DNA of 64,000 nucleotides. Origin: Parafrankia irregularis. GTDB lineage: Bacteria; Actinomycetota; Actinomycetes; Frankiales; Frankiaceae. How positions within the stretch are numbered: the first letter of the stretch is position 1; each line of letters begins with the position of its first letter. Below are positions 1 through 64,000 of this stretch, piece by piece. The stretch is taken from contig NZ_FAOZ01000024.1 of NCBI RefSeq assembly GCF_001536285.1, positions 1 to 64,000 on the forward strand. Direction: 5' to 3'. The notes below the pieces were generated by a model, which was given only the letters and a program-made list of their open reading frames with translations, was not told where the DNA came from and searched no databases. A program made the translations under genes and the position numbers.

Positions 1-1189
1 CGGGCACGGCCGACAACGCCGCCGGAGCCGCAACGCCGCCACCGCCGCCGCCGCCAGTTCCGGTCCCGCCGCCGCCACCGCCAGTTCCGGTCCCGCCGCC
101 GCCGCCAGTTCCGGTACCAGTGCCGCCACCGCCACCGCCGCCGGTTCCTGTTCCGCCCCCGCCCGTGCCCGTGCCGCCGCCCCCACCGGTTCCGCCGCCG
201 CTGGAACCGGTGCCGGTTCCGCTGCCACCGCCACCGGTCCCACCGCCACCGGTCCCACCGCCACCGGTCCCACCGCCACCGGTCCCACCGCCACCGGTTC
301 CGCCGCCACCGGTTCCGCCGCCGCTACCGGTACCGCCCGTGCCCACACCGCCGGTGCCGCCCCCGGTGCTCCCACCTCCGGAGCCGCCGGGTGTCGCTGT
401 GGCCGTCCCGCCGCCCGCGCCGGTTCCTCCGGTCGACGTCCCGGTTCCACCCCCGCCGCCGGTTCCCGGGGTGCGGGTGGCGACGCCGCCGCCGGCCCCA
501 CCCCCGACGCCGGCCTTCGTCGGGCTCGCACCGATGCCCGGCCCGCCCGAGCAGTTGGAGACACCGACCGCTGGGACCGTGACGAGCAGGCGTCCCGTGG
601 CCGCGCTCCACGGCGAGGCGATGACCGCGAGCGCGCGTGTTGGCAGGGTCATCGACTCGCCCGGCGCGATGGTGGAGATCCCGGAGCCCTGGCTGGTGTC
701 GAACCAGCCGAAACCGTAGGCGTCGGTGGAGTGGTTTCTGATTTTCCAGAGCGGGCCCTGTGCGGTGCACGTGTACGTGAGCGCCAGCGGGTTGACCTCG
801 AAATCCTCGATGCCGTTGATTTCCCGGTCGAAGGGAATCGTGAACGGCAGCAGGGAAAGGAACTGGTCGAGTGTGGCGTCACCGGTTCCGCCGCCGACCG
901 GCCTCGCGGACGGGCTGGTGATCACGGCTCCCATGCTGGGGGCCGCAGTTGTGGCCAGCGGGCTTGCGCTGGCGCTGGGGGTGGCGCTGGGTGACCCGGT
1001 CGGGTCCAGGCCGATGGTTATTCCGTCCTGCGCGGGCCAGGTTGCCTCCGGAGTGGCGAAGATACTGCTCATGATGTCGGTGGTCGCGGTTGCCGTCGGC
1101 GTGGGCTCGGCCGAGGCGGGCAGAGCCGCCGCCGTGAGTGCCGCGCCGAGAACGCCGGCCGTCACGGCCCGCATTCTGTTGATGCGCAT
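1..1189 (-). CDS. Secreted Gly/Thr-repeat protein, C-terminus cut by the window edge
   Basis: A minus-strand frame opens with ATG at 1189 behind a GGGAGAGGG ribosome site and stays open to base 1. It encodes at least 396 residues with no stop in the window. The N-terminus is a signal peptide: Arg-containing start, Ala/Leu-rich core and ASA-EP cleavage site near residue 27. A Ser/Thr/Pro-rich linker follows, then a domain of about 100 residues with Trp, Tyr and two Cys (region coded by about 560-850). The rest is Gly/Thr/Ser low-complexity sequence with a GGGGT pentapeptide repeat. It is probably exported to the cell surface or released, with the Gly-rich part as a flexible spacer. No catalytic motif is visible and no family was recognised. 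The Pro-rich frame on the other strand is the antisense of this repeat. Confidence 0.75.
   Translation of the reverse strand, partial: MRINRMRAVTAGVLGAALTAAALPASAEPTPTATATTDIMSSIFATPEATWPAQDGITIGLDPTGSPSATPSASASPLATTAAPSMGAVITSPSARPVGGGTGDATLDQFLSLLPFTIPFDREINGIEDFEVNPLALTYTCTAQGPLWKIRNHSTDAYGFGWFDTSQGSGISTIAPGESMTLPTRALAVIASPWSAATGRLLVTVPAVGVSNCSGGPGIGASPTKAGVGGGAGGGVATRTPGTGGGGGTGTSTGGTGAGGGTATATPGGSGGGSTGGGTGGVGTGGTGSGGGTGGGGTGGGGTGGGGTGGGGTGGGGTGGGGSGTGTGSSGGGTGGGGGTGTGGGGTGTGGGGGGGTGTGTGGGGGTGTGGGGGGTGTGGGGGGGVAAPAALSAVP
225..314. repeat. 15-bp in-frame tandem repeat
   Basis: Six head-to-tail copies of a 15-bp unit (ccaccgccaccggtc; the last two slightly diverged) lie inside the secreted-protein gene. 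Each encodes one GGGGT pentapeptide on the minus strand. The unit is a multiple of three, so copy-number changes keep the frame. Confidence 0.85.
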
Positions 1190-2439
1190 GAATCCCTCTC
1201 CCTGACTGTGGCGAGTCGCCAGGGCACTCGCCGACGGCGCCCGCCGAACCACCGGTTTTCCGGATGTGGTGGTTGTGCAGGGTGCGGATCAGCGCCTGCC
1301 GGACAGGCTCGACTGACGCAGAAAGCTACCCCGTTTGGTTAGAGATGGCCTAGTCAGGTCCGGTCCAGAAAAGACGTGCGAGTGTCCGTCCGCACTAATC
1401 GCGTACTGTCCGTCCGGCCTGCGGTCGCCACCGGTGGAGCGATCGACGCAGGTGGATGAATGATCACCAGGAAGATCTTTCCTGCTGGCTGGTCGGTGCT
1501 CGATCCGACGGCATCACAGGTGTCTTCGGGCTGATGACCTGTCCTTATGTCCGTAAATGCGGCGTTTCGGGGCGATCGGTGGCGGCTGCTCATCGTGCGT
1601 GAACGAGTCGCCGCTGTGACTGGTGTCGTCGCCGACCGGAGCCCCGGAGGGGGTAGGGCGAACGGGGAGCTCGAATGTGCCGCCGCTATTCTCGGCACCA
1701 ACGGGTAGGCAAGTTCGGGTAGGAACCGAAGGTGTCCACCGGTACGGGGGGCAAGGCGGTACGGCGCGCTTCACGGCTCTTCCGACGGACCTGGAAGACC
1801 CCCTCGAACGGGGGTTTACAGGATGTCACTCACCGCATTGTTAACCGCTTCGGATCGACTTGTTTCGGCCCTGTCCTGGGGCGATGGCAAGGGCTGTTCT
1901 CAATGCTGGCCGTGGTCATACCCGACATCCGGTGCGCAGCCGGCTTCTCCCGCGGCCGGTGCAGACAGGAGGGCCGTGTCACGGTGAGGTAAATTCGCAT
2001 GGCGGTCGGTCCGAGGTGGCAGGATTTTCGCAGATTCCGGTGCTCCATGGTGTCGGGTGCTCGGTGCCGTCGACAGCGCCCGGGAGGTGTGAAGATCTGG
2101 TCACCCCGGTGCCTCCGTGTCTCGGCGTGTCCAATCACGGGTCCTGGGGTGTAGGGAAATCCCGACCTTCGGGCCGCTGCTGCTGCCGACCAAAATCCTC
2201 GGATCTTCGAGTTCCGGCCGCGGGTTGCCGCTGCTTCCGGGCACGGGTCGCCAGGCCACTGCGCCGGCCTCCACGGATGCAGGGAGGAACAGGGCCGCCA
2301 CACCTGGCCGATCAAGCCCCGACCCGCGGCTCGCGTCGGTTTCTCGGGTCAGGATGGCGCCAGCCGGGTTTTGGCGGGATCTGACCACTACCGGCTACTA
2401 CCCGGCGACCATGGGGGGCGGGAGGGGTTGGAAGCCGGG
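1190..2439. other. Long region without a supported gene
   Basis: About 1.25 kb with only overlapping short frames of Arg/Pro/Ser-rich composition on both strands. None resembles a protein family or has a convincing ribosome site. It holds the upstream region of the minus-strand secreted-protein gene. Near 2155-2220 it holds a diverged copy of the hairpin repeat seen at 2440, 14571, 45541 and 62470, with a CTGCTGCCGA-like box and a CCAAAATCC half-hairpin. Confidence 0.6.
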
Positions 2440-2487
2440 AAGATCAAGGGATTTTGGTCGTTGTGACGACCAAAATCCCTTGATCTT
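2440..2487. repeat. Perfect long hairpin of the dispersed repeat family
   Basis: Two perfectly complementary 22-bp arms (2440-2461 and 2466-2487) flank a 4-base TGTG loop. The core is GGGATTTTGGTCGT and its complement. Related cores occur near 14634, 45541 and 62540. No transposase is present, so it looks like a REP or MITE-type non-autonomous element. It ends five bases before the start codon of the small winged-helix frame at 2493. Confidence 0.85.
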
Positions 2488-2492
2488 GTCCG

Positions 2493-2753
2493 ATGGCAAC
2501 CGCGGACGCGGACGCAGACGCAGACGCGGTTGCGGTGGCGGCCGCGGCGCACGGCCAGATCAGTCGGACGGAGGCGGCGAACCTGTGTGCGCTGTCCTCC
2601 AGCCAGGCGTCCAGGCTCCTGCGGGAGATGGCTCGCGACGAGGGGCCACTGCTGGCCACCGGCGCAGGGCGCGCGACCGCGTACACCCGCCGCCCCTGGG
2701 CCCCTGGGCCCGAGCTCGCAGCGCGTCTGGGTCGGGGGCGGGTGCGCGATTAG
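2493..2753 (+). pseudogene. Winged-helix fragment, probably the C-terminus of a larger regulator or ATP-binding protein
   Basis: An 86-residue frame with an Ala/Asp-rich start. Residues about 20-67 read like a winged helix-turn-helix: HGQISRTEAANL, then LSSSQASRLLREM, then a wing with AGRATAYTR. This resembles the C-terminal wHTH found on some AlbA_2/Fic-like ATP-binding regulators. There is no ribosome site, and the frame is closed upstream by a TGA inside the hairpin at 2440-2487. I infer that the 5' part was lost or replaced by the repeat. A genuine small DNA-binding protein is the alternative. Confidence 0.4.
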
Positions 2754-2875
2754 ATCGCGCATTAGAAAAATCGATCGCGCGCGCGAAAATGCGCGCAAGC
2801 GCCGGGCCGTGCGTGCGGACCGGCGGCTGGTGGCAGCCGCCGGTGTGGCCGGGGCGGGGGTCGCTTCGGGGATCG

Positions 2876-3934
2876 TCAGTCGGTGGTGAGCGGCGGGGCC
2901 GTCCAGTCGATCAGGTGCTCGGTCGCGGTCAGCCGGGCGGCGAGCAGGACCGCACCGGTGGCCGGGGAGATGCGCGGCCAGACGAAGCGTGCGCCGGGGC
3001 TCTCGGCCGTCACGTGGCCGGTGAACGAGTCGAGGAAGGCGGGGCCGGAGCGGAAGGCACCGCCGACCATCGAGACGGGGAAGTCGCCGGTCAGGCCCGT
3101 GCGGCGGATGACGGTCAGGGTCTGCTCGGCGAGCAGGCGGCCGGAGTCGGCGAGGATCCGGCGGGCGACGTCGTCGCCGGCGGCGGCTGCCGCGGCGACC
3201 TCGGTGGCGAACGCGGCAATCCCCGACTTGTCGAGGGTGCCGTAGATCAGATCGTCGATGTCCTCGATCAGGCTGAGGCCGTAGAAGGCGAGCAGGCGGG
3301 GGACGACGGCCGACCAGGGGGCCCGCCCGTCGCGGTACGTCACCGCCGCGCGCAGCCCTTCCAGGCCGATCCAGTAGCCCGAGCCCTCGTCGCCGAGCAG
3401 GTGGCCCCAGCCGCCGCAGCGCCAGGTCCGGCCGTCGGCGGCCACCCCGAGGGTGTTGCTGCCGGTGCCGCTGATGACCGCGACCCCCGGTTCGCCGAGC
3501 GTGCCGGCGGCCCAGGCCGCGACGGTGTCGTTGAGCACCAGCGTGTTCTCGGCCGGCGCGAGAACGGGCAGCTTGGCCAGCAGGCCGGCCTGGTTCTCCT
3601 CGGAGTCCGCGCTGGCGATCGCGAGCACCGCGCCGGCGAGGTCGCCGACGCCTGCCCCCGCCGCGTCGAGCGCCCCGAGGATCGCGTCCGTGATCGAGGC
3701 GGCGGCGGCCTCGATCCCGTTGACGTCGGGGTTGCTCGGCCCGGCGGTGAAGGTGCTCAGGGCCAGGCGCTCGACGTCGAGCACGGCTGCGGTGGTCTTG
3801 GTGCCGCCGCCGTCCACCCCCAGCAGGTGCGTGCCCGGCCGGGTGGGCCGTCGGGCCTCACCGCGGCTGGACGGACGCAGGGCCGGCGGCAGGATGATCA
3901 GTGGGCTCAGGTTCTCCCGCGGTGGGCTGTGCAC
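2876..3934 (-). CDS. N-acetylglucosamine kinase, BadF/BadG/BcrA/BcrD ATPase family
   Basis: About 352 residues. The actin-like ATPase fold is marked by the phosphate-1 loop LLGVDGGGTKT near the N-terminus, VLNDTVAAW in mid-protein and the phosphate-2/adenosine segments AVISGTGSN and GWGHLLGDEGSGYWIG. Relatives (COG2971) phosphorylate N-acetylglucosamine or similar amino sugars for cell-wall recycling. Function here is by family. The frame is open far upstream, so the start is uncertain: GTG at 3934 has a GAGG about 10 bases upstream, and nothing closer to the P-loop is a canonical start. The gene stands alone, divergent from the acidic protein at 4370. The sugar specificity cannot be read from the sequence. 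Confidence 0.85.
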   Translation of the reverse strand: MHSPPRENLSPLIILPPALRPSSRGEARRPTRPGTHLLGVDGGGTKTTAAVLDVERLALSTFTAGPSNPDVNGIEAAAASITDAILGALDAAGAGVGDLAGAVLAIASADSEENQAGLLAKLPVLAPAENTLVLNDTVAAWAAGTLGEPGVAVISGTGSNTLGVAADGRTWRCGGWGHLLGDEGSGYWIGLEGLRAAVTYRDGRAPWSAVVPRLLAFYGLSLIEDIDDLIYGTLDKSGIAAFATEVAAAAAAGDDVARRILADSGRLLAEQTLTVIRRTGLTGDFPVSMVGGAFRSGPAFLDSFTGHVTAESPGARFVWPRISPATGAVLLAARLTATEHLIDWTAPPLTTD

Positions 3935-4369
3935 CTGTGCTGTGCCTCGCAATCGGCGTCGTTCCCGGAGCCGTTCGGGTCCGGTCGATGATCTTTGTAC
4001 TTCACGATCTACAAGCGTTCGCTTACGTGTGCTCGCTCTCCGGTACCCGTCCGTGGAGGCCGGACGGGGCCGGTGGCGTCGGCCCGGGCGTGGTCCGAGC
4101 GTCGCCTGAAGGTGGCTGGAACGGCCGCGTACGCCGGGCACCGGGCGAGTCGTCCGGCTGGGAGTTCGGGCGATGGAGCGGACGTCCTGGCGGCGGCGCC
4201 GGCCGCCCGGCCTGCGGTGACGTGGACGGGGCTGCCCGAGCGGCGGTGGCCGGGCGGCTTGCGCGTGGCCAGGGCCGTGTGCTTCATCCTGCCCCGGTGG
4301 GACCTCTGTATCCCTGTGCGTCCGGCCACTCCAGGTCTCGTTCCGGCTTCGCTGGGAGACGGTAGTGGG

Positions 4370-4861
4370 GTGACCGATGACGACGACGACTGGGCACCGC
4401 CACCCGTGCCGGACGGAGACGGCGACCCGGTGGCCGCCGTGGACGAGGCGTTCACCGAGGCCGAGCTGGCGCTGGTCGCCTTCGAGTGGCTGCCGGACGA
4501 CGATGAGCTCGACGCTGCGGCGACGATCCTGCACCACACCGACCAGGCTCGTCGGCGGCCGGACATGCCCCTGCGCAGAGTGCTGCACCAGGCGCTTGGC
4601 GAGACCTACCCGCAGCTGACCGCCTGGCGGCCGCGGCCGCACTACCTGTACGCGGTGGTCAAGACGCTGCACCAGCTCGCGTCGGACCGGGCGGCCCAGG
4701 AGGACTCCGCGGCCCTGCTTGTCGGCTGGGACAGGCTGATCGTGCTGCTTCGTCAGGTGATCGAGTCGGCGGACGACGCGGGTGGCGCGGGCGGTGCGGG
4801 TGGTTCGGGTGGTTCGGGTGGTGCGCCGTCGGGTTTCGAGGGGCCGGGCGCGCGTTCATAG
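4370..4861 (+). CDS. Acidic hypothetical protein
   Basis: 163 residues from a GTG preceded by GGGAGA. The N-terminus is strongly acidic (VTDDDDDW), the middle is helical and rich in Leu, Ala and Trp (ELALVAFEWLPDDDELDAA and later HYLYAVVKTLHQL), and the tail is a Gly/Ser linker. No membrane segment, signal peptide or known motif is visible. The frame stays open to 3995, but the composition before 4370 is not protein-like, so the later start was chosen. It lies 144 bases upstream of the AAA ATPase on the same strand and could be its partner. Function unknown. Confidence 0.6.
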   Translation: MTDDDDDWAPPPVPDGDGDPVAAVDEAFTEAELALVAFEWLPDDDELDAAATILHHTDQARRRPDMPLRRVLHQALGETYPQLTAWRPRPHYLYAVVKTLHQLASDRAAQEDSAALLVGWDRLIVLLRQVIESADDAGGAGGAGGSGGSGGAPSGFEGPGARS

Positions 4862-5005
4862 TCGACGTGACGACTCGGGTACGGCGGGGATCTTCAGCCG
4901 CTTCCGCGACGGAAAAGGGAAACCAGGTGGTGTTGGGAGCACTCCTCACCGAGTATCTGTCTCGTGTCCATTCCACGGCAGGGGTCCACGTCCAAAGGCG
5001 ATCGT

Positions 5006-6367
5006 GTGAGGGGTGAACGTTCCGGGGGCGGCGCCGGCGACCTCCCCTTCGTCGTCGCCCTCGACGACTCGGACACGCCCTACGACGTCGTCGACGCCCT
5101 CGCGCTGGCGCCGTTCACCAACGGGGACCAGCCCTGGGCCCGCAGCGTGCGCATCGACCGGCTGCGGCCGGGGGCGAGCCTGCTGCCGATCGGTGCCGAG
5201 ATCGTGCGCACGGTGGTGGAGGATTCGCGTGACTCCCGCCTGGCGACCGGTGACGGCTGGACGGTCCGTGCGGTGCGCTGGCGCGGCGGCAGCGCCGAGG
5301 TCCTGGTGACGGCGGTCAGCGAGGAGCTGGCCCGGACGGTGCTGGACGGCGTGGTCCGTCAGGCGGCGGCCGAACCCGGCACCGAAGGCACCGTGACCAT
5401 GGGGTTCTGGTATCTCTCCGCCCAGCGCGGCCCGACCCGGATCATCCGCCGCGCCGCGACGACGGACTGGCCGTCGATCCGGCGGAACTACCCGGCATCC
5501 TCGCTGGAAGCCCTCGACCGCCTGATGACGATGCGCCCCGAATCGCTGGTGGGCCGTCTGATCCTGCTGCACGGGCCGGCAGGCACCGGCAAGACGACGA
5601 TTCTGCGTGCGCTGGCGCACGAGTGGCGGCGCTGGTGCCAGGTCGACTGCGTCCTCGACCCGGAGGCCCTCTTCGGCGACCCCGGCTATCTGATGGAGGT
5701 CGCGATCGGGTCGGATGACAGCGACGACGACGAGGCCGCCAGCGGGGCGAGCATGGCGTTGGAGGCCCCGGCGGGCAAATCCGAGGATGGCACCGGGAGT
5801 GCCATGGCCGAGCTCGCCGACGCCGCCGATCCCGATGTCGGGAAGTCCGATCCCGACGCCGGGGAGCACGACGAGCACGACGAGCACGAGGAGCACGACG
5901 AGGACGACGAGGACGACGAGGACGACGAGGACGACCGGGCCGATGGCGGGGACGACGGCGGGGCCGAGGCCGCGGCGGAGGCGGAGCGGCCGCGGCGCCG
6001 CTGGCGGCTGCTCGTGATCGAGGACTGCGACGAACTGCTGCGCGGTGACGCCCGAAGCGTCTCCGGGCAGGCGCTGTCCCGGCTGCTGAACCTCACCGAC
6101 GGTCTGGTCGGCCAGGGGCGGGAGGTTCTGGTCGCGCTCACGACCAACGAGCCGCTGGCACGGCTGCACCCGGCGATCGTCCGCCCGGGGCGCTGCCTGG
6201 CGCAGGTGGAGGTCGGTGCGCTCCCGCATGAGGAGGCCGTCGCCTGGCTGGGAAGCACGTCGGGCGTCCTGCCGTCGATGACCCTCGCCGAGCTGTTCGC
6301 CCTGCGGGACGGGCGGCTGCCCGCGGCCATACCGGACCGGGATGGTCATACCGGCCTTTATCTGTAG
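5006..6367 (+). CDS. AAA-type ATPase with DUF5925-like N-terminal domain
   Basis: 453 residues from GTG at 5006 (AAAGG five bases upstream); an earlier GTG at 4964 lacks a ribosome site. Residues about 12-165 resemble the DUF5925 domain that precedes AAA modules in actinobacteria (FVVALDDSDTPYDVVDALAL). Walker A is GPAGTGKT at residues 190-197 and Walker B is LLVIED near 335-340. An Arg-rich sensor region follows (HPAIVRPGRC). About 90 residues between Walker A and B are a highly acidic Asp/Glu/His insertion with runs of EHDEHDEHEEHDED and DDEDDED. ATP-driven remodelling of a partner is the family expectation; the substrate is unknown. A strong intrinsic terminator follows directly. Confidence 0.85.
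   Translation: MRGERSGGGAGDLPFVVALDDSDTPYDVVDALALAPFTNGDQPWARSVRIDRLRPGASLLPIGAEIVRTVVEDSRDSRLATGDGWTVRAVRWRGGSAEVLVTAVSEELARTVLDGVVRQAAAEPGTEGTVTMGFWYLSAQRGPTRIIRRAATTDWPSIRRNYPASSLEALDRLMTMRPESLVGRLILLHGPAGTGKTTILRALAHEWRRWCQVDCVLDPEALFGDPGYLMEVAIGSDDSDDDEAASGASMALEAPAGKSEDGTGSAMAELADAADPDVGKSDPDAGEHDEHDEHEEHDEDDEDDEDDEDDRADGGDDGGAEAAAEAERPRRRWRLLVIEDCDELLRGDARSVSGQALSRLLNLTDGLVGQGREVLVALTTNEPLARLHPAIVRPGRCLAQVEVGALPHEEAVAWLGSTSGVLPSMTLAELFALRDGRLPAAIPDRDGHTGLYL
5859..5937 (+). repeat. Acidic codon repeat inside the AAA ATPase gene
   Basis: Iterated gag-cac-gac and gac-gag-gac codons encode alternating Glu/His/Asp and then Asp/Glu. The tract lies in the insertion between Walker A and Walker B and stays in frame. 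Confidence 0.8.
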
Positions 6368-6377
6368 TACGTTCTCC

Positions 6378-6412
6378 GGCGGCGCGACCTCGGGTCGCGC
6401 CGCCTTTTCTTT
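6378..6412 (+). terminator. Intrinsic terminator after the AAA ATPase gene
   Basis: A perfect 12-bp GC stem (6378-6389 with 6393-6404), 3-base loop and TTTTCTTT tract (6405-6412), ten bases after the stop codon. This is the best canonical terminator in the window. Confidence 0.92.
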
Positions 6413-7109
6413 ATGCCCTGATGTTCCTCTTCCGGGGTATGGTCGTGGCTTTCGTGATTAGTCCGGAAGGCGAAGAAGTGGTGCCGGCTGCGGTTGGGGT
6501 GGCCGGTGGTGGCGCCGATGGGGGCGAGCCCGGCCAATTTTCGGTGATCGCTATCGCGCAATTCTCTGGCTGAATTCACCGTCGAGCGAATCGGGTAACA
6601 CGCCTGGTGTCGTCCCTGTGGGACGGAACAGGTGCCGATCGACTACTATTCCAATCGCGGGAAGGGCATTTGGGGATGCTCTGTTCTCGCTGAATCATCG
6701 ATCGATAAAAATGTGGGGGGTTGGTTCCGGGGTCCGACCGAGAACCGCAGGGGGAATCACTGACAGTGCCGCATAGTGTGACGCCGCATGCTGCGGCGCC
6801 GCAGCATGCGGACGGGGCCGTGGGCCCCCGTGTACGCATGCCCTGGCGCAGCGGCGGAGCGCCGTATTGCGGAGGCGTCGCGAAGCAGGCCGGGCGGGCC
6901 GCGCGTGCGGCGAACACCTGAGAGCAGCAAGTCCACAGTTTGTCATGCCCATCTCCGGCGGACGTCAGCCGCCGATCAGGAAGAAACCAACCGCGGACCG
7001 GGGCGGCGCAGTGAGCCCTGCCGCATCACCGTCTCGGACGTCATCGTCCGCCGTCGCTCGATACCGCCTGGTCATTCAGCGCCCGGGCGGCCCCAAGGAG
7101 CTTGAGAAG
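6413..7109. other. Long leader region upstream of the exopolysaccharide operon
   Basis: About 700 bases with no convincing gene, and less GC-rich than its surroundings (for example the ATCGATCGATAAAAATG stretch near 6697-6714). It contains a perfect 28-bp palindrome at 6784-6811. It probably holds the promoter and a long untranslated leader for the genes from 7110. No known riboswitch consensus was recognised. Confidence 0.5.
6784..6811. promoter_or_regulatory. Perfect 28-bp palindrome, possible operator
   Basis: CCGCATGCTGCGGC is followed immediately by its exact reverse complement. There is no loop and no T-tract, so a protein-binding site is more likely than a terminator. It lies about 300 bases upstream of the first exopolysaccharide gene. 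Confidence 0.6.
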
Positions 7110-8270
7110 ATGCGAATCTTTGTAGTTGGATCCGGCGTGGTGGGCACGGCCACCGGCAAAGGTCTGCTCGAGGCCGGCAACCAGGTGACCTTCGTCGACG
7201 TCGCGCCGGAGCGTGTTTCCCTTCTGCAGGGGCTCGGCCTGGACGCACGGGCCGAGCTCGATCTCCGGGCAGAGCGGGATTCCTTCATCTTCCTCACGCT
7301 GCCGACGCCCAACGTCGGCAGCCGTTACGACCTGTCGGCGTTCGTCGCAGGCACCCGCGGGGTCGGGCAGGCGCTGCGCGTGAGCGGTGGCCGTCATACC
7401 GTCGTCGTACGCAGCACCGTCGATCCGGGCACTACGGATGGCCTGGTCGGCCCGTTGCTGGAGCAGGAATCCGGCCTTCGCCAGGGCGACGGATTCCTGC
7501 TCGCCAGCAATCCCGAGTTCCTGCGTGCCGCCTCTGCGGCCGAGGACTTCCGCTGGCCGTGGATGACCGTGATCGGATCCCGGAACCGGCGCGTCCAGGA
7601 GCGGCTCGCGGAGCTCTTCGCCCCCTTCGGCGGGAGTCTGCGCATCTTCGACGACCCGATGACCGCCGAGTTCGTGAAGTGCGCGCACAACCTCTTCAAC
7701 GCGACCAAGATCTCGTTCTGGAACGAGATGTACACCGTCGCCGATCGGCTGCGGCTCGACCTCGGCGCGATCGCGGACACGGTCTCGCGGTCGGCCGAGG
7801 CGTCCTTCAACCCCGCCTATGGCACCCGGGGCGGGGCACCCTACGGCGGTGTGTGCCTGCCGAAGGACACCATGGCCTTCCTCGGGTTCGCGGCGGGGGT
7901 CGGAGTGGACATGCCGATCCTGCGGTCGGTCATCGAGACGAACTCCAGATTCGTCGACCGGACCGACCGGACCGACCAGGGCGACCTGGGTGACCGGGTC
8001 GACCGGGGCGACCTCGACGGGAGCGAGGGGACCGACGGCATCGACGTCGACGGCGTCGACTACTTCCGGGAGCCGCTGCCCGGGCGTTCCGGCGCCGCGG
8101 ACCGCGGGCTGGGCTCGACCGGGCGTCGGACCGGGGCCGCGGTGCTGGCCGCCGAGGCGGGGGAGCGCGGCGTCCGCTGGTCCACCAACGAGATTCGGGC
8201 GGCCGACGAGATCCCGCGCCACGCCACGGACCCGTTCGGACTCGAGCCGACGGACGGTACGCAGCGATGA
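7110..8270 (+). CDS. UDP-glucose/GDP-mannose 6-dehydrogenase family protein
   Basis: 386 residues. ATG at 7110 has AAGGAG nine bases upstream; the longer open frame before it is not protein-like. The Rossmann loop is VVGSGVVG at residues 5-12. Conserved family segments follow: STVDPGTT, SNPEFLR, FVKCAHNLFNATKISFWNE (with the catalytic-region Lys and Asn), and GGVCLPKDT with catalytic Cys near 249. The enzyme oxidises a nucleotide hexose twice at C6 to a nucleotide uronate. AlgD and Ugd share these motifs, so UDP-glucose and GDP-mannose cannot be told apart here. The C-terminus carries an unusual Asp/Arg/Gly low-complexity tract (coded about 7960-8050). Its stop overlaps the next start (ATGA), so the uronate donor is probably made for that glycosyltransferase. 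Confidence 0.88.
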   Translation: MRIFVVGSGVVGTATGKGLLEAGNQVTFVDVAPERVSLLQGLGLDARAELDLRAERDSFIFLTLPTPNVGSRYDLSAFVAGTRGVGQALRVSGGRHTVVVRSTVDPGTTDGLVGPLLEQESGLRQGDGFLLASNPEFLRAASAAEDFRWPWMTVIGSRNRRVQERLAELFAPFGGSLRIFDDPMTAEFVKCAHNLFNATKISFWNEMYTVADRLRLDLGAIADTVSRSAEASFNPAYGTRGGAPYGGVCLPKDTMAFLGFAAGVGVDMPILRSVIETNSRFVDRTDRTDQGDLGDRVDRGDLDGSEGTDGIDVDGVDYFREPLPGRSGAADRGLGSTGRRTGAAVLAAEAGERGVRWSTNEIRAADEIPRHATDPFGLEPTDGTQR

Positions 8271-9634
8271 GGACCGTGCTGCCGTGGCTGCTTCTCGTGG
8301 CCTTTCTGCGACCACTGATGGAGATCTTCATCCTGGCCGCCGGTGAATGGTGGTTCCACACGACCTTCCGGCAGAACCGGGACCTCTTCTCCCGCTACAT
8401 AATCCAGATCACCACCGTCGGCCGGGAACAGGACAGGGTCAACGAGATCATTCGGGAGATCCGGTCCTACCCGATGACGATGGACTACGAGATCTGGGTT
8501 ACCAACGAGCCCGGCAACGGGGATGTCTACCCCGACGCCGACCGGGTCATCACCGTCCCGACCGACTTCAGCTGCGTGGCGCAGTACAAGGCCCGGGCGC
8601 TGGAGTTCAGCCGTATCGTCCGCCAGCATCTCGGCTACGACACGGCGGACACCAAGATTACATTCCTGGACGATGACACCTCACCGACCTGGGAATATCT
8701 GGAGACGGCCTATGCGGCCGACTACGACATCTGTCAGGGGGTGACGGCGCCGCGAATCGACTACGGCCGGGGGCCGTTCGCGCACTTCCTGCTGAGCCAC
8801 ATCGACGATCTGCGCTTCCACAACTGCATGACCTACTGCTCGTCGTTCCAGGGAATTCTGGGCCGCCCGCTGTTCGTCCACGGTGAGGGCCTGACCATCA
8901 CCGGCCACACCGAGCGGACCGTCACCTGGGACTGGCGGATCTTCGCCTCCGAGGATCTCACGTTCGGTTGCAACGCCGCCGCCGCCGGGCTGCGGTGGGG
9001 CTTCTTCCACGAGTACATCCAGCTGACCTCCCCGTGGACGTGGAAGGCGTACTTCAAGCAGCGCCGCCGGTGGATGTGGGGGAACATCCACGCCATCGTG
9101 AACCGGGACGTCCTGCCGCTCGGCGCGGCGATCCGGATAGCGATCCGGTATTTCCTCAGCCTCTTCACGTTCCTCGCGTCGGGTACCGCGGTCGTGCTGA
9201 TCCTCACCGACGTCATCGAGGTGGCCGGCTGGGCACACTCGCTGTTCTGGTGCTCGCTCGTGGTCTGGCTTGTGAACTTCGGGCTGAGTGGCTGGGTCAA
9301 CGCCGGGCTGCGCCGGCCCGGCCAGAGCAGCGCGAGCTTCTGGACCAACCGGGTCCTGCAGACCCTCGCCGCGGTCGTGCTCGCCCCGGTCACCGCGACC
9401 TTCACCATCGTCGCCCTCATCACCACCCTCTACATGGGCAACCCGCGCAGCTTCGAGGTCATCGCCAAGACCGCGGCGACCAGCGACCAGCGCGAGCGCG
9501 ACGGCCGTGACGGCGACGGCCGTGACAGCCGCGGTGACCAGACCACCGCGCCGACCATCCCGACGGCCCGGGGCGCCTCCACCACGGATGACACCCAGCG
9601 GGTGCCCTCCACGATCGGGGAGCGGCTCCGATGA
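8267..9634 (+). CDS. Family 2 processive-type membrane glycosyltransferase (Alg8/hyaluronan-synthase-like)
   Basis: 455 residues, starting in an ATGA overlap with the dehydrogenase. An N-terminal hydrophobic segment (WLLLVAFLRPLMEIFILAAG) precedes a GT-A domain with FLDDDTS near residues 133-139. Later come a TWDWRIFASEDLTFG acceptor-region segment and QRRRWMWGN near 265, the Q-x-x-R-W type signature of cellulose, hyaluronan and alginate polymerases. Two or more membrane segments and a polar Arg/Asp/Thr-rich tail follow. I infer polymerisation, and probably export, of a uronate-containing polysaccharide. No separate PilZ-domain partner was seen. The Drosophila egghead-type mannosyltransferases are another possible relative. 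Confidence 0.85.
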   Translation: MRTVLPWLLLVAFLRPLMEIFILAAGEWWFHTTFRQNRDLFSRYIIQITTVGREQDRVNEIIREIRSYPMTMDYEIWVTNEPGNGDVYPDADRVITVPTDFSCVAQYKARALEFSRIVRQHLGYDTADTKITFLDDDTSPTWEYLETAYAADYDICQGVTAPRIDYGRGPFAHFLLSHIDDLRFHNCMTYCSSFQGILGRPLFVHGEGLTITGHTERTVTWDWRIFASEDLTFGCNAAAAGLRWGFFHEYIQLTSPWTWKAYFKQRRRWMWGNIHAIVNRDVLPLGAAIRIAIRYFLSLFTFLASGTAVVLILTDVIEVAGWAHSLFWCSLVVWLVNFGLSGWVNAGLRRPGQSSASFWTNRVLQTLAAVVLAPVTATFTIVALITTLYMGNPRSFEVIAKTAATSDQRERDGRDGDGRDSRGDQTTAPTIPTARGASTTDDTQRVPSTIGERLR

Positions 9635-11061
9635 CCACGAGATCCCCGGCCCCGGCCGCCGGCTCGGCGAACGACCTGCTGACGGCGAACCACGCGCTGA
9701 CGGCGGCCCTGCTGCGCCGTGAGCGGTCCCGCAGGCGGGGTGTCCACCTGCTCATGGTGGTGATGACGCTGCTGTGCGCCGTGACGCTCAGTGTCACCGT
9801 CGGGCGCCAGTACCGGGAGCTGCAGTCCACCAGCGAGTTCTTCCACCGGCATGCCTACGTGCCGTCCTACGACCCGCTCAGCAACGTGATCCTCGGCCTG
9901 CCGCCCGACACCATCGACGTCCGGGACAGCGCGCCGGCGCCGGACATCCGCGGCATCACGCTGCGCCGGACCGAGATCGCCCTCGTCGCGGGGGGTGAAC
10001 TGGTCCGCAGTATCCCGCTGACGGGCCCGGTGACCGGCCTGCCGGATGTCGTCCGGGCGGTCGACGATCCATCCTGGATCGATCAGGACGGGCACGGGAA
10101 GGTCACGCTGCACGCGGCGCTGATCGTGTCACCGGGGGGGTCGCTGACCGTGACCGCGCCGGTCACGGATCTGGTGATGACCGTTCGTCGGGGGGTGCTG
10201 CTCGGCGTCGACGGCGGCCGGCTGACCCTCAACGGCGTCAACGTCCGGCCGGACACTGTCGGTGGGGACGTCAACCGCCACGCCGTCGACGAGCGGCGCC
10301 CGTTCATCGTCGCCACCCACCAGGCACATCTCGCGATCACCCGCAGCCACCTGAGCTACCTGGGCCGGGACTGGAACAGCTCCTACGGCGTCGCCTGGTC
10401 GGACGGCTCCACCGGGAGCATGACCCATTCCGAGGTGGACCACAGCTTCATCGGGACGTACACGGACCACGCCCGGGACGTGTTGATCGAGCAGAACTGG
10501 TTCCACGACAACACGCTCTACGGCGTCGACCCGCACAGCTATTCCACCAACATCTCCGTCCGGCACAACGTGAGTGAGCGCAACGGCCGGCACGGAATCA
10601 TCTTCTCGGACTTCGTCACCGGCGGCGTCGTCGAAGGCAACATCACCCGGGACAACCGGCTCAACGGCATCATGATGGACGCCTCCAGCACCGGTAACCG
10701 GATCATCGGCAACACGTCCACCGGGAACCGGGGCGACGGCATCGTGCTCGCCTCCTCGCCGGACAACGTGCTCGCGAACAACATGGTCACCGGCAACCGG
10801 GTCGGCATCCACGCTCGGGGCGACCGTGCGAACGTCCAGGTCCGCGGGAACACGGTCGAGGGCAACCAGCTGGCCAGCCAGAGCGTCGAGCTGGCCGGAA
10901 ACACCGTGCGGGACAACGGCGACCAGTGGCGGCCGCGGGTCCTGATCGGGATCTGGTCGGCGGTGCCGCTGGTCGTGGTGCTGCTGGCCGGCGTGACCGG
11001 GCTGGCGCGCCGGCGGCGGGACCGGATGAGCGGCCGCCCGGCGCTGGCGGTCGGGGCCTGA
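9631..11061 (+). CDS. AlgG-like right-handed parallel beta-helix protein, membrane-anchored
   Basis: 476 residues, starting in an ATGA overlap with the glycosyltransferase. One membrane segment lies near residues 29-50 and a second at the C-terminus (VPLVVVLLAGVTGLA followed by an Arg-rich stop-transfer). The large part between them is predicted outside the cell. It has the iterated Asn/Gly/Val pattern of a parallel beta-helix (RHGIIF, NRLNGIMMD, NRGDGIVLA, NRVGIHA). Residues 300-302 are D-P-H, matching the first three residues of the AlgG DPHD active-site motif, and HGIIFS matches the AlgG HGIIVS region. From memory AlgG has an Arg after HGIIVS; here it is Asp. C5-epimerisation of a polyuronate is the favoured role, with a beta-helix lyase as the alternative. 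Confidence 0.8.
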   Translation: MTTRSPAPAAGSANDLLTANHALTAALLRRERSRRRGVHLLMVVMTLLCAVTLSVTVGRQYRELQSTSEFFHRHAYVPSYDPLSNVILGLPPDTIDVRDSAPAPDIRGITLRRTEIALVAGGELVRSIPLTGPVTGLPDVVRAVDDPSWIDQDGHGKVTLHAALIVSPGGSLTVTAPVTDLVMTVRRGVLLGVDGGRLTLNGVNVRPDTVGGDVNRHAVDERRPFIVATHQAHLAITRSHLSYLGRDWNSSYGVAWSDGSTGSMTHSEVDHSFIGTYTDHARDVLIEQNWFHDNTLYGVDPHSYSTNISVRHNVSERNGRHGIIFSDFVTGGVVEGNITRDNRLNGIMMDASSTGNRIIGNTSTGNRGDGIVLASSPDNVLANNMVTGNRVGIHARGDRANVQVRGNTVEGNQLASQSVELAGNTVRDNGDQWRPRVLIGIWSAVPLVVVLLAGVTGLARRRRDRMSGRPALAVGA

Positions 11062-11089
11062 CTTGGCCGCCGGTGGAGGCACACCGACC

Positions 11090-13450
11090 GTGCCCGGCCC
11101 ACGGGCGTCCGACCAGCGATCCCTGGGCACGACGTTCGCCTATCCGGGCCTGCTCTACCCGCGGGTGACCGACGCGCGGCCGCCCACCCCGGCCGCGCCC
11201 GTCGGCACCGGGCCCGCTCCGGCCGTACCCGTCGCGGACACGCCGGACAGCCCCGACCGGGCCGGCGGTCCCGACCGGGCCGGCGGTCCCGACCGGGCCG
11301 GCGGGCTGGACACGACGGACGGGTCGCCTGGTCGGCTCAGAAAGTTCCGGCCGGATATCGAGGGCCTGCGCGCGGTCGCGGTGATTTTGGTCGTCCTCGG
11401 CCACTCCGGACTGGCCCTTCCCGGTGGCTTCGTCGGGGTCGACGTGTTCTTCGTGATCTCCGGCTTTCTCATCACCCGGCAGTTGATCACGGAAAGATCC
11501 GCCCGCGGACGAATCTCGCTGGCCGGGTTCTACGCCCGCCGGGCCCGGCGGATCGTGCCGGCCGCCACGGTCGTGATCGTGGCGACGATGCTCGGCGCCT
11601 GGCGGTGGGTGTCGCCGCTGCGCATCCACTCGACCGGTGTCGACGCGGCGCTGTCGGCCGTGTCTGCGATCAATATCCGGCTGGCCCAGGCCGGCACCGA
11701 CTACCTCCGGGCGGAAGGCCCGCCCTCGCCGTTCCAGCATTTCTGGTCGCTGGCGGTCGAGGAGCAGTTCTACGCGGTGTGGCCGTTGCTGCTCGTCGTG
11801 ACGGCCGCGCTGGTCGGCCCGGCCCGACGGCGGCGCACCGGCCCGGTCGCGGTGCTGCTGCTCGTGGTGGTGGCGGCGTCGCTGACCCTCAGCGCGCTCC
11901 TCACGCCGCGGTCGGCGCCCTGGGCCTACTTCGGCAGCCACACCCGGGCCTGGGAGCTGGCACTGGGCGCGCTGGTCGCGTTGGGAGCACCGCGGCTGGG
12001 CCGGCTGCGGCCAGCCCTGTCCGCACAGCTGACCTGGCTGGGGCTCGCCGGCATCCTGGTGGCCGCCTGCGTGTTCGGCGAGGACACGCTGTACCCCGGG
12101 CTGGTGGCAGTGCTGCCGGTCGCGGGGTCGGCACTGGTCATCGCCGGCGGGTGCGCCGCGCCGCGCCGCGGCGCCGAACTGCTGCTGCGCCGGCGGCCGT
12201 GCCAGCTGGTGGGACGGGTCAGCTACTCCTGGTACCTGTGGCACTGGCCGGTGCTGGTTCTCTGGCCGCTGGCCTCCGGGGAGCCGCTGCGCACGGGTGA
12301 GAAGCTCGCCGCAATCGCACTGTCGCTGGTGCTCGCGGTCCTCACGTACCACCTGGTCGAGAACCCGATCCGGCGCAGGCCGGTGCTGGCCCGGCGGCCG
12401 GCGCTGGGGCTGGGGCTCGGCCTGGTCTCGTCCGGTGCCGCGGTGGTGGTCGCGCTCCTCGTCGCTCAGGCCGCCGCGCTGCCCACGGGCGGCCCGACGG
12501 CGACCACCAGCCTGGCCGCGGCCGTCGGGGCGACGGTCGGCCCCGGCCCGCTCAGCCCGGACGGACCGGCCGCCTCAGGTGCCGACCCGGCTGCCTCAGG
12601 TGCCGACCCGGCCGGCACGGGTGCCGTCACGGTTCGGTCCGCGGCGCTCACCGGGCTGATCGAGCAGTCACTGGACCTCGGCGACCTGCCGGGGGGCCTG
12701 CGGCCGTCGCTGGAGCAGGCCCCGAACGACTACAAGTCGAACCGGTGCTACACCTCGATCACCAGCGGCACCCCGACGGACTGCGTCTACGGCGACCCGC
12801 AGGGCCGGCGGACGGTGGTGCTGTTCGGTGACTCCCACGCCAACCAGTGGTTCAACGCGATGGACGAGGTGAGCCGGCGGAACGGCTGGCGGCTCGTCCC
12901 GTACACGAAGGGCGGCTGCCCGCCGGCGGACTACCCGAACTTCGTCCTGGAGACCCTCAAGCGGGTCTACACCGAGTGCAACACCTGGCGTGCCGACGTG
13001 CTGGGCCGGATCAGGGCACTGTCGCCCGACCTGGTGGTCATCGGCTCGGAGGCGCGGACGGAGGCGATTCGGGTCGGGCCCGGGGGCATGACGAAGGTCG
13101 TGCGCGACCTGCGCTCGACCGGGGCCAAGGTCGTCCTCATCGAGGACACCCCCTACCCGGGCTTCGACGTGCCGGACTGCCTGGCCCGGAACCCGACGAA
13201 CGTTCGCAGGTGCATTGTTCGGGTCGCCGGCGCGAAACTGACCGAACCGCAGCGCGCCATCGAGATCAGGGGTGCGGCGGCCGGCGGGGCGATGCTCGTC
13301 GACCCGGTTCCGTGGCTGTGCACGAAGGACGAGTGCCCGCCGATTATCGGTGACACCATCGTGTACTACGACAAGAGCCACATAACCGGGACGTATTCGA
13401 CGGCGTTGGCGTCCTATCTCGGTCCGGCCCTTGTGCGGCTGGCCGGCTGA
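11090..13450 (+). CDS. OafA-type membrane acyltransferase with C-terminal SGNH domain
   Basis: About 786 residues from GTG at 11090, with GGAGG upstream. A TTG at 11063 would add nine residues. The first 85 or so residues are a Pro/Ala/Asp-rich linker with DRAGGP repeats. The acyltransferase-3 domain follows (FRPDIEGLRAVAVILVVLGH, then GGFVGVDVFFVISGFLIT and FWSLAVEEQFYAVWPLL) with about ten membrane segments. The C-terminal SGNH part has GDSH at residues 580-583 and D-x-x-H (DKSH) at 761-764. Proteins of this architecture O-acetylate cell-surface or exported polysaccharides. The gene lies 28 bases after the beta-helix gene, so acylation of the same polymer is inferred. Confidence 0.88.
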   Translation: MPGPRASDQRSLGTTFAYPGLLYPRVTDARPPTPAAPVGTGPAPAVPVADTPDSPDRAGGPDRAGGPDRAGGLDTTDGSPGRLRKFRPDIEGLRAVAVILVVLGHSGLALPGGFVGVDVFFVISGFLITRQLITERSARGRISLAGFYARRARRIVPAATVVIVATMLGAWRWVSPLRIHSTGVDAALSAVSAINIRLAQAGTDYLRAEGPPSPFQHFWSLAVEEQFYAVWPLLLVVTAALVGPARRRRTGPVAVLLLVVVAASLTLSALLTPRSAPWAYFGSHTRAWELALGALVALGAPRLGRLRPALSAQLTWLGLAGILVAACVFGEDTLYPGLVAVLPVAGSALVIAGGCAAPRRGAELLLRRRPCQLVGRVSYSWYLWHWPVLVLWPLASGEPLRTGEKLAAIALSLVLAVLTYHLVENPIRRRPVLARRPALGLGLGLVSSGAAVVVALLVAQAAALPTGGPTATTSLAAAVGATVGPGPLSPDGPAASGADPAASGADPAGTGAVTVRSAALTGLIEQSLDLGDLPGGLRPSLEQAPNDYKSNRCYTSITSGTPTDCVYGDPQGRRTVVLFGDSHANQWFNAMDEVSRRNGWRLVPYTKGGCPPADYPNFVLETLKRVYTECNTWRADVLGRIRALSPDLVVIGSEARTEAIRVGPGGMTKVVRDLRSTGAKVVLIEDTPYPGFDVPDCLARNPTNVRRCIVRVAGAKLTEPQRAIEIRGAAAGGAMLVDPVPWLCTKDECPPIIGDTIVYYDKSHITGTYSTALASYLGPALVRLAG
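11258..11311 (+). repeat. 18-bp in-frame tandem repeat
   Basis: Three copies of an 18-bp unit, gaccgggccggcggtccc and variants, encode DRAGGP in the cytoplasmic N-terminal linker of the acyltransferase. Confidence 0.8.
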
Positions 13451-13483
13451 CCTGACCGGTCCGCAGGTGTTTCACCGGCGATA

Positions 13484-13555
13484 CTGAGCCTTTTCCATCT
13501 CACGGAGCACGGTCAGCGATGCCGCGGATCCGAGTCGACGATGGAAAAGGCTCAG
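13484..13555. promoter_or_regulatory. 16-bp inverted repeat between acyltransferase and lyase genes
   Basis: The arm at 13484-13499 (CTGAGCCTTTTCCATC) is the exact reverse complement of 13540-13555, with a 40-base spacer. It falls in the 224-base gap between the acyltransferase stop and the lyase start. It could be an RNA stem-loop separating the two transcripts, a binding site, or the ends of a small inserted element. Confidence 0.55.
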
Positions 13556-13674
13556 CCGGGCGCGGCCTGCACCGCCCCGGGCCGCTGTCAGGAGCAACAT
13601 GTGGTCCTGCGCCCGCGGGGAACGGGTGACGCCCAGCGGCAGAAGAGACAAAACGCGGGTCGGGGGAGAACGCG

Positions 13675-14565
13675 GTGAGTGCAGGGTCGCGACGGAGTGT
13701 GCTGCTGGCGGCGCTGCTCGGTGCCGGTGCCGGTGCCTTGGCGGGCTGTACGTCCGGTCCGCGGCACGGTGATCCCGAACGTGCTCCCGAGGTGCCGCTG
13801 CTGGCTCCGGCGACCACGCCCGTCGCCCCGCGTCTGCAGAGCTTCTTCGGGCCCGAGCTGGTCATCCGCCGGCACGGCTCCTACGGCCTGGAGCGGGTGG
13901 CCGTGCGGCCGGCCGGCGCGGGCTGCGGGTGGAGGTCCATCCGGGTCGGCTACCCGGCCGGGTCGGCCAGTCAGCTGTCGGTCGAGCGCGACGGTGCGCC
14001 CTCCGGCGGCGCGCAGGCCTATCTCCTTTTTCGGGACGGCCCCCGCGACGACGTCCACCTCAGCTACCGGATCCGTTTTCAGGAAGGTTTCCAGTTTGCC
14101 CGGGGTGGCAAGCTGCCAGGTCTTTTCGGTGGTGACCACGTGGCTGGTGGGCACACTCCGGACGGCACCAACGGATTCTCCACGAGATACATGTGGCGTG
14201 CCGGCGGAAAAGGGCAGGTGTATGCCTACCTGCCGACGTCGACGGATTACGGGACGACTCTGGGCCTGGGTACCTGGGAATTCGTCCCGGGGCGCTGGGC
14301 GGTGGTGCAGCAGCAGGTTCGGCTCAACACCCCGGGCCTGGCCGACGGTTCGGTGGTCGTCTGGGTGGACGGCCACGAGGTCTTCCGCCAGGACGGAGTG
14401 CTCTTCCGTACCACGCCGGCGCTGCGGATCGAGGGGGTCTTCTTCTCCACCTTCTTCGGCGGCGACGACCTGAGCTGGGCCAGCCCAATCAATCAGTACG
14501 CGGACTTCGCGACCTTCGTGGTCTCGGACCGCTTCATCGAGGCGGCTCCCGCCGGCCTGTGCTGA
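13675..14565 (+). CDS. Polysaccharide lyase family 14-like lipoprotein
   Basis: 296 residues. GTG at 13675 has GGGGGAGAA upstream. Residues 1-25 are a lipoprotein signal with lipobox LAGC (Cys25), so the protein should be anchored outside the membrane. The mature part has the pattern I associate with PL14 alginate/glucuronan lyases: VHLSYRIRFQEGFQFARGGK, LPGLFGG, GFSTRYMWR, GRWAVVQQQVRLNTPG, VVWVDG, FFSTFFGG and a closing YADFATFVV. PL14 members cut polyuronates by beta-elimination; vAL-1 acts on glucuronate polymers. Next to the dehydrogenase, polymerase and epimerase-like genes this points to trimming or release of the locus's own polymer. The PL14 assignment is from remembered pattern, not an alignment. 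Confidence 0.72.
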   Translation: MSAGSRRSVLLAALLGAGAGALAGCTSGPRHGDPERAPEVPLLAPATTPVAPRLQSFFGPELVIRRHGSYGLERVAVRPAGAGCGWRSIRVGYPAGSASQLSVERDGAPSGGAQAYLLFRDGPRDDVHLSYRIRFQEGFQFARGGKLPGLFGGDHVAGGHTPDGTNGFSTRYMWRAGGKGQVYAYLPTSTDYGTTLGLGTWEFVPGRWAVVQQQVRLNTPGLADGSVVVWVDGHEVFRQDGVLFRTTPALRIEGVFFSTFFGGDDLSWASPINQYADFATFVVSDRFIEAAPAGLC

Positions 14566-14570
14566 GACGA

Positions 14571-14680
14571 TTCTGGTCGTTGGGGAGCCTGCCGCGAGAT
14601 CCCGGGCCTCGGCTTTTGGCTGCTGCCGAGCAAGAGTTGAGGATTTTGGTCGTCCTGGCAGCCAAAATCCTCAACTCCTG
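14571..14680. repeat. Dispersed hairpin repeat, long copy
   Basis: About 110 bases beginning GATTCTGGTCGTTGG, with a GCTGCTGCCGAGCAAGAG box, and ending in a 16-bp perfect hairpin (14634-14649 with 14662-14677, core GAGGATTTTGG). The same order of blocks recurs at 62470-62579. It lies directly after the lyase gene and is non-coding. Confidence 0.8.
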
Positions 14681-14780
14681 CGTATTGCCAAACGGTCCTG
14701 CGCCCGTTTTATCTTTCTTGAGGTGAATTGCCGGCGCGGTGCGACGGCGCCGGATGTACCGAATGCTGACCAGGCCCGGC

Positions 14781-14822
14781 GGCCGCGCATGGGCGCGCAC
14801 GGCTGTGCGCCCATGCGCGGCC
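14781..14822. terminator. Probable bidirectional hairpin between lyase and Tex genes
   Basis: A perfect 16-bp GC stem (14781-14796 with 14807-14822) with a 10-base loop ends two bases before the Tex stop codon. There is no T-run, as is common in high-GC actinobacteria. It sits where two convergent genes meet. Confidence 0.65.
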
Positions 14823-14824
14823 AG

Positions 14825-17431
14825 CTACCGACGGCCGCGGCGTCGGCTGTCCCGGCTGTCGTTGCCGCTGTCTCCCAGGGTGACCTCGTTTCCGGTCACC
14901 AGACCCGCGCGGCGCAGCGCGTCGGCCAGCGCGCCGTCGGTACGCCCGCCGCCGCGCTGACCGCCGCCGCCACGCTGGCCGCCACCGCCACCACCACCGC
15001 GCTGGCCGCCACCGTCGCGCTGGCCACCGCCACCGCCGCCACGACGCTGGCCGCCACCGCCACCGCGCCCGCCGGCCGACTCACCCGAGGACCCTCCGGC
15101 CGCCTGGCCGCCGTCCCGCCCGGCGCCACCGCGGCCGGCCCCGCCTCGGCCGCCACCGCGACCCGTGCGCCGCTCGCCCTGGCCACCGCCACCGCCACCG
15201 CCGGCCTCCGCCGTGCCCGGTGCCGCGTCGTCCAGCCGCAGGGTGAGCGAGATCCGCTTGCGCGGGATGTCGACGTCGAGCACCTTCACCCGCACGATGT
15301 CACCGGGCTTGGCGACATCCCGGGGGTCGCTGACGAAGTTCTTCGACATCGCCGAGACATGGACGAGCCCGTCCTGGTGCACGCCGATGTCGATGAAGGC
15401 ACCGAACGCCGCGACGTTCGTGACGACGCCCTCCAGGACCATGCCGGGCGTCAGGTCGGCGAGCGTCTCCACGCCTTCGGTGAACTCCGCGGTGCGGAAC
15501 GCCGGCCGCGGGTCACGGCCGGGCTTCTCCAGCTCGGCCAGGATGTCCGTCACGGTCGGCAGACCGACGGCGTCGTCGACGAAGTCCGTCGGCCGCAGCC
15601 CGCGCAGGGTCTTCGTGTCACCGATCAGGGCCGCCAGCTCGCCGCCGGCGACGGACAGGATGCGGCGCACGACCGGGTATGACTCCGGGTGCACGCTGGA
15701 GCTGTCGAGCGGGTCGTCGCCGCCGCGGATGCGCAGGAAGCCGGCGCACTGCTCGAACGCCTTGGGCCCGAGCCGCGGGACGTCGAGCAGGCCCGTCCTG
15801 GACCGGAACGGGCCGTTGGCGTCACGGTGGCGGACGATGTTGTCGGCCAGTCCGCCGCCGATGCCGGAGACGCGGGCCAGCAGCGGCGCCGAGGCGGTGT
15901 TGACGTCCACCCCGACCGCGTTCACGCAGTCCTCGACGACCGCGTCCAGCGAGGAGGACAGCCGGGTCTCGGACAGGTCGTGCTGGTACTGACCGACCCC
16001 GATCGACTTCGGGTCGATCTTGACGAGCTCGGCCAGCGGGTCCTGCAGCCGGCGCGCGATCGACACCGCACCGCGCAGGGAGACGTCCAGCGCGGGCAGT
16101 TCCTGCGAGGCGAAGGCCGACGCCGAGTACACCGACGCACCGGCCTCGGAGACCATGACCTTGGTCAGCTTCAGGTCCGGGTGCCGGCGGATCAGGTCCT
16201 CGGCGAGCTTGTCGGTCTCCCGCGACGCGGTGCCGTTGCCGATGGCGACCAGGTCGACGTTGTGATCGGTGGCGAGCCGCGCCAGGGTGGCGATCGACTC
16301 GTCCCAGCGGCGGGCCGGCACGTGCGGGTAGATGGTGTCGGTCGCGACGACCTTGCCGGTGGCGTCGACCACCGCCACCTTCACGCCGGTGCGGAAGCCG
16401 GGGTCGAGGCCGAGAGTGCGCCGCTCCCCGGCGGGGGCGGCGAGCAGCAGGTCGCGCAGGTTCGCGGCGAAGACCCGCACGGCGGTGTCCTCGGCGGCTG
16501 TCCACAGCCGCATCCGCAGGTCCACGCCGAGGTGGACGAGGATCCGCGTCCGCCAGGCCCAGCGGACGCTGTCGAGCAGCCAACGGTCGGCCGGACGGCC
16601 CTCGTCGGCGATGTCGAAGCGGTCGGCGATGCGCCGCTCGTAGTCGCTGGGGCCGGCCGCCGCCGGTTCGGCCGGGTCGACGGGCGCGTCCGGCTCCAGG
16701 CTGAGGTCGAGCGCCTCCTCCTTCTCACCGCGGAACATCGCGAGGATGCGGTGCGACGGGAGCTTGGTGAAGGGCTCGGCGAAGTCGAAGTAGTCGGCGA
16801 ACTTGGCGCCGTCGGACTCCTTGCCCTCGCGCACCCGGCTGACGAGGAAACCGCGCGACCACATCCGCTCCCGCAGGTCGCCGATCAGGTCGGCGTCCTC
16901 CGCGAAGCGCTCGACCAGGATGGCGCGGGCGCCTTCCAGCGCGGCGGTCTCGTCGGCGACGCCCTTCTCCGCGTCGACGTAGGCCGCGGCGGCCGTACGC
17001 GGGTCGAGGGTGCGGTCGGCGAGCAGGGCATCGGCGAGCGGCTCCAGCCCGGCCTCGCGCGCGATCTGCGCCTTCGTGCGGCGCTTCGGCTTGTAGGGGA
17101 GGTAGATGTCCTCCAGCCGGGCCTTCGTCTCGGCGGCCATGATCTGCGCCTCGAGCGCGTCGTCAAGCTTGCCCTGACTGCGGATGGAGTCGAGGATCGC
17201 CGCCCGGCGCTCCTCGAGCTCCCGCAGGTAGCGCAGCCGCTCCTCCAGCGCGCGCAGCTGCGCGTCGTCGAGGGTGCCGGTCGCCTCCTTGCGGTACCGG
17301 GCGATGAACGGCACGGTCGCCCCGCCGTCGAGCAGTTCGATCGCCGAGGCCACCTGCCCCTCGCGTACGCCCAGCTCCGCGGCGATCCGCGCCTGGACAG
17401 TCACCGTCTCCGGGAGGGACACCGTCGTCAC
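14825..17431 (-). CDS. tex: Tex family RNA-binding transcription accessory protein
   Basis: About 868 residues. The N-terminal helical domain has [13 protein letters not shown]; a YqgF-like nuclease fold starts near residue 337 ([18 protein letters not shown]); a helix-hairpin-helix region follows ([19 protein letters not shown]). An S1 RNA-binding domain lies near 658-728 ([28 protein letters not shown]). All are in the order of Tex from other bacteria. The tail of about 120 residues is an extreme Gly/Arg RGG-type repeat ending in basic residues, longer than in most Tex proteins and likely to add RNA affinity. Tex acts on transcription complexes and RNA in the cytoplasm. Starts at TTG 17440, GTG 17431 and GTG 17422 are all possible. 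Single-gene unit. Confidence 0.93.
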
Positions 17432-17859
17432 GATCCGCAACCGCCTTTGCCTGTGTCCTCATCGTCCCCGCCGGTACCTCTCCCGGGGGTTGGTACTCCA
17501 GATAATCCCTCTTCACCGATCGCCCGTGGCGGTCGGGGGGAGCACGGTGCCCCGGCGGGACTCGTTGGTGCGGGCACGCGCACATGGTCACGTCTGTACT
17601 TTTTGTGCTTATTCGGCGTGCTGGGCGCGCTTCGTCCCCCGGCTCGGGGATGCCACCGCCGGGCAGCCTCGGGCAGCCCCGAGCCGTGGCGCAGGTCTGT
17701 GCCCGCACCGGGCCCGCCCTGTGCCCGCCCTGGAAGTGCCCCGCTGTGATCCGGTGGCCTTCCGCGCGGCCACGCCGGGGATGGATACGGACCGTGACCG
17801 TGGTCCGCCGGTCGCCCGGTCGCCCGGTCGCCGGCGTTGGCGCGTTGCCGCTGGCCGGG
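17432..17859. other. Intergenic region upstream of tex
   Basis: About 430 bases between two minus-strand genes. Only shadow frames are present and no hairpin or repeat stands out. It should contain the tex promoter. Confidence 0.5.
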
Positions 17860-18300
17860 TCAGTGCAGCCTGGCCTCAAGCCCGTCCAGGACGGCGTTGC
17901 TCAGCTTGCGGATGCCGATCGGGGCGAAGGTCTTCTCGAAGAAGCCGCCGATGCCGCTCGCGCCATCCCAGGTGGTGTGCGCCGACACCGTGCTGCCGCC
18001 CGCCCCGGCGGCCCGGACGGACCACTCGGTGCGCAGTGACGAACGTTGGTCGGCCTCCAGCAGCTTGCCGGCCGACGGGGTGCTGACGAGCGCGTCCACC
18101 TCGCGCACCCGCTTGCGGGTCGCGTGCAGCTGGTAGGTGATGCGGGTACCGGCGCCCTCGCCGCCCTCGACCACCCGATAGTCGGTGATCATCTCGGGCC
18201 ACAGCTGCGGCCGGGTGCCCGCGTAGTCGGACAGCAGGGCCAGCACCCGCTCCGGTGACCCGCCGACGATCCGCTCCACCTCGACACTGATACGTGCCAT
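17860..18300 (-). CDS. SRPBCC (START-like) family protein
   Basis: 146 residues, complete. The pattern is that of polyketide-cyclase/dehydrase-like lipid-binding folds: an N-terminal strand ISVEVERIVGGSPERVLALLSDY, a central ITYQLHATRKRVREVDA and a long C-terminal helix FFEKTFAPIGIRKLSNAVLDGLEA. Such proteins bind hydrophobic ligands in the cytoplasm; the ligand is unknown. It is divergent from the DUF4407 gene with about 240 bases between the starts, so the two promoters may face each other. No catalytic residues can be assigned. Confidence 0.8.
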   Translation of the reverse strand: MARISVEVERIVGGSPERVLALLSDYAGTRPQLWPEMITDYRVVEGGEGAGTRITYQLHATRKRVREVDALVSTPSAGKLLEADQRSSLRTEWSVRAAGAGGSTVSAHTTWDGASGIGGFFEKTFAPIGIRKLSNAVLDGLEARLH

Positions 18301-18539
18301 TCGCCACTCCGTCCGTTCGGCTGGGCCCTGATGGCCGTCCTCCGCGCAATGCCGAGACTATCCCAGGGGCCGCAAATGCGGTGCGCGAGCCCATCGCCGC
18401 GGCCGCCGCCGGCGAATTGTGGGAACGCCGCCCGGTCGATAATGTGACCGCGCTGCCCGGCGGCGGGACCCGTCGCGCGCGGTCCGTTTGTGGAGAAGGC
18501 AGCACGAAACCTGTGTCGTGCCGGTTGGACGGGGGTCCT

Positions 18540-19931
18540 GTGCAACATTCTCCGCAGACGTCCAGTAATCCTGGGGAAGAAGCGGCTCCGTCGCGCGGAC
18601 CGCTGCGCGCGGTCGGTGACACCCTGGTCTTCCTCGCGGGCGCACAGCCGAAATTCCTGCCACCGGCCGACCGGGCCCGGTTCGTCACCGCGGGCGTGCT
18701 GATGCTGCTGACCTCGGCACTCGCCACGTATGCCGGCGCGACTGTGGTGTCCGTAGGTTTCGGCACCGGAATGTTCCGCGCGCTTCCCTACGGGCTCTTC
18801 TACGCCCTGTTCATATTCTTCATCGACCGCTCCGTCCTGCTGACGCAGTCGTCCTACCGGTATGACGCGGAGGGTGGCGTCAAAACGACCGGACCGGGCT
18901 TCTCCGTGATGGTCCGGGTCTTCATCGCGGTGTGCGGGGCAATTATCGTCGGTGAGGCCATACTGCTCCGCATCTTCGAAACCTCGATCGCCACCACCGT
19001 CACCGAGATCCAGCAGGAGGAGAACGGTCGGATCATGGCCTCCTGGGATGCGAACCAGGAGGGTGAGCTGGCCGCCCGCACCGCTGATCTGGCCGCGAAG
19101 AAAAGGGGGCTGGATGCGGCCAGCTCACTCGTCGAGGCCAAGACCGCGGAGGTGAACTGCCAGCTCACCGGTGGCCCTTCCTGCCTCGTCGGGGCCGGGC
19201 CGATCTACCAGATCAAGCTGGCCGAGCTGGCCGCGGCCACCGCCGCCGTCGGTGACGCCACCCGGCTGCGGGACACCGCCCAGCGTGGTCTGGACGAGTT
19301 CCGCGCCACCCAGGAGAAGAACCGGACCGCCTTCGCCCGGACCGCCGCCAGCACCAGCGGGGCGGCAAACGACCTGCTCATGCGGGAGAAGGCGTTCTGG
19401 AGACTGACCACGCGGGACCGCTCGGTGCTCGCCTGGCGGCTGCTGCTGACCCTGCTGCTGCTCGGAGTGGACCTCGCGCCACTGCTGTCCAAGCGCGGTC
19501 TGGACGCGAGCCCGTACCGGCGCCGGGAACGCCTCGCCCGGTGGCGGGACGAGACATCCGCCGAGGTCGAGGCACTGCAGGTGGGTCACAACGCGCGCGA
19601 GCGGCGGGATCTCGCGCCCGCGGTGGCGGCCCGGCTCGCGGCCCGATGGGAGGACTACCAGATGCGGCGGGACGGAGTGGAAGGCGCGGTCCGCTGGACG
19701 GCCGACACCGCCGACGCACGTCTGGCCGAGGAGGAGATCAGCGCGGATCGGCAGTCGCAGCTGCTGGAGCTGCGTGCCCGGCACGGCATCGTCGCGGTCC
19801 CGCGCACACCAGGCCTTCCGACGGCTCAGGTGCCACCGGCCGCGCCACCGTCGGCTCAGGTGCCACCGGCGGCGGCACAACCGAGCCCGACGGCATCGCC
19901 GAGGCCACCGGCGGACGCCGCCGAGCACTGA
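18540..19931 (+). CDS. DUF4407 membrane protein
   Basis: About 463 residues from GTG at 18540; GTG at 18513, behind GGAGAAGG, is equally possible. Several membrane segments lie in the first 150 residues (TAGVLMLLTSALATYAGATV, FYALFIFFIDRSVLL, VFIAVCGAIIVGEAILLRIF). A long charged coiled-coil-like stretch follows, with NGRIMASWDANQEGEL and a pair of Cys. Another hydrophobic segment (WRLLLTLLLLGVDLAPLL) and a basic C-terminus with repeated AQVPPAA motifs complete it. The order matches DUF4407, whose function is unknown. The coiled coil may be extracytoplasmic, which suggests a scaffold or sensor role; that is inference. Confidence 0.78.
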   Translation: MQHSPQTSSNPGEEAAPSRGPLRAVGDTLVFLAGAQPKFLPPADRARFVTAGVLMLLTSALATYAGATVVSVGFGTGMFRALPYGLFYALFIFFIDRSVLLTQSSYRYDAEGGVKTTGPGFSVMVRVFIAVCGAIIVGEAILLRIFETSIATTVTEIQQEENGRIMASWDANQEGELAARTADLAAKKRGLDAASSLVEAKTAEVNCQLTGGPSCLVGAGPIYQIKLAELAAATAAVGDATRLRDTAQRGLDEFRATQEKNRTAFARTAASTSGAANDLLMREKAFWRLTTRDRSVLAWRLLLTLLLLGVDLAPLLSKRGLDASPYRRRERLARWRDETSAEVEALQVGHNARERRDLAPAVAARLAARWEDYQMRRDGVEGAVRWTADTADARLAEEEISADRQSQLLELRARHGIVAVPRTPGLPTAQVPPAAPPSAQVPPAAAQPSPTASPRPPADAAEH

Positions 19932-19948
19932 CCGTTGCTCACCCGGGG

Positions 19949-20272
19949 CTAGTTGTGACCGCGCCGGTGGCGGCGGCGTGCGACGACAGCGGTCAGGACG
20001 CCGAGCGCGGCCGCGCCGCCAGCCGCGGAGCCGGCGATTCGCGGGTTCTCCCGGGCCCGGTCCCGACCCACCATCGCCAGCGAGGTCGCCTTCGTGCGTC
20101 CCGCCGTGCCAGCACCGGCCACCTTGGTCTTCACGCCCTGCGCGGTGCGTCCGGCGACCTTGTGCGGGCGGAGCCGGTCGGACAGCACGTCAAGGTCCTG
20201 GCCGAGCTGCGCACGGGTCGCCTCGATCTCAGAACGGATTTCGTCGGGCTTGGTGCTGGTCACGTGCGCCAT
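19949..20272 (-). CDS. DUF3618 family protein
   Basis: 107 residues. The N-terminal helix has the family signature DEIRSEIEATRAQLGQDLDVLSDRL, with basic residues after it. One membrane segment near the C-terminus (GGAAALGVLTAVVA) is followed by an Arg/His tail. DUF3618 genes commonly sit next to holin-like membrane proteins in actinobacteria, as here, and are thought to act at the envelope, but no function is established. It lies about 84 bases downstream of the holin-like gene on the same strand, so probably one unit. Confidence 0.88.
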   Translation of the reverse strand: MAHVTSTKPDEIRSEIEATRAQLGQDLDVLSDRLRPHKVAGRTAQGVKTKVAGAGTAGRTKATSLAMVGRDRARENPRIAGSAAGGAAALGVLTAVVARRRHRRGHN

Positions 20273-20355
20273 CCTTTCGACGATGCCGGGTGCCTGCCGT
20301 GCCGGATGCCTGCCGTGCCGGGTGCCGGCGCGGGGTGGTCAGTGCCGCGGGGTGG

Positions 20356-21048
20356 TCAGTGCCGCCGGTTCTGGGCCCAGTGGATGTCCTCGCGCAGCGT
20401 CTCCACCGTCTGCTTCGGTGCAGGGTGCACCGCCTTGACCGTCCGGCGGCCCAGCAGTGCCAGTGCGCCCGCCGCGGCGGCCAACACGACGCCCACGATC
20501 AGCGCGGCCCATCCCAGGGCCATGACTGAGCCGAGCCCGAACATGACGGCGAGCAGGACGAAGACGAGTGCGAAGAAGCCGGCGCCGCCGGCCGCCGCGA
20601 ACATGCCGGCACCCTTGCCGGCCTTTGTCGCCTCCTCGCGCAGCTCGGCCTTGGCGAGGGCGACCTCCTGGCGGAACAGCGTCGAGACGTCGCTTGCCAC
20701 CTCGGCGACGAGATGCCCGGTCGACGCCGGTCGTCGACGTTCGAGGCCGGCACCGGTCGCGCTCCCGGCCTCGGTGCCGACGGCGACGGCCCCAGAGCCG
20801 GGGCCGGAGCCGGGGTGAACGGCGGTGCCGGCGCCGACACCGGATGCCGTCGGGGTGGCTGTGGCGGTCCCGTGCGGGCTGGCTCCCCGTGCGACCGTGC
20901 TCGCCCGGCGCGCTCCCGTGGCCGCGTTCGCCGGGGGTGAGCCGTCGACCGGCACACGCACGGTGACCTGCGCGTCCGGCGGTATCCCCGTGCGGTCCAC
21001 GGGGGGTGTGGCCGGTGTCGTCGGCTGGCGGCTGAGTGTGCTGGTCAT
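20356..21048 (-). CDS. Holin-superfamily-like membrane protein
   Basis: 230 residues. The first 105 are Thr/Pro/Gly/Ala-rich and variable. A conserved amphipathic segment follows (LVAEVASDVSTLFRQEVALAKAEL), then two adjacent membrane segments (FFALVFVLLAVMFGLGS and ALIVGVVLAAAAGALALLG) and a short tail ending in DIHWAQ. This is the actinobacterial phage-holin-3-like domain. Despite the name these are chromosomal envelope proteins paired with DUF3618, and nothing nearby is viral. The long N-terminal extension is unusual and has biased dipeptides. Confidence 0.85.
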   Translation of the reverse strand: MTSTLSRQPTTPATPPVDRTGIPPDAQVTVRVPVDGSPPANAATGARRASTVARGASPHGTATATPTASGVGAGTAVHPGSGPGSGAVAVGTEAGSATGAGLERRRPASTGHLVAEVASDVSTLFRQEVALAKAELREEATKAGKGAGMFAAAGGAGFFALVFVLLAVMFGLGSVMALGWAALIVGVVLAAAAGALALLGRRTVKAVHPAPKQTVETLREDIHWAQNRRH

Positions 21049-21188
21049 GCCATCCCCTTCTCAACCGGACCGGAGACCCGCCCTCCGGCGGTGTCCATAC
21101 GGATCGGTGTAGACCCGGATGCCCGCCGGTCGCCGTATAAACCGTGGTCGGGGGGGACGGATCGGGGCGACGAGGGGGTGGGGAGGCG

Positions 21189-22073
21189 TCAGTCGGCGCG
21201 TTCCTGCGGGGACGAGTGCTCCCAGTCGGCGAGAATGGTGCGAATCCCGGTGACCAGTGACAACGGCTGGTCGAGCATCACGTGGTGCCCGGCGAGCGGA
21301 ATCTCGATCACTGGCGCGACCCGGCCGAGCAGGTTGTACATCAGGTGGCCGATGTCCGGTGTCACCAGGCCCTTCTCGGCGCGGAACAGCACGACCCGGC
21401 AGTGGACCTTGCGCAGGATCTCGGGGGACGGTGTCCGGTTGCCGAACACGTTGGGGTCGAACTTCCAGGCCCAGCCGCCCAACATCGCCCCCATCGAGTT
21501 CCGTGCGATGTGATCGATGATGTAGGAAAGGCTGTTCGGCTGTTCGGGAACCGTGCGGAACCGGGCCAGCGCGTCGGCCGCGGTCGCGTAGACCCGAAGG
21601 GGGCCGAACGCCGTCCGCTCCCGCGCCGCCCGCTCCTCGGGGGTGGACTCCTTCACCGGCGAGTCGATGACGACGATTCCGGCGACCCGGTCCGGGTACT
21701 CCGCCGCGGTGGTGATCGTGACCCAGCCACCCATGCTGTGGCCGATCACGATCGGCGGAGAGGTGATCCCCGCGTGGTCGATCACCGCGATGACCTCGGA
21801 CGCCCAGGTGCTCAGCGAGTACTCTTCGCGCCGGCCGCTGTCGCCGTGACCGGACAGGTCCAGCGCCAGGACCCGGTACTCGGCCGGGATCAGCGGCGCG
21901 ATGTGGTCCCACCAGCCGGCGTGGGCCGCCCCGCCGTGCACCAGCACGATCGCGGGCCCGTCGACCGGCCCCCAGCACCGGTAGCTGATGGCCGTCCCGT
22001 CGACCTCGGTTTCCAGCCGATCGGGGCGAGTATCGATGGCGGCCTCGAACCAGGCCGGTGCTTCGTCATACAT
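21189..22073 (-). CDS. Alpha/beta hydrolase
   Basis: 294 residues from ATG at 22073. The oxyanion region is LVHGGAAHAGWW, followed by LDLSGHGDS. The nucleophile elbow is GHSMGG. The catalytic His is probably in the late LAGHHVML segment and the acid near CRVVLFRAEKGLV. These are the landmarks of soluble esterase or hydrolase proteins of the epoxide-hydrolase/haloperoxidase-like superfamily; with Ser as nucleophile an esterase or lactonase activity is likely. The frame remains open another 63 codons upstream, but that part has shadow-like composition. No operon partner. Confidence 0.85.
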   Translation of the reverse strand: MYDEAPAWFEAAIDTRPDRLETEVDGTAISYRCWGPVDGPAIVLVHGGAAHAGWWDHIAPLIPAEYRVLALDLSGHGDSGRREEYSLSTWASEVIAVIDHAGITSPPIVIGHSMGGWVTITTAAEYPDRVAGIVVIDSPVKESTPEERAARERTAFGPLRVYATAADALARFRTVPEQPNSLSYIIDHIARNSMGAMLGGWAWKFDPNVFGNRTPSPEILRKVHCRVVLFRAEKGLVTPDIGHLMYNLLGRVAPVIEIPLAGHHVMLDQPLSLVTGIRTILADWEHSSPQERAD

Positions 22074-22286
22074 CCATGTCTGCCGTTCGGCTCGTCGTTG
22101 TGGTCCTCGGCGACTGCCGCATCCCTGATGAAACACCGTGGACGAGCTCGCGCCGGTGTCTGCCGGTTCGGTGACGGATTCGTCGGATTTCCGACTCACC
22201 GGTGGAGACGGAATCGCACCTGCTCCAGAACCCTCCGGAATCGGTCGCATGGTTGCCGCCACGCTGCGTTGGCGCAGCCGTACCGT

Positions 22287-23531
22287 TCATCGTGGCAGGG
22301 CGCGGTAGAAGGCCACATGCCGGGACGCGGCGAGGTCCCAGCTGAAGCGGCTGGCCACCGCCCGGCCGGCGGCGGTCCGGGCGGGATCCGGCAACGTGCC
22401 CGGCCACGGCTCGGCCGCGTCGAGAACCCGGTCCAACGCGGCCGCGAAGCCCGTCGGGGACGACGCGAAGGACACGGCGCTCCCGGCCGCGCCGAGCACC
22501 TCGCGCAGCACCGGCAGGTCGCGGGTCACGACGGGCACCCCGGCGGCGAGCGCCTCCAACGCGGCGAGCCCGAAGCCCTCCTTCGCGGACGGGAACGCGA
22601 ACACGCTCGCCGCGGCGACCAGGGCGGGCAGCTCCTCGTCCGGCACCGGCCCGAGCAGGACGGGCTCGATGCCGAGCTCGGCGGCGCGGGCCAGCACATG
22701 ATCACGGTAGGCACGGTAGTCGAACAGCGTCTCCCCGCCGGCGAGGACCAGCGACACCGGCGTCGAGCGGCCGCGTAGCAGCGCGAACGCCTCGATCAGG
22801 TCGGCCGTCCCCTTGCGGGGCTCGATCCCGCCGACGGTGAGGACATACCGGCCGAGCCGGGACTGCCAGCGTTCCCGGGCCGCCCGGGCGGGGCCCTGCG
22901 GGGCCGCCGCGGCGGTGAACCGGGCCGCGTCCACGCCGTTCGGGATGACGGTGGCGTTGATGCCCCATCCGGCCGCCAGCTCCGCGGCGACGGCGGTCGA
23001 GACGCACACGTGCGCCCGCGGGCGGCGCAGCGCGCGTTCATGGCAGGTGACCAGCTCAGGGGTGGTGAACGTGTCGAGGTGGTGCACCGTGCGGACGCAG
23101 TCGGCCACCGCGTTCGCGGAGATGCAGTCCTGGGCATGTACGACGTCGTAGGCCGTGCCGGAACCGGAACCGGAACCGGTGCCGGTGCCGGTGCCGGTGC
23201 CGCGGTGCGTGTCGAACGCCTCGCCGAGTACGGCGATCGAGCGCAGGATGCGCTGCCCGACCGACTCGTCGTCCGGGGCATCCGGGAACGGCACCGCACG
23301 CACGCGCACGGCGGGGTCGACCGGCCGGAAGAAACCCGTGTCGCCGCCGCGGGCCAGCGTCCACAGGTCGACCTGGTGCCCGGCCCGCGCCAGCGCCTCG
23401 GCGAGCGCGAGGGTTGCCACCACCCCGCCGCGTGGCCGGGTCGAGTAGGTCAGCAGTGCCACCGAGAGCGGCCCGGTGCCGCTCGGCCCGTTCCCGCTCG
23501 TGGTGGCGCCGCGCTCAGTTCCCACGGGCAC
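22287..23531 (-). CDS. MSMEG_0565-type family 4 glycosyltransferase
   Basis: 414 residues. GT-B fold: N-terminal SVALLTYSTRPRGGVVATLALAEAL, a mid-segment VIPNGVDAARF, YVLTVGGIEPRKGTADLIEAF, and the donor-site segment FAFPSAKEGFGLAALEALAAGVPVV with the E-x7-E arrangement. It is the last gene of the nitrilase cluster; GTG at 23531 or 23525 overlaps the flavoprotein stop. A hexanucleotide run codes for a GT/GS linker near residue 112. In mycobacteria the homologous gene (MSMEG_0565 family) adjoins the same nitrilase and radical-SAM genes, suggesting that the pathway product is glycosylated. The acceptor is unknown. Confidence 0.83.
   Translation of the reverse strand: MPVGTERGATTSGNGPSGTGPLSVALLTYSTRPRGGVVATLALAEALARAGHQVDLWTLARGGDTGFFRPVDPAVRVRAVPFPDAPDDESVGQRILRSIAVLGEAFDTHRGTGTGTGTGSGSGSGTAYDVVHAQDCISANAVADCVRTVHHLDTFTTPELVTCHERALRRPRAHVCVSTAVAAELAAGWGINATVIPNGVDAARFTAAAAPQGPARAARERWQSRLGRYVLTVGGIEPRKGTADLIEAFALLRGRSTPVSLVLAGGETLFDYRAYRDHVLARAAELGIEPVLLGPVPDEELPALVAAASVFAFPSAKEGFGLAALEALAAGVPVVTRDLPVLREVLGAAGSAVSFASSPTGFAAALDRVLDAAEPWPGTLPDPARTAAGRAVASRFSWDLAASRHVAFYRALPR
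23156..23200 (-). repeat. Hexanucleotide repeat in the glycosyltransferase gene
   Basis: Runs of ggaacc followed by ggtgcc units encode alternating Gly-Thr and Gly-Ser dipeptides. Being six bases long, the unit can expand or contract without shifting the frame. Confidence 0.75.
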
Positions 23532-25116
23532 GGGCGCCGGCGCCCTCCTGGGCGAGGGCCTCGGTCGCGACTCCCATCAGCTCCCCGTGGCTGGGGCCGG
23601 GTACGGGATCCGGCCGCCAGCCCGTCGCCAGGACGTCGCGGACCCGAGCGACGAACGTGCTGTCGGTCAGCACGGCGGACGGCGGCAGCAGCGCGTTCTG
23701 CAGGCGGGTGAAGCGGTCCCACACCCAGGGGTCGCGGCGGGCGGCCAGGTACGCCTCACCGTTGGTGACGCCGGCCCCGGCCGCGGCCAGGGCGCCCGCC
23801 CCCCACTCGGGTCGCGGTGGCCACGGGGTGTATCCAGTCGGCAGCGCACCATTGGTGGGCGACGGGTGGCCGCCGCTGCGTACGCCCGGATTGTCCGGCC
23901 GCCACCGCAGCAGGCGGGCGGCGTCCTGGTGGACGGAGTCCTCGAACCAGGGGGCGAACTCCGTGCGCAGCGACTGGTCGAGGGCGAGCGCCCGGTCGGC
24001 CGGGTCGCGGATCGCCCGGACCGTCTCGGCCAGCCGCACGGCGCCCAGCAGCGCGAGCGTCACCCCCCGCGTGTGCGCGGGGTTCGTGATGATCGCCGCG
24101 TCGCCGACCGTGAGCAGGCCGAGCACCCCTGGACGCCCGTCCGCCACCAGCGGCCGTAGCCGGTTGCTCAGATGCGACATCGCGGTGACGGGTGAGACCG
24201 GCACGACCTGCTCGGCGTCAAGCCATGGCACGAACATCTCGATGGCCCGGGCCGCCGCGTCGAAGGCCGCGCCGTGACGAAGCACCCGGATGTCGCCGTC
24301 CTCCGGCAGGACGCCGAAGGTCATCGAGAAGACGTCCCGGTCGGCGGGGAACATCAGGCAGGAGTAGCGGTCGAAGGACGCGCCGGCGGTGTGCCCGCGG
24401 TTGAGCGCCACGGCGGGCTCGGGGCCGCGCCGCCGGTAGAAGCGCGAGTAGTAGGCGATGCCGCAGTCGACCTCGGCCGGCGGTGGCAGCTCCGCTCCCG
24501 CGTCGACGAGCCAGCGGCGGACCGGCGACAGCCGCCCCGCGGCATCGACGACCAGGTCGGCGGTGCGGCTGCTGCCGTTGGCAAGGCGCACGCCGCGAAC
24601 CACCAGCGGCGCACCCGCCCCCGACGCGGAACCCGCTCCCGACGCAGACCCCGACCCGTGCGCTTCGGTCAGCAGCCCGGCGACCCGGGCACCGGACCGG
24701 ATGGTGACACCGGGCTCCCTGCTGACCACCTCCCGCATCACCCAGTCCAGGGTGGCGCGGCGGCACCCGAGCACGACGAGCTCGTCGTCCTCCGGTGGGA
24801 CGTCGGTCAGCGTCGGCGGGGCATGCTCGCTCAGCCGCGTCTCCCGGACACCCACGGCCCGCAGGCCGTCGAGGATCTCCGGGGCGTGCTCGCGGAGCAG
24901 GGACCGGCCACGGGCCAGGAAGGCGTGCGAGTGCCAGGTCTGTGTCGCGCCCGGGCGATGCCAGTCCGCCACGTCCGCGAGGTCGGAAGGCCGGTCGTCG
25001 GGGTCGCGATCGAGGACGTCGACGCGCCAGCCGCCGCGGGCCAGCAGCAGGGCGACGGCCAGCCCGGAGGCCCCGGCGCCGATCACGATGGCGCCTGGTA
25101 TCAGTGCGTCCGGCAT
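23515..25116 (-). CDS. FAD-dependent oxidoreductase of the nitrilase cluster
   Basis: 533 residues. The N-terminus has the dinucleotide-binding loop VIGAGASGLAVALLLARGG, then an acidic strand end VDVLDRDPDD and an ATQTWHSHAFLARG segment. A later GVLGLLTVGDAAIITNP block is the second FAD contact (the GD motif) seen in PHBH- and halogenase-like flavoproteins. The start ATG overlaps the nitrilase stop (TGATG). Nit1-type clusters usually carry a flavoprotein (MSMEG_0569/NitH type). This one is longer and its sequence looks more like the hydroxylase or geranylgeranyl-reductase group, so it may be a replacement. Substrate unknown. Confidence 0.8.
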   Translation of the reverse strand: MPDALIPGAIVIGAGASGLAVALLLARGGWRVDVLDRDPDDRPSDLADVADWHRPGATQTWHSHAFLARGRSLLREHAPEILDGLRAVGVRETRLSEHAPPTLTDVPPEDDELVVLGCRRATLDWVMREVVSREPGVTIRSGARVAGLLTEAHGSGSASGAGSASGAGAPLVVRGVRLANGSSRTADLVVDAAGRLSPVRRWLVDAGAELPPPAEVDCGIAYYSRFYRRRGPEPAVALNRGHTAGASFDRYSCLMFPADRDVFSMTFGVLPEDGDIRVLRHGAAFDAAARAIEMFVPWLDAEQVVPVSPVTAMSHLSNRLRPLVADGRPGVLGLLTVGDAAIITNPAHTRGVTLALLGAVRLAETVRAIRDPADRALALDQSLRTEFAPWFEDSVHQDAARLLRWRPDNPGVRSGGHPSPTNGALPTGYTPWPPRPEWGAGALAAAGAGVTNGEAYLAARRDPWVWDRFTRLQNALLPPSAVLTDSTFVARVRDVLATGWRPDPVPGPSHGELMGVATEALAQEGAGARARGN

Positions 25117-26063
25117 CAGCGGGCCACCGCGCCGAAGCGCCGGGGGTCGTACGGGTCACCGGCCAGCAGGCACGGCGGCTGGTAGGTCGCGGCACGCCGG
25201 TCGGCCAGCAGGTTCATCCCGCCGCGTGCGCGGCGCAGCGCCTCGGTGACGTCGATGGTCGTGACAGCCTGGCCTTCGGCCGTGCCGGTGGTGGCCAGCA
25301 CCGAGCCGTCCGGATGGACGACCTTCGCGTTGCCCACGAACCGCAGCGACCCGAAAGCGCCGGTCTGGTTCGACGCCACCCAGACAACCTGGTTCTCCAA
25401 CGCGCGAACCTGGTCGTAGAGATTGAACCGGTGCAGGGAGCGGTCGTCACCGACCTCCTGGGCCGGCTGGGTGCTGGAGATCGGCCACGCTGACAGACAG
25501 GCGATGATCGCCGCGTCGGCGAGGGCGAGGCTCCGCCCGGCTTCCGGGAACGCCTTGTCGTAGCAGATCATCATTCCCATCCGGCCGAGCGGGCTGTCGA
25601 AGGCGGTGAAGGAGCGGCCGGCCTCGAACACAAGGCCCTCGCCGAGTGGCTGGTGCACCTTGCGGTGGCGGCCCAGCACGCCGTCACCGTGGACACACAC
25701 CGCACTGTTGTACCGGTAAGGACCGTCACGCTCCGTGTAGCCGGCGCAGACCACCATATCTTGGGCGAGCGTGACGAGCCTGGCGATTTCCGGTCCGTCC
25801 GGATCGAGTGCGGGCGGCCCGCCGTCCAGCGCCAGATCGGTGCCGCTGGGCGGCAACGTGTGCAGGTAGCCGCCGAGTGCGGCCTCGGGCAGGACGAGGA
25901 GATCCACGCCGCGCTGCCGGGCCGCGTCGATGTGCGTACCGATTCTCGCGAAGCATTCGTCCAGGTCACGGCCGAACGGCGCGGCGACCGCGGCGATGGT
26001 CACCCGGCGGCGGGTGGGCCGCGCCCACCCGCCGCGCGCCTGCGGGCGCCGCGTCGTGCTCAC
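25116..26063 (-). CDS. Nitrilase-superfamily carbon-nitrogen hydrolase (Nit1/sll0784-like)
   Basis: 315 residues from GTG at 26063, in a 4-base GTGA overlap with the upstream gene. The catalytic triad of the superfamily is visible: Glu in LLVLPEAALGG, Lys in GRHRKVHQP and Cys in MMICYDKAFPE. The order and spacing are those of a complete enzyme. Such enzymes hydrolyse nitriles or amides through a Cys thioimidate. In Nit1C clusters the nitrilase (NitC) has been linked to cyanide assimilation; a role in a nitrile or cyanide-related pathway here is inferred from the neighbours. Confidence 0.88.
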   Translation of the reverse strand: MSTTRRPQARGGWARPTRRRVTIAAVAAPFGRDLDECFARIGTHIDAARQRGVDLLVLPEAALGGYLHTLPPSGTDLALDGGPPALDPDGPEIARLVTLAQDMVVCAGYTERDGPYRYNSAVCVHGDGVLGRHRKVHQPLGEGLVFEAGRSFTAFDSPLGRMGMMICYDKAFPEAGRSLALADAAIIACLSAWPISSTQPAQEVGDDRSLHRFNLYDQVRALENQVVWVASNQTGAFGSLRFVGNAKVVHPDGSVLATTGTAEGQAVTTIDVTEALRRARGGMNLLADRRAATYQPPCLLAGDPYDPRRFGAVAR

Positions 26064-27532
26064 GCGTGGCCCAGCCCCGTCACATGGCCTGACAGCGCCG
26101 GGGTGAGGACTCCGTCCGGCCAGCGCAGCGTCACCCCGGAGCCGTTGAGCAGGCGGCCGCAACGCCCCGAGGTCGCCGGGCGGGGCGCCGGCACCGGGCG
26201 GTCGTCGACGTCCGCCGTAAGCATGGCGTAACCGGGGAAGCAGGTGAGCCAGTCACCGACAGTCGCCTGCGCCGGCCGGGGAACCGCGGCGACGTCCAGC
26301 TCGGCGGCGCAGCCGCTCGCCTCGGCGAGCATGCCGAGCGTGCCGACGATGCCGACCATGCTGACATCCTTGGCGGCGCACGGCCGGTGCCGGCGGGGCA
26401 GGTCCAGCATCGCGCGCAGCTCGGCGGTGCGCCGTGTGGACGTCGAGTCCCACTGCCGGCCGGAGTACCCGGCCCGCCAGTCCCCGCCCAGGTCGGCGGT
26501 GAGGGTGACCGCGTGCCCGGGCAGGCCCCCGCCGGCGGGGACCGGCTGGTCGGAGCGGCCCAGCGCGGTGACGGACAGTGCCGAGGCCACTCCGAGCTGG
26601 GTGTGCCCGCCCAGTATGGGGACGCCGTACCGCTCGGCGGCGGCCCGCAGCCCGCCGATCACCCGGGCCACCCGGGAAGCGGTTGGCCCGGCGACCGCGT
26701 CGAGCAGGCCCACCGGCCGCGCGCCCATCGCCGCCAGGTCGTTCAGATTGACCAGCACTCCGCACCAGCCGGCCCAGTACGGGTCACGTTCGACCATGGA
26801 CGGGATGATCGCGTCGCAGGCGGCGACGACGTCGGTGCCGGGCACCGGCGCGCCGTCGTCGCCGACGAAGCCGGGGCCGCCCGGACGCAGGCCGGCCAGC
26901 AGGTTCGCCAACGGTGCCTTGATCGAGGCGGCGACCGCGGCCAGCCGGTTGATCGGCCAGCGCATCAGCACATGGGGGCGGCCCGCGACCGTCGTCGTCC
27001 CGGCGATCATCCAGCCGAGGCGGCCGAAGAAGCGGACACGCTCGGGCTGCACCGCCGCGTCGAAGCGCAGCACCCCCTCGTTCTCGGCCCGTGCGCAGGC
27101 CGCCCGCACCAGTGCGGCACCGACCCCCGCGTACCGGGCGCGCGCCGCGGCCGCGACGACGAGCCGGCCGCCCTGCCAGGCGCCGATGTCCTCACCGCGC
27201 CAGATGGGTGCGAGCCGTACGCCGCCGATGACGACCCCGTCATCCGGGCCGCCGACCACCCGGGCCACCAGGACGATGCTGCGCGGATCGGTGTCGACCT
27301 CGTCGAGGTCGCCGGCGACGCCGGCGGGGAAGAGGCCCTGCTCGTCGACGAAGACCTCGCGCCGCAGCCGCGCATAGGCGGTGAAGGTCGCCAGGTCGTC
27401 GGCCTGTTCGACGCGGTAGGGCGGCTGTGCGTCCAGCGTGCGCCGGTCGCCCCAGACGGCCAGCGTGTCCACCGTCTCCGCCCGGTTCCGGGATGGAGCG
27501 CGATCTCCCGGCAACAGACCGTACATGATCAT
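26060..27532 (-). CDS. GNAT acetyltransferase-AIR synthase-like fusion (MSMEG_0567/sll0787-type)
   Basis: 490 residues from ATG at 27532, in an ATGA overlap with the radical SAM gene. Residues about 30-170 are a GNAT domain (LRREVFVDEQGLF, then RYAGVGAALVRAACARAENEG, the acetyl-CoA loop region). The second half resembles AIR synthase/PurM: FVGDDGAPVPGTDVVAACDAI, LVNLNDLAAMGARPVGLLDAV, YGVPILGGHTQLG and KDVSMVGIVGTLGML. In cyanobacterial and other Nit1 clusters these halves are separate genes; a fusion is known from mycobacteria. ATP-dependent activation of a pathway intermediate is the plausible role. Confidence 0.88.
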   Translation of the reverse strand: MIMYGLLPGDRAPSRNRAETVDTLAVWGDRRTLDAQPPYRVEQADDLATFTAYARLRREVFVDEQGLFPAGVAGDLDEVDTDPRSIVLVARVVGGPDDGVVIGGVRLAPIWRGEDIGAWQGGRLVVAAAARARYAGVGAALVRAACARAENEGVLRFDAAVQPERVRFFGRLGWMIAGTTTVAGRPHVLMRWPINRLAAVAASIKAPLANLLAGLRPGGPGFVGDDGAPVPGTDVVAACDAIIPSMVERDPYWAGWCGVLVNLNDLAAMGARPVGLLDAVAGPTASRVARVIGGLRAAAERYGVPILGGHTQLGVASALSVTALGRSDQPVPAGGGLPGHAVTLTADLGGDWRAGYSGRQWDSTSTRRTAELRAMLDLPRRHRPCAAKDVSMVGIVGTLGMLAEASGCAAELDVAAVPRPAQATVGDWLTCFPGYAMLTADVDDRPVPAPRPATSGRCGRLLNGSGVTLRWPDGVLTPALSGHVTGLGHA

Positions 27533-28647
27533 CCCCCGGCCTGGGGCAGCGCCGAGCACGCCCCGCAGGCCGCGCAGCCGGCGCCCTGATCGGCACCACG
27601 CATCCCGGCCGCCGCCAGCGCTGCCGCGACGCGGGCCGTCACGTCCGAGACGAGCTCGGGGTCGGGCGCCTGGGCGCCGTCGCGTGCCGCGAGCGTTCCA
27701 GCCAGCGGCCGGAACGGGACGACGAAGGGGTACACGCCCAGCGAGATGAGCCGGCGTGCGCCCTCGACCAGCTCCTGGGGGTCCTCCCCGAGCCCGACCA
27801 GCAGATAGGTCGACACCCGGTTCCAGCCGAAGACCCGAACCGCTTCCGCCCAGGCCCGCTCGTATTCCGCGAGGCTGACGGTCGCCTTGCCGGGCGTCCA
27901 GCGGCGCCGGACCTCGTCGTCCAGCGACTCGATGTGGATGCCGATCGTGCTCGCCCCGGCGGCGCGCAGCTCACCGAGGACGGCCAGGTCCTCCGGTGGC
28001 TCGCACTGCACCTGGACGGGCAGGCCGGGAACGGCGGCCACCACCGCGCGCACACAGTCGGCGAGCAGCTTCGCTCCCCGGTCGGGGCCGGCGGTGCTGC
28101 CCGTGGTCATGACCATCTGACGGACACCGTCGAGCGTGACCGCGGCCCGCGCCACCTCGGCGAGCTGCTCCGGGGTCTTGAGCCTCGTCGTCGCGTCGGC
28201 GCGCAGTGACTCCTCGATGGCGCAGAAGCGGCAGCGGTCGGGCTCGCGGTACCGGACGCAGGTCTGCAACACGGTGGTGGCCAGGACGTCCGCGCTGTGC
28301 AGGCGGGCGAGCCGCGAATACGGCACCCCGTCCGCGGTCGTCAGGTCGTAGAAACGCGGCCGGCGTACCGGTGTGGCTTCGACGCCGAGATCCGTCCCGG
28401 CGAACAGGAGCCGGCCGGCGTCGATGGAGTAGGGGCTGGTCGGGACGATGGGCAGGGCCAGGCCTCGGCCCGCGACGACGACGTGGCCGTCGTCGCTCGG
28501 CCCGGCACCGCTGCGGCGCTGGACCGGAGCGCTGACACGCACTCCGTGGACGGCGACAGCGCTGCGCACGGCGAGGTCGAAACCCCCGGGAGGCCGGGTG
28601 TCCGCCGCCTCGTCCGGCCGGCGATCGGTCGCCAGGCCATGGTTCAT
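27529..28647 (-). CDS. Radical SAM protein, MSMEG_0568 family
   Basis: 372 residues. ATG at 28647 has GGGAG seven bases upstream. The iron-sulfur site is Cys130, Cys139 and Cys142 (C-x8-C-x2-C), not the usual C-x3-C-x2-C, in a DRCRFCAIE context. GSTAGPD, QCEPPEDLAVL and GIHIESLDDEVRRRW follow the TIM-barrel order. The C-terminus has extra Cys residues in GCAACGACSALP, a possible auxiliary cluster. The substrate of this family is not known; in Nit1 clusters it acts with the nitrilase. It shares an ATGA overlap with the next gene. Confidence 0.87.
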   Translation of the reverse strand: MNHGLATDRRPDEAADTRPPGGFDLAVRSAVAVHGVRVSAPVQRRSGAGPSDDGHVVVAGRGLALPIVPTSPYSIDAGRLLFAGTDLGVEATPVRRPRFYDLTTADGVPYSRLARLHSADVLATTVLQTCVRYREPDRCRFCAIEESLRADATTRLKTPEQLAEVARAAVTLDGVRQMVMTTGSTAGPDRGAKLLADCVRAVVAAVPGLPVQVQCEPPEDLAVLGELRAAGASTIGIHIESLDDEVRRRWTPGKATVSLAEYERAWAEAVRVFGWNRVSTYLLVGLGEDPQELVEGARRLISLGVYPFVVPFRPLAGTLAARDGAQAPDPELVSDVTARVAAALAAAGMRGADQGAGCAACGACSALPQAGG

Positions 28648-28795
28648 CTGTGTCTCCCGTCGGGGATCCGCGCCTGGCCCGTCGGCGCGCGTGGGCATCC
28701 AACGGCGGGCCTGGGCGGGAGATCGGGGTGGAGCGGTGAGATCGCGCCCGCGCCGGGCGCATGGTCCGGCGCGGGCGGCGCGGCCTGATGCGGCG

Positions 28796-29305
28796 TCAGA
28801 GCATGTACGTCGAGTTCACGATCGCGCCCTTGCGCGTGTAATAGATCACGCAGTCCTGGATGTCGAGGGGGTGGGCGGGGATGACGCCCTCGATCAGGTC
28901 CTCCTCGCGCAGGCCGTGCAGCGACAGGCCGAACCGGCAGACGTAGACCTTCCCGCCCTCCTTGATGAAGGTCTCGATCTGCGCGTTGATGTTGTGCTCG
29001 CCGGCGAACGCCGAGTCGCCGGTGTGCGGGAAGCCCCGGGTGGCCATGCAGTTCATGGCGCCGGGACCATAGAAATAGATGACTGTTTCGAAGCCTTTGC
29101 GCAGGGCCCGGGTCGCCTGCAGGATGGCCACGTAGGTCACCGAGGACTCGTGCGCGATGCCGTGGATGAGCGTGAGGTAGGACTCGCCGTTCTCGGCCTG
29201 GAAATCGGGGAACAGCTTCGTCGAGCCGTACAGGTTGCTCCCCGGGGGGAGCGACGGGTGTGGCACCTCGGTGAGGCTCTGGCGCTCCAGCTCCGTCAGC
29301 TCCAT
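28796..29305 (-). CDS. MSMEG_0572/Sll0783-family protein
   Basis: 169 residues from ATG at 29305, with AGGAG six bases upstream. Sequence landmarks are GSNLYGSTKLFPDF, YLTLIHGIAHESSVTYVA, TVIYFYGPGAMNCMATRGFP and VYVCRFGLSLHGL. The fold looks DsrE-like with conserved Cys, although no catalytic mechanism is established. In Synechocystis the homologue Sll0783 is induced by nitrogen starvation and the gene adjoins the nitrilase; the Nit1C name is NitB. Here it is the second gene of the cluster, 149 bases before the radical SAM start. Confidence 0.85.
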   Translation of the reverse strand: MELTELERQSLTEVPHPSLPPGSNLYGSTKLFPDFQAENGESYLTLIHGIAHESSVTYVAILQATRALRKGFETVIYFYGPGAMNCMATRGFPHTGDSAFAGEHNINAQIETFIKEGGKVYVCRFGLSLHGLREEDLIEGVIPAHPLDIQDCVIYYTRKGAIVNSTYML

Positions 29306-29381
29306 TAGTGCTCCTGTCCTGATCTGGTCCTGGTCTGGCCTGGAGTGATCGACTACTGCATCTTCGCCTGGATGGGCTACT

Positions 29382-30305
29382 TCAAGTAGTCGTCGGGTGT
29401 GGTCGTCCTGTCCGCTTTCGGAAGTAGAGGTCCTGGAAGTTCTCCGACAGGACCCTGCGCGCGAGCTCCGGGTCGTCGATCGCGGCGGTGAGCCGCGCGA
29501 GCTCGCCGGGGTGGTCGCTCCACGGCTCGTCACTGGCGAAGAGCAGCCGGTCGTGGCCGAAGCCGCGGCGGGCGACCTCCGCCGCGTACCAGCGGGGCGC
29601 GAAGCCGACCGCCCAGCTCGCGTCGGTGTAGACCCGCCGGCCGGCCGCGATCCAGTCGAAGAACCGCCCACCGATCAGCTTGATGTGCCCGCTCACGCCT
29701 CCGCCCAGGTGCACCAGATGCACGGCGACCCGATCGGCGTACTCGTCGACCAGCCGACCCATCCGGTCGACGTCGGCCGGGCCGCCGGGCGAGGTGTGGA
29801 CATGAACGACGAGGTCGTGGGCGGCCGCGACCGCGAAGATCCGATCGAGCCGCCCCTGGCACGCCGGGTCGTCCGCGTCCCCGCCGAGCAGGAAGCTGAG
29901 CTTGAGCGCGGCGACGCCGGGTTCGCCGGCGAGCGCGAGCGCCCGCTCGGTGGCCGCCGTGTCCCGTACCAGCGGTGACACCCACAGGCCGGCGAGGATC
30001 CGCTCGTCCGCCTGGGCTGCCTCCACGCACAGCTCGTTCAGCCCGAACGGGACCGACGGGTCGGGCACGCCGTAGTTCGGGATCACCAGCGCCGCGGACG
30101 TGCCCTCGGAGTCCAGGTCGGCGCGCAGCTCGGCGATGGTGGCGCGGGCACCGACCGTGGGTAGGACCGCTGGCCCGCCGTAATAGGGATGGGCCGGCAG
30201 CACACCGAGATGTCGATGCCCATCGTGTACGTCCGGTCGCGGCACGGTGGCAGTGAAGCACCCTGGTGTTTCCCGTGTGTGGCCAACGTGACAATCCGGT
30301 CGCAT
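29382..30305 (-). CDS. Amidohydrolase-family (TIM-barrel) protein heading the nitrilase cluster
   Basis: 307 residues from ATG at 30305 with AAAGGAG upstream. The N-terminal metal motif is VHDGHRHLG (H-x-H). LVVHVHTSPGG in mid-protein and VHLVHLGGG supply further ligands, and LLFASDEPWSDHP carries the late Asp. This is the amidohydrolase-2/ACMSD-like arrangement, whose members hydrolyse or decarboxylate small molecules with Zn or Mn. Its end is 76 bases before the MSMEG_0572 gene, so it is probably co-transcribed. I do not recall it as a core Nit1 member, which makes its presence notable. Confidence 0.82.
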   Translation of the reverse strand: MRPDCHVGHTRETPGCFTATVPRPDVHDGHRHLGVLPAHPYYGGPAVLPTVGARATIAELRADLDSEGTSAALVIPNYGVPDPSVPFGLNELCVEAAQADERILAGLWVSPLVRDTAATERALALAGEPGVAALKLSFLLGGDADDPACQGRLDRIFAVAAAHDLVVHVHTSPGGPADVDRMGRLVDEYADRVAVHLVHLGGGVSGHIKLIGGRFFDWIAAGRRVYTDASWAVGFAPRWYAAEVARRGFGHDRLLFASDEPWSDHPGELARLTAAIDDPELARRVLSENFQDLYFRKRTGRPHPTTT

Positions 30306-30450
30306 CACTGGCTCCTTTGGTCCTCGCGTTGCCGGAAACTGGTCCTCGGATGACCCCTCTGGGTAGTCGGAGCGCTGTTTCCGTCCGCTCGATGTGATCT
30401 TTCCGTTGATCGTCCCGTCCGCCCCCTCATCGTTGGAGCAAGCTGGAAAC

Positions 30451-31185
30451 ATGCGGTACGCGGTGATGGCAGACCTGCATGGGAAGCGCAAGGCACTGCG
30501 CCGGGTCCTCGCGGCCGCCGACAAGGTCGGGGTCGACGAGGTGGTGTGCCTTGGGGACTACCTGGAGGCGAAGGTGCCCTGGCGCAGGCACGACCCGGCC
30601 CGGTTCTGGCCACTCGACGAGGTCGTCGATCCCGACCCCGAGCTGTGGGCCGACCTTGTCGCCGTGCGGCGCATCCTGGGGAACCAGGAGGAGCGGATCC
30701 GGGACCTGCTCACCCCCGAGCAGACGCCGGACCTGCTCGCGCCGCTGCTCTCCGGGCAGTCGATGACCCACATCGACTGCGCGCTGGGGATGCACGGGCA
30801 CCAGATCGGCTGGAGTCACGACGAGGTCTCGGATTCCTACCTGCCCCGCGTCGAGGACGTGCCGGCGGTTCCGCTCATCCTGGTCGGGCACACGCACCGG
30901 CGAGCGGTGTTCGAGATCCGCTGGGATGCCGAAGTGGGTGACGGAGGCGCCCACGCGCCCGCGCCCGGGGCCTGGCGGGAGGATGAGCCCGAGGTGGATG
31001 AGCGGGTCGGGTCGGTCAGGTCCGTCCCGGTGGTCTCCGGTGTACCGGTACCGGTTCCCACCCGGGCGGTCGGCGGGCGTGGGCTGGTGACAACGGTCGT
31101 CAACGTGGGCCCGGCGATCGGTCGGCCCAGCAACTGGCTCTTCTTCGACGCGGATCGCGGCGAGATCGTTTTCGAGGAGGCCTGA
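30451..31185 (+). CDS. Metallophosphoesterase
   Basis: 244 residues from ATG at 30451. Calcineurin-like motifs are in order: MADLHG (D-x-H), CLGDY (GD), ILGNQEE (GN) and ILVGHTHRR (GHTH). The stretch between GHTH and the last beta-strands is a Pro/Ala/Val-rich insertion of about 55 residues (coded near 30935-31080). Likely a cytoplasmic phosphodiesterase or phosphatase acting on an unknown substrate. It is divergent from the nitrilase cluster with about 145 bases between the starts, so the promoters lie back to back. Confidence 0.87.
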   Translation: MRYAVMADLHGKRKALRRVLAAADKVGVDEVVCLGDYLEAKVPWRRHDPARFWPLDEVVDPDPELWADLVAVRRILGNQEERIRDLLTPEQTPDLLAPLLSGQSMTHIDCALGMHGHQIGWSHDEVSDSYLPRVEDVPAVPLILVGHTHRRAVFEIRWDAEVGDGGAHAPAPGAWREDEPEVDERVGSVRSVPVVSGVPVPVPTRAVGGRGLVTTVVNVGPAIGRPSNWLFFDADRGEIVFEEA

Positions 31186-32273
31186 GGCCCAGGCCCCTGG
31201 GCGCCAGACCGAAGGCTCTGGCTGGACGGCTCGACGGCTCGACGAGGCCCTGACACGGTGTCCAGTTGCACAGGATCACCCCTCCATGTCGTTGGTCCCA
31301 CAGGGTGGGGACTTTGGTCCTGTCGCGTCTGACATCTGGGGGTCGTAAGGTGGATATACGTCCCGGCGAGACCCGCGCAAACCCTACGTTCCCCCCGTAC
31401 GTCAGGAGTTGCTCGGCCCGCCGGGGCTTCTTCCTTTTCCGGCTCCGACGCGTGACCTGCGCCCGCCTTGGAACCGAAACAAGCCCACAACATCGCTGAA
31501 ACGTGTCGATGAATGGCACATCCGGTGGGCTGGTGGTGCGAGAACCGCCGAGTGGCCATCTGGCGCGCGGGTCGATTCTCCTGGTCGAGTTCATCCGGTT
31601 CGCCCATGGTGAGCTGCTGCACTGATCCCGGCCTTCACGTGAGGGTGCTCTTTTCCTGACACGGATGACCGCTGTCGGCTGTGATAGCCGCGGACGGCGA
31701 TAGCGGGCATGCCGATCGCTGCGGCCAGTACGACATGTGCACTGGTTCGGTCGCCCGTTCCGCTTGCAGGATCGAGTCGGTATCAGCTCGGTATCGCCGC
31801 GGCGGGGAGGCCGGAACGGTGACGATCGTCGTGTGTACGACACCGATCGGGCGAACCCATTCGGTGACCTACCATCATCATGATGATGACGATACGAATG
31901 CGGTCGACCCCGGTTGGGCAGCACTCGGCCGGCGTTGGCCTTCGTTCGTCGCATAGGCAATATGTGTCGTCGCTTTGGGTTGGAATTGCGTCGGGGGTGG
32001 AGCTCACCTGCGAGGCGTGGTCGAGGGTCACTCGGCTGGGCTATGAAAGTCGTGGCGGGTGCCGCTCACGGGGTCTGTAGCCTTCCAACAGCAAGGTGGG
32101 GGCAAATACACGCGATCCGGGCGGGTCGGACCTTTGGTTTTGATCAGTCGGATGGTCTGGTTTCGCGACGTTGCGAGCCGGCCTGGGGGCGAGCCGGTAG
32201 CGTGCAGAGCCGATCGCATTGCGTATGCGGTCGGTTACAGGCAGCTGGCCTTGTTGACCTAGGGGGTGAACTG
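31186..32273. other. 1.1-kb region without a supported gene
   Basis: Only short overlapping frames with no family resemblance. A perfect 16-bp palindrome CATCATCATGATGATG lies at 31873-31888. Base composition is somewhat lower in GC than the flanks. It should contain the promoter of the aminotransferase operon; a small RNA cannot be excluded. Confidence 0.5.
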
Positions 32274-33410
32274 GTGCAGGTCCCCGCGGCGCGCATCGTG
32301 TTCTCGCAGGAAGACCGTGCGGAGGTCGCGTCAGTCGCGGCCGAGGTACTCACGACCGGCGCAATGACTCTTGGCAGGCAGACCCAACAATTCGAGGCGG
32401 CCTTCGCCGCGGCACACGGTGCTCCGTACGCCGTCGCAGTGAACAGTGGAACGGCCGCGCTTGAGATCATCCTCAGAAGCGTCGACGTGGACGGATTCGA
32501 CGTCGTCGTGCCGACGAACACCTTTGCGGCCACTGCTTTCGCCGTCCTGCGGGCGGGCGGAACCCCCATCTTCGCCGATGTGAGTGCGGACACGTTCGCG
32601 TTGAGCCCCCAGACCGTCCTGGCCGCGGTGACCCCGCGAACGAAGGCGGTGGTCGTCGTGCACATCGGTGGGCTGATTCCGCCGGACATTGACGAACTGC
32701 GAGCTGTTCTCGATGAGCGTGGGATCGTGCTCGTCGAGGATGCGGCGCACGCGCACGGATCAAGCCTCGCCGGCCGGTGCGCCGGTTCCTTCGGAGTCGC
32801 CGGATCGTTCTCCTTCTATCCGACCAAGCTGATTACAAGCGGTGAGGGCGGAATGGTCGTCACCGCGGACGAGCGCCTGCGTGACGAGGCTCTCGTCTAT
32901 CGGGACCAGGGCAAGGCCGGATTTCTCGGCAACATCCATATCAGGCAGGGATACGCCTGGCGGATGAGTGAGGTACACGCGGCGACCGGTCGGGTGCATC
33001 TGCGTCACCTCGACCGGTTCCTGGGCCACCGGCGTGGCGTCGCTGCCTGCTACGACCTGGCGATCGACGAGATGGGGGTGGACCGGCCGCGTGCGGTCGA
33101 GGGCGGAGCGACCAACTACTACAAGTATCCGGTCCTTCTTCCGCCGGGTGCTGATCGTGCCCGGGTGAAGTTGGAGCTGCGAGATGGTCACGGAGTTTCT
33201 CTTGCAGGCGAGGTGTACGAGGTTCCGCTACACCGGCAACCGGTCTTCGAAAAGTTCGCGCGGTCCGGTCTGCCGGTGGCCGAGGACATCTGTGCCCGGC
33301 ACGTGTGCCTCCCGCTGCATTCCGACATGACCGAGGCGGAGGTCGAGCACGTCATCGCGTCTTTCCGCACGGTTGTGCGCGCTCTGGAACTGGACGGGGC
33401 GGCGCGATGA
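32274..33410 (+). CDS. DegT/DnrJ/EryC1/StrS-family sugar aminotransferase
   Basis: 378 residues from GTG at 32274, with AGGGGGTGA upstream; the frame continues upstream but is not protein-like. PLP-binding landmarks are AVNSGTAALEIIL, PTNTFAATAFAVL, VLVEDAAHAHGS and FSFYPTKLITSGEGG with the cofactor Lys185. Family members transfer an amino group to 3-keto or 4-keto nucleotide sugars. The stop overlaps the start of the epimerase (ATGA), so the two probably work in sequence on one sugar nucleotide. Confidence 0.9.
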   Translation: MQVPAARIVFSQEDRAEVASVAAEVLTTGAMTLGRQTQQFEAAFAAAHGAPYAVAVNSGTAALEIILRSVDVDGFDVVVPTNTFAATAFAVLRAGGTPIFADVSADTFALSPQTVLAAVTPRTKAVVVVHIGGLIPPDIDELRAVLDERGIVLVEDAAHAHGSSLAGRCAGSFGVAGSFSFYPTKLITSGEGGMVVTADERLRDEALVYRDQGKAGFLGNIHIRQGYAWRMSEVHAATGRVHLRHLDRFLGHRRGVAACYDLAIDEMGVDRPRAVEGGATNYYKYPVLLPPGADRARVKLELRDGHGVSLAGEVYEVPLHRQPVFEKFARSGLPVAEDICARHVCLPLHSDMTEAEVEHVIASFRTVVRALELDGAAR

Positions 33411-34456
33411 GGATCGCCGTCACCGGAGGCTCCGGCTTCATCGGCGGTCACGTCGTCGATCGTCTGCTGGACGCCGGCCACGAGGTCCTGTCCCTTGATC
33501 TGGCCACCTGCTCCCGGCCGGATCCGCGCGCGGTCTACCGCGAGATCGACGTGCTGGATCTCGAGGCGCTGACCGACGCGTTCGCCGGTGTCGAGGTCGT
33601 CTTTCACATCGCCGGCATGTCCAACGTCGACTTCGCCTTCGCGGACCCGGTGCGCACGGTCCGCCTCAACGTCGAGGGCACCGGCAAGGTCTGCGAGGCG
33701 GCCCGGCACGCCGGTGTCAGGCGCGTCATCTTCGCCAGCACCGTCTGGGTCTACGGAGCCGCGGCCGACCCCGTCGACCTGGCCGACGTCTCGGACCCGT
33801 CAGGCGGCCGAATCCCGCCGCCCTCGCCGCATTCCGACGGCCCGGAACCCGACCCGCTCACCGAGGACGCCCAGATCGTGCTCGCCCGCGCCGGGCATGT
33901 CTACACCTCGACCAAGCTGGCGGCCGAACTGCTGCTGCAGAGCTATCTGCAGACCTACGGGCTCGCGTTCACGATCCTGCGGTACGGCATCCCCTACGGC
34001 CCCGGTATGCGCGACGAGCTGGTCCTCGCCAGATTCGTCAACAACGCGATGGCCGGCCGCCCGCTGACCGTCGCGGGTGACGGCAGGCAGTTCCGGAAGT
34101 ACGTCTACGTTCGTGATCTCGCGGATGCGCACGTGCTCGCGCTCGCGGATGCCGCGGAGAACACGACGATCGCGCTCGAGGGCAACGAGCGGGTGAGTGT
34201 GCTGGAGATGGCGCAGGCCGTCCAGGCGTACTTCCCGTCGGTGGCGATCGAGCGCATTCCCGCCCGGCCGGGGGACTTCCGTGGCCGGGAGATCTCCGCG
34301 CAACGTGCGGCGGACCTTCTCGGCTGGCGGCCGACAACGCCGTTCCGGGACGGGGTTCGGCAGTACATCGAGTGGTATCAGGCAAACCGGCAGCCACCTG
34401 CGGCGGCTGCGCCATCCGTCGGGGATCTCGGCGTCTCCGCGGCCTCATCGGAGTGA
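33407..34456 (+). CDS. NAD-dependent sugar epimerase/dehydratase (extended SDR)
   Basis: 349 residues from ATG at 33407. The NAD loop is VTGGSGFIGGHVVDRLL, with the DVLDLEAL adenine-site segment and VFHIAGMSNVDFAF. The catalytic Y-x3-K is Tyr166-Lys170 in VYTSTKLAAELL, preceded by the ASTVWVYG Ser/Thr region. The GPGMRDELVLARF loop and FRKYVYVRDLADAHVLAL follow. Middle gene of a three-gene coupled unit; the stop overlaps the next start (GTGA). The exact reaction (epimerase, dehydratase or reductase) cannot be decided. Confidence 0.9.
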   Translation: MRIAVTGGSGFIGGHVVDRLLDAGHEVLSLDLATCSRPDPRAVYREIDVLDLEALTDAFAGVEVVFHIAGMSNVDFAFADPVRTVRLNVEGTGKVCEAARHAGVRRVIFASTVWVYGAAADPVDLADVSDPSGGRIPPPSPHSDGPEPDPLTEDAQIVLARAGHVYTSTKLAAELLLQSYLQTYGLAFTILRYGIPYGPGMRDELVLARFVNNAMAGRPLTVAGDGRQFRKYVYVRDLADAHVLALADAAENTTIALEGNERVSVLEMAQAVQAYFPSVAIERIPARPGDFRGREISAQRAADLLGWRPTTPFRDGVRQYIEWYQANRQPPAAAAPSVGDLGVSAASSE

Positions 34457-35625
34457 GCGTGACGAAGATGGACGAGATCAGCGGAACTGTGAACGAGACC
34501 CTTGCGGAAAGCGGGGCCGAGTCGCGGAGAGGCAACGTGCTGTTGCTCTCCGGCTCACTTGGAATGGGCCACGACGTGATGGCGGAGGCCTGCACGACCT
34601 CGCTGGAACGCCGCGGGTTCACCACCCGCACGGCGGACAGCCTGCGGATGACCGATGGCCGTAACGGTGCGCTGGGGCAGAACGTCTTCCGTGGCCTGAT
34701 CGCCATTCCCGGTGTCTACGACGCGCTACATTTCTCCCAGCTCCGCACCGGAGGCCGCGTGGCCCGCGCGATCGAGCAGACGTCCAGCAGGTTTCTGGTG
34801 CCGCGCCTGCGTGAGGACCTGCAGGCCCAGCCGGTGGACATGGTCATCTCGATTTTCGCCTCCGCGGCGGCGGCGGTCAGCCGGCTCAAGCCGGAGTTCC
34901 CGGGCCTGGTTACCGCTGTGTTCTCCTCCGACTGCTGCGTGCACCGGATCTGGGTTCAGGAGAACACCGACCTGTTCCTCGTGACATCCCAGACGGCTGC
35001 CCGCTACGTGCGCAGGTTCTCGCCGCAGGCGCGGGTCGCCGTGGTGCCGACACCGGTGCGGACGCCCTTCTACGACCCGCCGACCCAGGAGGAGGCCCGG
35101 GGCAGTCTCGGTATTCCGCTGGAGAGCCGGTGCGTGCTGCTCATGTCCGGTTCCTGGGGCCTGGGCCCGCTGGTGGAGGCGGCCGAGGCGCTTGCCGCCG
35201 CCGGTGTCTGGGTCCTCGCGGTCGCCGGGCGTAACGAGAAGCTCGCCGGCCAGCTCGCCGCGCTCGCGGAACGCGACCACCGGGTGATCCCGTTTGGATT
35301 TACCAACCGCATTCCTGAACTGATGGCTGCCAGTAATCTTGTGGTCACCTCTTCGGGAGACACTTGCAGTGAGGCCCGTGTGATCGGGCGCGATCTGCTG
35401 CTGATGGACGTCGTGCCCGGGCACGGGCGGGACAACCTCCAGAAGGAGCTCGACCGCGGTCACGCCGAGGTGACGAGTACGGATTCGCTGTCCCTGACCC
35501 GGTCGGCGTTGGCCTGCCTGGATCGGGTCAAGCCGCCCTCGGAGCGCGTTGTCGGCACCCCCCAGGCGTGGGAGCAGGCATTCGGTGCGGCTCTTGCACA
35601 GGTGGGCCTGGGCGCCAACTGGTGA
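34453..35625 (+). CDS. MGDG-synthase-type glycosyltransferase
   Basis: 390 residues from GTG at 34453, overlapping the epimerase stop. The N-terminal LLLSGSLGMGHDVMAEACTT motif (G-x-G-H) is typical of the MGDG synthase/processive diacylglycerol glucosyltransferase group. The C-terminal half has the family 28 donor site (VLLMSGSWGLGPLVEAAEAL, AVAGRNEKL, PFGFTNRIPELMAASNLVV). No membrane segment, so a peripheral membrane enzyme adding a sugar to a lipid or lipid-linked acceptor is expected. Together with the preceding aminotransferase and epimerase it suggests an amino-sugar-modified glycolipid or secondary metabolite; this is inference. Confidence 0.85.
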   Translation: MSVTKMDEISGTVNETLAESGAESRRGNVLLLSGSLGMGHDVMAEACTTSLERRGFTTRTADSLRMTDGRNGALGQNVFRGLIAIPGVYDALHFSQLRTGGRVARAIEQTSSRFLVPRLREDLQAQPVDMVISIFASAAAAVSRLKPEFPGLVTAVFSSDCCVHRIWVQENTDLFLVTSQTAARYVRRFSPQARVAVVPTPVRTPFYDPPTQEEARGSLGIPLESRCVLLMSGSWGLGPLVEAAEALAAAGVWVLAVAGRNEKLAGQLAALAERDHRVIPFGFTNRIPELMAASNLVVTSSGDTCSEARVIGRDLLLMDVVPGHGRDNLQKELDRGHAEVTSTDSLSLTRSALACLDRVKPPSERVVGTPQAWEQAFGAALAQVGLGANW

Positions 35626-35710
35626 GGCAGCGAGTTACCCGAGTCGGGGTGACCTACCCCGGCTCGGATGCCGTCATAGGCGGATGGGACGCTGCGGGGG
35701 TGAGCCGAGC

Positions 35711-36955
35711 ATGAACACGGCGCTCGTTGTCGGGCTGCCCACAACCGTCGTCTCCGCGGCCCTGTATGGGGTCGCTCCGCTGATTCAGGCGATGGCCGCG
35801 CGCAGGGAGGAGGCCGGAACCGGGCTTGGCCTGGGGCTTCTTGCGCGTCTCGCGACCCGTCCGCTGTGGCTGGTCGGCCTTGCCGTCGAGGCAGGGTCGT
35901 TCCTGCTGGAGGTCTACGCGCTGTCTGTGGCACCGGTCGCCCTGGTGGCGCCGGTCATGGCGCTCGACATGATCGTGTTCACCCTGCTGGCCCGCCGGCT
36001 TCTGGGGGAGCACATCAGCCGAGGCGGCTGGAGCGGGGTGGGCCTTATGGTGGTCGGCGTCGTGCTGCTGGCCTACGCGTTCCAGCATCACGCCGAGGTC
36101 GGAAGTCCCGCGGGCAATGATGTGCTGCTCGCGTTCCTGGTGCTGGGGTTGATCTTCTCGTTGCTGTGTGCCTTCGGCGCGAACCTGGCCTCCGCCCGAC
36201 AACAGATCGCGGGCGCGGCGCTGGGCTTCGGGCTGGCGGCCGGGGTCAGCTACGCCATCGCGACGTTGGCCACCCGGCAGATCGGCCTGGCGGTGAACGA
36301 ACGCCGCAACGGTGACTCCACGTTGATCGATCTGCTGTCGACGCCCACGCCGTATCTCCTGGTGCTCTTCTCCGTGCTGGCGCTCGGGCTGGAGCAACGA
36401 GGCCTGCAGGGGCGTGCCGCGGTGATCGCCTTTCCGGTGACCAGCGGGGTCTCGGCCTTTCTACCGGTGACGCTCGGGCTGACCCTGTTCGACGAGCCCG
36501 CGCCGGACGGCCCGCGCCTGATCGCGTTCGTCATCTCGCTGGTCCTGGTCGCGGCTGGTATCGCCGCGCTCGGCCGGGACCGCTCGGCTGCCAACCGGTC
36601 GATCGAGGATGAGGAGGCGCTGGCAGACGGGCCGACGGACGAGACGCATTCGGGTGGCACGCATCCAGGTGGCACGTACCCGGGCGGCGACGCGCGTTCC
36701 GGGGGTCGGCACTCGGCCGAGACCGTCGTGGGAGCCGGTGCCAGCTACGGCTCGATGGGGGGCGAGGGCGGCTACCGGCGTTTCGACGGCACCGATGAGG
36801 ACGACGAGGGGTGGCCGGGATCGGCGTCGCCGGACGGCCCCCGCCTCGGCGGCAGTGGTTCGGCACCGCGGGGCGCCCAGGGACGGGGCCCCGAAGCAGG
36901 TTCCGGTGACCGGTTCGGACTTGTTCGCGACCCATTGCGGAGTGCGCAGGGCTGA
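35711..36955 (+). CDS. DMT-superfamily membrane transporter
   Basis: 414 residues from ATG at 35711. About nine membrane segments in the first 290 residues (VVSAALYGVAPLIQAMAA, WLVGLAVEAGSFLLEVYALS, VALVAPVMALDMIVFTLLA, VGLMVVGVVLLAYAF, then more to VISLVLVAAGIAALG). The arrangement and the PVALVAPVMALD repeat-like helix resemble the drug/metabolite transporter (EamA/NIPA-like) group. The last 115 residues are a polar Gly/Asp/Ser/Thr-rich cytoplasmic tail with THSGGTHPGGTYPGG repeats. Start 85 bases after the glycosyltransferase stop, same strand. Substrate unknown. Confidence 0.8.
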   Translation: MNTALVVGLPTTVVSAALYGVAPLIQAMAARREEAGTGLGLGLLARLATRPLWLVGLAVEAGSFLLEVYALSVAPVALVAPVMALDMIVFTLLARRLLGEHISRGGWSGVGLMVVGVVLLAYAFQHHAEVGSPAGNDVLLAFLVLGLIFSLLCAFGANLASARQQIAGAALGFGLAAGVSYAIATLATRQIGLAVNERRNGDSTLIDLLSTPTPYLLVLFSVLALGLEQRGLQGRAAVIAFPVTSGVSAFLPVTLGLTLFDEPAPDGPRLIAFVISLVLVAAGIAALGRDRSAANRSIEDEEALADGPTDETHSGGTHPGGTYPGGDARSGGRHSAETVVGAGASYGSMGGEGGYRRFDGTDEDDEGWPGSASPDGPRLGGSGSAPRGAQGRGPEAGSGDRFGLVRDPLRSAQG

Positions 36956-37091
36956 GTAAAGATGGATTTTGTGTTTGAAATGTTCGGCGGCTCGGTCGCG
37001 TCTGATGGCTCGGTCGTGTCTGGTGGTTCTGTCGTGTCTGGCGGTTCTGTCGGTCGGTGAGAGCCGCACTCGGCCGGGATTGGTGGGTCGC

Positions 37092-37355
37092 ATGTATGCG
37101 GACGGCTCGGGGTTCGGCAATCCTGGCCACCAGGAGCAGGGATATCAGGTCGTCTCCGTCAGCCTGCCGAGCGACCTGCTGGACGTCGTGTTGCGCCGGG
37201 TGGGTCCGAACGGGCTGTCGGCGTATGTCACGCAGGCCCTGTGGCGGCAGGAGCCGCGGGCGTCCCTGATTGATTTCCACCGCTGGACCGCGGCGCTCGG
37301 CCGAGTGGCGCTGGAGCAGGATCAGGCTCGGGCCGAGCCGCCTGCCCTGCACTGA
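37092..37355 (+). CDS. Small ribbon-helix-helix-like protein
   Basis: 87 residues from ATG at 37092. The segment YQVVSVSLPSDLLDVVLRRV followed by GLSAYVTQALWRQ has the strand-helix-helix pattern of CopG/VapB-type antitoxins or repressors. A tail of about 35 residues follows (SLIDFHRWTAALGRVALEQ). No toxin-like gene is adjacent on either side, so it may be an orphan repressor. The frame is open upstream to 36969, but the extra part looks unrelated. Confidence 0.6.
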   Translation: MYADGSGFGNPGHQEQGYQVVSVSLPSDLLDVVLRRVGPNGLSAYVTQALWRQEPRASLIDFHRWTAALGRVALEQDQARAEPPALH

Positions 37356-37642
37356 CTCGCTGCCACCGCAGTGGCGTGGACGGCCGGGCGCCCGGGCGAT
37401 CGGGGGGTGAACCCGGGCGGCCGGCCACGACGACTATCTCACGCACGGCATCTGGAGAGTTACCAAGAGTTTCTGAAAGTGTGCATCGCGTGAGCGGCTC
37501 TACGGATAGAGCTGCATTCGCGGCGGCTCGCCCCTTCTGATCTGGTATGGCGCCGCGATGGTTCCGCGGTGCCGGCCCCTGCGCTGTTGGCCTTCAGGAA
37601 CCGGCACCCGGTGTGCGGCGACACGCGACGGGCTCCCGCGCC

Positions 37643-37855
37643 TCAGAGCCCCAGCGCTTCGGAGCCCAGTGCCGTGGTGCCCTGGTGGGCGCCGACGGTG
37701 GGCGTGAAGCGATCGATGGCCTTGCGGACCCGGGAGTTGGCCTGTGCGAAGCTGATCTTCCCGTCGACGTAGGCGGCGAGGGCTGTGCGCCGCACCCGCT
37801 CCACACGTGGATCGGGCAGAGGAGTGTTCAGCAGGTTGGTCGTGGCGGTGGCCAC
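37643..37855 (-). CDS. Small hypothetical protein
   Basis: 70 residues from GTG at 37855, preceded by a good GGGAGG eight bases away. Sequence is mostly helical and basic (RVERVRRTALAAYVDGKIS, then FAQANSRVRKAIDRF). No family recognised. The YVDGKISFAQANSRVRKA segment suggests a small DNA-binding or protein-protein domain such as SHOCT- or DUF1707-like helices, but this is a guess. The tail-to-tail neighbour is the ribbon-helix-helix gene. Confidence 0.5.
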   Translation of the reverse strand: MATATTNLLNTPLPDPRVERVRRTALAAYVDGKISFAQANSRVRKAIDRFTPTVGAHQGTTALGSEALGL

Positions 37856-38454
37856 GGCAATCACCTCCCGGTACCAGGGGAACAGGCGGACTACTACGAA
37901 AACCGCGGCGGAGTGGACACCCCGATCGACCGGACCCGGACTCACCGGAACCCGGTGGAGACGCGACTACGGCGGCGCGAGGCGGTGGGCGGACGGCCCG
38001 GACCGCGCGCCGCTACGAGGAAAAGGGCGTGACGGTCTGGCTAGCGCCGCAGTCGGGCCGGTGCGCGTTCGGTGGCCTTCACGGGATCGCTCCTCCGCTA
38101 CGAGATGGGCGCCGTGGTGGAGCTGAGCCCATCGAGCGGAGCCCATCCTCAACGCTACATAGCCGCAACATTTGTCACCTTCAGTCAATGATGACCGGGT
38201 GAACATCTACAGAGTGCGTGACGGTGGCCGGTTACGCAAGAGGCGATGAACGACCGGCTGCGTCCTCGTGGCGGTGTTGCCCGGTGCGGGACACTCCGGC
38301 CTCAGCCAGCCCGGGCACCCGCGTGCGATGCAGGTCGAAGCGGCGGTTTCCGCGGGGCCGGCTGCCGGCGGGCCGTCGGCAGCCGCGAACCGCCGGGGCC
38401 GTCGAGGTACCGGCCGGTGTGCCCGTCGCCGGTCGGGCGTCGGGCGAGCGCTCC
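37856..38454. other. Region without a supported gene
   Basis: About 600 bases of overlapping short frames between the small protein gene and the DUF397 gene. No conserved motif or convincing hairpin was seen. Confidence 0.45.
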
Positions 38455-38718
38455 TCAGGGGCGGTTGATGGTCGTGACTGTGCGTAGGGCCGGCGGGTCG
38501 TCGAACTGGCCGTCCCGGACGCCGGCGAGGAAGGCGCCCCATTCGGCGCCGCTGAAGAGGAGGATCGCGCCGAGGGGAGCCTTCGAGTCGCGGACGGCGA
38601 CGCCGCCGTCGATGTGCGCCACCTCCACGCACATCCCACCCTCGCCTCCGCTGTGGCGGCTCCTGATCCATTCCAGCGTCGCCGGGTCCGCCACTGTCGG
38701 TTTTCTGGACGTATTCAC
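38455..38718 (-). CDS. DUF397 family protein
   Basis: 87 residues from GTG at 38718, in a GTGA overlap with the XRE regulator. Typical DUF397 landmarks are TLEWIRSRHSGG, CVEVAHIDGGVAVRDSK and FSGAEWGAFLAGVRDGQFD. DUF397 genes almost always follow XRE/DUF5753 regulators in Streptomyces, Frankia and relatives. The pair behaves like a small regulatory module tied to development, with the DUF397 protein modulating its partner. Confidence 0.92.
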   Translation of the reverse strand: MNTSRKPTVADPATLEWIRSRHSGGEGGMCVEVAHIDGGVAVRDSKAPLGAILLFSGAEWGAFLAGVRDGQFDDPPALRTVTTINRP

Positions 38719-39578
38719 CGAAAATCCTCCGAAGCGTCAGAAATCAGGACCAAGGAGTCCGCCGGGCTCAGTGCGGACGCCATCAGATGATCGAGCCTGA
38801 CTCTATAGCGGCGAATTTCGGAAGGGCGTTCGAGGTAGAGGCTTCCAGCCCCTTTCTCTATATAGACCACATCGTGATCCGTCTCATCCGCAAAGCTCAG
38901 AACGGAGAACGTGCTGCCCAGCCCGGCATGTGCCCCGACAGCGAAGGGAAGTACCTGAACGGTGACATTCGGGAGCTCGGCCGCCTGCGCAACCTGCTGA
39001 AGCTGGCGGTTCATGGTGATGGTCCCGCCCACCGGCCGCCGGAGCACGGCTTCGTCGAGAATGACCCAGAGCCGGGGTGGGTTCTCGTCGCGCAGCCGTG
39101 ACTGCCGGTCAAGCCTGAGTGCCACCCGGCGTGCGATCTCGTCGTCGGAGGCCTCCGGCAGGCTTGCCCGCATCACCGCCCGTGCATAGTCCGCGGTCTG
39201 GAGCAGGCCGTGGACCAACTGCGGCTCGTAGACGCTGATCGAGGAGGCATCGGCCTCCAGGCCGATGTAGACCTCGAACCAGGCGGGGACGACATCCTGG
39301 TAGGCCTGCCACCAGCCGTGCCGCCGGGACTCGCGGGCAAGGGCGAGCAACGCGGCGCGGTGCTCGCCGTCAGGAACCCCGTACAGCGCCAGCAGGTCGG
39401 CGACATCCCTGGTGCGTACGGGGATGCGCCCGTTCTCCAGTCGGCTGATCTTGGACGTGGAGCAGCGCAGTGCTTCGCAGGCCTGCTCGACCTCGATGCC
39501 CGCGGTCTCCCGCAGCCGGCGCAGTTCCGCGCCGAGCCGACGACGGCGCACGGTCGGACCGCTGTTCCTCGCTGTCAC
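38715..39578 (-). CDS. XRE-family regulator with DUF5753 domain
   Basis: 287 residues from GTG at 39578 with AGGAGG upstream. Residues about 14-70 are the helix-turn-helix (LGAELRRLRETAGIEVEQACEALRCSTSKISRLE). The rest is a DUF5753 ligand-binding-like domain (AYQDVVPAWFEVYIGLEADA, YEPQLVHGLLQTADYARAVM, ILDEAVLRRPVGG, VQVLPFAVGAHAGLGSTFSVL). It regulates in partnership with the overlapping DUF397 gene. Several hundred bases of free sequence upstream are available for its promoter. Target genes are unknown. Confidence 0.92.
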   Translation of the reverse strand: MTARNSGPTVRRRRLGAELRRLRETAGIEVEQACEALRCSTSKISRLENGRIPVRTRDVADLLALYGVPDGEHRAALLALARESRRHGWWQAYQDVVPAWFEVYIGLEADASSISVYEPQLVHGLLQTADYARAVMRASLPEASDDEIARRVALRLDRQSRLRDENPPRLWVILDEAVLRRPVGGTITMNRQLQQVAQAAELPNVTVQVLPFAVGAHAGLGSTFSVLSFADETDHDVVYIEKGAGSLYLERPSEIRRYRVRLDHLMASALSPADSLVLISDASEDFR

Positions 39579-40070
39579 CGCGCCCTCCTGGGGTACTTGT
39601 CCGCGATGCCCACTGAGTGGAGATCCTCGGGACGCATTTCGTCACGCATCCACAAACTGATCGCATAGATAGTGCGCAATCTGTAGCGAAACCATCACAC
39701 AAGACCTTGCATATGCGTGGTGCAAGCTCCATGCTGCAGAAGCGGTGCTCACCTTGAGTGGCGAAATCCAGCTCCTGGGTGAGATGTTGTCGATGAATAG
39801 ACCTACCAAGGGGAGCGTCGGTGCTGGTCGGGACGGCTTGGGTAGCCACGGCTCGACGCGGCCCCGGGCGGCCCGGGTACCTCGTGCGCTTCGGCTGCCC
39901 CGACTGGCCGGTGCAGCCGTCCGGGTGGGCTGGTGCAGGGGTCCGCCACTCTGATCGTCTCAGCGATCGCGGCGTGTGTCCGCCGGTGCGGGCATCCCAG
40001 CAGAACTGGAGTCCCGTTGAATCGTTATTCGCGTACCGCATCCGGCTGTGGCAGACGAGTCCGGCCGGCG
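39579..40070. other. Region upstream of the XRE/DUF397 pair
   Basis: About 490 bases. A GTG-initiated frame at 39821 (AGGGGAG a few bases upstream) runs 118 codons to 40177. It overlaps the better small frame at 40071 and is not recognised, so it was not called. Otherwise nothing is seen except the likely regulator promoter. Confidence 0.4.
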
Positions 40071-40283
40071 ATGCCACGGCCGGTGGAGGGCGGCGATATC
40101 GACCCATCGTCGATGTTCGGGGTGATTCTCCTGTCCGGGGGTGCGCGTCGCGCGCGGCGGATCGTCCTGGCCTTTGACTCCGCATCCGAAGCGGATGCGT
40201 TCGCGGTCGAGAACCACTACGTGGACTACCTGGTCGCGCCGTTGTCCTTCCTGTCGCCGACCGGTGTCCGTGGGCTTCGGTGA
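40071..40283 (+). CDS. Small hypothetical protein
   Basis: 70 residues from ATG at 40071; later starts at GTG 40083 and ATG 40113 are possible. The core is strand-helix like (FGVILLSGGARRARRIVLAF then DSASEADAFAVENHYVDYLVA). Its style resembles the next small protein 49 bases downstream, and the two may form a pair. No family recognised. Confidence 0.45.
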   Translation: MPRPVEGGDIDPSSMFGVILLSGGARRARRIVLAFDSASEADAFAVENHYVDYLVAPLSFLSPTGVRGLR

Positions 40284-40331
40284 AATGCGTGGTGAAACCG
40301 CCCGAACGGCGGGGAGAAGCGAGGGTGATCA

Positions 40332-40673
40332 ATGATGATCCGACGATTCCTGGTTTTTGACGGCGACGGCGAGCTCGTCGGCACCTTCGCCGGCTGGGAG
40401 GACGCTCATACCTGGGCGCACCTGCGGTCCGCCGAATCGGCGACCGTCGGCCCGATCCAGGTGGAGGACCGTGCCGAGCGCCGCACCTGGACGGTGAGCG
40501 CGGACCACTGCCGGCTGACGGTCTGGCGGCGCCAGGTCGAGTACGGCTACTGCCTGCCGCCCTCGCCGGCACCGGTACCGCCGTCGACCTTCGTGCCACC
40601 GTCGGCGCCGCCCCCGGGCACGGTCAGCCCACGTCCGCGTAACCGGCTGCGCCGGCAGGTCACGGCCTCCTGA
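40332..40673 (+). CDS. Small hypothetical protein with Pro-rich tail
   Basis: 113 residues from ATG at 40332 with GAGGG seven bases upstream. Residues 1-75 alternate strands and short helices (RRFLVFDGDGELVGTFAGWEDAHTW, then RTWTVSADHCRLTVWRRQVEYG). The remainder is a Pro/Ser-rich tail. The last 127 bases overlap the 3' end of the GT87-like gene on the other strand, so the Pro-rich tail may be partly antisense to that gene's Gly-rich end. Function unknown. Confidence 0.5.
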   Translation: MMIRRFLVFDGDGELVGTFAGWEDAHTWAHLRSAESATVGPIQVEDRAERRTWTVSADHCRLTVWRRQVEYGYCLPPSPAPVPPSTFVPPSAPPPGTVSPRPRNRLRRQVTAS

Positions 40674-42052
40674 GCACCGCCGTGCGGGGCGCCGTCGTTC
40701 GGATCAACGCCATTCGGATCAACGCCGTACGGATCCGCGCCGTACGGATCCGCGCCGTACGGATCCGCGCAGTGCGGATCGCCCCAGCCACGCCGTGAGC
40801 GGGACAGGCGCCGCCAGCAGAACAGGAGCAGCGACGCCAACAGGCCGAGCGCCGCCACGAAATAGCTGTTCGCGCAGGCGGTCTGCCAGGCGTTGTGCGT
40901 GAACTCGACGTTGTCGCCCCGAGGCACCCACCAGATCGGTGCGAGGGCAGCCAGGGCGTAGCCGGTCAGCGCCGCGGCCCGGCCCCAGGGCGGTCTGGCC
41001 GGGTCGGTGAACAGGCAGAGCAGGAGCGGCACCAGCCAGACCCAGTGATGGCTCCAGGAGACCGGTGAGACGAGCAGCCCGGTCAGGGCGCAGGTCGAGG
41101 CGCCCAGCAACGGCTGACCGGTGCGGCACAGGAACACCGCGGCGGCCAGCCCGGCGACGAGTAACAGCCCCGCGATCGGCAGGTAGAGGGGCTGTGCCTG
41201 GTCCTGGCCTGCCAGCAGGCGTGACAGCACACCCAGCAGCGACTGGTTCCCGACGTACGGGACGCCGCCCACGTGGTCCGCGTCCAGCATGGTGTGCGTC
41301 CAGAACGTGGTCGAGGGGCCGGCGCTTACAGCGAACCCGACCGCCACGGTGACGCAGAACGCGGCCGTGCCCGTCACGGCGTCACGCCACCTGCCGACGC
41401 ACAGCAGGTACGGAAGGAAGATGAGGGGCGTCAGTTTGATCCCGGCGGCGATGCCCACCAGGGTGCCGCGCGGGAGGAGCCGAAGCCGACCGAAGAGATC
41501 AATCATGATCATGAGTGCGAGGATCGTGTTGATCTGACCAAAGCTGAAGGTGTTACGAACAGGTTCGAGCAGTAGCGCGAAACCGGCGACAGCCCCGTGG
41601 GTCAGGATCCGTCCGCGCCGATCCGACCTGGGCTGGGGTCGCACCGCCTCGTTCGACACCGCGTCCATCGACACCGCGTCCATCGACACCGCGTCCATCG
41701 ACACCGCGTCCATCGACACCGCGCCGAAGAAGTAGAGGCTGACCAGCAGGGCGGTGGTCCACAGAGTCTGGGCGACCCACGGCGGCGGAAGCGAGATCGG
41801 CGCGAAGAGAGCGGCGGCGAAAGGCGTGTAGGTGAACGGGAGCCCGGAATCGGGCTGCAGCCGCGCATAGGGATCCGCGCCGTCGAGGACCGCGGCGCCG
41901 CCCAGGCGGTAGACCGCGAGGTCCACCAGCCTGCTTGTCACGGCGAAGTAGAGGAAAGCGCTGGTGAAGACGAGTCCGAGCGCGATCCCGACGACGCGAA
42001 ACGCAATCCGGGGCTGGATCCGCCGCAGAGTTCCCGGCAATGCGTCTTCCAC
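40547..42052 (-). CDS. GT87-like polytopic mannosyltransferase
   Basis: 501 residues from GTG at 42052 behind GGGGGG. About ten membrane segments. Early LVDLAVYRLGGAAVLDGADPYA is the hallmark of polyprenyl-phosphomannose-dependent GT-C enzymes (DUF2029/GT87). LPFTYTPFAAALFAPISL, NTFSFGQINTILALMIMIDLFG and LLVSPVSWSHHWVWLVPLLL are also family-like. These enzymes extend lipomannan or other envelope glycans outside the membrane. Two tandem repeats (VSMDA and DPYGA) sit in a loop and in the C-terminal tail. The tail overlaps a small gene on the opposite strand. Confidence 0.85.
   Translation of the reverse strand: MEDALPGTLRRIQPRIAFRVVGIALGLVFTSAFLYFAVTSRLVDLAVYRLGGAAVLDGADPYARLQPDSGLPFTYTPFAAALFAPISLPPPWVAQTLWTTALLVSLYFFGAVSMDAVSMDAVSMDAVSMDAVSNEAVRPQPRSDRRGRILTHGAVAGFALLLEPVRNTFSFGQINTILALMIMIDLFGRLRLLPRGTLVGIAAGIKLTPLIFLPYLLCVGRWRDAVTGTAAFCVTVAVGFAVSAGPSTTFWTHTMLDADHVGGVPYVGNQSLLGVLSRLLAGQDQAQPLYLPIAGLLLVAGLAAAVFLCRTGQPLLGASTCALTGLLVSPVSWSHHWVWLVPLLLCLFTDPARPPWGRAAALTGYALAALAPIWWVPRGDNVEFTHNAWQTACANSYFVAALGLLASLLLFCWRRLSRSRRGWGDPHCADPYGADPYGADPYGVDPNGVDPNDGAPHGGAQEAVTCRRSRLRGRGLTVPGGGADGGTKVDGGTGAGEGGRQ
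40699..40786 (-). repeat. 15-bp tandem repeat in the GT87-like gene tail
   Basis: Five to six degenerate copies of a 15-bp unit (ggatccgcgccgtac type) encode DPYGA/DPNGV pentapeptides in the C-terminal tail. Confidence 0.8.
41654..41723 (-). repeat. 15-bp tandem repeat in the GT87-like gene
   Basis: Four exact copies of cgacaccgcgtccat plus a partial fifth encode VSMDA pentapeptides in a loop between membrane segments. Confidence 0.9.
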
Positions 42053-42350
42053 GGCTGGCCCCCCGGTCAGTGGGCCGCGTGAATCTCACGGCGCACCTGT
42101 CGGGGTCGCTACGGCGACCTTCGGGCACACTCGCTGCCGGGTGGATCCCGGTCAGGCCCCAAGGAACTGTATTCCCCGAAATGGCCGGTGGGTGTGGCGG
42201 GGTCCGCTATGAGCCGCTGGAGGTTTCCGGCGTCGAAATGCCAACGACAGGACGCGGGGAAGGCAACGGCCGACAACTGTTCGTGGTGCAACTATTCCGG
42301 CTGACCGCCCGGTCGGTCGGTCGAGGCCGTCGTAGCGGACCCGACGGCCA

Positions 42351-42536
42351 CGTGAGATAGAAGGTGACGCCGAGCCAACTCACGAAGACGGGCCGGCTGA
42401 AGCTGAGCCCGACGTCGCGGAGCAGGGCGTCCAGTGGCTCGGAACCGAGGTCGATCGGCAGGAACCTGACATTTTCCGGCACCGGAATTCCGGCCGCGGC
42501 CAGTCGCGCGATTTTCCAGCGCTGGGTGGCGGCAAA
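42351..42536 (-). pseudogene. Methyltransferase remnant (PPM1/LCM family)
   Basis: About 62 codons on the minus strand read as an internal piece of an actinobacterial SAM-dependent leucine-carboxyl-type methyltransferase: TQRWKIARLAAAGIPVPENV, RFLPIDL, then FVSWLGVTFYLT. Family members are about 280 residues. Upstream the frame is closed by TGA just before 42537, and after YLT the resemblance stops abruptly. The gene has therefore lost both ends. The remaining DNA from 42053 to 42592 holds nothing else recognised. Confidence 0.7.
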
Positions 42537-42592
42537 TTTATTTCAATGATCCGGCGGGGTGTGTCGCGATTGGTTGCGGCGGGTCGGGGTGT

Positions 42593-43075
42593 TCAGCGGG
42601 CCGAGTGGTGATCGTCCAGCTGCTGCAGGAGGCGGACAAGCTCCGCGCGTTCGGCTGAGGTGAGTGGCGCGAGCAGCTCCTCCTGGGACTCGTCGACGAG
42701 TCGGTCCAGGGTGCTCAGGTGGTCGCGTCCGGCGGGGGTGATCGTGACGATGTTGCGGCGGCGGTCGGCGGGGTCGGGGGTCCGTTCGACGTATCGGGCG
42801 TCAGCCAGGCCGCCGAGCACCGCGACCATGTCGCTGCGGTGGATGCCGGTGCGTTCGCTCAGTGCCGCCTGGCTCGCCGGGCCGCTGTCGCGCAGCGTGA
42901 CCAGCGCCGAGTAGTGCCACCGGGTCGCGCCGGCCGTGGCGAGATGGGCGTTCGAGATCCGCTCCGCGTGCAGCGCGCCGCGGCCGAGGAGCCGGCTGGT
43001 CAGCGACCGCAGGCGCGCGGGGACGGCGGCGGGGTTGATCGGCGCGTGGTGGTCGTGCTCCGGCATGGACCGCAT
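42593..43075 (-). CDS. MarR-family transcriptional regulator
   Basis: 160 residues from ATG at 43075 (AAGGG six bases upstream); ATG 43066 is possible. The winged helix is clear: HYSALVTLRDSGPASQAALSERTGIHRSDMVAVLGGL followed by the wing VERTPDPADRRRNIVTITPAG, the hallmark D-x-R-R motif. Divergent from the epoxide hydrolase, with a concentric double palindrome between them (43088-43127). It is therefore a likely repressor of that gene and of itself, with the inducer probably a small aromatic or epoxide-like compound (inference). Confidence 0.9.
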   Translation of the reverse strand: MRSMPEHDHHAPINPAAVPARLRSLTSRLLGRGALHAERISNAHLATAGATRWHYSALVTLRDSGPASQAALSERTGIHRSDMVAVLGGLADARYVERTPDPADRRRNIVTITPAGRDHLSTLDRLVDESQEELLAPLTSAERAELVRLLQQLDDHHSAR

Positions 43076-43087
43076 CCTAGGCCCTTG

Positions 43088-43127
43088 CGTTTGTGTTCCC
43101 AACGATTTATCGTTCGTGACACAAACG
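43088..43127. promoter_or_regulatory. Concentric double palindrome, candidate MarR operator
   Basis: Outer arms CGTTTGTGT (43088-43096) and ACACAAACG (43119-43127), inner arms AACGAT and ATCGTT (43101-43106 and 43109-43114). Both pairs share the same centre at 43107.5. The site is between the divergent MarR and epoxide hydrolase genes and is AT-rich against the background. Confidence 0.75.
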
Positions 43128-43152
43128 TTAGTCAGGCGAACGGATATGGACG

Positions 43153-44259
43153 ATGACGATCGAGCGGACGATGACGATCGAGCCTTTTCGGATCGACGTA
43201 CCTCAGAGCGACCTCGACGACCTGCACGCCCGCCTCGACCGCACCCGCTGGCCCGACGAGCTGCCAGGCGTCGGCGACGAGTTCGGCGTGGCGCTGGGCA
43301 GGGTGCGGGAGCTGGCCGACCACTGGCGCCACCGGTACGACTGGCGTGCCGCGGAAGCCGAGCTGAACAGCTACCCGCAGTTCGTCACCGAGATCGATGG
43401 CCAGCGAATCCACTTCCTGCACGTGCGCAGCCCGCGGCCGGATGCGCTCGGCCTGGTGCTCACGCACGGCTGGCCCGGGTCGATCGTGGAGTTCCTCGAC
43501 GTGATCGAGCCGCTGTCGGCCGACTTCCACGTGGTCGTCCCGTCGATTCCAGGCTGGGGCTTCTCCGGCCCCACCCACGAGCGCGGCTGGGATGTCGACC
43601 GGGTGGCGCGGGCCTGGGCCGAGCTGATGCGCCGGCTGGGATATCAGCGCTACGGCGCCCACGGTGGTGACTGGGGCTCGGCGATCTCCCGGGCGCTGTC
43701 TGCCCACGACGCCGAGCACGTCGTCGGTATTCACCTCAACTACCTGCCGACCCCGGCGGTTCCCGGCGACCCGGACCGTACCGAGCTCACCCCACAGGAC
43801 CAGGAGCGGCTCAGGCAGACCGAGGCCTACCTGCGGGCCCAGCCCGGCGTCCGGCAGATCAACGGCACCCGGCCGCAGACAGTGGCCTACGCGATCAACG
43901 ACTCGCCGGTCGGTCTGCTCGCCTGGCTGCTCGACGTGATGACGATGTGGGCGGCGGAGGATTTCCCGATCAGCGATGACCGGGTGCTCACCAACGTGAC
44001 GCTGTTCTGGCTGACCGGCACCGGCGGCACCGCGCCGCGCCTGCACCGGGAAACCAGCGGCCCGCCGTCGTGGAGGACCGTCCAACCGGTGGGTGTCCTC
44101 GTCCTGCCCGAGGACATCACCCGCTCGGTCCGGCCGTACGCCGAGCGCCGGCTGCCGATCACCCACTGGACGGAGGCCGACCGCGGCGGTCACTTCCCCG
44201 GGCTCGAGGTGCCTGAACTGCTCGCGGCCGACATCCGGGACTTCTTCCTGAGCCTGTGA
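43153..44259 (+). CDS. Epoxide hydrolase family protein
   Basis: 368 residues from ATG at 43153; an 18-base duplication at the start gives a second ATG at 43171. The N-terminal EHN domain ([23 protein letters not shown]) is typical of microsomal-type epoxide hydrolases. The oxyanion motif is LTHGWPGS, the nucleophile is Asp173 in HGGDWG, and the late acid and base lie near [10 protein letters not shown] and RGGHFPGLE. These enzymes add water to epoxides through an ester intermediate on Asp. Control by the adjacent MarR protein is inferred from the shared operator. Confidence 0.9.
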
Positions 44260-44323
44260 ACGCCTCCTGAGCCTGTGAACGCCGCCGTCGTCAGGCGGGT
44301 ACCCGGCCAGGCGGGCATCCTGA

Positions 44324-44998
44324 TCAGGCGGCCACGGCACCCGACGGGACGTGTGGGATGGCCGAAGCCGGATCAACACCCGCGAACGCCAGCCCGATGA
44401 CGAAACCGGCGACCTCCTCGAGCTGACGCGCCCGGCTGAGCGGCCCCAGCACCGCCGGCACGCCACCGACATCCCGGACGAGATCGCTGGTGATCCGCAG
44501 CGCCGTCTCGTCGTCGCCGCATATCGCCACCGTCGGCCCCGGGGCGCCGCCGCTGTCGTCGCCGCCGCCGTTGCCGCGAGCGCGCGTCCACTGGTCGGCC
44601 GGGAAGAGATGGAACGCCTTCACGACGTGCGCTCCGGGGGCCGCCGCGGCGATCTGGCCGGCCGCGCCGCCAGGGTGTGCGGGAAGCAGGACACCGACGC
44701 CGTGCTCCACCGCGTTGGTCGGGTCGATCAGCGGAGTTCCCGCAAGCTGGCCGTCGGCGGCGCCGGCGCTGCGCAGGACGTCCTCGACGCCCTCCCACAG
44801 CACGGCGAGCAGCACAGCGTCACGTCCCGTGGCGGCCTCCCGCGGGGTGCCCGCCCGGGTCGGCCCGCCCAGGCGCTCGGCGAGTGCGTCCGCCTTCGCA
44901 CGGGACCGACCGCCGATCACCAGCTCGTGCCCGGCCTGGACCCAGCCTCGCCCCAGGCCCTCGGCCAGACCGCCCGTCCCCAGAATCCCGATTCGCAT
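44324..44998 (-). CDS. NADPH-dependent F420 reductase-like protein
   Basis: 224 residues from ATG at 44998. The Rossmann loop is IGILGTGGLAEGLGRGWV with the NADP-preferring GGRSRAKADAL next strand. AVLLAVLWEGVEDVL, LIDPTNAVEHG and HVVKAFHLFPADQW follow the order of the F420H2:NADP oxidoreductase/COG2085 family. Whether it uses F420 is not shown by sequence alone. Divergent from the HxlR regulator, with a 20-bp palindrome in the 124-base gap. Confidence 0.83.
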   Translation of the reverse strand: MRIGILGTGGLAEGLGRGWVQAGHELVIGGRSRAKADALAERLGGPTRAGTPREAATGRDAVLLAVLWEGVEDVLRSAGAADGQLAGTPLIDPTNAVEHGVGVLLPAHPGGAAGQIAAAAPGAHVVKAFHLFPADQWTRARGNGGGDDSGGAPGPTVAICGDDETALRITSDLVRDVGGVPAVLGPLSRARQLEEVAGFVIGLAFAGVDPASAIPHVPSGAVAA

Positions 44999-45079
44999 GC
45001 TCTCCGGTCCCTCTCGTCCGCTCTCGCGTTTCGCGCTCTGCGCGGAAACGCACGTCGAAAACGAACGCTAGGGATCCGT

Positions 45080-45099
45080 CACGCACCGATCGGTGCGTG
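45080..45099. promoter_or_regulatory. Perfect 20-bp palindrome, candidate HxlR operator
   Basis: CACGCACCGATCGGTGCGTG is its own reverse complement over all 20 bases. It lies 23 bases before the HxlR start and 81 before the start of the divergent reductase gene, so both promoters could be controlled from it. Confidence 0.75.
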
Positions 45100-45122
45100 C
45101 GAATCCTGCGACGATGTAGGGG

Positions 45123-45509
45123 ATGAGCGAGCACGGGAACCACTGCGAGCGGCTGATCGTGGACTGCCGGCTGCGGGCCGCGACCGAGCTTTTCGCCCAC
45201 ACCTGGGACCCGGTCGTGCTGGCGGCGCTGCAGTCGGGCGCCTGCCGGCGCCGCGAGCTGCGCGCCGCGATCGGTGGGATCAGCGACAAGGTCCTGACCG
45301 AGGCGTTGCGTCGGCTGTGCGCGCACGGCCTGGCGGAGCGCCGCGCCTTCGCGCAGGCCCCGCCGCGGGTCGAATACGCGTTGACACCGCTGGGGCGCAG
45401 CCTCGTGGAAGGGCCTATGCGGGCGCTGGCGGCCTGGATAACCGAACACGGCGACCAGCTGCTGGAGGCTCAGGAAGGCACGGCCGAACTGCGACCCAGC
45501 GGAAGCTGA
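45123..45509 (+). CDS. HxlR-family transcriptional regulator
   Basis: 128 residues from ATG at 45123. The HxlR winged helix has the usual N-terminal Cys (HCERLIVDCRLRAATELF), HTWDPVVLAALQSGACRRRELRAAIGGISDKVLTEALRRL and the wing VEYALTPLGRSLVEGPM. Such regulators often sense aldehydes or oxidants through the Cys. Divergent from the F420-reductase-like gene across a perfect palindrome, so it probably controls that gene and itself. A dispersed repeat hairpin begins 31 bases after its stop. Confidence 0.9.
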   Translation: MSEHGNHCERLIVDCRLRAATELFAHTWDPVVLAALQSGACRRRELRAAIGGISDKVLTEALRRLCAHGLAERRAFAQAPPRVEYALTPLGRSLVEGPMRALAAWITEHGDQLLEAQEGTAELRPSGS

Positions 45510-45540
45510 CGCCAGCCCTCGCCTGGCAATCGGCAAGAGC

Positions 45541-45576
45541 GAAGAATTTTGGTCGTCGGAACGACAAAAATCCTTC
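45541..45576. repeat. Dispersed hairpin repeat, short copy
   Basis: Arms 45541-45556 and 45561-45576 (GAAGAATTTTGGTCGT and a complement with two mismatches) form the hairpin core of the family at 2440, 14634 and 62540. It separates the HxlR gene from the dioxygenase gene. Confidence 0.75.
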
Positions 45577-45638
45577 ATTCTTGCGACTTGTCAAACCGGG
45601 TCGCCGAACCAGCAGGCTCTCGGAGGTCCGCCCGTCGA

Positions 45639-46502
45639 CTACCGATCTTGACCGGTGTCATTCTGTGACCGGCTCGCCACCGCCACCGATGCGACGTGTC
45701 GGACGCCGGCCCCGAGACCGCGGCGGACGGCGAGCTCCACCGGGGAGTAGGCGCCGTCGGTGCGCTCCAGGTCGAGCAGGCCTGCCGGGTCGAGCGGCGG
45801 CTGGGCGAGGAAACGCGGCACGGCCCCGCGGTGCCGTTGCGCAGCGTGGATGAGGAACGGATGGCACAGGTAGACGTCGCCGGCCTGACCCGTCGCGAGA
45901 GCCGTCGGGCGGTCGGGGCTGTCGAGCCTGCCGGCCGCGTCCATCTCCCGGCACAGCTCCAGGCCGTCCCGGCCCTGGTCGCCGGCGGGCGCGAGGAAGG
46001 GCGGGACGTCGAGATGGGATCCGGCCTTGATGCGGGTCGGGGCGTCGTCGGGGCCGACATCGGAGAACAGGAACAGCATCAGCAGCGCGCGGCCACGTGA
46101 TCTGATGTTCAGCCAGGGCCAGGTCGCACCGTGCGGAAGATAGCCGCCGTCCATGTGCCAGCCGGTGTCACCAGGGTCGTCGGCGTGGGGGAACCGGATC
46201 GGGAAGGTACCCAGGCCGGTGCGGGGCAGCCACCGCCCGGCCCCCACGAGCTGGTCGTAGGCGCTGCGCAGCCGTGCTGTGTTGGCGGCCTCGTGGAACG
46301 GCCTACCGGCGCTTCCGCCGAGGCGGATGACGGGTCTCGTCCAGGTCGCTGGGTCGTCGGGGTCAAGGCCGGTCATCCGCCACAGCATCGACCGGCCCTC
46401 GTCGGCCAACGTTCGCGGGAACGCCTCGGGCACCCGGACGAACCCGTCGTCCACGAAGCTCTGAACCTCACCCTCCGTCAGCGTCGGTGCCGCGGTCACC
46501 AT
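45639..46502 (-). CDS. Phytanoyl-CoA dioxygenase family protein
   Basis: 287 residues from ATG at 46502. Fe(II)/2-oxoglutarate landmarks: GWHMDGGYLP (H-x-D) and the distal His in VYLCHPFLIHAAQ, with a following Arg (HRGAVPRF) that may bind 2-oxoglutarate. An N-terminal helical VQSFVDDGFVRVPEAFP is typical. The enzyme should hydroxylate a small metabolite; the substrate cannot be read. Single gene. The TetR gene at 46623 is on the same strand upstream with 120 bases between, so it may be cotranscribed. Confidence 0.86.
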   Translation of the reverse strand: MVTAAPTLTEGEVQSFVDDGFVRVPEAFPRTLADEGRSMLWRMTGLDPDDPATWTRPVIRLGGSAGRPFHEAANTARLRSAYDQLVGAGRWLPRTGLGTFPIRFPHADDPGDTGWHMDGGYLPHGATWPWLNIRSRGRALLMLFLFSDVGPDDAPTRIKAGSHLDVPPFLAPAGDQGRDGLELCREMDAAGRLDSPDRPTALATGQAGDVYLCHPFLIHAAQRHRGAVPRFLAQPPLDPAGLLDLERTDGAYSPVELAVRRGLGAGVRHVASVAVASRSQNDTGQDR

Positions 46503-46622
46503 GCACCACCTCCGCCCGAGACGATCGCCGACCGGTCTCGATCGCTCAAACGAATTTCGCCACCGAGCCTCTCGTGGCTCTTCGTGCCCGAAGGTCGACG
46601 GATCCGCGTCATCGGATCCGCG

Positions 46623-47231
46623 TCATCGGGTCCCGGGTGGACGCAGACCGTCGAACACGACGGTGAGCGTTCGAGTGCGCAGGTCCTGGTCCCAGTCACC
46701 GCGCAGGGCCGCCTGACAGACGGCGGTGAGGAGCGCAAGCACCTCCGGTACGCGGACGTCGGCCCGCACGGCGCCGACCTGCTGGGCGCGGGTGAGGAGC
46801 GCCTCGATCGGTTGCCGCAGCGCGTGGACGGGCTTGGCCACCGGCAGATCGATGCCGGAGGTGGCGAGGAGGTCGACGACGGTCTTCTTCGCCGCCGCCT
46901 GCTCGACCATGCCCGTGAAGAAGGTGAACAGACTGGTGGCGGGATCACCTTCGGCGACCAGGGCCTCGACTTCGGTTCCCAGCCGCTCCACAAGATCGCC
47001 GACGAGCGCCCCCAGCAGGGCTTCCTTGGTCGGGAAGTGCCGGAAGACGGTGCCGATGGCGACCCCGGCCCGTCGGGCCACCTCCTCGGTCGACGCCGAG
47101 GTGCCCTTCTCGGCGAAGACGGCCTCAGCGGCCTCCAGGATGCGTGCTCGGTTACGCCGGGCGTCCGCACGCAGGCCCTGACTCGCCGGCCGGCCGTCTC
47201 GATGGGCCGACGATGCGCTGTCTGTGGTCAT
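46623..47231 (-). CDS. TetR-family transcriptional regulator
   Basis: 202 residues from ATG at 47231. The N-terminal helix-turn-helix is AEAVFAEKGTSASTEEVARRAGVAIGTVFRHFPTKEALL. The C-terminal ligand domain includes LFTFFTGMVEQAAAKKTVVDLL and is of SACE_7040-like type. It is divergent from the SnoaL-like gene. Two 14-bp dyads at 47262-47275 and 47284-47297 lie in the promoter between them, so it is very likely the repressor of that promoter. Confidence 0.92.
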   Translation of the reverse strand: MTTDSASSAHRDGRPASQGLRADARRNRARILEAAEAVFAEKGTSASTEEVARRAGVAIGTVFRHFPTKEALLGALVGDLVERLGTEVEALVAEGDPATSLFTFFTGMVEQAAAKKTVVDLLATSGIDLPVAKPVHALRQPIEALLTRAQQVGAVRADVRVPEVLALLTAVCQAALRGDWDQDLRTRTLTVVFDGLRPPGTR

Positions 47232-47252
47232 AAGCGATGTCCCGGGTTGGCG

Positions 47253-47282
47253 TTGACAACATGAGTCATGACTCACTATATT
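47253..47282 (+). promoter_or_regulatory. Promoter of the SnoaL-like gene
   Basis: TTGACA at 47253-47258 and TATATT at 47277-47282 with an 18-base spacer, pointing at the gene starting at 47362. The first TetR dyad fills the spacer. This is one of the few consensus-like promoters in the window. Confidence 0.75.
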
Positions 47283-47297
47283 CTGAGTCTCTACTCA
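47262..47297. promoter_or_regulatory. Two TetR-type operator dyads
   Basis: TGAGTCATGACTCA (47262-47275) is a perfect 14-bp palindrome. TGAGTCTCTACTCA (47284-47297) has the same 5-base arms. Starts are 22 bp apart, about two helical turns, so two dimers could bind the same DNA face, over the -35/-10 spacer and start site. Confidence 0.8.
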
Positions 47298-47361
47298 TGT
47301 TAGCTCGGCGGCTGCCCTGCGCTGCCGGCGGTCGCCCACCACCGAGCTGGAGGGATCGCAC

Positions 47362-47835
47362 GTGGTGTCGCCTTCCGTTGTCCGAAACCCCGGTCCGCGT
47401 GCCGCTTATGCTCGATTTCAGGAGATGCTGCTCGGGGATGCCCCTGAAGCGGCCGACGATCTGTATGCCGATGATGTGGTCATCGAGTTTCCGTTCGCCC
47501 GTCCGGGCATGCCAAACCGCTTCGAGGGGCGCGAGTCGTTCAAGGCCTTCACCTCGACGCAGAGCGTTGCGTTGCCGGTGCGTTTCGAGGGGTTCCGGAA
47601 CGTGGTCATTCACGACACGGCCGACCCTGAGGTGATAATTGTGGAGTACGACCTGGCCGGGACAGTGACCACCACCGGCCAGCGGGCGTCACAGCCGTTT
47701 CTTCTCGTGCTCAGGGTCCGTGGCGGGCGGATTGTCCACCTTCGCGAATACCAGAATGTCCTCGGTATGGCCGCCGCGCTGGGGCAGCTCCCGGCCCTGT
47801 TGGCCAGTATTCGCCCCGAGTCGGTCAACCCCTAG
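47362..47835 (+). CDS. SnoaL/NTF2-like protein
   Basis: 157 residues from GTG at 47362 with GGAGG nearby. The cone-shaped fold is suggested by AYARFQEMLLGDAPEAADDLYADDVVIEFPFARPG, a mid-segment FRNVVIHDTADPEVIIVEYDLAG and the final RIVHLREYQNVLGMAAAL. Members bind or isomerise small polyketide-like or steroid-like molecules. It is under the predicted TetR promoter. Its 3' end supplies one copy of the 36-bp direct repeat (47719-47754), and its TAG stop overlaps the stop of the LLM remnant on the other strand. Confidence 0.85.
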   Translation: MVSPSVVRNPGPRAAYARFQEMLLGDAPEAADDLYADDVVIEFPFARPGMPNRFEGRESFKAFTSTQSVALPVRFEGFRNVVIHDTADPEVIIVEYDLAGTVTTTGQRASQPFLLVLRVRGGRIVHLREYQNVLGMAAALGQLPALLASIRPESVNP

Positions 47836-48058
47836 GCTGGGACTGCCCGTTGGGCCAGCGAGGCCAGGTGGTCCAGGGCGCGCATCGCCGTCTCGGCGTC
47901 GGTGACGGGAAGCAGGCTGAACAGGATGCGACGGACCCCGAGGGTCGCGACCTTCTCGACGGTCGCCTCGTCGGGATCGGCCAGGGTCGCGATCACCGGC
48001 GGCGTGGGCACTCCGGCCCTGTCGTGGCGGGCGGATTGTCCACCTTCGCGAATACCAG
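47719..48058. repeat. 36-bp exact direct repeat pair, 304-bp period
   Basis: Positions 47719-47754 and 48023-48058 are identical over 36 bases and differ on both sides. The first copy is inside the SnoaL-like coding sequence. The second is joined to the truncated end of an LLM oxidoreductase remnant. It looks like a recombination scar where a piece of the SnoaL gene was copied. Confidence 0.9.
47832..48022 (-). pseudogene. LLM-class (F420-type) oxidoreductase remnant
   Basis: About 62 codons on the minus strand: GVPTPPVIATLADPDEATVE, then ATLGVRRILFSLLPVTDAE and the closing ALDHLASLAQ. This is the C-terminal pattern of luciferase-like F420-dependent oxidoreductases, which are normally about 280-300 residues. 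Upstream it joins the second copy of the 36-bp direct repeat at 48023, whose sequence comes from the SnoaL-like gene. It therefore has no proper 5' end and is not a functional enzyme gene. Confidence 0.75.
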
Positions 48059-48092
48059 TGAGGGTCAAGCGCGACAGCGGAGGCGGTGCCGG

Positions 48093-48434
48093 ATGCGGAT
48101 CGGTGAGCTGTCACAGCGATCCGGCGCGAGCGTGCGCTCGCTGCGTCATTACGAGCAGCACGGCCTGCTCGTGGCCGACCGTGGCGCGAACGGTTACCGG
48201 CATTTCCCGGAGTCCGCGGTGGAGGCAGTTGCCCGGATCCAGGCGCTGCTCGGCGCCGGGCTATCGGTCGCGACGATCCGCCGGGTGCTTCCCTGCACCC
48301 TTGACGCGACGCCGAGGATCGTCCCGTGTGCCGAGCTGTCGGCGACACTGCGCCGCGAGCTGGCTCGGCTCGACAGGCAGGCCGCGCAACTCGAGCACGC
48401 CCGAGGCATGATCTCGGCGATGCTCACAGCCTGA
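48093..48434 (+). CDS. MerR-family transcriptional regulator
   Basis: 113 residues from ATG at 48093, GGAGG ten bases upstream. The helix-turn-helix is MRIGELSQRSGASVRSLRHY followed by the wing GYRHFPESAVEAVARIQ. The dimerisation helix at the end is LARLDRQAAQLEHARGMISAML. A single Cys pair (PCTLDATPRIVPCAEL) could bind metal or sense redox state. The start is only 35 bases from the recombination scar at 48058, so the original promoter or partner gene may have been altered. Confidence 0.88.
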   Translation: MRIGELSQRSGASVRSLRHYEQHGLLVADRGANGYRHFPESAVEAVARIQALLGAGLSVATIRRVLPCTLDATPRIVPCAELSATLRRELARLDRQAAQLEHARGMISAMLTA

Positions 48435-48588
48435 CGCTCCGCGCTCCCGCGTGGTGCACGGTGCGGCACCAGGAAAGCCGGACAGGAAAGCCAGAAGCGG
48501 TCGGCTAGGATCGAGGGACGCATCGCGTGTCGGTCACCGGCAGGGTGAGGCATGGAGGTGCTGAGATGCCTCTGGAGGCACTCCACTC

Positions 48589-48975
48589 ATGTCAGTCGAG
48601 CTGAACCACACCATCGTCCATGCGCGGGACAAGCGCGAGTCGGCGGAATTTCTCGCGCAGATCCTGGGGCTTGCGGTCGGAGCCGAATGGGGTCCGTTCA
48701 TCCCGGTTTCCACCAGTAACGGCGTGACTCTCGATTTCGCCACCGTTCCCGACGGTTCCATCACCATGCAGCACTACGCCTTCCTCGTCTCGGACGAGGA
48801 GTTCGACGCAGCCTTCGCCCGGATCCAGCGGGCCGGTATCACCTACTATGCGGATCCGCATATGAAGCAGGTGGGTGAGATCAACCATCATCACGGTGGG
48901 CGCGGTCTGTACTTCCTCGATCCGTCCGGGCACGGCATGGAGATCATCACCCGCCCCTACGACTTCGCGTCCTGA
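48589..48975 (+). CDS. VOC-family (glyoxalase/bleomycin resistance) protein
   Basis: 128 residues from ATG at 48589. Begins with the family strand VELNHTIVHARDKRESAEFLAQILGL. A second beta-alpha-beta-beta-beta unit has HYAFLVSDEEFDAAFARIQ and LYFLDPSGHGMEIITRPY. Candidate metal ligands are the early His and the Glu in GHGMEI. Members act on small electrophiles or bind drugs. Single gene, 154 bases after the MerR gene. Confidence 0.88.
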   Translation: MSVELNHTIVHARDKRESAEFLAQILGLAVGAEWGPFIPVSTSNGVTLDFATVPDGSITMQHYAFLVSDEEFDAAFARIQRAGITYYADPHMKQVGEINHHHGGRGLYFLDPSGHGMEIITRPYDFAS

Positions 48976-49152
48976 GACGGGGAGTGCCGGTCTCGTAGCC
49001 TCGCCGGGGCTGTGGGAGGGGCGTCGGTTCCGCCCACAGCCCTGTGATCGAACGGCAGAATTTTTCGCCGGGGTGTCGAGAAGTCGGTGCCGGCTCCGTC
49101 CCAGGGGCATGAGTGGCCAGGGCAGGCCACCCGACGTACCAGGAGGACGAGA

Positions 49153-49563
49153 GTGAAGTACCTGCTGCTCAAGCACTACCGTGGCGGCCCGGCCCCCACC
49201 TGGGACTGGGCACCGATGGACCAGTGGACGCCGCAGGAGGTCGACGCGCACATCCAGTACATGCGCGACTTCGCGGACCGGCTGAAGGATTCGGGCGAGT
49301 TCGTCGGCGAGGCGGCGCTGGCACCCGAAGGCACCTTCGTCCGGTACGACGGTGAGGGGCGACCGCCGGTGACGGACGGACCGTTCGCCGAGACCAAGGA
49401 TCTCATCGCCGGCTGGATGATCATCGACGTCGATTCCGGGGACCGCGCGCTCCAGCTGGCCGGGGAGCTCTCCGCCGCTCCCGGGCCAGGCGGGAAGCCG
49501 ATCCACGAGTGGCTCGAGGTCCGCCCGTTCCTCACCGAGCCACCGAAGACGGTCACCGAATAA
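49153..49563 (+). CDS. YCII/DGPF-domain protein paired with an ECF42 sigma factor
   Basis: 136 residues from GTG at 49153 with an excellent AGGAGG seven bases upstream. It carries the DGPFAETKD signature that gives the family its name, preceded by FVGEAALAPEGTFVRYDGEG and followed by LIAGWMIIDVDSGDRALQLAGEL. DGPF proteins are the conserved partners of ECF42-type sigma factors, as with the gene that starts 30 bases downstream. Their biochemical role is not settled. Confidence 0.9.
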   Translation: MKYLLLKHYRGGPAPTWDWAPMDQWTPQEVDAHIQYMRDFADRLKDSGEFVGEAALAPEGTFVRYDGEGRPPVTDGPFAETKDLIAGWMIIDVDSGDRALQLAGELSAAPGPGGKPIHEWLEVRPFLTEPPKTVTE

Positions 49564-49593
49564 CGGCAGGCGTCGAGTAACGGCAGGCACTGG

Positions 49594-50817
<1,224 letters not shown>

Positions 50818-50860
50818 GCGCCGGAGATGTTCTCCCCTCCCTCGCCCGGTCGCGTGATCC

Positions 50861-51337
50861 CTAGCGGGACAGCGGACCTTCGGCGACCTCGGCGAGCTGC
50901 TTGGTCACGCTGCCCCAGCCGTCGAAGAAACCGAGCTCCTCGTGACGGGCTCGGGCGGCCGGGTCGCCGTGGCGGACGACAGCCCGGTAGGTCGTGCCGT
51001 CTGGATGGTCCGCCAGGATGATCTCCGCGGTCATGGCGACCGGAGCGGGGCTTGTGGGCCGCCAGGCGCTGTCGATCGCGTTCGTGAAGACGATGCGCTC
51101 GAGCTCGTCGACGACGAGGAAGGTCGCGTCCATATGCGGGACGAACTCGACCCCGTCGTCGCTGAGCAGGGTCACGAGCCCACCGCCGGGCCGGACGTCC
51201 AGACGCTCGACCCGGCACAGGGTCGGCGCGGGTAGCCACCACTTCTCGAAGCGGGACGGGTCCGTCCACGCGCCCCACACGGCGGCCCGGGGGGCGCGGA
51301 TGACCCGCTCCAGGGTGAGGTCCAGGTCGGGATTCAT
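50861..51337 (-). CDS. AHSA1-like SRPBCC protein
   Basis: 158 residues from ATG at 51337, in an ATGA overlap with the ArsR gene. Landmarks of the AHSA1/CalC group: LTLERVIRAPRAAVWGAWTDPSRFEKWWLP, GGGLVTLLSDDG and FFDGWGSVTKQLAEV. Ligand unknown. ArsR-AHSA1 pairs are common in actinobacteria; the protein probably binds the small molecule relevant to its regulator. Confidence 0.9.
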   Translation of the reverse strand: MNPDLDLTLERVIRAPRAAVWGAWTDPSRFEKWWLPAPTLCRVERLDVRPGGGLVTLLSDDGVEFVPHMDATFLVVDELERIVFTNAIDSAWRPTSPAPVAMTAEIILADHPDGTTYRAVVRHGDPAARARHEELGFFDGWGSVTKQLAEVAEGPLSR

Positions 51338-51759
51338 CGGTTCTCCTCCGGGTCGTCGATGAGGCGTTCGGTGACGGGCTGTTCGGTGACGGGCTGTTCG
51401 GTGACGGGCTGTTCGGCGACGAGGTGTTCTGTGGCGAGGTGTTCTGTGACGAGGCGTTCGAGGCGATCGGTGCGTGCCTCCCAGAGCCGGCGCTGCTCGC
51501 CGAGCCAGTCGTCGACGAGCGCCAGGCGCTCGCGGTTGAGCACGCAGGTGCGCACCCGGCCCGACTTGACCGTGTGGATCAGGCCGTTCGACTCGAGCGT
51601 GCGTACGTGCTTCATGAAAGAGGGAAGGGTCATCGGGAACTCGCGGGCGAGGTCGCCGACGCTCGTCGGTCCCTGGCCGAGGCGCCGGATGACGCCGCGC
51701 CGGGTGGGGTCGGCGAGGGCGACGAACACGCCGTCGAGCTCCGCCGAATACTGTGCCAT
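51334..51759 (-). CDS. ArsR-family transcriptional regulator
   Basis: 141 residues from ATG at 51759. Winged helix: VFVALADPTRRGVIRRLGQGPTSVGDLAREFPMTLPSFMKHVRTLESNGLI. There are no metal-binding Cys, so a small-molecule type. The tail contains three exact VTEQP repeats (coded 51371-51415) plus degenerate copies. It overlaps the AHSA1 gene downstream. The 9-bp inverted repeat just upstream (51763-51792) is the likely autoregulatory operator. Confidence 0.9.
   Translation of the reverse strand: MAQYSAELDGVFVALADPTRRGVIRRLGQGPTSVGDLAREFPMTLPSFMKHVRTLESNGLIHTVKSGRVRTCVLNRERLALVDDWLGEQRRLWEARTDRLERLVTEHLATEHLVAEQPVTEQPVTEQPVTERLIDDPEENR
51371..51415 (-). repeat. 15-bp tandem repeat at the end of the ArsR gene
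   Basis: Three copies of gtgacgggctgttcg (the last ending in c) and diverged copies to about 51460 encode VTEQP/VTEHL-type pentapeptides in the C-terminal tail. Confidence 0.85.
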
Positions 51760-51762
51760 GAA

Positions 51763-51792
51763 GCTAAGTATTGCCGTGTCGAGATACTTAGC
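51763..51792. promoter_or_regulatory. Inverted repeat, candidate ArsR operator
   Basis: Arms GCTAAGTAT (51763-51771) and ATACTTAGC (51784-51792) with a 12-base spacer, starting four bases before the ArsR start codon on the minus strand. It is strongly AT-rich against the background. Confidence 0.7.
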
Positions 51793-51864
51793 GCAAGGGC
51801 AAAGTATTCGATCGGCGTGTCACTCCAGGTCCTGGTGCGGGTGCCAACCGCGTAGCCTCACAGC

Positions 51865-52641
51865 GTGTCCGAGTCTGTGAACTTCGACCGCATGGCGGAC
51901 CGTTACGACCAGACACGCGGCGGTGAGGAACGTGGGCGTCGGGTGGCCGCTGCGCTCGCGCCGCACCTGGGCGGCCACCCGCACGGCGGCACACTGCTGG
52001 AGATCGGCGTGGGCACCGGCCTGATCTCCGCCGGGTTCGCCGGGCTCGGATGGTCCGTGGTCGGTGTGGACGTTTCCGAGCGGATGCTCGCCCACGCCGC
52101 CCGGCGGCTGCCCGGCCGGGTGCTGCGCGCCGACGCGGCCGCGATCCCCTTCCGGGCCGGAGCCGTCGATGCCTGCGTGGCGGTGCACGTGATCCACCTG
52201 GTCGGAGATCCGGGCGCGGCGCTGGCCGAGGTGGCCCGGGTGCTGCGCCCCGGCGGCCGGTTCGCGTTCGTCGGAGCTGGGAAGCATCATGGATCCGACG
52301 TGGCCGAGATCGTCGGCGCGATGCAGGCCGAGCTGAGCGGCGGGGCGCCGCGCCGGGACGACCCCGAAGCCGTCACCCGCCTCGCCGAGCGGGCCGGCCT
52401 GCGCCAGATGGCAGGCCTCGCCATCACAGACTCGGGACGCCCGTCGACCCCGCTGGAGTCCGCCCGCCAGATCGAGCTGCGGACCTGGTCGCATCTGTGG
52501 TCCGTCCCCCCGGCCCAGTGGACGTCGGTCGTCGAGCCGGCGCTGGAAGCGCTGCGTGGCCTCCCGGACCCCACCGAGCCCCGGTCGGACCGGATCAGCA
52601 CCCCGTCACTCGTCTTCGCGAAGCCCGCCGCGGCCGGCTGA
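51865..52641 (+). CDS. Class I SAM-dependent methyltransferase
   Basis: 258 residues from GTG at 51865. The SAM site is LLEIGVGTGLISAGFAGLG (motif I) with the next strand VVGVDVSERML, and motif for the acceptor loop VLRADAAAIPFRAGAVDACVAVHVIHLV. RVLRPGGRFAFVGA is typical of UbiE/COQ5-like small-molecule methyltransferases. The substrate is unknown. Single gene, convergent with the MarR gene downstream. Confidence 0.9.
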   Translation: MSESVNFDRMADRYDQTRGGEERGRRVAAALAPHLGGHPHGGTLLEIGVGTGLISAGFAGLGWSVVGVDVSERMLAHAARRLPGRVLRADAAAIPFRAGAVDACVAVHVIHLVGDPGAALAEVARVLRPGGRFAFVGAGKHHGSDVAEIVGAMQAELSGGAPRRDDPEAVTRLAERAGLRQMAGLAITDSGRPSTPLESARQIELRTWSHLWSVPPAQWTSVVEPALEALRGLPDPTEPRSDRISTPSLVFAKPAAAG

Positions 52642-52712
52642 CGTGGCCCGTTCCGTCTCATCCAGCCAGTCGGTCCACGACAGGTAGTTGCCAGCCCGAC
52701 GACCGGCGCCGG

Positions 52713-53168
52713 TCAGCGCGGTGTGTGTTCCTGCGCTGCGGGTCGGCGCACGGCGCTGTCGAGTGCCTGCCTCAGGAGCTGGGTCAGGGTGGCCCGTTCC
52801 TGCGGAGAGAGCCCGGTGAGGATCTCGTCCTCGATCGTCTCCTGGGCGTGCTCGGCCTGCTCGAGCGCGCGGCGGCCGGCCTCAGTCATGGTCACGAGGT
52901 GGCGGCGGCGGTCGGCCGGGTCGCGGTGCCGCTCGGCCAGGCCGGCGGCCTCCAGCTCGTTCAGGAGCAGGACGCAGTAGTTGGCGTCGACGCAGAGGCC
53001 CTGGGTCAGGGCCCGCTGCGTGGTCGGGTCGTGATCGCGCAGGTAGGCCAGGGCTGCCAGCTCCTTGAGGCTGATGCCCAGCAGCTCCGGCGTGCTGGCC
53101 CGGTGGACCAGCCGGGACAGGCGGGTGAGCAACACGATCGGACCCGAGGTGATGGCTGTGTCCGACAC
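52713..53168 (-). CDS. MarR-family transcriptional regulator
   Basis: 151 residues from GTG at 53168. Winged helix: LKELAALAYLRDHDPTTQRALTQGLCVDANYCVLLLNELEAAGL with the wing ERHRDPADRRRHLVTMTEAG. Divergent from a drug-efflux-type MFS transporter, the classical MarR arrangement. The gap holds an imperfect dyad GACAAATC-TT-GATTGTC (53215-53231). A Cys in the recognition-helix region may sense oxidation, but this is speculative. Confidence 0.9.
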   Translation of the reverse strand: MSDTAITSGPIVLLTRLSRLVHRASTPELLGISLKELAALAYLRDHDPTTQRALTQGLCVDANYCVLLLNELEAAGLAERHRDPADRRRHLVTMTEAGRRALEQAEHAQETIEDEILTGLSPQERATLTQLLRQALDSAVRRPAAQEHTPR

Positions 53169-53214
53169 CGTTCTAGAGTAGCGTGAGCGAGACCATCACT
53201 CCTTCGTGATGATT

Positions 53215-53231
53215 GACAAATCTTGATTGTC
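53215..53231. promoter_or_regulatory. Imperfect dyad, candidate MarR operator
   Basis: GACAAATC TT GATTGTC, a palindrome with one bulged A, overlaps a TTGACA element at 53213-53218. It lies between the divergent MarR and MFS genes. Confidence 0.5.
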
Positions 53232-53280
53232 GCGATGGATCGACGATCGCGACCTCGACCGGCCCGGAGGAGATCCTCAG

Positions 53281-53304
53281 ATGGCCCACACAGCCGATGT
53301 CTGA
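53281..53304 (+). CDS. Possible seven-codon leader peptide
   Basis: ATG at 53281 is eight bases after a strong GGAGGAG and encodes MAHTADV before a TGA at 53302-53304. The stop lies just inside the start of the MFS gene (ATG 53297) in another frame. The transporter start itself has no ribosome site, so ribosomes ending the leader could start on it. Translational coupling is an inference. Confidence 0.4.
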   Translation: MAHTADV

Positions 53305-54856
53305 CCCCACGACGGCTCCCGGGGCGGCTCCCGCGGTGGCACCCGCGACCGTTCCCGTGGCTGCTCCCGCTCCGGGCGGGTCCGACCGCCGCCGCTGGAT
53401 CGCGCTGGTGGTCGTGTGCATGGCCATGTTGATGAACGCGCTCGACGGGTCAATCGTCAACGTGGCGTTGCCGTCGATCCAGAAGGATCTCGACTTCACC
53501 CAGTCCGGCCTCACCTGGGTCGTCGACGCCTACCTGATCTCCTTCGGGAGCTTCCTGCTGCTGGCGGGGCGGCTCGGCGATCTCGTCGGGCGCAAGAAGG
53601 TGTTCCTGGCAGGGGTGCTCCTGTTCACCGTCGCCTCCGTGCTGTGCGCTGTCTCGCCCGATCAGGGCACGCTGATCGCCGCGCGTTTTGCCCAGGGGCT
53701 CGGTGGCGCGGTCTCGTCGTCGGTGATCATCGCGATCATCGTCACCGAGTTCCCGGACCCGGCCGAGCGGGCCCGGGCGATGAGCGCGTACATCCTGGTG
53801 ACCGTGGGCGGCGGGTCGCTGGGCCTGCTGGCGGGCGGGGTCCTCACCCAGGCTGTCAGCTGGCACTGGATCTTTCTGATCAATCTCCCGATCGGGATTC
53901 TCACCTTCGTGCTCGGAATCCTGCTGATCGAGGAGAACGCCGGCCTCGGCCTCGGCCGCGGCGTGGACGTCACCGGATCACTGCTGGTCACCGGGGCGCT
54001 GCTGGTCGGGATCTACGGGATCGTCACCGCGGCGACGCACGGCTGGGCCTCGGCCCACACCGTCGGCCCCGGCGCGGTCGCGGTGGTCCTACTGGTGATG
54101 TTCTTCGTCGTCGAGGCCCGGCGGAGCAACCCGATCATGCCGCTGCGCATCCTGCGGATCCGCAGCCTGATCGGCTCCAGCGTCGTGCGCGGCTGCCTGT
54201 TCATCGGGATGCAGGTCCTGTTCTTCTTCGGGGCGCTCTATCTGCAGCAGATCCGTGGCTACAGCCCGCTGCGCACCGGTCTCGCGTTCCTGCCCACGAC
54301 GATCGTCGTGGCGGCGCTCTCGATGGGTGTCGTGAGCCGGCTGCTCCTGCGGTTCGGACCGCTGCCGATCGTTGTCCCAGGCCTGCTCGCGGCCCTGGCC
54401 GGGCTGCTCATGCTGGCCCGCGCGGACGAGCACACCAGCTACGCCACCGGTCTGCTGCCGCCGCTGGTGATCCTCGCGGTCGGCATCGCCTGTGCCACGG
54501 TCCCGCTGCTGTCGCTGGCCATGGCCGAGGTTCCGGCGGCCGATGCCGGGCTCGCCTCCGGGATCGTCAACGTCTCGATCTGGCTCAGCTCATCGGTTGG
54601 CCTCGCCGTGGTCTCCTCGGTGGCCGCCAGCCGGACGAAGGGCCTGGTCCAGGACGGGCATTCCGCCGTGAGCGCGGTGGTGAGCGGCTATCAGCTGGGC
54701 TATCTGATCGGTGCCGGCTGCGTGGCGGTCGGTCTGCTGACCGTCCTGACCGTCCTGCTGGGGCCGGCCCGGGCGGTGGCGACGGCGATGTCCAGCCCGG
54801 CGGGTGCCGGCGCGCCCGCCAGCGAACCGGCCCCCGCCGACACCGTCGCGACGTAG
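53297..54856 (+). CDS. MFS transporter, DHA2 (EmrB/QacA) family
   Basis: 519 residues from ATG at 53297; no other in-frame canonical start is available, and the earlier TTG at 53213 overlaps the operator. Fourteen membrane segments are likely. Signatures are LMNALDGSIVNVALPSIQ (motif D1), LLLAGRLGDLVGRKKVFL (motif A) and LVTVGGGSLGLLAGGVLT (motif C, antiporter). It exports hydrophobic compounds by proton exchange. Control by the divergent MarR protein is inferred. The tail is Ala/Pro-rich. Confidence 0.92.
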   Translation: MSDPTTAPGAAPAVAPATVPVAAPAPGGSDRRRWIALVVVCMAMLMNALDGSIVNVALPSIQKDLDFTQSGLTWVVDAYLISFGSFLLLAGRLGDLVGRKKVFLAGVLLFTVASVLCAVSPDQGTLIAARFAQGLGGAVSSSVIIAIIVTEFPDPAERARAMSAYILVTVGGGSLGLLAGGVLTQAVSWHWIFLINLPIGILTFVLGILLIEENAGLGLGRGVDVTGSLLVTGALLVGIYGIVTAATHGWASAHTVGPGAVAVVLLVMFFVVEARRSNPIMPLRILRIRSLIGSSVVRGCLFIGMQVLFFFGALYLQQIRGYSPLRTGLAFLPTTIVVAALSMGVVSRLLLRFGPLPIVVPGLLAALAGLLMLARADEHTSYATGLLPPLVILAVGIACATVPLLSLAMAEVPAADAGLASGIVNVSIWLSSSVGLAVVSSVAASRTKGLVQDGHSAVSAVVSGYQLGYLIGAGCVAVGLLTVLTVLLGPARAVATAMSSPAGAGAPASEPAPADTVAT

Positions 54857-54930
54857 GCCGGCACCGGCACCGGCGCCCGCACCGGCGCCGGCTTCGGGAG
54901 CGGTGCGGCGGCCTGCCCCGGCGCCGTCGG

Positions 54931-55584
54931 CTACGGCGCCGGGTGCCGCCCGGCCTGCGTCCTCGGCGAACTGAACAGGTCCGGTGCTGGAAGTGGCAGG
55001 GGCTGAGTGGCTGGCGAGCGCAGCCCTTCGAAAACCAGGGCGAGGTAGCGGCGCCACAGGGTCGGCTGATGGTCGCAGAGCGGCGCGGCGGCCTGGTAGA
55101 TGCCCCGCAGGAGCAGGATGACGTCCTGCCCGGTCACGTCGTCCCGGATGCCCTGCTGCGCCTGGGCGCGGGCGGTGAGCACCTCGGCGATCTCGGTCAG
55201 CCGGTCGGCGGCGGCCTGGACCGCCCGGTTGTCGGCGAAGGCCTCGCCGGAGGCCTGGCAGAGCGAACGGTCGCGGGACTGGAGATCGACCGCCGTGGTC
55301 ATGAACTCGAACAGGGCCGCGGTGGGGTCGGCGGCCTCGGACAGCCGCGTGCCGACCGCGGCGAGAAGGTCGAGCTGATCGCAAATGATCGCGGCGACCA
55401 GATCGTCCTTGGTGGGGAAGTGGCGGAAGACCGTGCCCTTGGCGACGCCGGCCTGCTGGGCAATCTGTGCGATCGAGGCCTGCGTGCCGTGCTCGGCGAA
55501 GACCGTGGCCGCCGCGTCGAGCAGCAGCCGCCGGTTGCGTGCGGCATCGGCCCGCAACCCGGGTGGTTCTGACGCGGCCGACAT
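54931..55584 (-). CDS. TetR-family transcriptional regulator
   Basis: 217 residues from ATG at 55584. The DNA-binding part is AATVFAEHGTQASIAQIAQQAGVAKGTVFRHFPTKDDLV, close in style to the TetR at 46623. The C-terminal domain includes ALFEFMTTAVDLQSRDRSL. It is divergent from the quinone-oxidoreductase-like gene; two 16-bp dyads (55649-55664 and 55688-55703) in the gap are its likely operators. Confidence 0.92.
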   Translation of the reverse strand: MSAASEPPGLRADAARNRRLLLDAAATVFAEHGTQASIAQIAQQAGVAKGTVFRHFPTKDDLVAAIICDQLDLLAAVGTRLSEAADPTAALFEFMTTAVDLQSRDRSLCQASGEAFADNRAVQAAADRLTEIAEVLTARAQAQQGIRDDVTGQDVILLLRGIYQAAAPLCDHQPTLWRRYLALVFEGLRSPATQPLPLPAPDLFSSPRTQAGRHPAP

Positions 55585-55648
55585 GCCTCACCCGTCCGTG
55601 TGCTTCCGCTGGACCAACACAGCCTATGGGTCAACACGGTCCAACAAG

Positions 55649-55703
55649 ATGACCGCCCGGTCATGTTCTCTGTTACGCTCTCGAAAAATGACCGATGGGT
55701 CAT
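55649..55703. promoter_or_regulatory. Two TetR-type operator dyads
   Basis: ATGACCGCCCGGTCAT (55649-55664, 7-base arms) and ATGACCGATGGGTCAT (55688-55703, 6-base arms) are 39 bp apart between the divergent TetR and oxidoreductase genes. The shared ATGACC/GGTCAT arms point to one protein binding both. Confidence 0.8.
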
Positions 55704-55743
55704 CTTCTGGTTCTGGTGCGGGTGGACGACGAAGGAAACGAGG

Positions 55744-56775
55744 ATGCCGGTGACCATCACGATGCGTGCTGTCGTCGCGGACGACTACGGCCCGGTGGAG
55801 CGGCTGGAAGTCAGATCACTGCCTGTTCCCCGGCCAGGCCCCGGGCAGATTCAGGTGCGTGTGCGCGCCTCGACACTCAACCCCGCCGAGGTCCGGGTGC
55901 TCGACGGCTCGATGCGCGACCTCGCCCCACTGAGCTTTCCGCATGTGGTCGGCCGCGACTTCGCCGGCGTCGTGACCGAGACCGGAGACGGCGTGCGCCG
56001 GTTCGCCGTCGGAGACGAGGTCTTCGGCTTCGGATTTCCCGAGAGCATGGCCAACCTCGCCGCGATGGTCGGGTCGCCGCCCTCACTGGCGACGGGCACG
56101 CTGGCCGAGTACGCGGTCTTCGAAGCCGACACCCCGGGCCTCGCGCTTCGTCCCGCCGGTCTGACGGCCGAGCATGCCGCGACGCTGCCCACCGCCGGCC
56201 TGACCGCGCTGGCGCTGGCCCGGGCCGGAGAGTTTCAGCCCGGTGACGTCGTTGCGGTGATCGGGGCGACGGGCGGTGTCGGCAGTGTGCTGCTACCGCT
56301 GCTGTCCACGGCGAAGGTGCACGTCGTCGCCACCGCGAGCCCCGTGGACGACGGCTACGTGCGCGACCTGGGAGCGGCCGAGGTCATCGATCACCGCGCC
56401 GTCGACGTCGCCGACGAGATCGTTCGGCGCCACCCCGACGGCGTCGACGCCGTTGTCAACCTGGCGCTTCCCGGTGACGGGCTCGTCGGTGCGGCCACCG
56501 CGATCCGGCCCGGCGGCCGACTGCTCAACATCGTCTTTCCCGTTCCCGACGCTGCCGCGTTCAGGGGCAAGGACCTCACCGTCCAGACCGTCATCACCAG
56601 CGCGCAGCCGGGCGATCTGGACCTGTTGGCCGCGCAGGCGCTGGACGGATCGCTGCCCGCCGCGATCAGCAGGCGGTACCCGCTCGCGGACGGCGTCCGT
56701 GCCTGCGTCGAGTTCCTGAACGAGCACACCCGCGGGAAGGTTGTCGTCGTCGTGGCGGAAGACGAGGAAGGTTGA
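55744..56775 (+). CDS. Zinc-independent alcohol dehydrogenase-like quinone oxidoreductase (MDR)
   Basis: 343 residues from ATG at 55744 with AAGGAA upstream; ATG 55762 is possible. GroES-like N-terminal part: RPGPGQIQVRVRASTLNPAEVRVLDG and FPHVVGRDFAGVV. The NADP loop is VAVIGATGGVGSVLLPLL. No zinc-binding Cys/His set is present, which fits the quinone-reductase or enoyl-reductase group. LVGAATAIRPGGRLLNIVFP and ISRRYPLADGVRACVEF close the fold. Regulated, by inference, by the divergent TetR. Confidence 0.9.
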   Translation: MPVTITMRAVVADDYGPVERLEVRSLPVPRPGPGQIQVRVRASTLNPAEVRVLDGSMRDLAPLSFPHVVGRDFAGVVTETGDGVRRFAVGDEVFGFGFPESMANLAAMVGSPPSLATGTLAEYAVFEADTPGLALRPAGLTAEHAATLPTAGLTALALARAGEFQPGDVVAVIGATGGVGSVLLPLLSTAKVHVVATASPVDDGYVRDLGAAEVIDHRAVDVADEIVRRHPDGVDAVVNLALPGDGLVGAATAIRPGGRLLNIVFPVPDAAAFRGKDLTVQTVITSAQPGDLDLLAAQALDGSLPAAISRRYPLADGVRACVEFLNEHTRGKVVVVVAEDEEG

Positions 56776-56820
56776 CCCGCGGTCGCCTTCGCGCGGCGGA
56801 GTGATCCGGCGTGCGGGTGT

Positions 56821-57393
56821 TCAGATCCGGCCGGCCACCGTTCGCGCCAGGTTCTCCAGGGGCCCGCGGTTCTCCGCCGGATCGTTGTTGCGGGCCAGCA
56901 CGATCGACACCCAGAAGTCGTTCACGTTGACGAAGACCGCGTAGTCCTCGATGTAGGCTTCCTTGCCGATTCCCGGCAACGGGGTGAGCGTGTGGCCGAT
57001 GCCGCGCTCGGCAGTGAGATAATCCTGTGCCGTTTGCCCGGAGAAGATCTCCACCTGGCCGGTCGGCCCGTCGGGCGGTGCTGTGTAGACGCACCTCTCC
57101 GGGGTGGACTCGGGGCTGCCCAGCGCGGTGCCGGCGAGTTGCTCGGCCTCCGGCCGGGACACGAGTTTGCAGGGATCCGGGACTCCCGCCGCGTTTCCCG
57201 CCGGCCCGGCCGATTTCCCGCTGCCGGTTCCGCCTGTGGTTGTCGCCGTCGCCGGCTGGCTGCCGTCCGCTGGGGGAGTCGAGGCCTCATCCGAGGAGCC
57301 GCATCCCGCCAGACTGATCGTCATGACGACCGCGAGCGCGGGCAGCATCCCGCGAGCCGCGCGGCGAATCCGATCCATCGCAGAACGAGTCAT
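56821..57393 (-). CDS. DUF3558-like lipoprotein
   Basis: 190 residues from ATG at 57393 with GGGGGA upstream. The signal peptide ends in lipobox SLAGC, so the mature protein is anchored on the outer face of the membrane. After a Thr/Ser/Pro/Gly linker the domain begins DPCKLVSRPEAEQLAG and contains a second Cys in ERCVYTAPP, a likely disulfide. GHTLTPLPGIGKEAYIED and DFWVSIVLARN are typical of DUF3558 proteins. Function is not known. Downstream neighbour of the Fic gene, same strand. Confidence 0.85.
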   Translation of the reverse strand: MTRSAMDRIRRAARGMLPALAVVMTISLAGCGSSDEASTPPADGSQPATATTTGGTGSGKSAGPAGNAAGVPDPCKLVSRPEAEQLAGTALGSPESTPERCVYTAPPDGPTGQVEIFSGQTAQDYLTAERGIGHTLTPLPGIGKEAYIEDYAVFVNVNDFWVSIVLARNNDPAENRGPLENLARTVAGRI

Positions 57394-57565
57394 AAGAATC
57401 CCCCACCTGCCGGCCACCGCCGACACCCCCATCCCGGGCGAACGGGACGAACCTATTGCCCGTCGGCGGTGGCGACGGGCAAAAGTCGTATGCCTGACGA
57501 TCCGGCGTCGGGCAGGCTCGCCACGCTCCGGACCTGCAGGGTCGATGAACCTGGCGGGCTGCCGA

Positions 57566-58837
57566 TCAAGGTCTGTGGGGCACGCGGCGGTTGGGCGGGC
57601 TGACCATGGTGTCGCCGGCTGGGCTGGCGAGGCGTCGTTCAAGATAGACGAACGCTTCGATGGCTTCGGGGGCTTCGAACGCACGATTTCGGCGTCCAAC
57701 CGTGACCTGGCGGAGAACGCCGACATCGACGAGACGGTTGATCGCCTGGTTTGTTGCCTGCAGGCTCCGACCTGCGAGTGCGGCAGCAGAGCCGACGGTC
57801 AGCACCGGCGTCGCGGGGAGCAGGTGCACGATGCGTTCCAGCGTGGAGTCGGCGCGCACGCGGCCGGCTCTGCGGAGCCAGTCATTGCGAAGCGTTTCGA
57901 GGCGCTGCTCGAAATCGACGGCATCCGCACACGCGCGGGTACAGGCGGCGGCGAACAGCGCGACCCAGGAATCGGTTGCCACCTGCGCCTCGTCGGAAGT
58001 TGCCGGACCCACGTAGTGAGTAGCGGAAAGCGCCGCGAGGTACTCACGGGACCAGGTCGCGAGGATCAGGGAGACAGGGGGTAGGACACCCGCTGCGAGC
58101 CCGCGGCGCCGCAGCAGCATGTGGATCAGTGCGCGGCCGGTCCGGCCGTTCCCGTCGACAAACGGGTGGATCGTCTCGAACTGTGCGTGCGCGATGGCTG
58201 CCTGGGCGACGGCTGGAAGACTGTCGTCGGCGCAGAACGCGCAGAGGTCTTCGAGCAGGTCGGGCACGGCCTCAGGGGGCGGTGGGACGAAGGCGGCCGA
58301 GCACGGGTTGTAGCCGCTTCCTCCGATCCAGTTCTGTTCGGTTCGAAGCTTGCCGGCATGCTGCTCCAGGTGGCTGGCGGTGAGCAGGCGCCGGTGGACA
58401 TCGAGCAGAGACGCGACAGTGATGGGATCACCGACACCGACCAGTTCGGTCGCACGTACCATTGCGTCGATGTTGGCCAGTACTTCGGCCGCGGTGATGT
58501 CGGTGGCGGGCTCGCCGAACCCGCGCGCTGCCTCGGCCCGCAGGAGGCGTCGGCCGCCGACCTCGAGGCCTTCGATCCGAGATGAGGCGACCGACTCGGC
58601 CCGCAGAAGGATGCGTGCCAGCACTTCGGTGCCTCGTAGTGCGGAGGCCTCGCGGTCGAGCCGGCTGATTGCGACCTCGGCCTCCGCGACATCTGCCGCT
58701 GTCGCGGCATCAAGACGCCACGTCCGGCCGACCAGGCGGTCCGGCAGGTAGGCGTCGTAGTCGCAACCGAGCCTGTCTCGCCGGGACAGCCCTGCGCCAG
58801 GATCGCTCTCCCAACGCTGCCGTAGGAGTTCAGCCAT
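57566..58837 (-). CDS. Fic-domain protein (AMPylator-type)
   Basis: 423 residues from ATG at 58837 behind GGAGG. The Fic core motif HPFVDGNGRTGR is near residues 223-234, with the catalytic His first. An N-terminal inhibitory helix motif SSRIEG (S/T-x3-E-G/N) is near 85-90, which places it in class II, where the Glu blocks the ATP site until released. A C-terminal winged-helix-like part follows (VLTVGSAAALAGRSLQATNQAINRL with VLRQVTVGRRNRAFEA). It would transfer AMP to a target protein. A 17-bp inverted repeat lies across its translation start region. No partner antitoxin is adjacent. Confidence 0.9.
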   Translation of the reverse strand: MAELLRQRWESDPGAGLSRRDRLGCDYDAYLPDRLVGRTWRLDAATAADVAEAEVAISRLDREASALRGTEVLARILLRAESVASSRIEGLEVGGRRLLRAEAARGFGEPATDITAAEVLANIDAMVRATELVGVGDPITVASLLDVHRRLLTASHLEQHAGKLRTEQNWIGGSGYNPCSAAFVPPPPEAVPDLLEDLCAFCADDSLPAVAQAAIAHAQFETIHPFVDGNGRTGRALIHMLLRRRGLAAGVLPPVSLILATWSREYLAALSATHYVGPATSDEAQVATDSWVALFAAACTRACADAVDFEQRLETLRNDWLRRAGRVRADSTLERIVHLLPATPVLTVGSAAALAGRSLQATNQAINRLVDVGVLRQVTVGRRNRAFEAPEAIEAFVYLERRLASPAGDTMVSPPNRRVPHRP

Positions 58838-58845
58838 CTCGACAG

Positions 58846-58886
58846 CCTCCATAATCAAGGTTATGTCACAACCTTGATTATGGAGG
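58846..58886. promoter_or_regulatory. 17-bp perfect inverted repeat at the fic start
   Basis: CCTCCATAATCAAGGTT (58846-58862) and its exact complement (58870-58886), loop ATGTCAC. The arm nearer the fic gene contains its GGAGG ribosome site. It is either an operator for an autoregulator or an RNA hairpin hiding the ribosome site. Confidence 0.8.
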
Positions 58887-58927
58887 AGTCGACTTCAAGG
58901 TTGCCGTTACCGGGCCAGGCGCGTCGA

Positions 58928-59395
58928 TCAGTCGCCGGGAACGGTGCCTGGCGCTGGGAGCTGTGCTGCCGGCTGGGCAGCTTCCTCGTCGGTGAGCAGG
59001 CGGGAGCGGGTGAGGAAGCGGTAGCCCTCGGGTGCCTCCAGGCTGAAGCCGGCGCCGCGGCCGGGCACCAGGTCGATGGTCAGGTGGGTGTGCGACCAGT
59101 ACTCGAACTGGGCCGCGCCGATGTAGACGGGCACGCCTTCGCCCGGCACGGCGTCCCCCGGGGCGACGTCCTTCCCGACGCCGATCACGCCGAGGAGGAC
59201 GTCGCTGTCACCGACCAGAAACTCCCCGCGCGGAAAGCACATCGGCGACGAGCCGTCGCAGCACCCACCCGACTGGTGGATCATCAACGGCCCGTGCTCC
59301 TGGGCGAGGCGGCGCAGCATGGCGAGCGCGGCAGGCGTGGCGTCGACCCGGGTCACGTCCGTGCTGTCTGCGCTGTCTGTGCTCTCCTGGTGCAT
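58928..59395 (-). CDS. DUF779 family protein
   Basis: 155 residues from ATG at 59395. Conserved motifs: LMIHQSGGCCDGSSPMCFP (three Cys, possible metal site), FLVGDSDVLLG, and VYIGAAQFEYWSHTHLTIDL. DUF779 genes usually accompany acetaldehyde or alcohol dehydrogenase genes, as here: the aldehyde dehydrogenase gene ends 77 bases upstream on the same strand. Probably a helper for the dehydrogenase or its metal supply, which is inference. Confidence 0.9.
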   Translation of the reverse strand: MHQESTDSADSTDVTRVDATPAALAMLRRLAQEHGPLMIHQSGGCCDGSSPMCFPRGEFLVGDSDVLLGVIGVGKDVAPGDAVPGEGVPVYIGAAQFEYWSHTHLTIDLVPGRGAGFSLEAPEGYRFLTRSRLLTDEEAAQPAAQLPAPGTVPGD

Positions 59396-59471
59396 CGCCG
59401 TCTCCTGTCGGTCGCGGGCGGGAAGGCTGCCGAGCGATCTGGCGATCTGGCGGGCTCGGCGGCTTGGCGGC

Positions 59472-60995
59472 CTAGAAGAAGCCCATCGCCTTGGGGGAGT
59501 AGCTGACCAGCAGGTTCTTCGTCTGCTGGTAGTGGTCGAGCATCATGCTGTGGTTCTCCCGGCCGATCCCGGACTGCTTGTACCCGCCGAACGCCGCGTG
59601 CGCCGGGTAGAGGTGGTAGCAGTTCGTCCAGACCCGGCCCGCCTGGATGTCCCGCCCGGCCCGGTAGGCGAGGTTGCCGTTACGGGTCCACACGCCGGCG
59701 CCGAGGCCGTAGAGGGAGTCGTTGGCCTGGGCGATCGCGTCGTCGTAGCCGTCGAAGGAGGTCACCGACACCACCGGCCCGAAGATCTCCTCCTGGAAGA
59801 TCCGCATCCGGTTGGTGCCCTGGAAGATCGTCGGCTGGACGTAGTAGCCGCCCGAAAGGTCGCCGCCCAGCTCGGCGCGCTCGCCACCCAGGACGAGGCG
59901 GGCGCCCTCCTTCTTCCCGATGTCGATGTAGGAGAGGATCTTCTCGAGCTGGTCGGAGCTGGCCTGTGCGCCGATCATCGTGTCGGTGTCGAGCGGGTCG
60001 CCCTGGCGCACCGCCTTCGTGCGGACGGCCGCCGCGTCCAGGAAGTCGTCGAAGATCGACCGGTCGATGAGGGCGCGGGACGGGCAGGTGCAGACCTCGC
60101 CCTGGTTGAGGGCGAACATGGTGAATCCCTCCAGGCACTTGTCCTGGAAGTCGTCATGCTCGGCGAGGACGTCCCTGAAGAAGATGTTCGGGCTCTTCCC
60201 GCCGAGCTCCAGCGTCACCGGGATCAGGTTCTGGCTCGCGTACTGCATGATCAGGCGCCCGGTCGTGGTCTCACCGGTGAAGGCGATCTTCGCGATCCGG
60301 GGCGATGACGCCAGCGGCTTGCCGGCCTCGACGCCGAAGCCCTGCACCACGTTGAGAACACCGGGCGGCAGCAGGTCCGCGATCAGCTCCCACAGCAGGT
60401 TGATGGACGCCGGTGTCTGCTCGGCGGGCTTGAGCACGACGGCGTTGCCGGCCGCGAGCGCCGGCGCGAGCTTCCACGTCGCCATCAGCAGCGGGAAGTT
60501 CCACGGGATGATCTGCCCGACGACCCCGAGCGGCTCGTGGAAGTGGTAGGCGACGGTGTCCTCGTCGAGCTGCGACAAGGTGCCTTCCTGCGCCCGGATG
60601 GCGCCGGCGAAATACCGGAAGTGGTCGATGGCCAGCGGAATGTCGGCCGCCAGCGTCTCGCGGACCGGCTTGCCGTTGTCCCAGGTCTCACCGACCGCCA
60701 GCAGTTCGAGATTCGCCTCCATCCGGTCGGCGATCCTGTTGAGGATGTCGGCGCGGGCGGCCACCGCCGTCTTCCCCCACGCGGGTGCGGCCGCATGGGC
60801 GGCGTCGAGGGCCTTCTCGACGTCCTCGGCGCTGGAGCGGGCGATCTCGGTGAAGGCCTGGCCGGTGACCGGGCTCGGGTTCTCGAAGTACCGGCCCTTC
60901 ACCGGCGGCACGTACTCGCCACCGATGATGTTGTCGTAGCGCGACGCGTAGCGGACTGGCGAGCCCGGTTCGCCAGGGCGGGCGTAGATGGTCAT
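59472..60995 (-). CDS. NAD-dependent aldehyde dehydrogenase (acetaldehyde dehydrogenase/ExaC type)
   Basis: 507 residues, complete. Landmarks: [53 protein letters not shown], the catalytic Glu in [13 protein letters not shown] and the catalytic Cys in [34 protein letters not shown] and [16 protein letters not shown] near the C-terminus are typical. It oxidises acetaldehyde or related aldehydes to acids. Forms a unit with the DUF779 gene and is divergent from a GAF-type activator, whose binding repeats at 61066-61087 lie between them. Confidence 0.93.
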
Positions 60996-61065
60996 CTCGA
61001 GCGCTCCCTCTGCGATGTGAGGCCGGTCACCGTGACGCCGGCTGCGTGCACGCTAGATCGGTGAA

Positions 61066-61087
61066 CGTTGCAACACCGTTGCAACAC
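61066..61087. promoter_or_regulatory. Tandem 11-bp repeat with GTTGCAAC palindromes
   Basis: CGTTGCAACAC occurs twice head to tail, with an exact 11-bp period. Each copy holds the 8-bp palindrome GTTGCAAC. It lies between the divergent aldehyde dehydrogenase and GAF regulator genes and is the best candidate for that regulator's binding site. Confidence 0.65.
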
Positions 61088-61154
61088 GGCGGGGGTGCCA
61101 GCGGCCCCTTGCCCACTGATCCGGTTCGCGCCACCCTGTCGGGGGGAGGTCTCC

Positions 61155-62435
61155 ATGACCAACGGGTGCGACGGGCGCCGGGTCGCGCAGGAGCAGCTGC
61201 TCACCGGGGTCCGCACCGCCGCCGCGGCCGACGGTCGTGCGCCTGGCGGTGGCGAGCAGGCGCTCGGCCAGGTGCGCCCCGAGGTACTGGAATCCTGGTC
61301 ACGCTCCCGCACCTTCGGGGTGGACCCGGACGCCACCGTCCCTCCCGTCGATCTCGTCGACGACGCGCTGGAGGACTACCGGGCGTCGCACCCGCTGGGG
61401 CAGGCGATGCCGGTGGTGCGCGACCTGCTGGTCGAGCATGCGGCGTCCGAGGAGATGATCGTCGCGGTGAGCGACGCCGCCGGCATGCTGCTCTGGGTGG
61501 AAGGCGACCCGGCCGCCTGCCGCCGGGCCGAGCGGATGCGGTTCGTCGCCGGGGCCCGCTGGGACGAGCGACACGCCGGCACGAACGCTCCCGGCCTGGC
61601 GTTGGCGCTCGGGGTCGGCATGCGGGTGGTGGCCGCCGAGCACTGGGCCCGTCCCGTGCAGCCGTGGAGCTGCTCGGCGATGCCGGTCCGCGATCCGGTG
61701 GGCGGTGCGCTGCTGGGCGCGCTCGACGTGACCGGCGACGAGCGGGCCGCCTCACCCGGGGCGCTGGCGCTCGTCCGGGCCACCGCCGCCGCGGTGGAAC
61801 GCGAGCTGCTGCTGCGGCAGCACCGAGACGGGGGCGGGCGTCGTGCAGCCGAGCCGCCGCTGCGGTTGTCCGTTCTCGACCCGGGTGGGCCGACGCTGTC
61901 CCGGCACGGGCGCACCAGGCGGGTCAGCCTGCGCCATGCGGAGCTGATGCTCCTGCTGGCCGAGCATCCGCAGGGATGCAGCGCCGGCCGGCTCGCCGTC
62001 CTGCTCGACGAGCGGGACCTCGACGAGGTGACGGTCCGCGCCGAGCTTTCGCGGCTACGGCGGGTCCTCGGGCCGGAGGCGCTGCGTTCGCGTCCGTACC
62101 GGCTCGCCCCGGGGGCGCTCACCACCGACGTGGACGACGTCCGGCGGGCGCTGGCCGCCGGCGACCCCGCGGCGGCCATCACCCTGTGGCGCGCGCCGTT
62201 GCTCGCGCGTTCCGCCTCCCCGGGGGTCGCCACCGTGCGGCTGCGGATGGCGCAGGAGGTGCAGGCGGCGCTGGAGCGCAGCGGTGATGCGCTGTTGCTG
62301 CTGCGCTGGGTCGAGGGCCCGGTCGCCGCGGACGACCTCGCCCTCTGGCGCCGATGCCGGGACCTGCTGCCCGCGGGCCCGGAGCGGGACCGCGCAATCG
62401 CCCGGGTGCGCGTCCTCGACCGCGAGAGCCGCTGA
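61155..62435 (+). CDS. GAF-domain transcriptional regulator (AcoR-like N-terminus)
   Basis: 426 residues from ATG at 61155 with GGGGGGAGG upstream. The N-terminal region resembles AcoR-type activators of acetoin/alcohol catabolism (RPEVLESWSRSRTFGVDP then a GAF domain with DAAGMLLWVEGDP, GARWDERHAGTNAPGLALAL and AAEHWARPVQPWSCSAMPVRD). It lacks the sigma-54 AAA domain. The C-terminus instead has a helical, winged-helix-like region (RRVSLRHAELMLLLAEHP, EVTVRAELSRLRRVLG, SRPYRL). It probably activates the divergent dehydrogenase operon in response to its substrate. Confidence 0.83.
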   Translation: MTNGCDGRRVAQEQLLTGVRTAAAADGRAPGGGEQALGQVRPEVLESWSRSRTFGVDPDATVPPVDLVDDALEDYRASHPLGQAMPVVRDLLVEHAASEEMIVAVSDAAGMLLWVEGDPAACRRAERMRFVAGARWDERHAGTNAPGLALALGVGMRVVAAEHWARPVQPWSCSAMPVRDPVGGALLGALDVTGDERAASPGALALVRATAAAVERELLLRQHRDGGGRRAAEPPLRLSVLDPGGPTLSRHGRTRRVSLRHAELMLLLAEHPQGCSAGRLAVLLDERDLDEVTVRAELSRLRRVLGPEALRSRPYRLAPGALTTDVDDVRRALAAGDPAAAITLWRAPLLARSASPGVATVRLRMAQEVQAALERSGDALLLLRWVEGPVAADDLALWRRCRDLLPAGPERDRAIARVRVLDRESR

Positions 62436-62469
62436 GCGACGCAGGACCGGACGTAATGGTCCGCCTCAG

Positions 62470-62579
62470 AGGATTCTGGTCGTTGGAGAATCCACTCTAG
62501 GATACCGAGCTTCGGATTTCCTCTGCTGCCGAGCAAGAAGTGAGGATTTTGGCTGTTATAACAACCGAAATTCCTCACG
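62470..62579. repeat. Dispersed hairpin repeat, long copy
   Basis: Same block order as 14571-14680: GATTCTGGTCGTTGG, a TGCTGCCGAGCAAGAA box, then an imperfect hairpin with core GTGAGGATTTTGG (from 62540) and its diverged complement ending at 62579. It follows the GAF regulator and abuts the stop codon of the HxlR remnant. Confidence 0.8.
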
Positions 62580-62712
62580 TTACGGGTGGGCTCGGTTCTG
62601 GTTGTAGGTGGATTGTGCGGCGTCCACCTCGGGCATGTGGGCCTCGGCCCACTTCTTGAGATGGCGCAGGGTTTCCAGGAGTGACAGTCCCAGCGGGGTG
62701 AGTTCACGCCAA
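62580..62712 (-). pseudogene. HxlR-family regulator remnant, C-terminal part only
   Basis: About 43 codons on the minus strand ending at TAA (62580-62582): ELTPLGLSLLETLRHLKKWA followed by EAHMPEVDAAQ. This is the end of the HxlR wing and the C-terminal helix. Above about 62712 the sequence changes to Arg-rich unrelated codons and meets the end of the ECF42 gene. A full HxlR protein needs about 100 residues, so the 5' part with the recognition helix is gone. Confidence 0.75.
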
Positions 62713-62743
62713 GGTCGCCGGCGGCGGTCAGCGCGGCCGCTGG

Positions 62744-64000
62744 CTACTGGTCCCCCGACCCGCCCTCTGGCGGGAGCGCCGGCCCCGCGCCTGCCGTGAG
62801 GTCTGGCCGCACCCGCACTCGGCTGGCCCGGGCTTCCAGATAGCGTTGCTCGGCGAGGCTGGCGGTGGCCCGCGCGGCCCGCCGGTAGTGCTCGTACGCC
62901 CCGGCCGGGTCGCCGTTCTTCTCCAGCAGATGCGCCCGGACGGACAGCAGACGGTGATGCCCGGCCATCCGTTCGTCACCGTCCAGGGTCGCCAGCAGCT
63001 CCAGCCCGGCCGGCGGGCCCTTGGTCTCGGCGAGCGCGATCGCCCGGTTCAGGGTGACCATCGGGTTGGGTGCGATCCGTTCCAGGATCAGATAGAGGGC
63101 GTGTACCTGCGGCCAGTTGGTCTCGGCGGCGGTGGCCGCGTCGGCGTGCGTGGCGGCGATGGCGGCCTGCAGCTGGTAGAGCCCCAGGACCGGCCCGGCC
63201 AGCGACGCCGCGGCCAGCTCGATGCCCTCGTCGATCAGCTCGCGGTCCCACCTCGCGCGGTCCTGCTCGTCCAGTGGCACCAGGTCGCCGGCTGCCGTCG
63301 CCCGGGCCTGGCGGCGGGAGTGGGTCAGCAGCATCAGGGCGAGCAGCCCCGTCACCTCGCTGTTCTCGGGCAGCTGGGCGTGCACCATCCGGGTCAGCCG
63401 GATCGCCTCGTGCGCGAGGTCGGCGCGGTGCAGCTCGCTGCCCGACGAGGCGACGTAGCCCTCGTTGAAGATCAGGTAGAGCACGTGCAGGACGACCCGT
63501 AGCCGCTCGGCGTGCTCCGTGCCGCCCGGCAGGCTGAACGAGCTGCCGGCGGCCCTGATGCGCTGCTTGGCGCGACTGATCCTGGCCGCCATCGTGGCCT
63601 CGGGCACGAGGAACGCGCGGGCGATCTCGGCGGTCGTCAGGCCGCCGACCGCCCGCAGTGTCAGCGCGGTCTGGGAGGCGGGCGTCAGCGTCGGATGGCA
63701 GCACAGGAACAGCAGGACGAGCGTGTCGTCGCTGTCCGGAACGTCCTCGGGCACCGGCTCGGTGGCCGTCGCCGACTCCCGCTCGCGGCGCGCGTGGTCA
63801 CTGCGCATCTGGTCGATGAGCCGCCGGGACGCAACCGTCATCAGCCAGCCGCGCGGGTTGTCCGGCACCCCCTCGGCCGGCCACTGCACGGTGGCGGCGA
63901 GGGAGGCCTCCTGCACGGCGTCCTCGCATCCTTCGAACTGCCCGTGCCGACGTGCCAGGGTGCCGAGGACCTGCGGCGTGATCTCACGCAGCAGGTCCTC
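62744..64000 (-). CDS. ECF42-type sigma factor, N-terminus cut by the window edge
   Basis: At least 418 residues; the frame is open to base 64000. The visible N-terminus starts in sigma region 2 (LLREITPQVLGTLARRHGQF, CEDAVQEASLAA), then NPRGWLMTVASRRLID. Sigma-4 is LTLRAVGGLTTAEIARAFLVPEATMAARISRAKQRI. The DUF6596/TPR extension (YLIFNEGYVASSG, LYQLQAAIAATHADAATAAETN, NRAIALAETKGPPAGLELL) is complete. A paralogue of the factor at 49594 without the TP-dipeptide tract. Its DGPF partner, if present, should lie just beyond the right edge. Confidence 0.92.
   Translation of the reverse strand, partial: EDLLREITPQVLGTLARRHGQFEGCEDAVQEASLAATVQWPAEGVPDNPRGWLMTVASRRLIDQMRSDHARRERESATATEPVPEDVPDSDDTLVLLFLCCHPTLTPASQTALTLRAVGGLTTAEIARAFLVPEATMAARISRAKQRIRAAGSSFSLPGGTEHAERLRVVLHVLYLIFNEGYVASSGSELHRADLAHEAIRLTRMVHAQLPENSEVTGLLALMLLTHSRRQARATAAGDLVPLDEQDRARWDRELIDEGIELAAASLAGPVLGLYQLQAAIAATHADAATAAETNWPQVHALYLILERIAPNPMVTLNRAIALAETKGPPAGLELLATLDGDERMAGHHRLLSVRAHLLEKNGDPAGAYEHYRRAARATASLAEQRYLEARASRVRVRPDLTAGAGPALPPEGGSGDQ

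Follow-up and report, generated by a model that had tools for sequence, protein, structure and literature searches.

The inverted repeat just upstream of the fic gene of Parafrankia irregularis is, in all likelihood, the operator of the winged helix carried by the Fic protein itself, probably an autorepressor site accompanied by flanking half-sites. A perfect dyad precedes the gene, dyads of the same constant geometry recur upstream of its relatives, further half-sites accompany them in a 40-bp array, and residues 360 and 361 of the protein co-vary with half-site positions -8 and -6. Comparison of sequences makes it very likely that the tail of the protein and its site have changed together across many bacteria, in a readable code.

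For SoFic-type proteins, one may ask what keeps a potentially toxic Fic enzyme quiet when it has no antitoxin gene. The answer to which the data point would be encoded in the gene itself, with the C-terminal domain acting as a sequence-specific repressor: if the enzyme's own tail reads the operator, a protein that may be toxic is able to turn its gene off. One Fic protein that regulates its own gene is already known, CccR, described in passages of PMC9755527, and it is by analogy with this Yersinia protein that the present locus is best read as autorepressed. As for a family-wide Fic operator with a 40-bp array and a residue–base code, none was found in searches of open-licence PubMed Central papers. 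Such a recognition code can be read from genomes, and it offers a prediction of cross-regulation between paralogs that share a cell.

The fic gene and its upstream repeat

The DNA analysed here (the window) is a stretch of 64,000 nucleotides. The features of the gene and of its upstream region are the following:

57566..58837, minus strand: fic gene, ATG at 58837, 423 aa, with Fic_N, Fic and a C-terminal winged helix (Pfam, translation, AlphaFold2 model)
58846..58886, minus strand: full inverted repeat, 17-bp arms and 7-nt centre (sequence, dinucleotide shuffles)
58850..58882, minus strand: predicted main operator, half-sites 58869-58882 and 58850-58863, 14 nt each (geometry common to relatives)
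58864-58868, minus strand: centre of the main operator, 5 nt, axis at 58866 (geometry common to relatives)
58895..58903, minus strand: third half-site, 9/9 identical, in register with the right half-site of the main operator, at 40 bp on its upstream side
58846..58850, minus strand: GGAGG, presumed ribosome-binding site, at the outer edge of the start-proximal arm (sequence)

The repeat is as the preliminary description gave it: its 17-bp arms, 58846-58862 and 58870-58886, are complementary at 17/17 positions, and the GGAGG of fic lies within the start-proximal arm. None of 50 dinucleotide shuffles of the fic upstream region produced a dyad as good. The same description had considered that an autorepressor could bind this DNA. 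This proposal is now strongly supported by the recurring dyad of constant geometry, by the half-sites at 40-41 bp and by co-variation with the recognition helix, and the autorepressor would most likely be the Fic protein itself.

We can outline how this may work. The C-terminal winged helix would bind the repeat; the bound form is most likely a dimer in which each half-site receives one recognition helix. The bound site would cover 13-45 nt upstream of the ATG, so that transcription of fic would be blocked; blocked by its own product, the gene would keep the enzyme scarce. More subunits would be able to bind beside the first pair, perhaps cooperatively, at the additional half-site lying 40 bp upstream and, in many relatives, at another 40 bp downstream.

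Recurrence of the operator among fic relatives

The preliminary description had suggested a search for the repeat at other fic genes. Relatives were gathered in a scan of GTDB contigs, the first batch consisting of the best 80 listed, while more exist. An upstream region passed the operator rule with at least 8/12 pairs, at least 7/10 inner letters and a spacer of 5-7. Dyads of the same geometry were found in 69 of the 79 regions of the first batch, that is, the window and the 78 best-listed relatives with a 5′ end (shuffles, 58/790). They were also present in 21 of 28 regions of the second batch (shuffles, 47/870, where the 29 regions of the shuffle run include paralog L085, which fails) and in 44 of 58 of the third (shuffles, 38/580). 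Two loci without a 5′ end, L028 and L079, were left out of the 79, and L041, a duplicate of L010, was not counted as a pass. From the third batch 19 of 77 loci were left out before counting, 16 as weak hits below 150 bits and 3 without starts; obtained with the same query, this batch holds relatives of earlier rows and represents new data that are not phylogenetically independent. The relatives among the matches listed belong to Actinomycetota, Chloroflexi, Gemmatimonadetes, Acidobacteria and Eremiobacterota, among others.

The half-sites of the main dyad are 5-6 bp apart, while flanking half-sites stand at 40-41 bp. When the dyad beat at least 48/50 shuffles, which was the case in 53 of the 79 regions, its axis fell on a base (odd length) in 46. 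As a consensus, half-sites read approximately CTTA-T/G-T-N-AAGGTTA, and 95% have T at -2; the inner letters are favoured by the operator rule, which scores inner consensus letters and therefore biases the frequencies at -1 to -5. Positions -6 and -8 are scored by the rule as pairs only, never as letters. Position -1 is peculiar throughout the family: the innermost pair is asymmetric, a left G facing a right A-type mismatch being common, as in the operator of the window. Mismatches at this position are 26 of the G.U type against 8 of the A.C type, perhaps because a promoter element overlaps the centre.

Some observations count against reading these dyads as operators. Fourteen of the 58 third-batch regions fail, including those of the four next-closest relatives, L209-L212 (71-75% identical). 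Inspected by eye, these four display another inverted repeat, CATATTCAGG...CCTGA-T/A-TATG, together with T at residue 361. A sigma-70-like promoter pair was looked for in 58780-59050 and none was found; nor did a TTGAC signal peak in 115 aligned operators, so that overlap of the operator with a promoter is hypothetical. Among the passes, L114 and L167 (GC-rich, 146 bp from the start) are likely to be false operators.

Relatives located on viral contigs are distant (23-35% identical). Three of the 17 usable ones pass, but shuffles often pass in such AT-rich DNA. On two of these contigs, L143 and L144 (33-34%), half-site-like repeats flank the inferred start of fic at -30 and +30 bp, not 40; chance passes are frequent in DNA so rich in AT. 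In L011, a 59% relative, the frame stops 77 codons after the inferred start and the upstream region is without a family-type operator.

A 40-bp array of half-sites

Extra copies of a locus's own half-site were sought in its upstream region. The 40-bp period was noticed in the first batch, that of the best-listed relatives, where 39 of 61 matches lie at 38-42 bp, nearly all of these being either the right half-site upstream or the left half-site downstream; a control with the half-site reversed gave 2 matches, none of them at this distance. It was then tested on the other two batches. The proportion at 38-42 bp was 8/12 in the second (reversed control, 0/2) and 22/28 in the third, 20 of these in the same orientation (reversed control, 2/5). 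Independently of such searches, the base profile of 115 distinct operators displays A.CCTT.A upstream and AAGG.T downstream. The third half-site of the window, 58895-58903, is also kept in L208, which is 89% identical. With the reading centre taken as position -7, successive half-sites are 21, 19 and 21 bp apart, about two helical turns, and would thus lie on the same face of the DNA.

Domains and structure of the Fic protein

The protein displays the following features:

58568..58585, minus strand, codons 85-90: SSRIEG, class II inhibitory motif (conservation; motif class as in CbFic2 and CccR, as far as the passages on these proteins go)
58133..58168, minus strand, codons 224-235: HPFVDGNGRTGR, Fic active-site motif (conservation in 67/67)
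57629..57856, minus strand, codons 328-403: winged helix-turn-helix domain (AlphaFold2 model of this part alone, Foldseek)
57725..57763, minus strand, codons 359-371: recognition helix, helix 3 (DSSP on the model; co-variation)

Class II Fic proteins are defined by an N-terminal inhibitory helix with a (S/T)xxxE(G/N) motif. The product of fic matches the Pfam models Fic (2.2e-21) and Fic_N (2.8e-12), and the Fic core motif HPFx(D/E)GN(G/K)Rxx(R) is present as HPFVDGNGRTGR. The segment S85-S-R-I-E89-G90 has the form expected of the inhibitory helix, and the modelled region precedes the Fic core. In an alignment of 67 proteins, which omits those with an early stop or a cut end (six from the first batch, three from the second), S85, S86 and E89 are invariant in 67/67 and G90 is found in at least 90%; H224, P225, F226, D228-R232, G234 and R235 are likewise invariant in 67/67. 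The class II motif announced in the preliminary description is therefore present and conserved. What suggests that the protein might inhibit its own nucleotide transfer via the glutamate is this conservation of the motif.

The AlphaFold2 model of the whole protein has a mean pLDDT of 91.4 and ends in a winged helix, with helices at 332-339, 348-355 and 359-371 and strands at 376-380 and 384-388. Modelled alone, residues 328-403 reach a pLDDT of 92.6. The best PDB neighbours that Foldseek finds for this isolated domain are mostly of the MarR type and other winged-helix proteins, ribosomal ones among them; no Pfam HTH model scores above its cut-off on the C-terminal part.

Co-variation of the recognition helix with the half-site

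Each of 358 protein columns was examined in 80 relatives, the sharing of residues being compared with the sharing of half-site bases beyond overall identity. The column that co-varies most is residue 360 (z 9.4), while 362, 361 and 363 rank 2, 4 and 7 of 358; in the AlphaFold2 model, residues 360-363 are the first residues of helix 3 (359-371). When single positions are considered, residue 360 is linked to base -8 (z 20), residue 361 to base -6 (z 8.7). A partial Mantel test indicates that identity of the winged helix explains operator similarity beyond identity of the Fic core; the effect is small (0.12), with 3 of 500 permutations as high. The alignment used for the code omits L114 and L041; L032, L120 and L137, of doubtful register, were omitted from the co-variation scan onwards, and L127 is truncated.

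The resulting code was noticed in the data and tested on the third batch only, the table of 80 rows being made of the rows of the first two batches. In this table residue 361 is associated with base -6, in both arms, as Q-G (6/6), R-C (5/5) and A-A (59/62), and residue 360 with base -8 as Q-C (12/14), R-G (7/8) and P-A (22/30). The 44 passes of the third batch gave, for residue 361, Q-G 3/3, R-C 3/3 and A-A 29/31, one miss being L167, probably a false operator; for residue 360 they gave Q-C 9/10, R-G 2/2, P-A 6/8 and K-G 3/5. Pooled over 116 distinct rows, the counts become A-A 82/87, Q-G 9/9 and R-C 7/7 at residue 361, and Q-C 19/22, R-G 9/10, P-A 26/36 and K-G 4/6 at residue 360. V or A at residue 360 gives no sharp prediction of the base. 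We infer that base -8 of the half-site is read by residue 360 and base -6 by residue 361.

Leave-one-out prediction over 232 arms retrieves base -6 from residue 361 in 93.5% of cases, against 79.3% with the majority base and 72.8% with the nearest relative. At base -8 the residue reaches 71.6%, the majority base 41.8% and the nearest relative 64.7%. Base -10 behaves otherwise: residue 359 predicts it in 70.3%, no better than the nearest relative (73.7%), and its association with columns outside the winged helix counts against a code at this position. On a tree built from the Fic core alone, at least 4 changes are required for R361 and at least 5 for Q361. The direction seen in independent pairs agrees with expectation; 361=A alone brings the sign test to 0.05 (median p 0.016), while for Q and R at 361 there are too few such pairs.

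RNA hairpin or DNA operator

The symmetry might serve the RNA. The preliminary description supposed that the transcript could hide its own start: a hairpin in the fic 5′ leader would mask the ribosome-binding site and limit translation, the symmetry of the DNA being a by-product. Indeed, a minus-strand fic RNA that includes the two arms has a fold of -45 kcal/mol (z -7.45) with GGAGG paired, and an RNA starting at 58870, inside the centre, is no better than shuffles (z -0.81). As a conserved function, this nevertheless finds no support family-wide. Mismatches at arm positions -14 to -2 of 124 operators are G.U in 54 cases and A.C in 49 (p 0.69), or 80 and 57 if position -1 is included (p 0.06). 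The distance from axis to start varies between 14.5 and 130.5 bp among the first-batch passes, and a crude search for an SD-like motif in 124 relatives placed it inside the arm in 31, outside in 59 and nowhere in 34. The closest relative, L208, has kept the operator and the -40 half-site but lacks the CCTCC partner of the SD (it folds at -33.4). Moreover, the size of a loop is free to vary in RNA, yet the geometry is constant, and a hairpin predicts neither the extra half-sites at 40 bp nor the co-variation with the helix. We hold the hairpin by itself to be improbable.

Something of the idea survives close to the start. In 37 distinct operators abutting it, pairing beyond the arm amounts to 3.0/8 against 2.48/8 in a flank-swap control (p 0.008), a modest excess that is absent from 78 operators far from the start (p 0.44) and that gives p 0.08 in a six-pair comparison of the near-start operators. 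Arm mismatches in this subset are G.U 17 and A.C 6, and the excess is striking in L160, L213, L163 and L216, where the symmetry extends over the SD, as it does in part in the window; G.U pairs in the extension are below the swap control. Both layers might coexist: around an ancestral, shared operator, palindromes near the start would have grown outwards over the SD, so that leaky transcript would be poorly translated. The near-start data join here with the evidence for the operator, against which we must set subset statistics that are post hoc, uncorrected and drawn from few loci, and the lack of the extension in L208. We see in this a possible, not a probable, complement. As to the three levels at which the preliminary description would have toxicity limited, the operator speaks for transcription and motif conservation only for intramolecular inhibition, whereas for translation there is no family-wide support as a conserved function, though it might apply in the near-start subset.

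Dyads are common regulator sites, and this one could belong to another regulator controlling fic. A neighbouring partner gene was sought among the ORFs (90 aa or longer) that surround 65 loci and rejected, no family being present in more than 3 loci; in addition, the half-site co-varies with the Fic recognition helix better than with the 357 other columns of the same protein, which makes a foreign regulator very improbable. Finally, the repeat is one of several strong ones among the 43 inverted-repeat pairs reported in the window, as might be expected of a chance palindrome or the remnant of a mobile element. We give this last idea hardly any credit: it is refuted by recurrence upstream of relatives, with constant geometry in several phyla, and the third half-site in register also speaks against it.

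Comparison with known Fic systems

With an operator read by the protein's own winged helix as the preferred reading, CccR of Yersinia pseudotuberculosis is the obvious term of comparison. Passages of PMC9755527 present it as a class II Fic protein and T6SS effector whose C-terminal HTH represses its own gene via a palindromic site; a review of 2026 (PMC12894286) names it in the one passage where the words 'own promoter' occur. The likeness extends to the Fic enzyme, the inhibitory motif, the C-terminal HTH and the inverted repeat, CccR being described as a dimer on DNA. Here too, a palindromic site lies upstream of the protein's own gene, and a C-terminal DNA-binding HTH is predicted by a confident winged-helix model with winged-helix neighbours in the PDB. 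The footprints differ: in that of CccR, as given in PMC9755527, 26 bp separate the two 10-nt half-sites of a single pair (AGATAATCAT-N26-ATGATAATCT), whereas the half-sites of the fic operator are 5-6 bp apart and repeated at 40-41 bp. By analogy, the fic system appears as a relative of CccR in mechanism, with a different type of operator. The PDB entry 7xux, which we take to be the structure of CccR, is a distant structural match only (20% identity). Over almost its entire length, the fic product has its closest solved relative in a FIC-domain protein of Mycobacterium marinum, 7cb8 (phmmer 3.7e-55, Foldseek 1.6e-22, 34% identity), deposited as a nucleotide complex and crystallised with CDP; one literature search that combined three terms yielded no publication on it.

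CbFic2 of Coxiella burnetii is, like the fic product, a class II Fic protein with a C-terminal winged HTH, which in CbFic2 binds DNA (PMC10628234). According to passages of that source, DNA binding is proposed to switch the protein, as a dimer, from AMPylation to deAMPylation; it was tested with random DNA, and these passages report no specific operator. CbFic2 is an effector acting on histone H3 (PMC10628234), a role that we do not claim for the fic product.

The fic product also resembles SoFic-type anti-phage proteins without being a SoFic equivalog, to judge from profile searches. It matches the SoFic model of PADLOC at 9.4e-72, as do 67/67 aligned relatives at 0.001 or better, PADLOC giving no cut-off; with the NCBIfam equivalog NF046030 it scores 57.1 bits, the cut-off being 550. 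In passages of PMC12249575, Sofic is a toxic AMPylase whose C-terminal domain controls activity, and a term search of this source returned no mention of palindromes or DNA-binding. Sofic of E. coli has a small downstream antitoxin gene, AS1 (same source). Here, by contrast, an antitoxin-like downstream gene was sought among segments of at least 25 aa at 154 loci and rejected, no family recurring in more than 5 loci, all of them close relatives.

One may go further and imagine a widespread class of orphan Fic proteins as self-contained single-gene modules, each with a private operator of four half-sites at two-turn spacing, read by a code of one residue for one base. DNA-bound subunits would be enzymatically silent, by analogy with the change that DNA binding brings to CbFic2 activity. 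Release – for example when a phage takes over the cell or host DNA is destroyed – would at once lift the repression and set the enzyme free to act, the operator being repressor site and tripwire alike for a SoFic-like defence. We offer this extended scheme as a speculation, itself rather unlikely.

Genomic context

The site seems private to its gene. When the genome of the strain (9.5 Mb, 82 contigs) was searched with the 21-bp inner pattern, no other site had fewer than 2 mismatches and four places had 2; with up to 3 mismatches there were 49 matches, below the 75 of the reversed pattern. Among six genomes of the genus an ortholog is present in this one only, the others having matches at most 45% identical over short stretches; in the family, orthologs are L208 (89%) and L209-L212 (71-75%). 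Four paralogs fail the operator rule: L002 and L003, from the same genome, and L085 and L090, from a genome of the same genus. L002 (contig C10, 40% identical) has, by eye, a dyad TTTCAGTTA-CAGCA-CTACTGAAGC directly before its ATG at 1275, perhaps a private operator of its own.

Directly upstream of fic, on the minus strand, a gene for a DUF779 protein stands beside an aldehyde-dehydrogenase-like ORF (58928-59395 and 59472-60995); at the 65 loci compared, these are not recurring neighbours of fic. Two similar palindromes at 55646-55706, of the types ATGACCG...CGGTCAT and ATGACCG..TGGGTCAT, lie between two ORFs whose names come from reading their translations, one TetR-like and pointing left (54931-55584), the other alcohol-dehydrogenase-like and pointing right (55600-56775); the palindromes look like an ordinary TetR operator pair. 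Elsewhere in the window, the inverted repeats 2426-2501 (36 nt, 83%) and 14630-14681 (20 nt, 95%) have arms that share the word CCAAAATCC or its complement.
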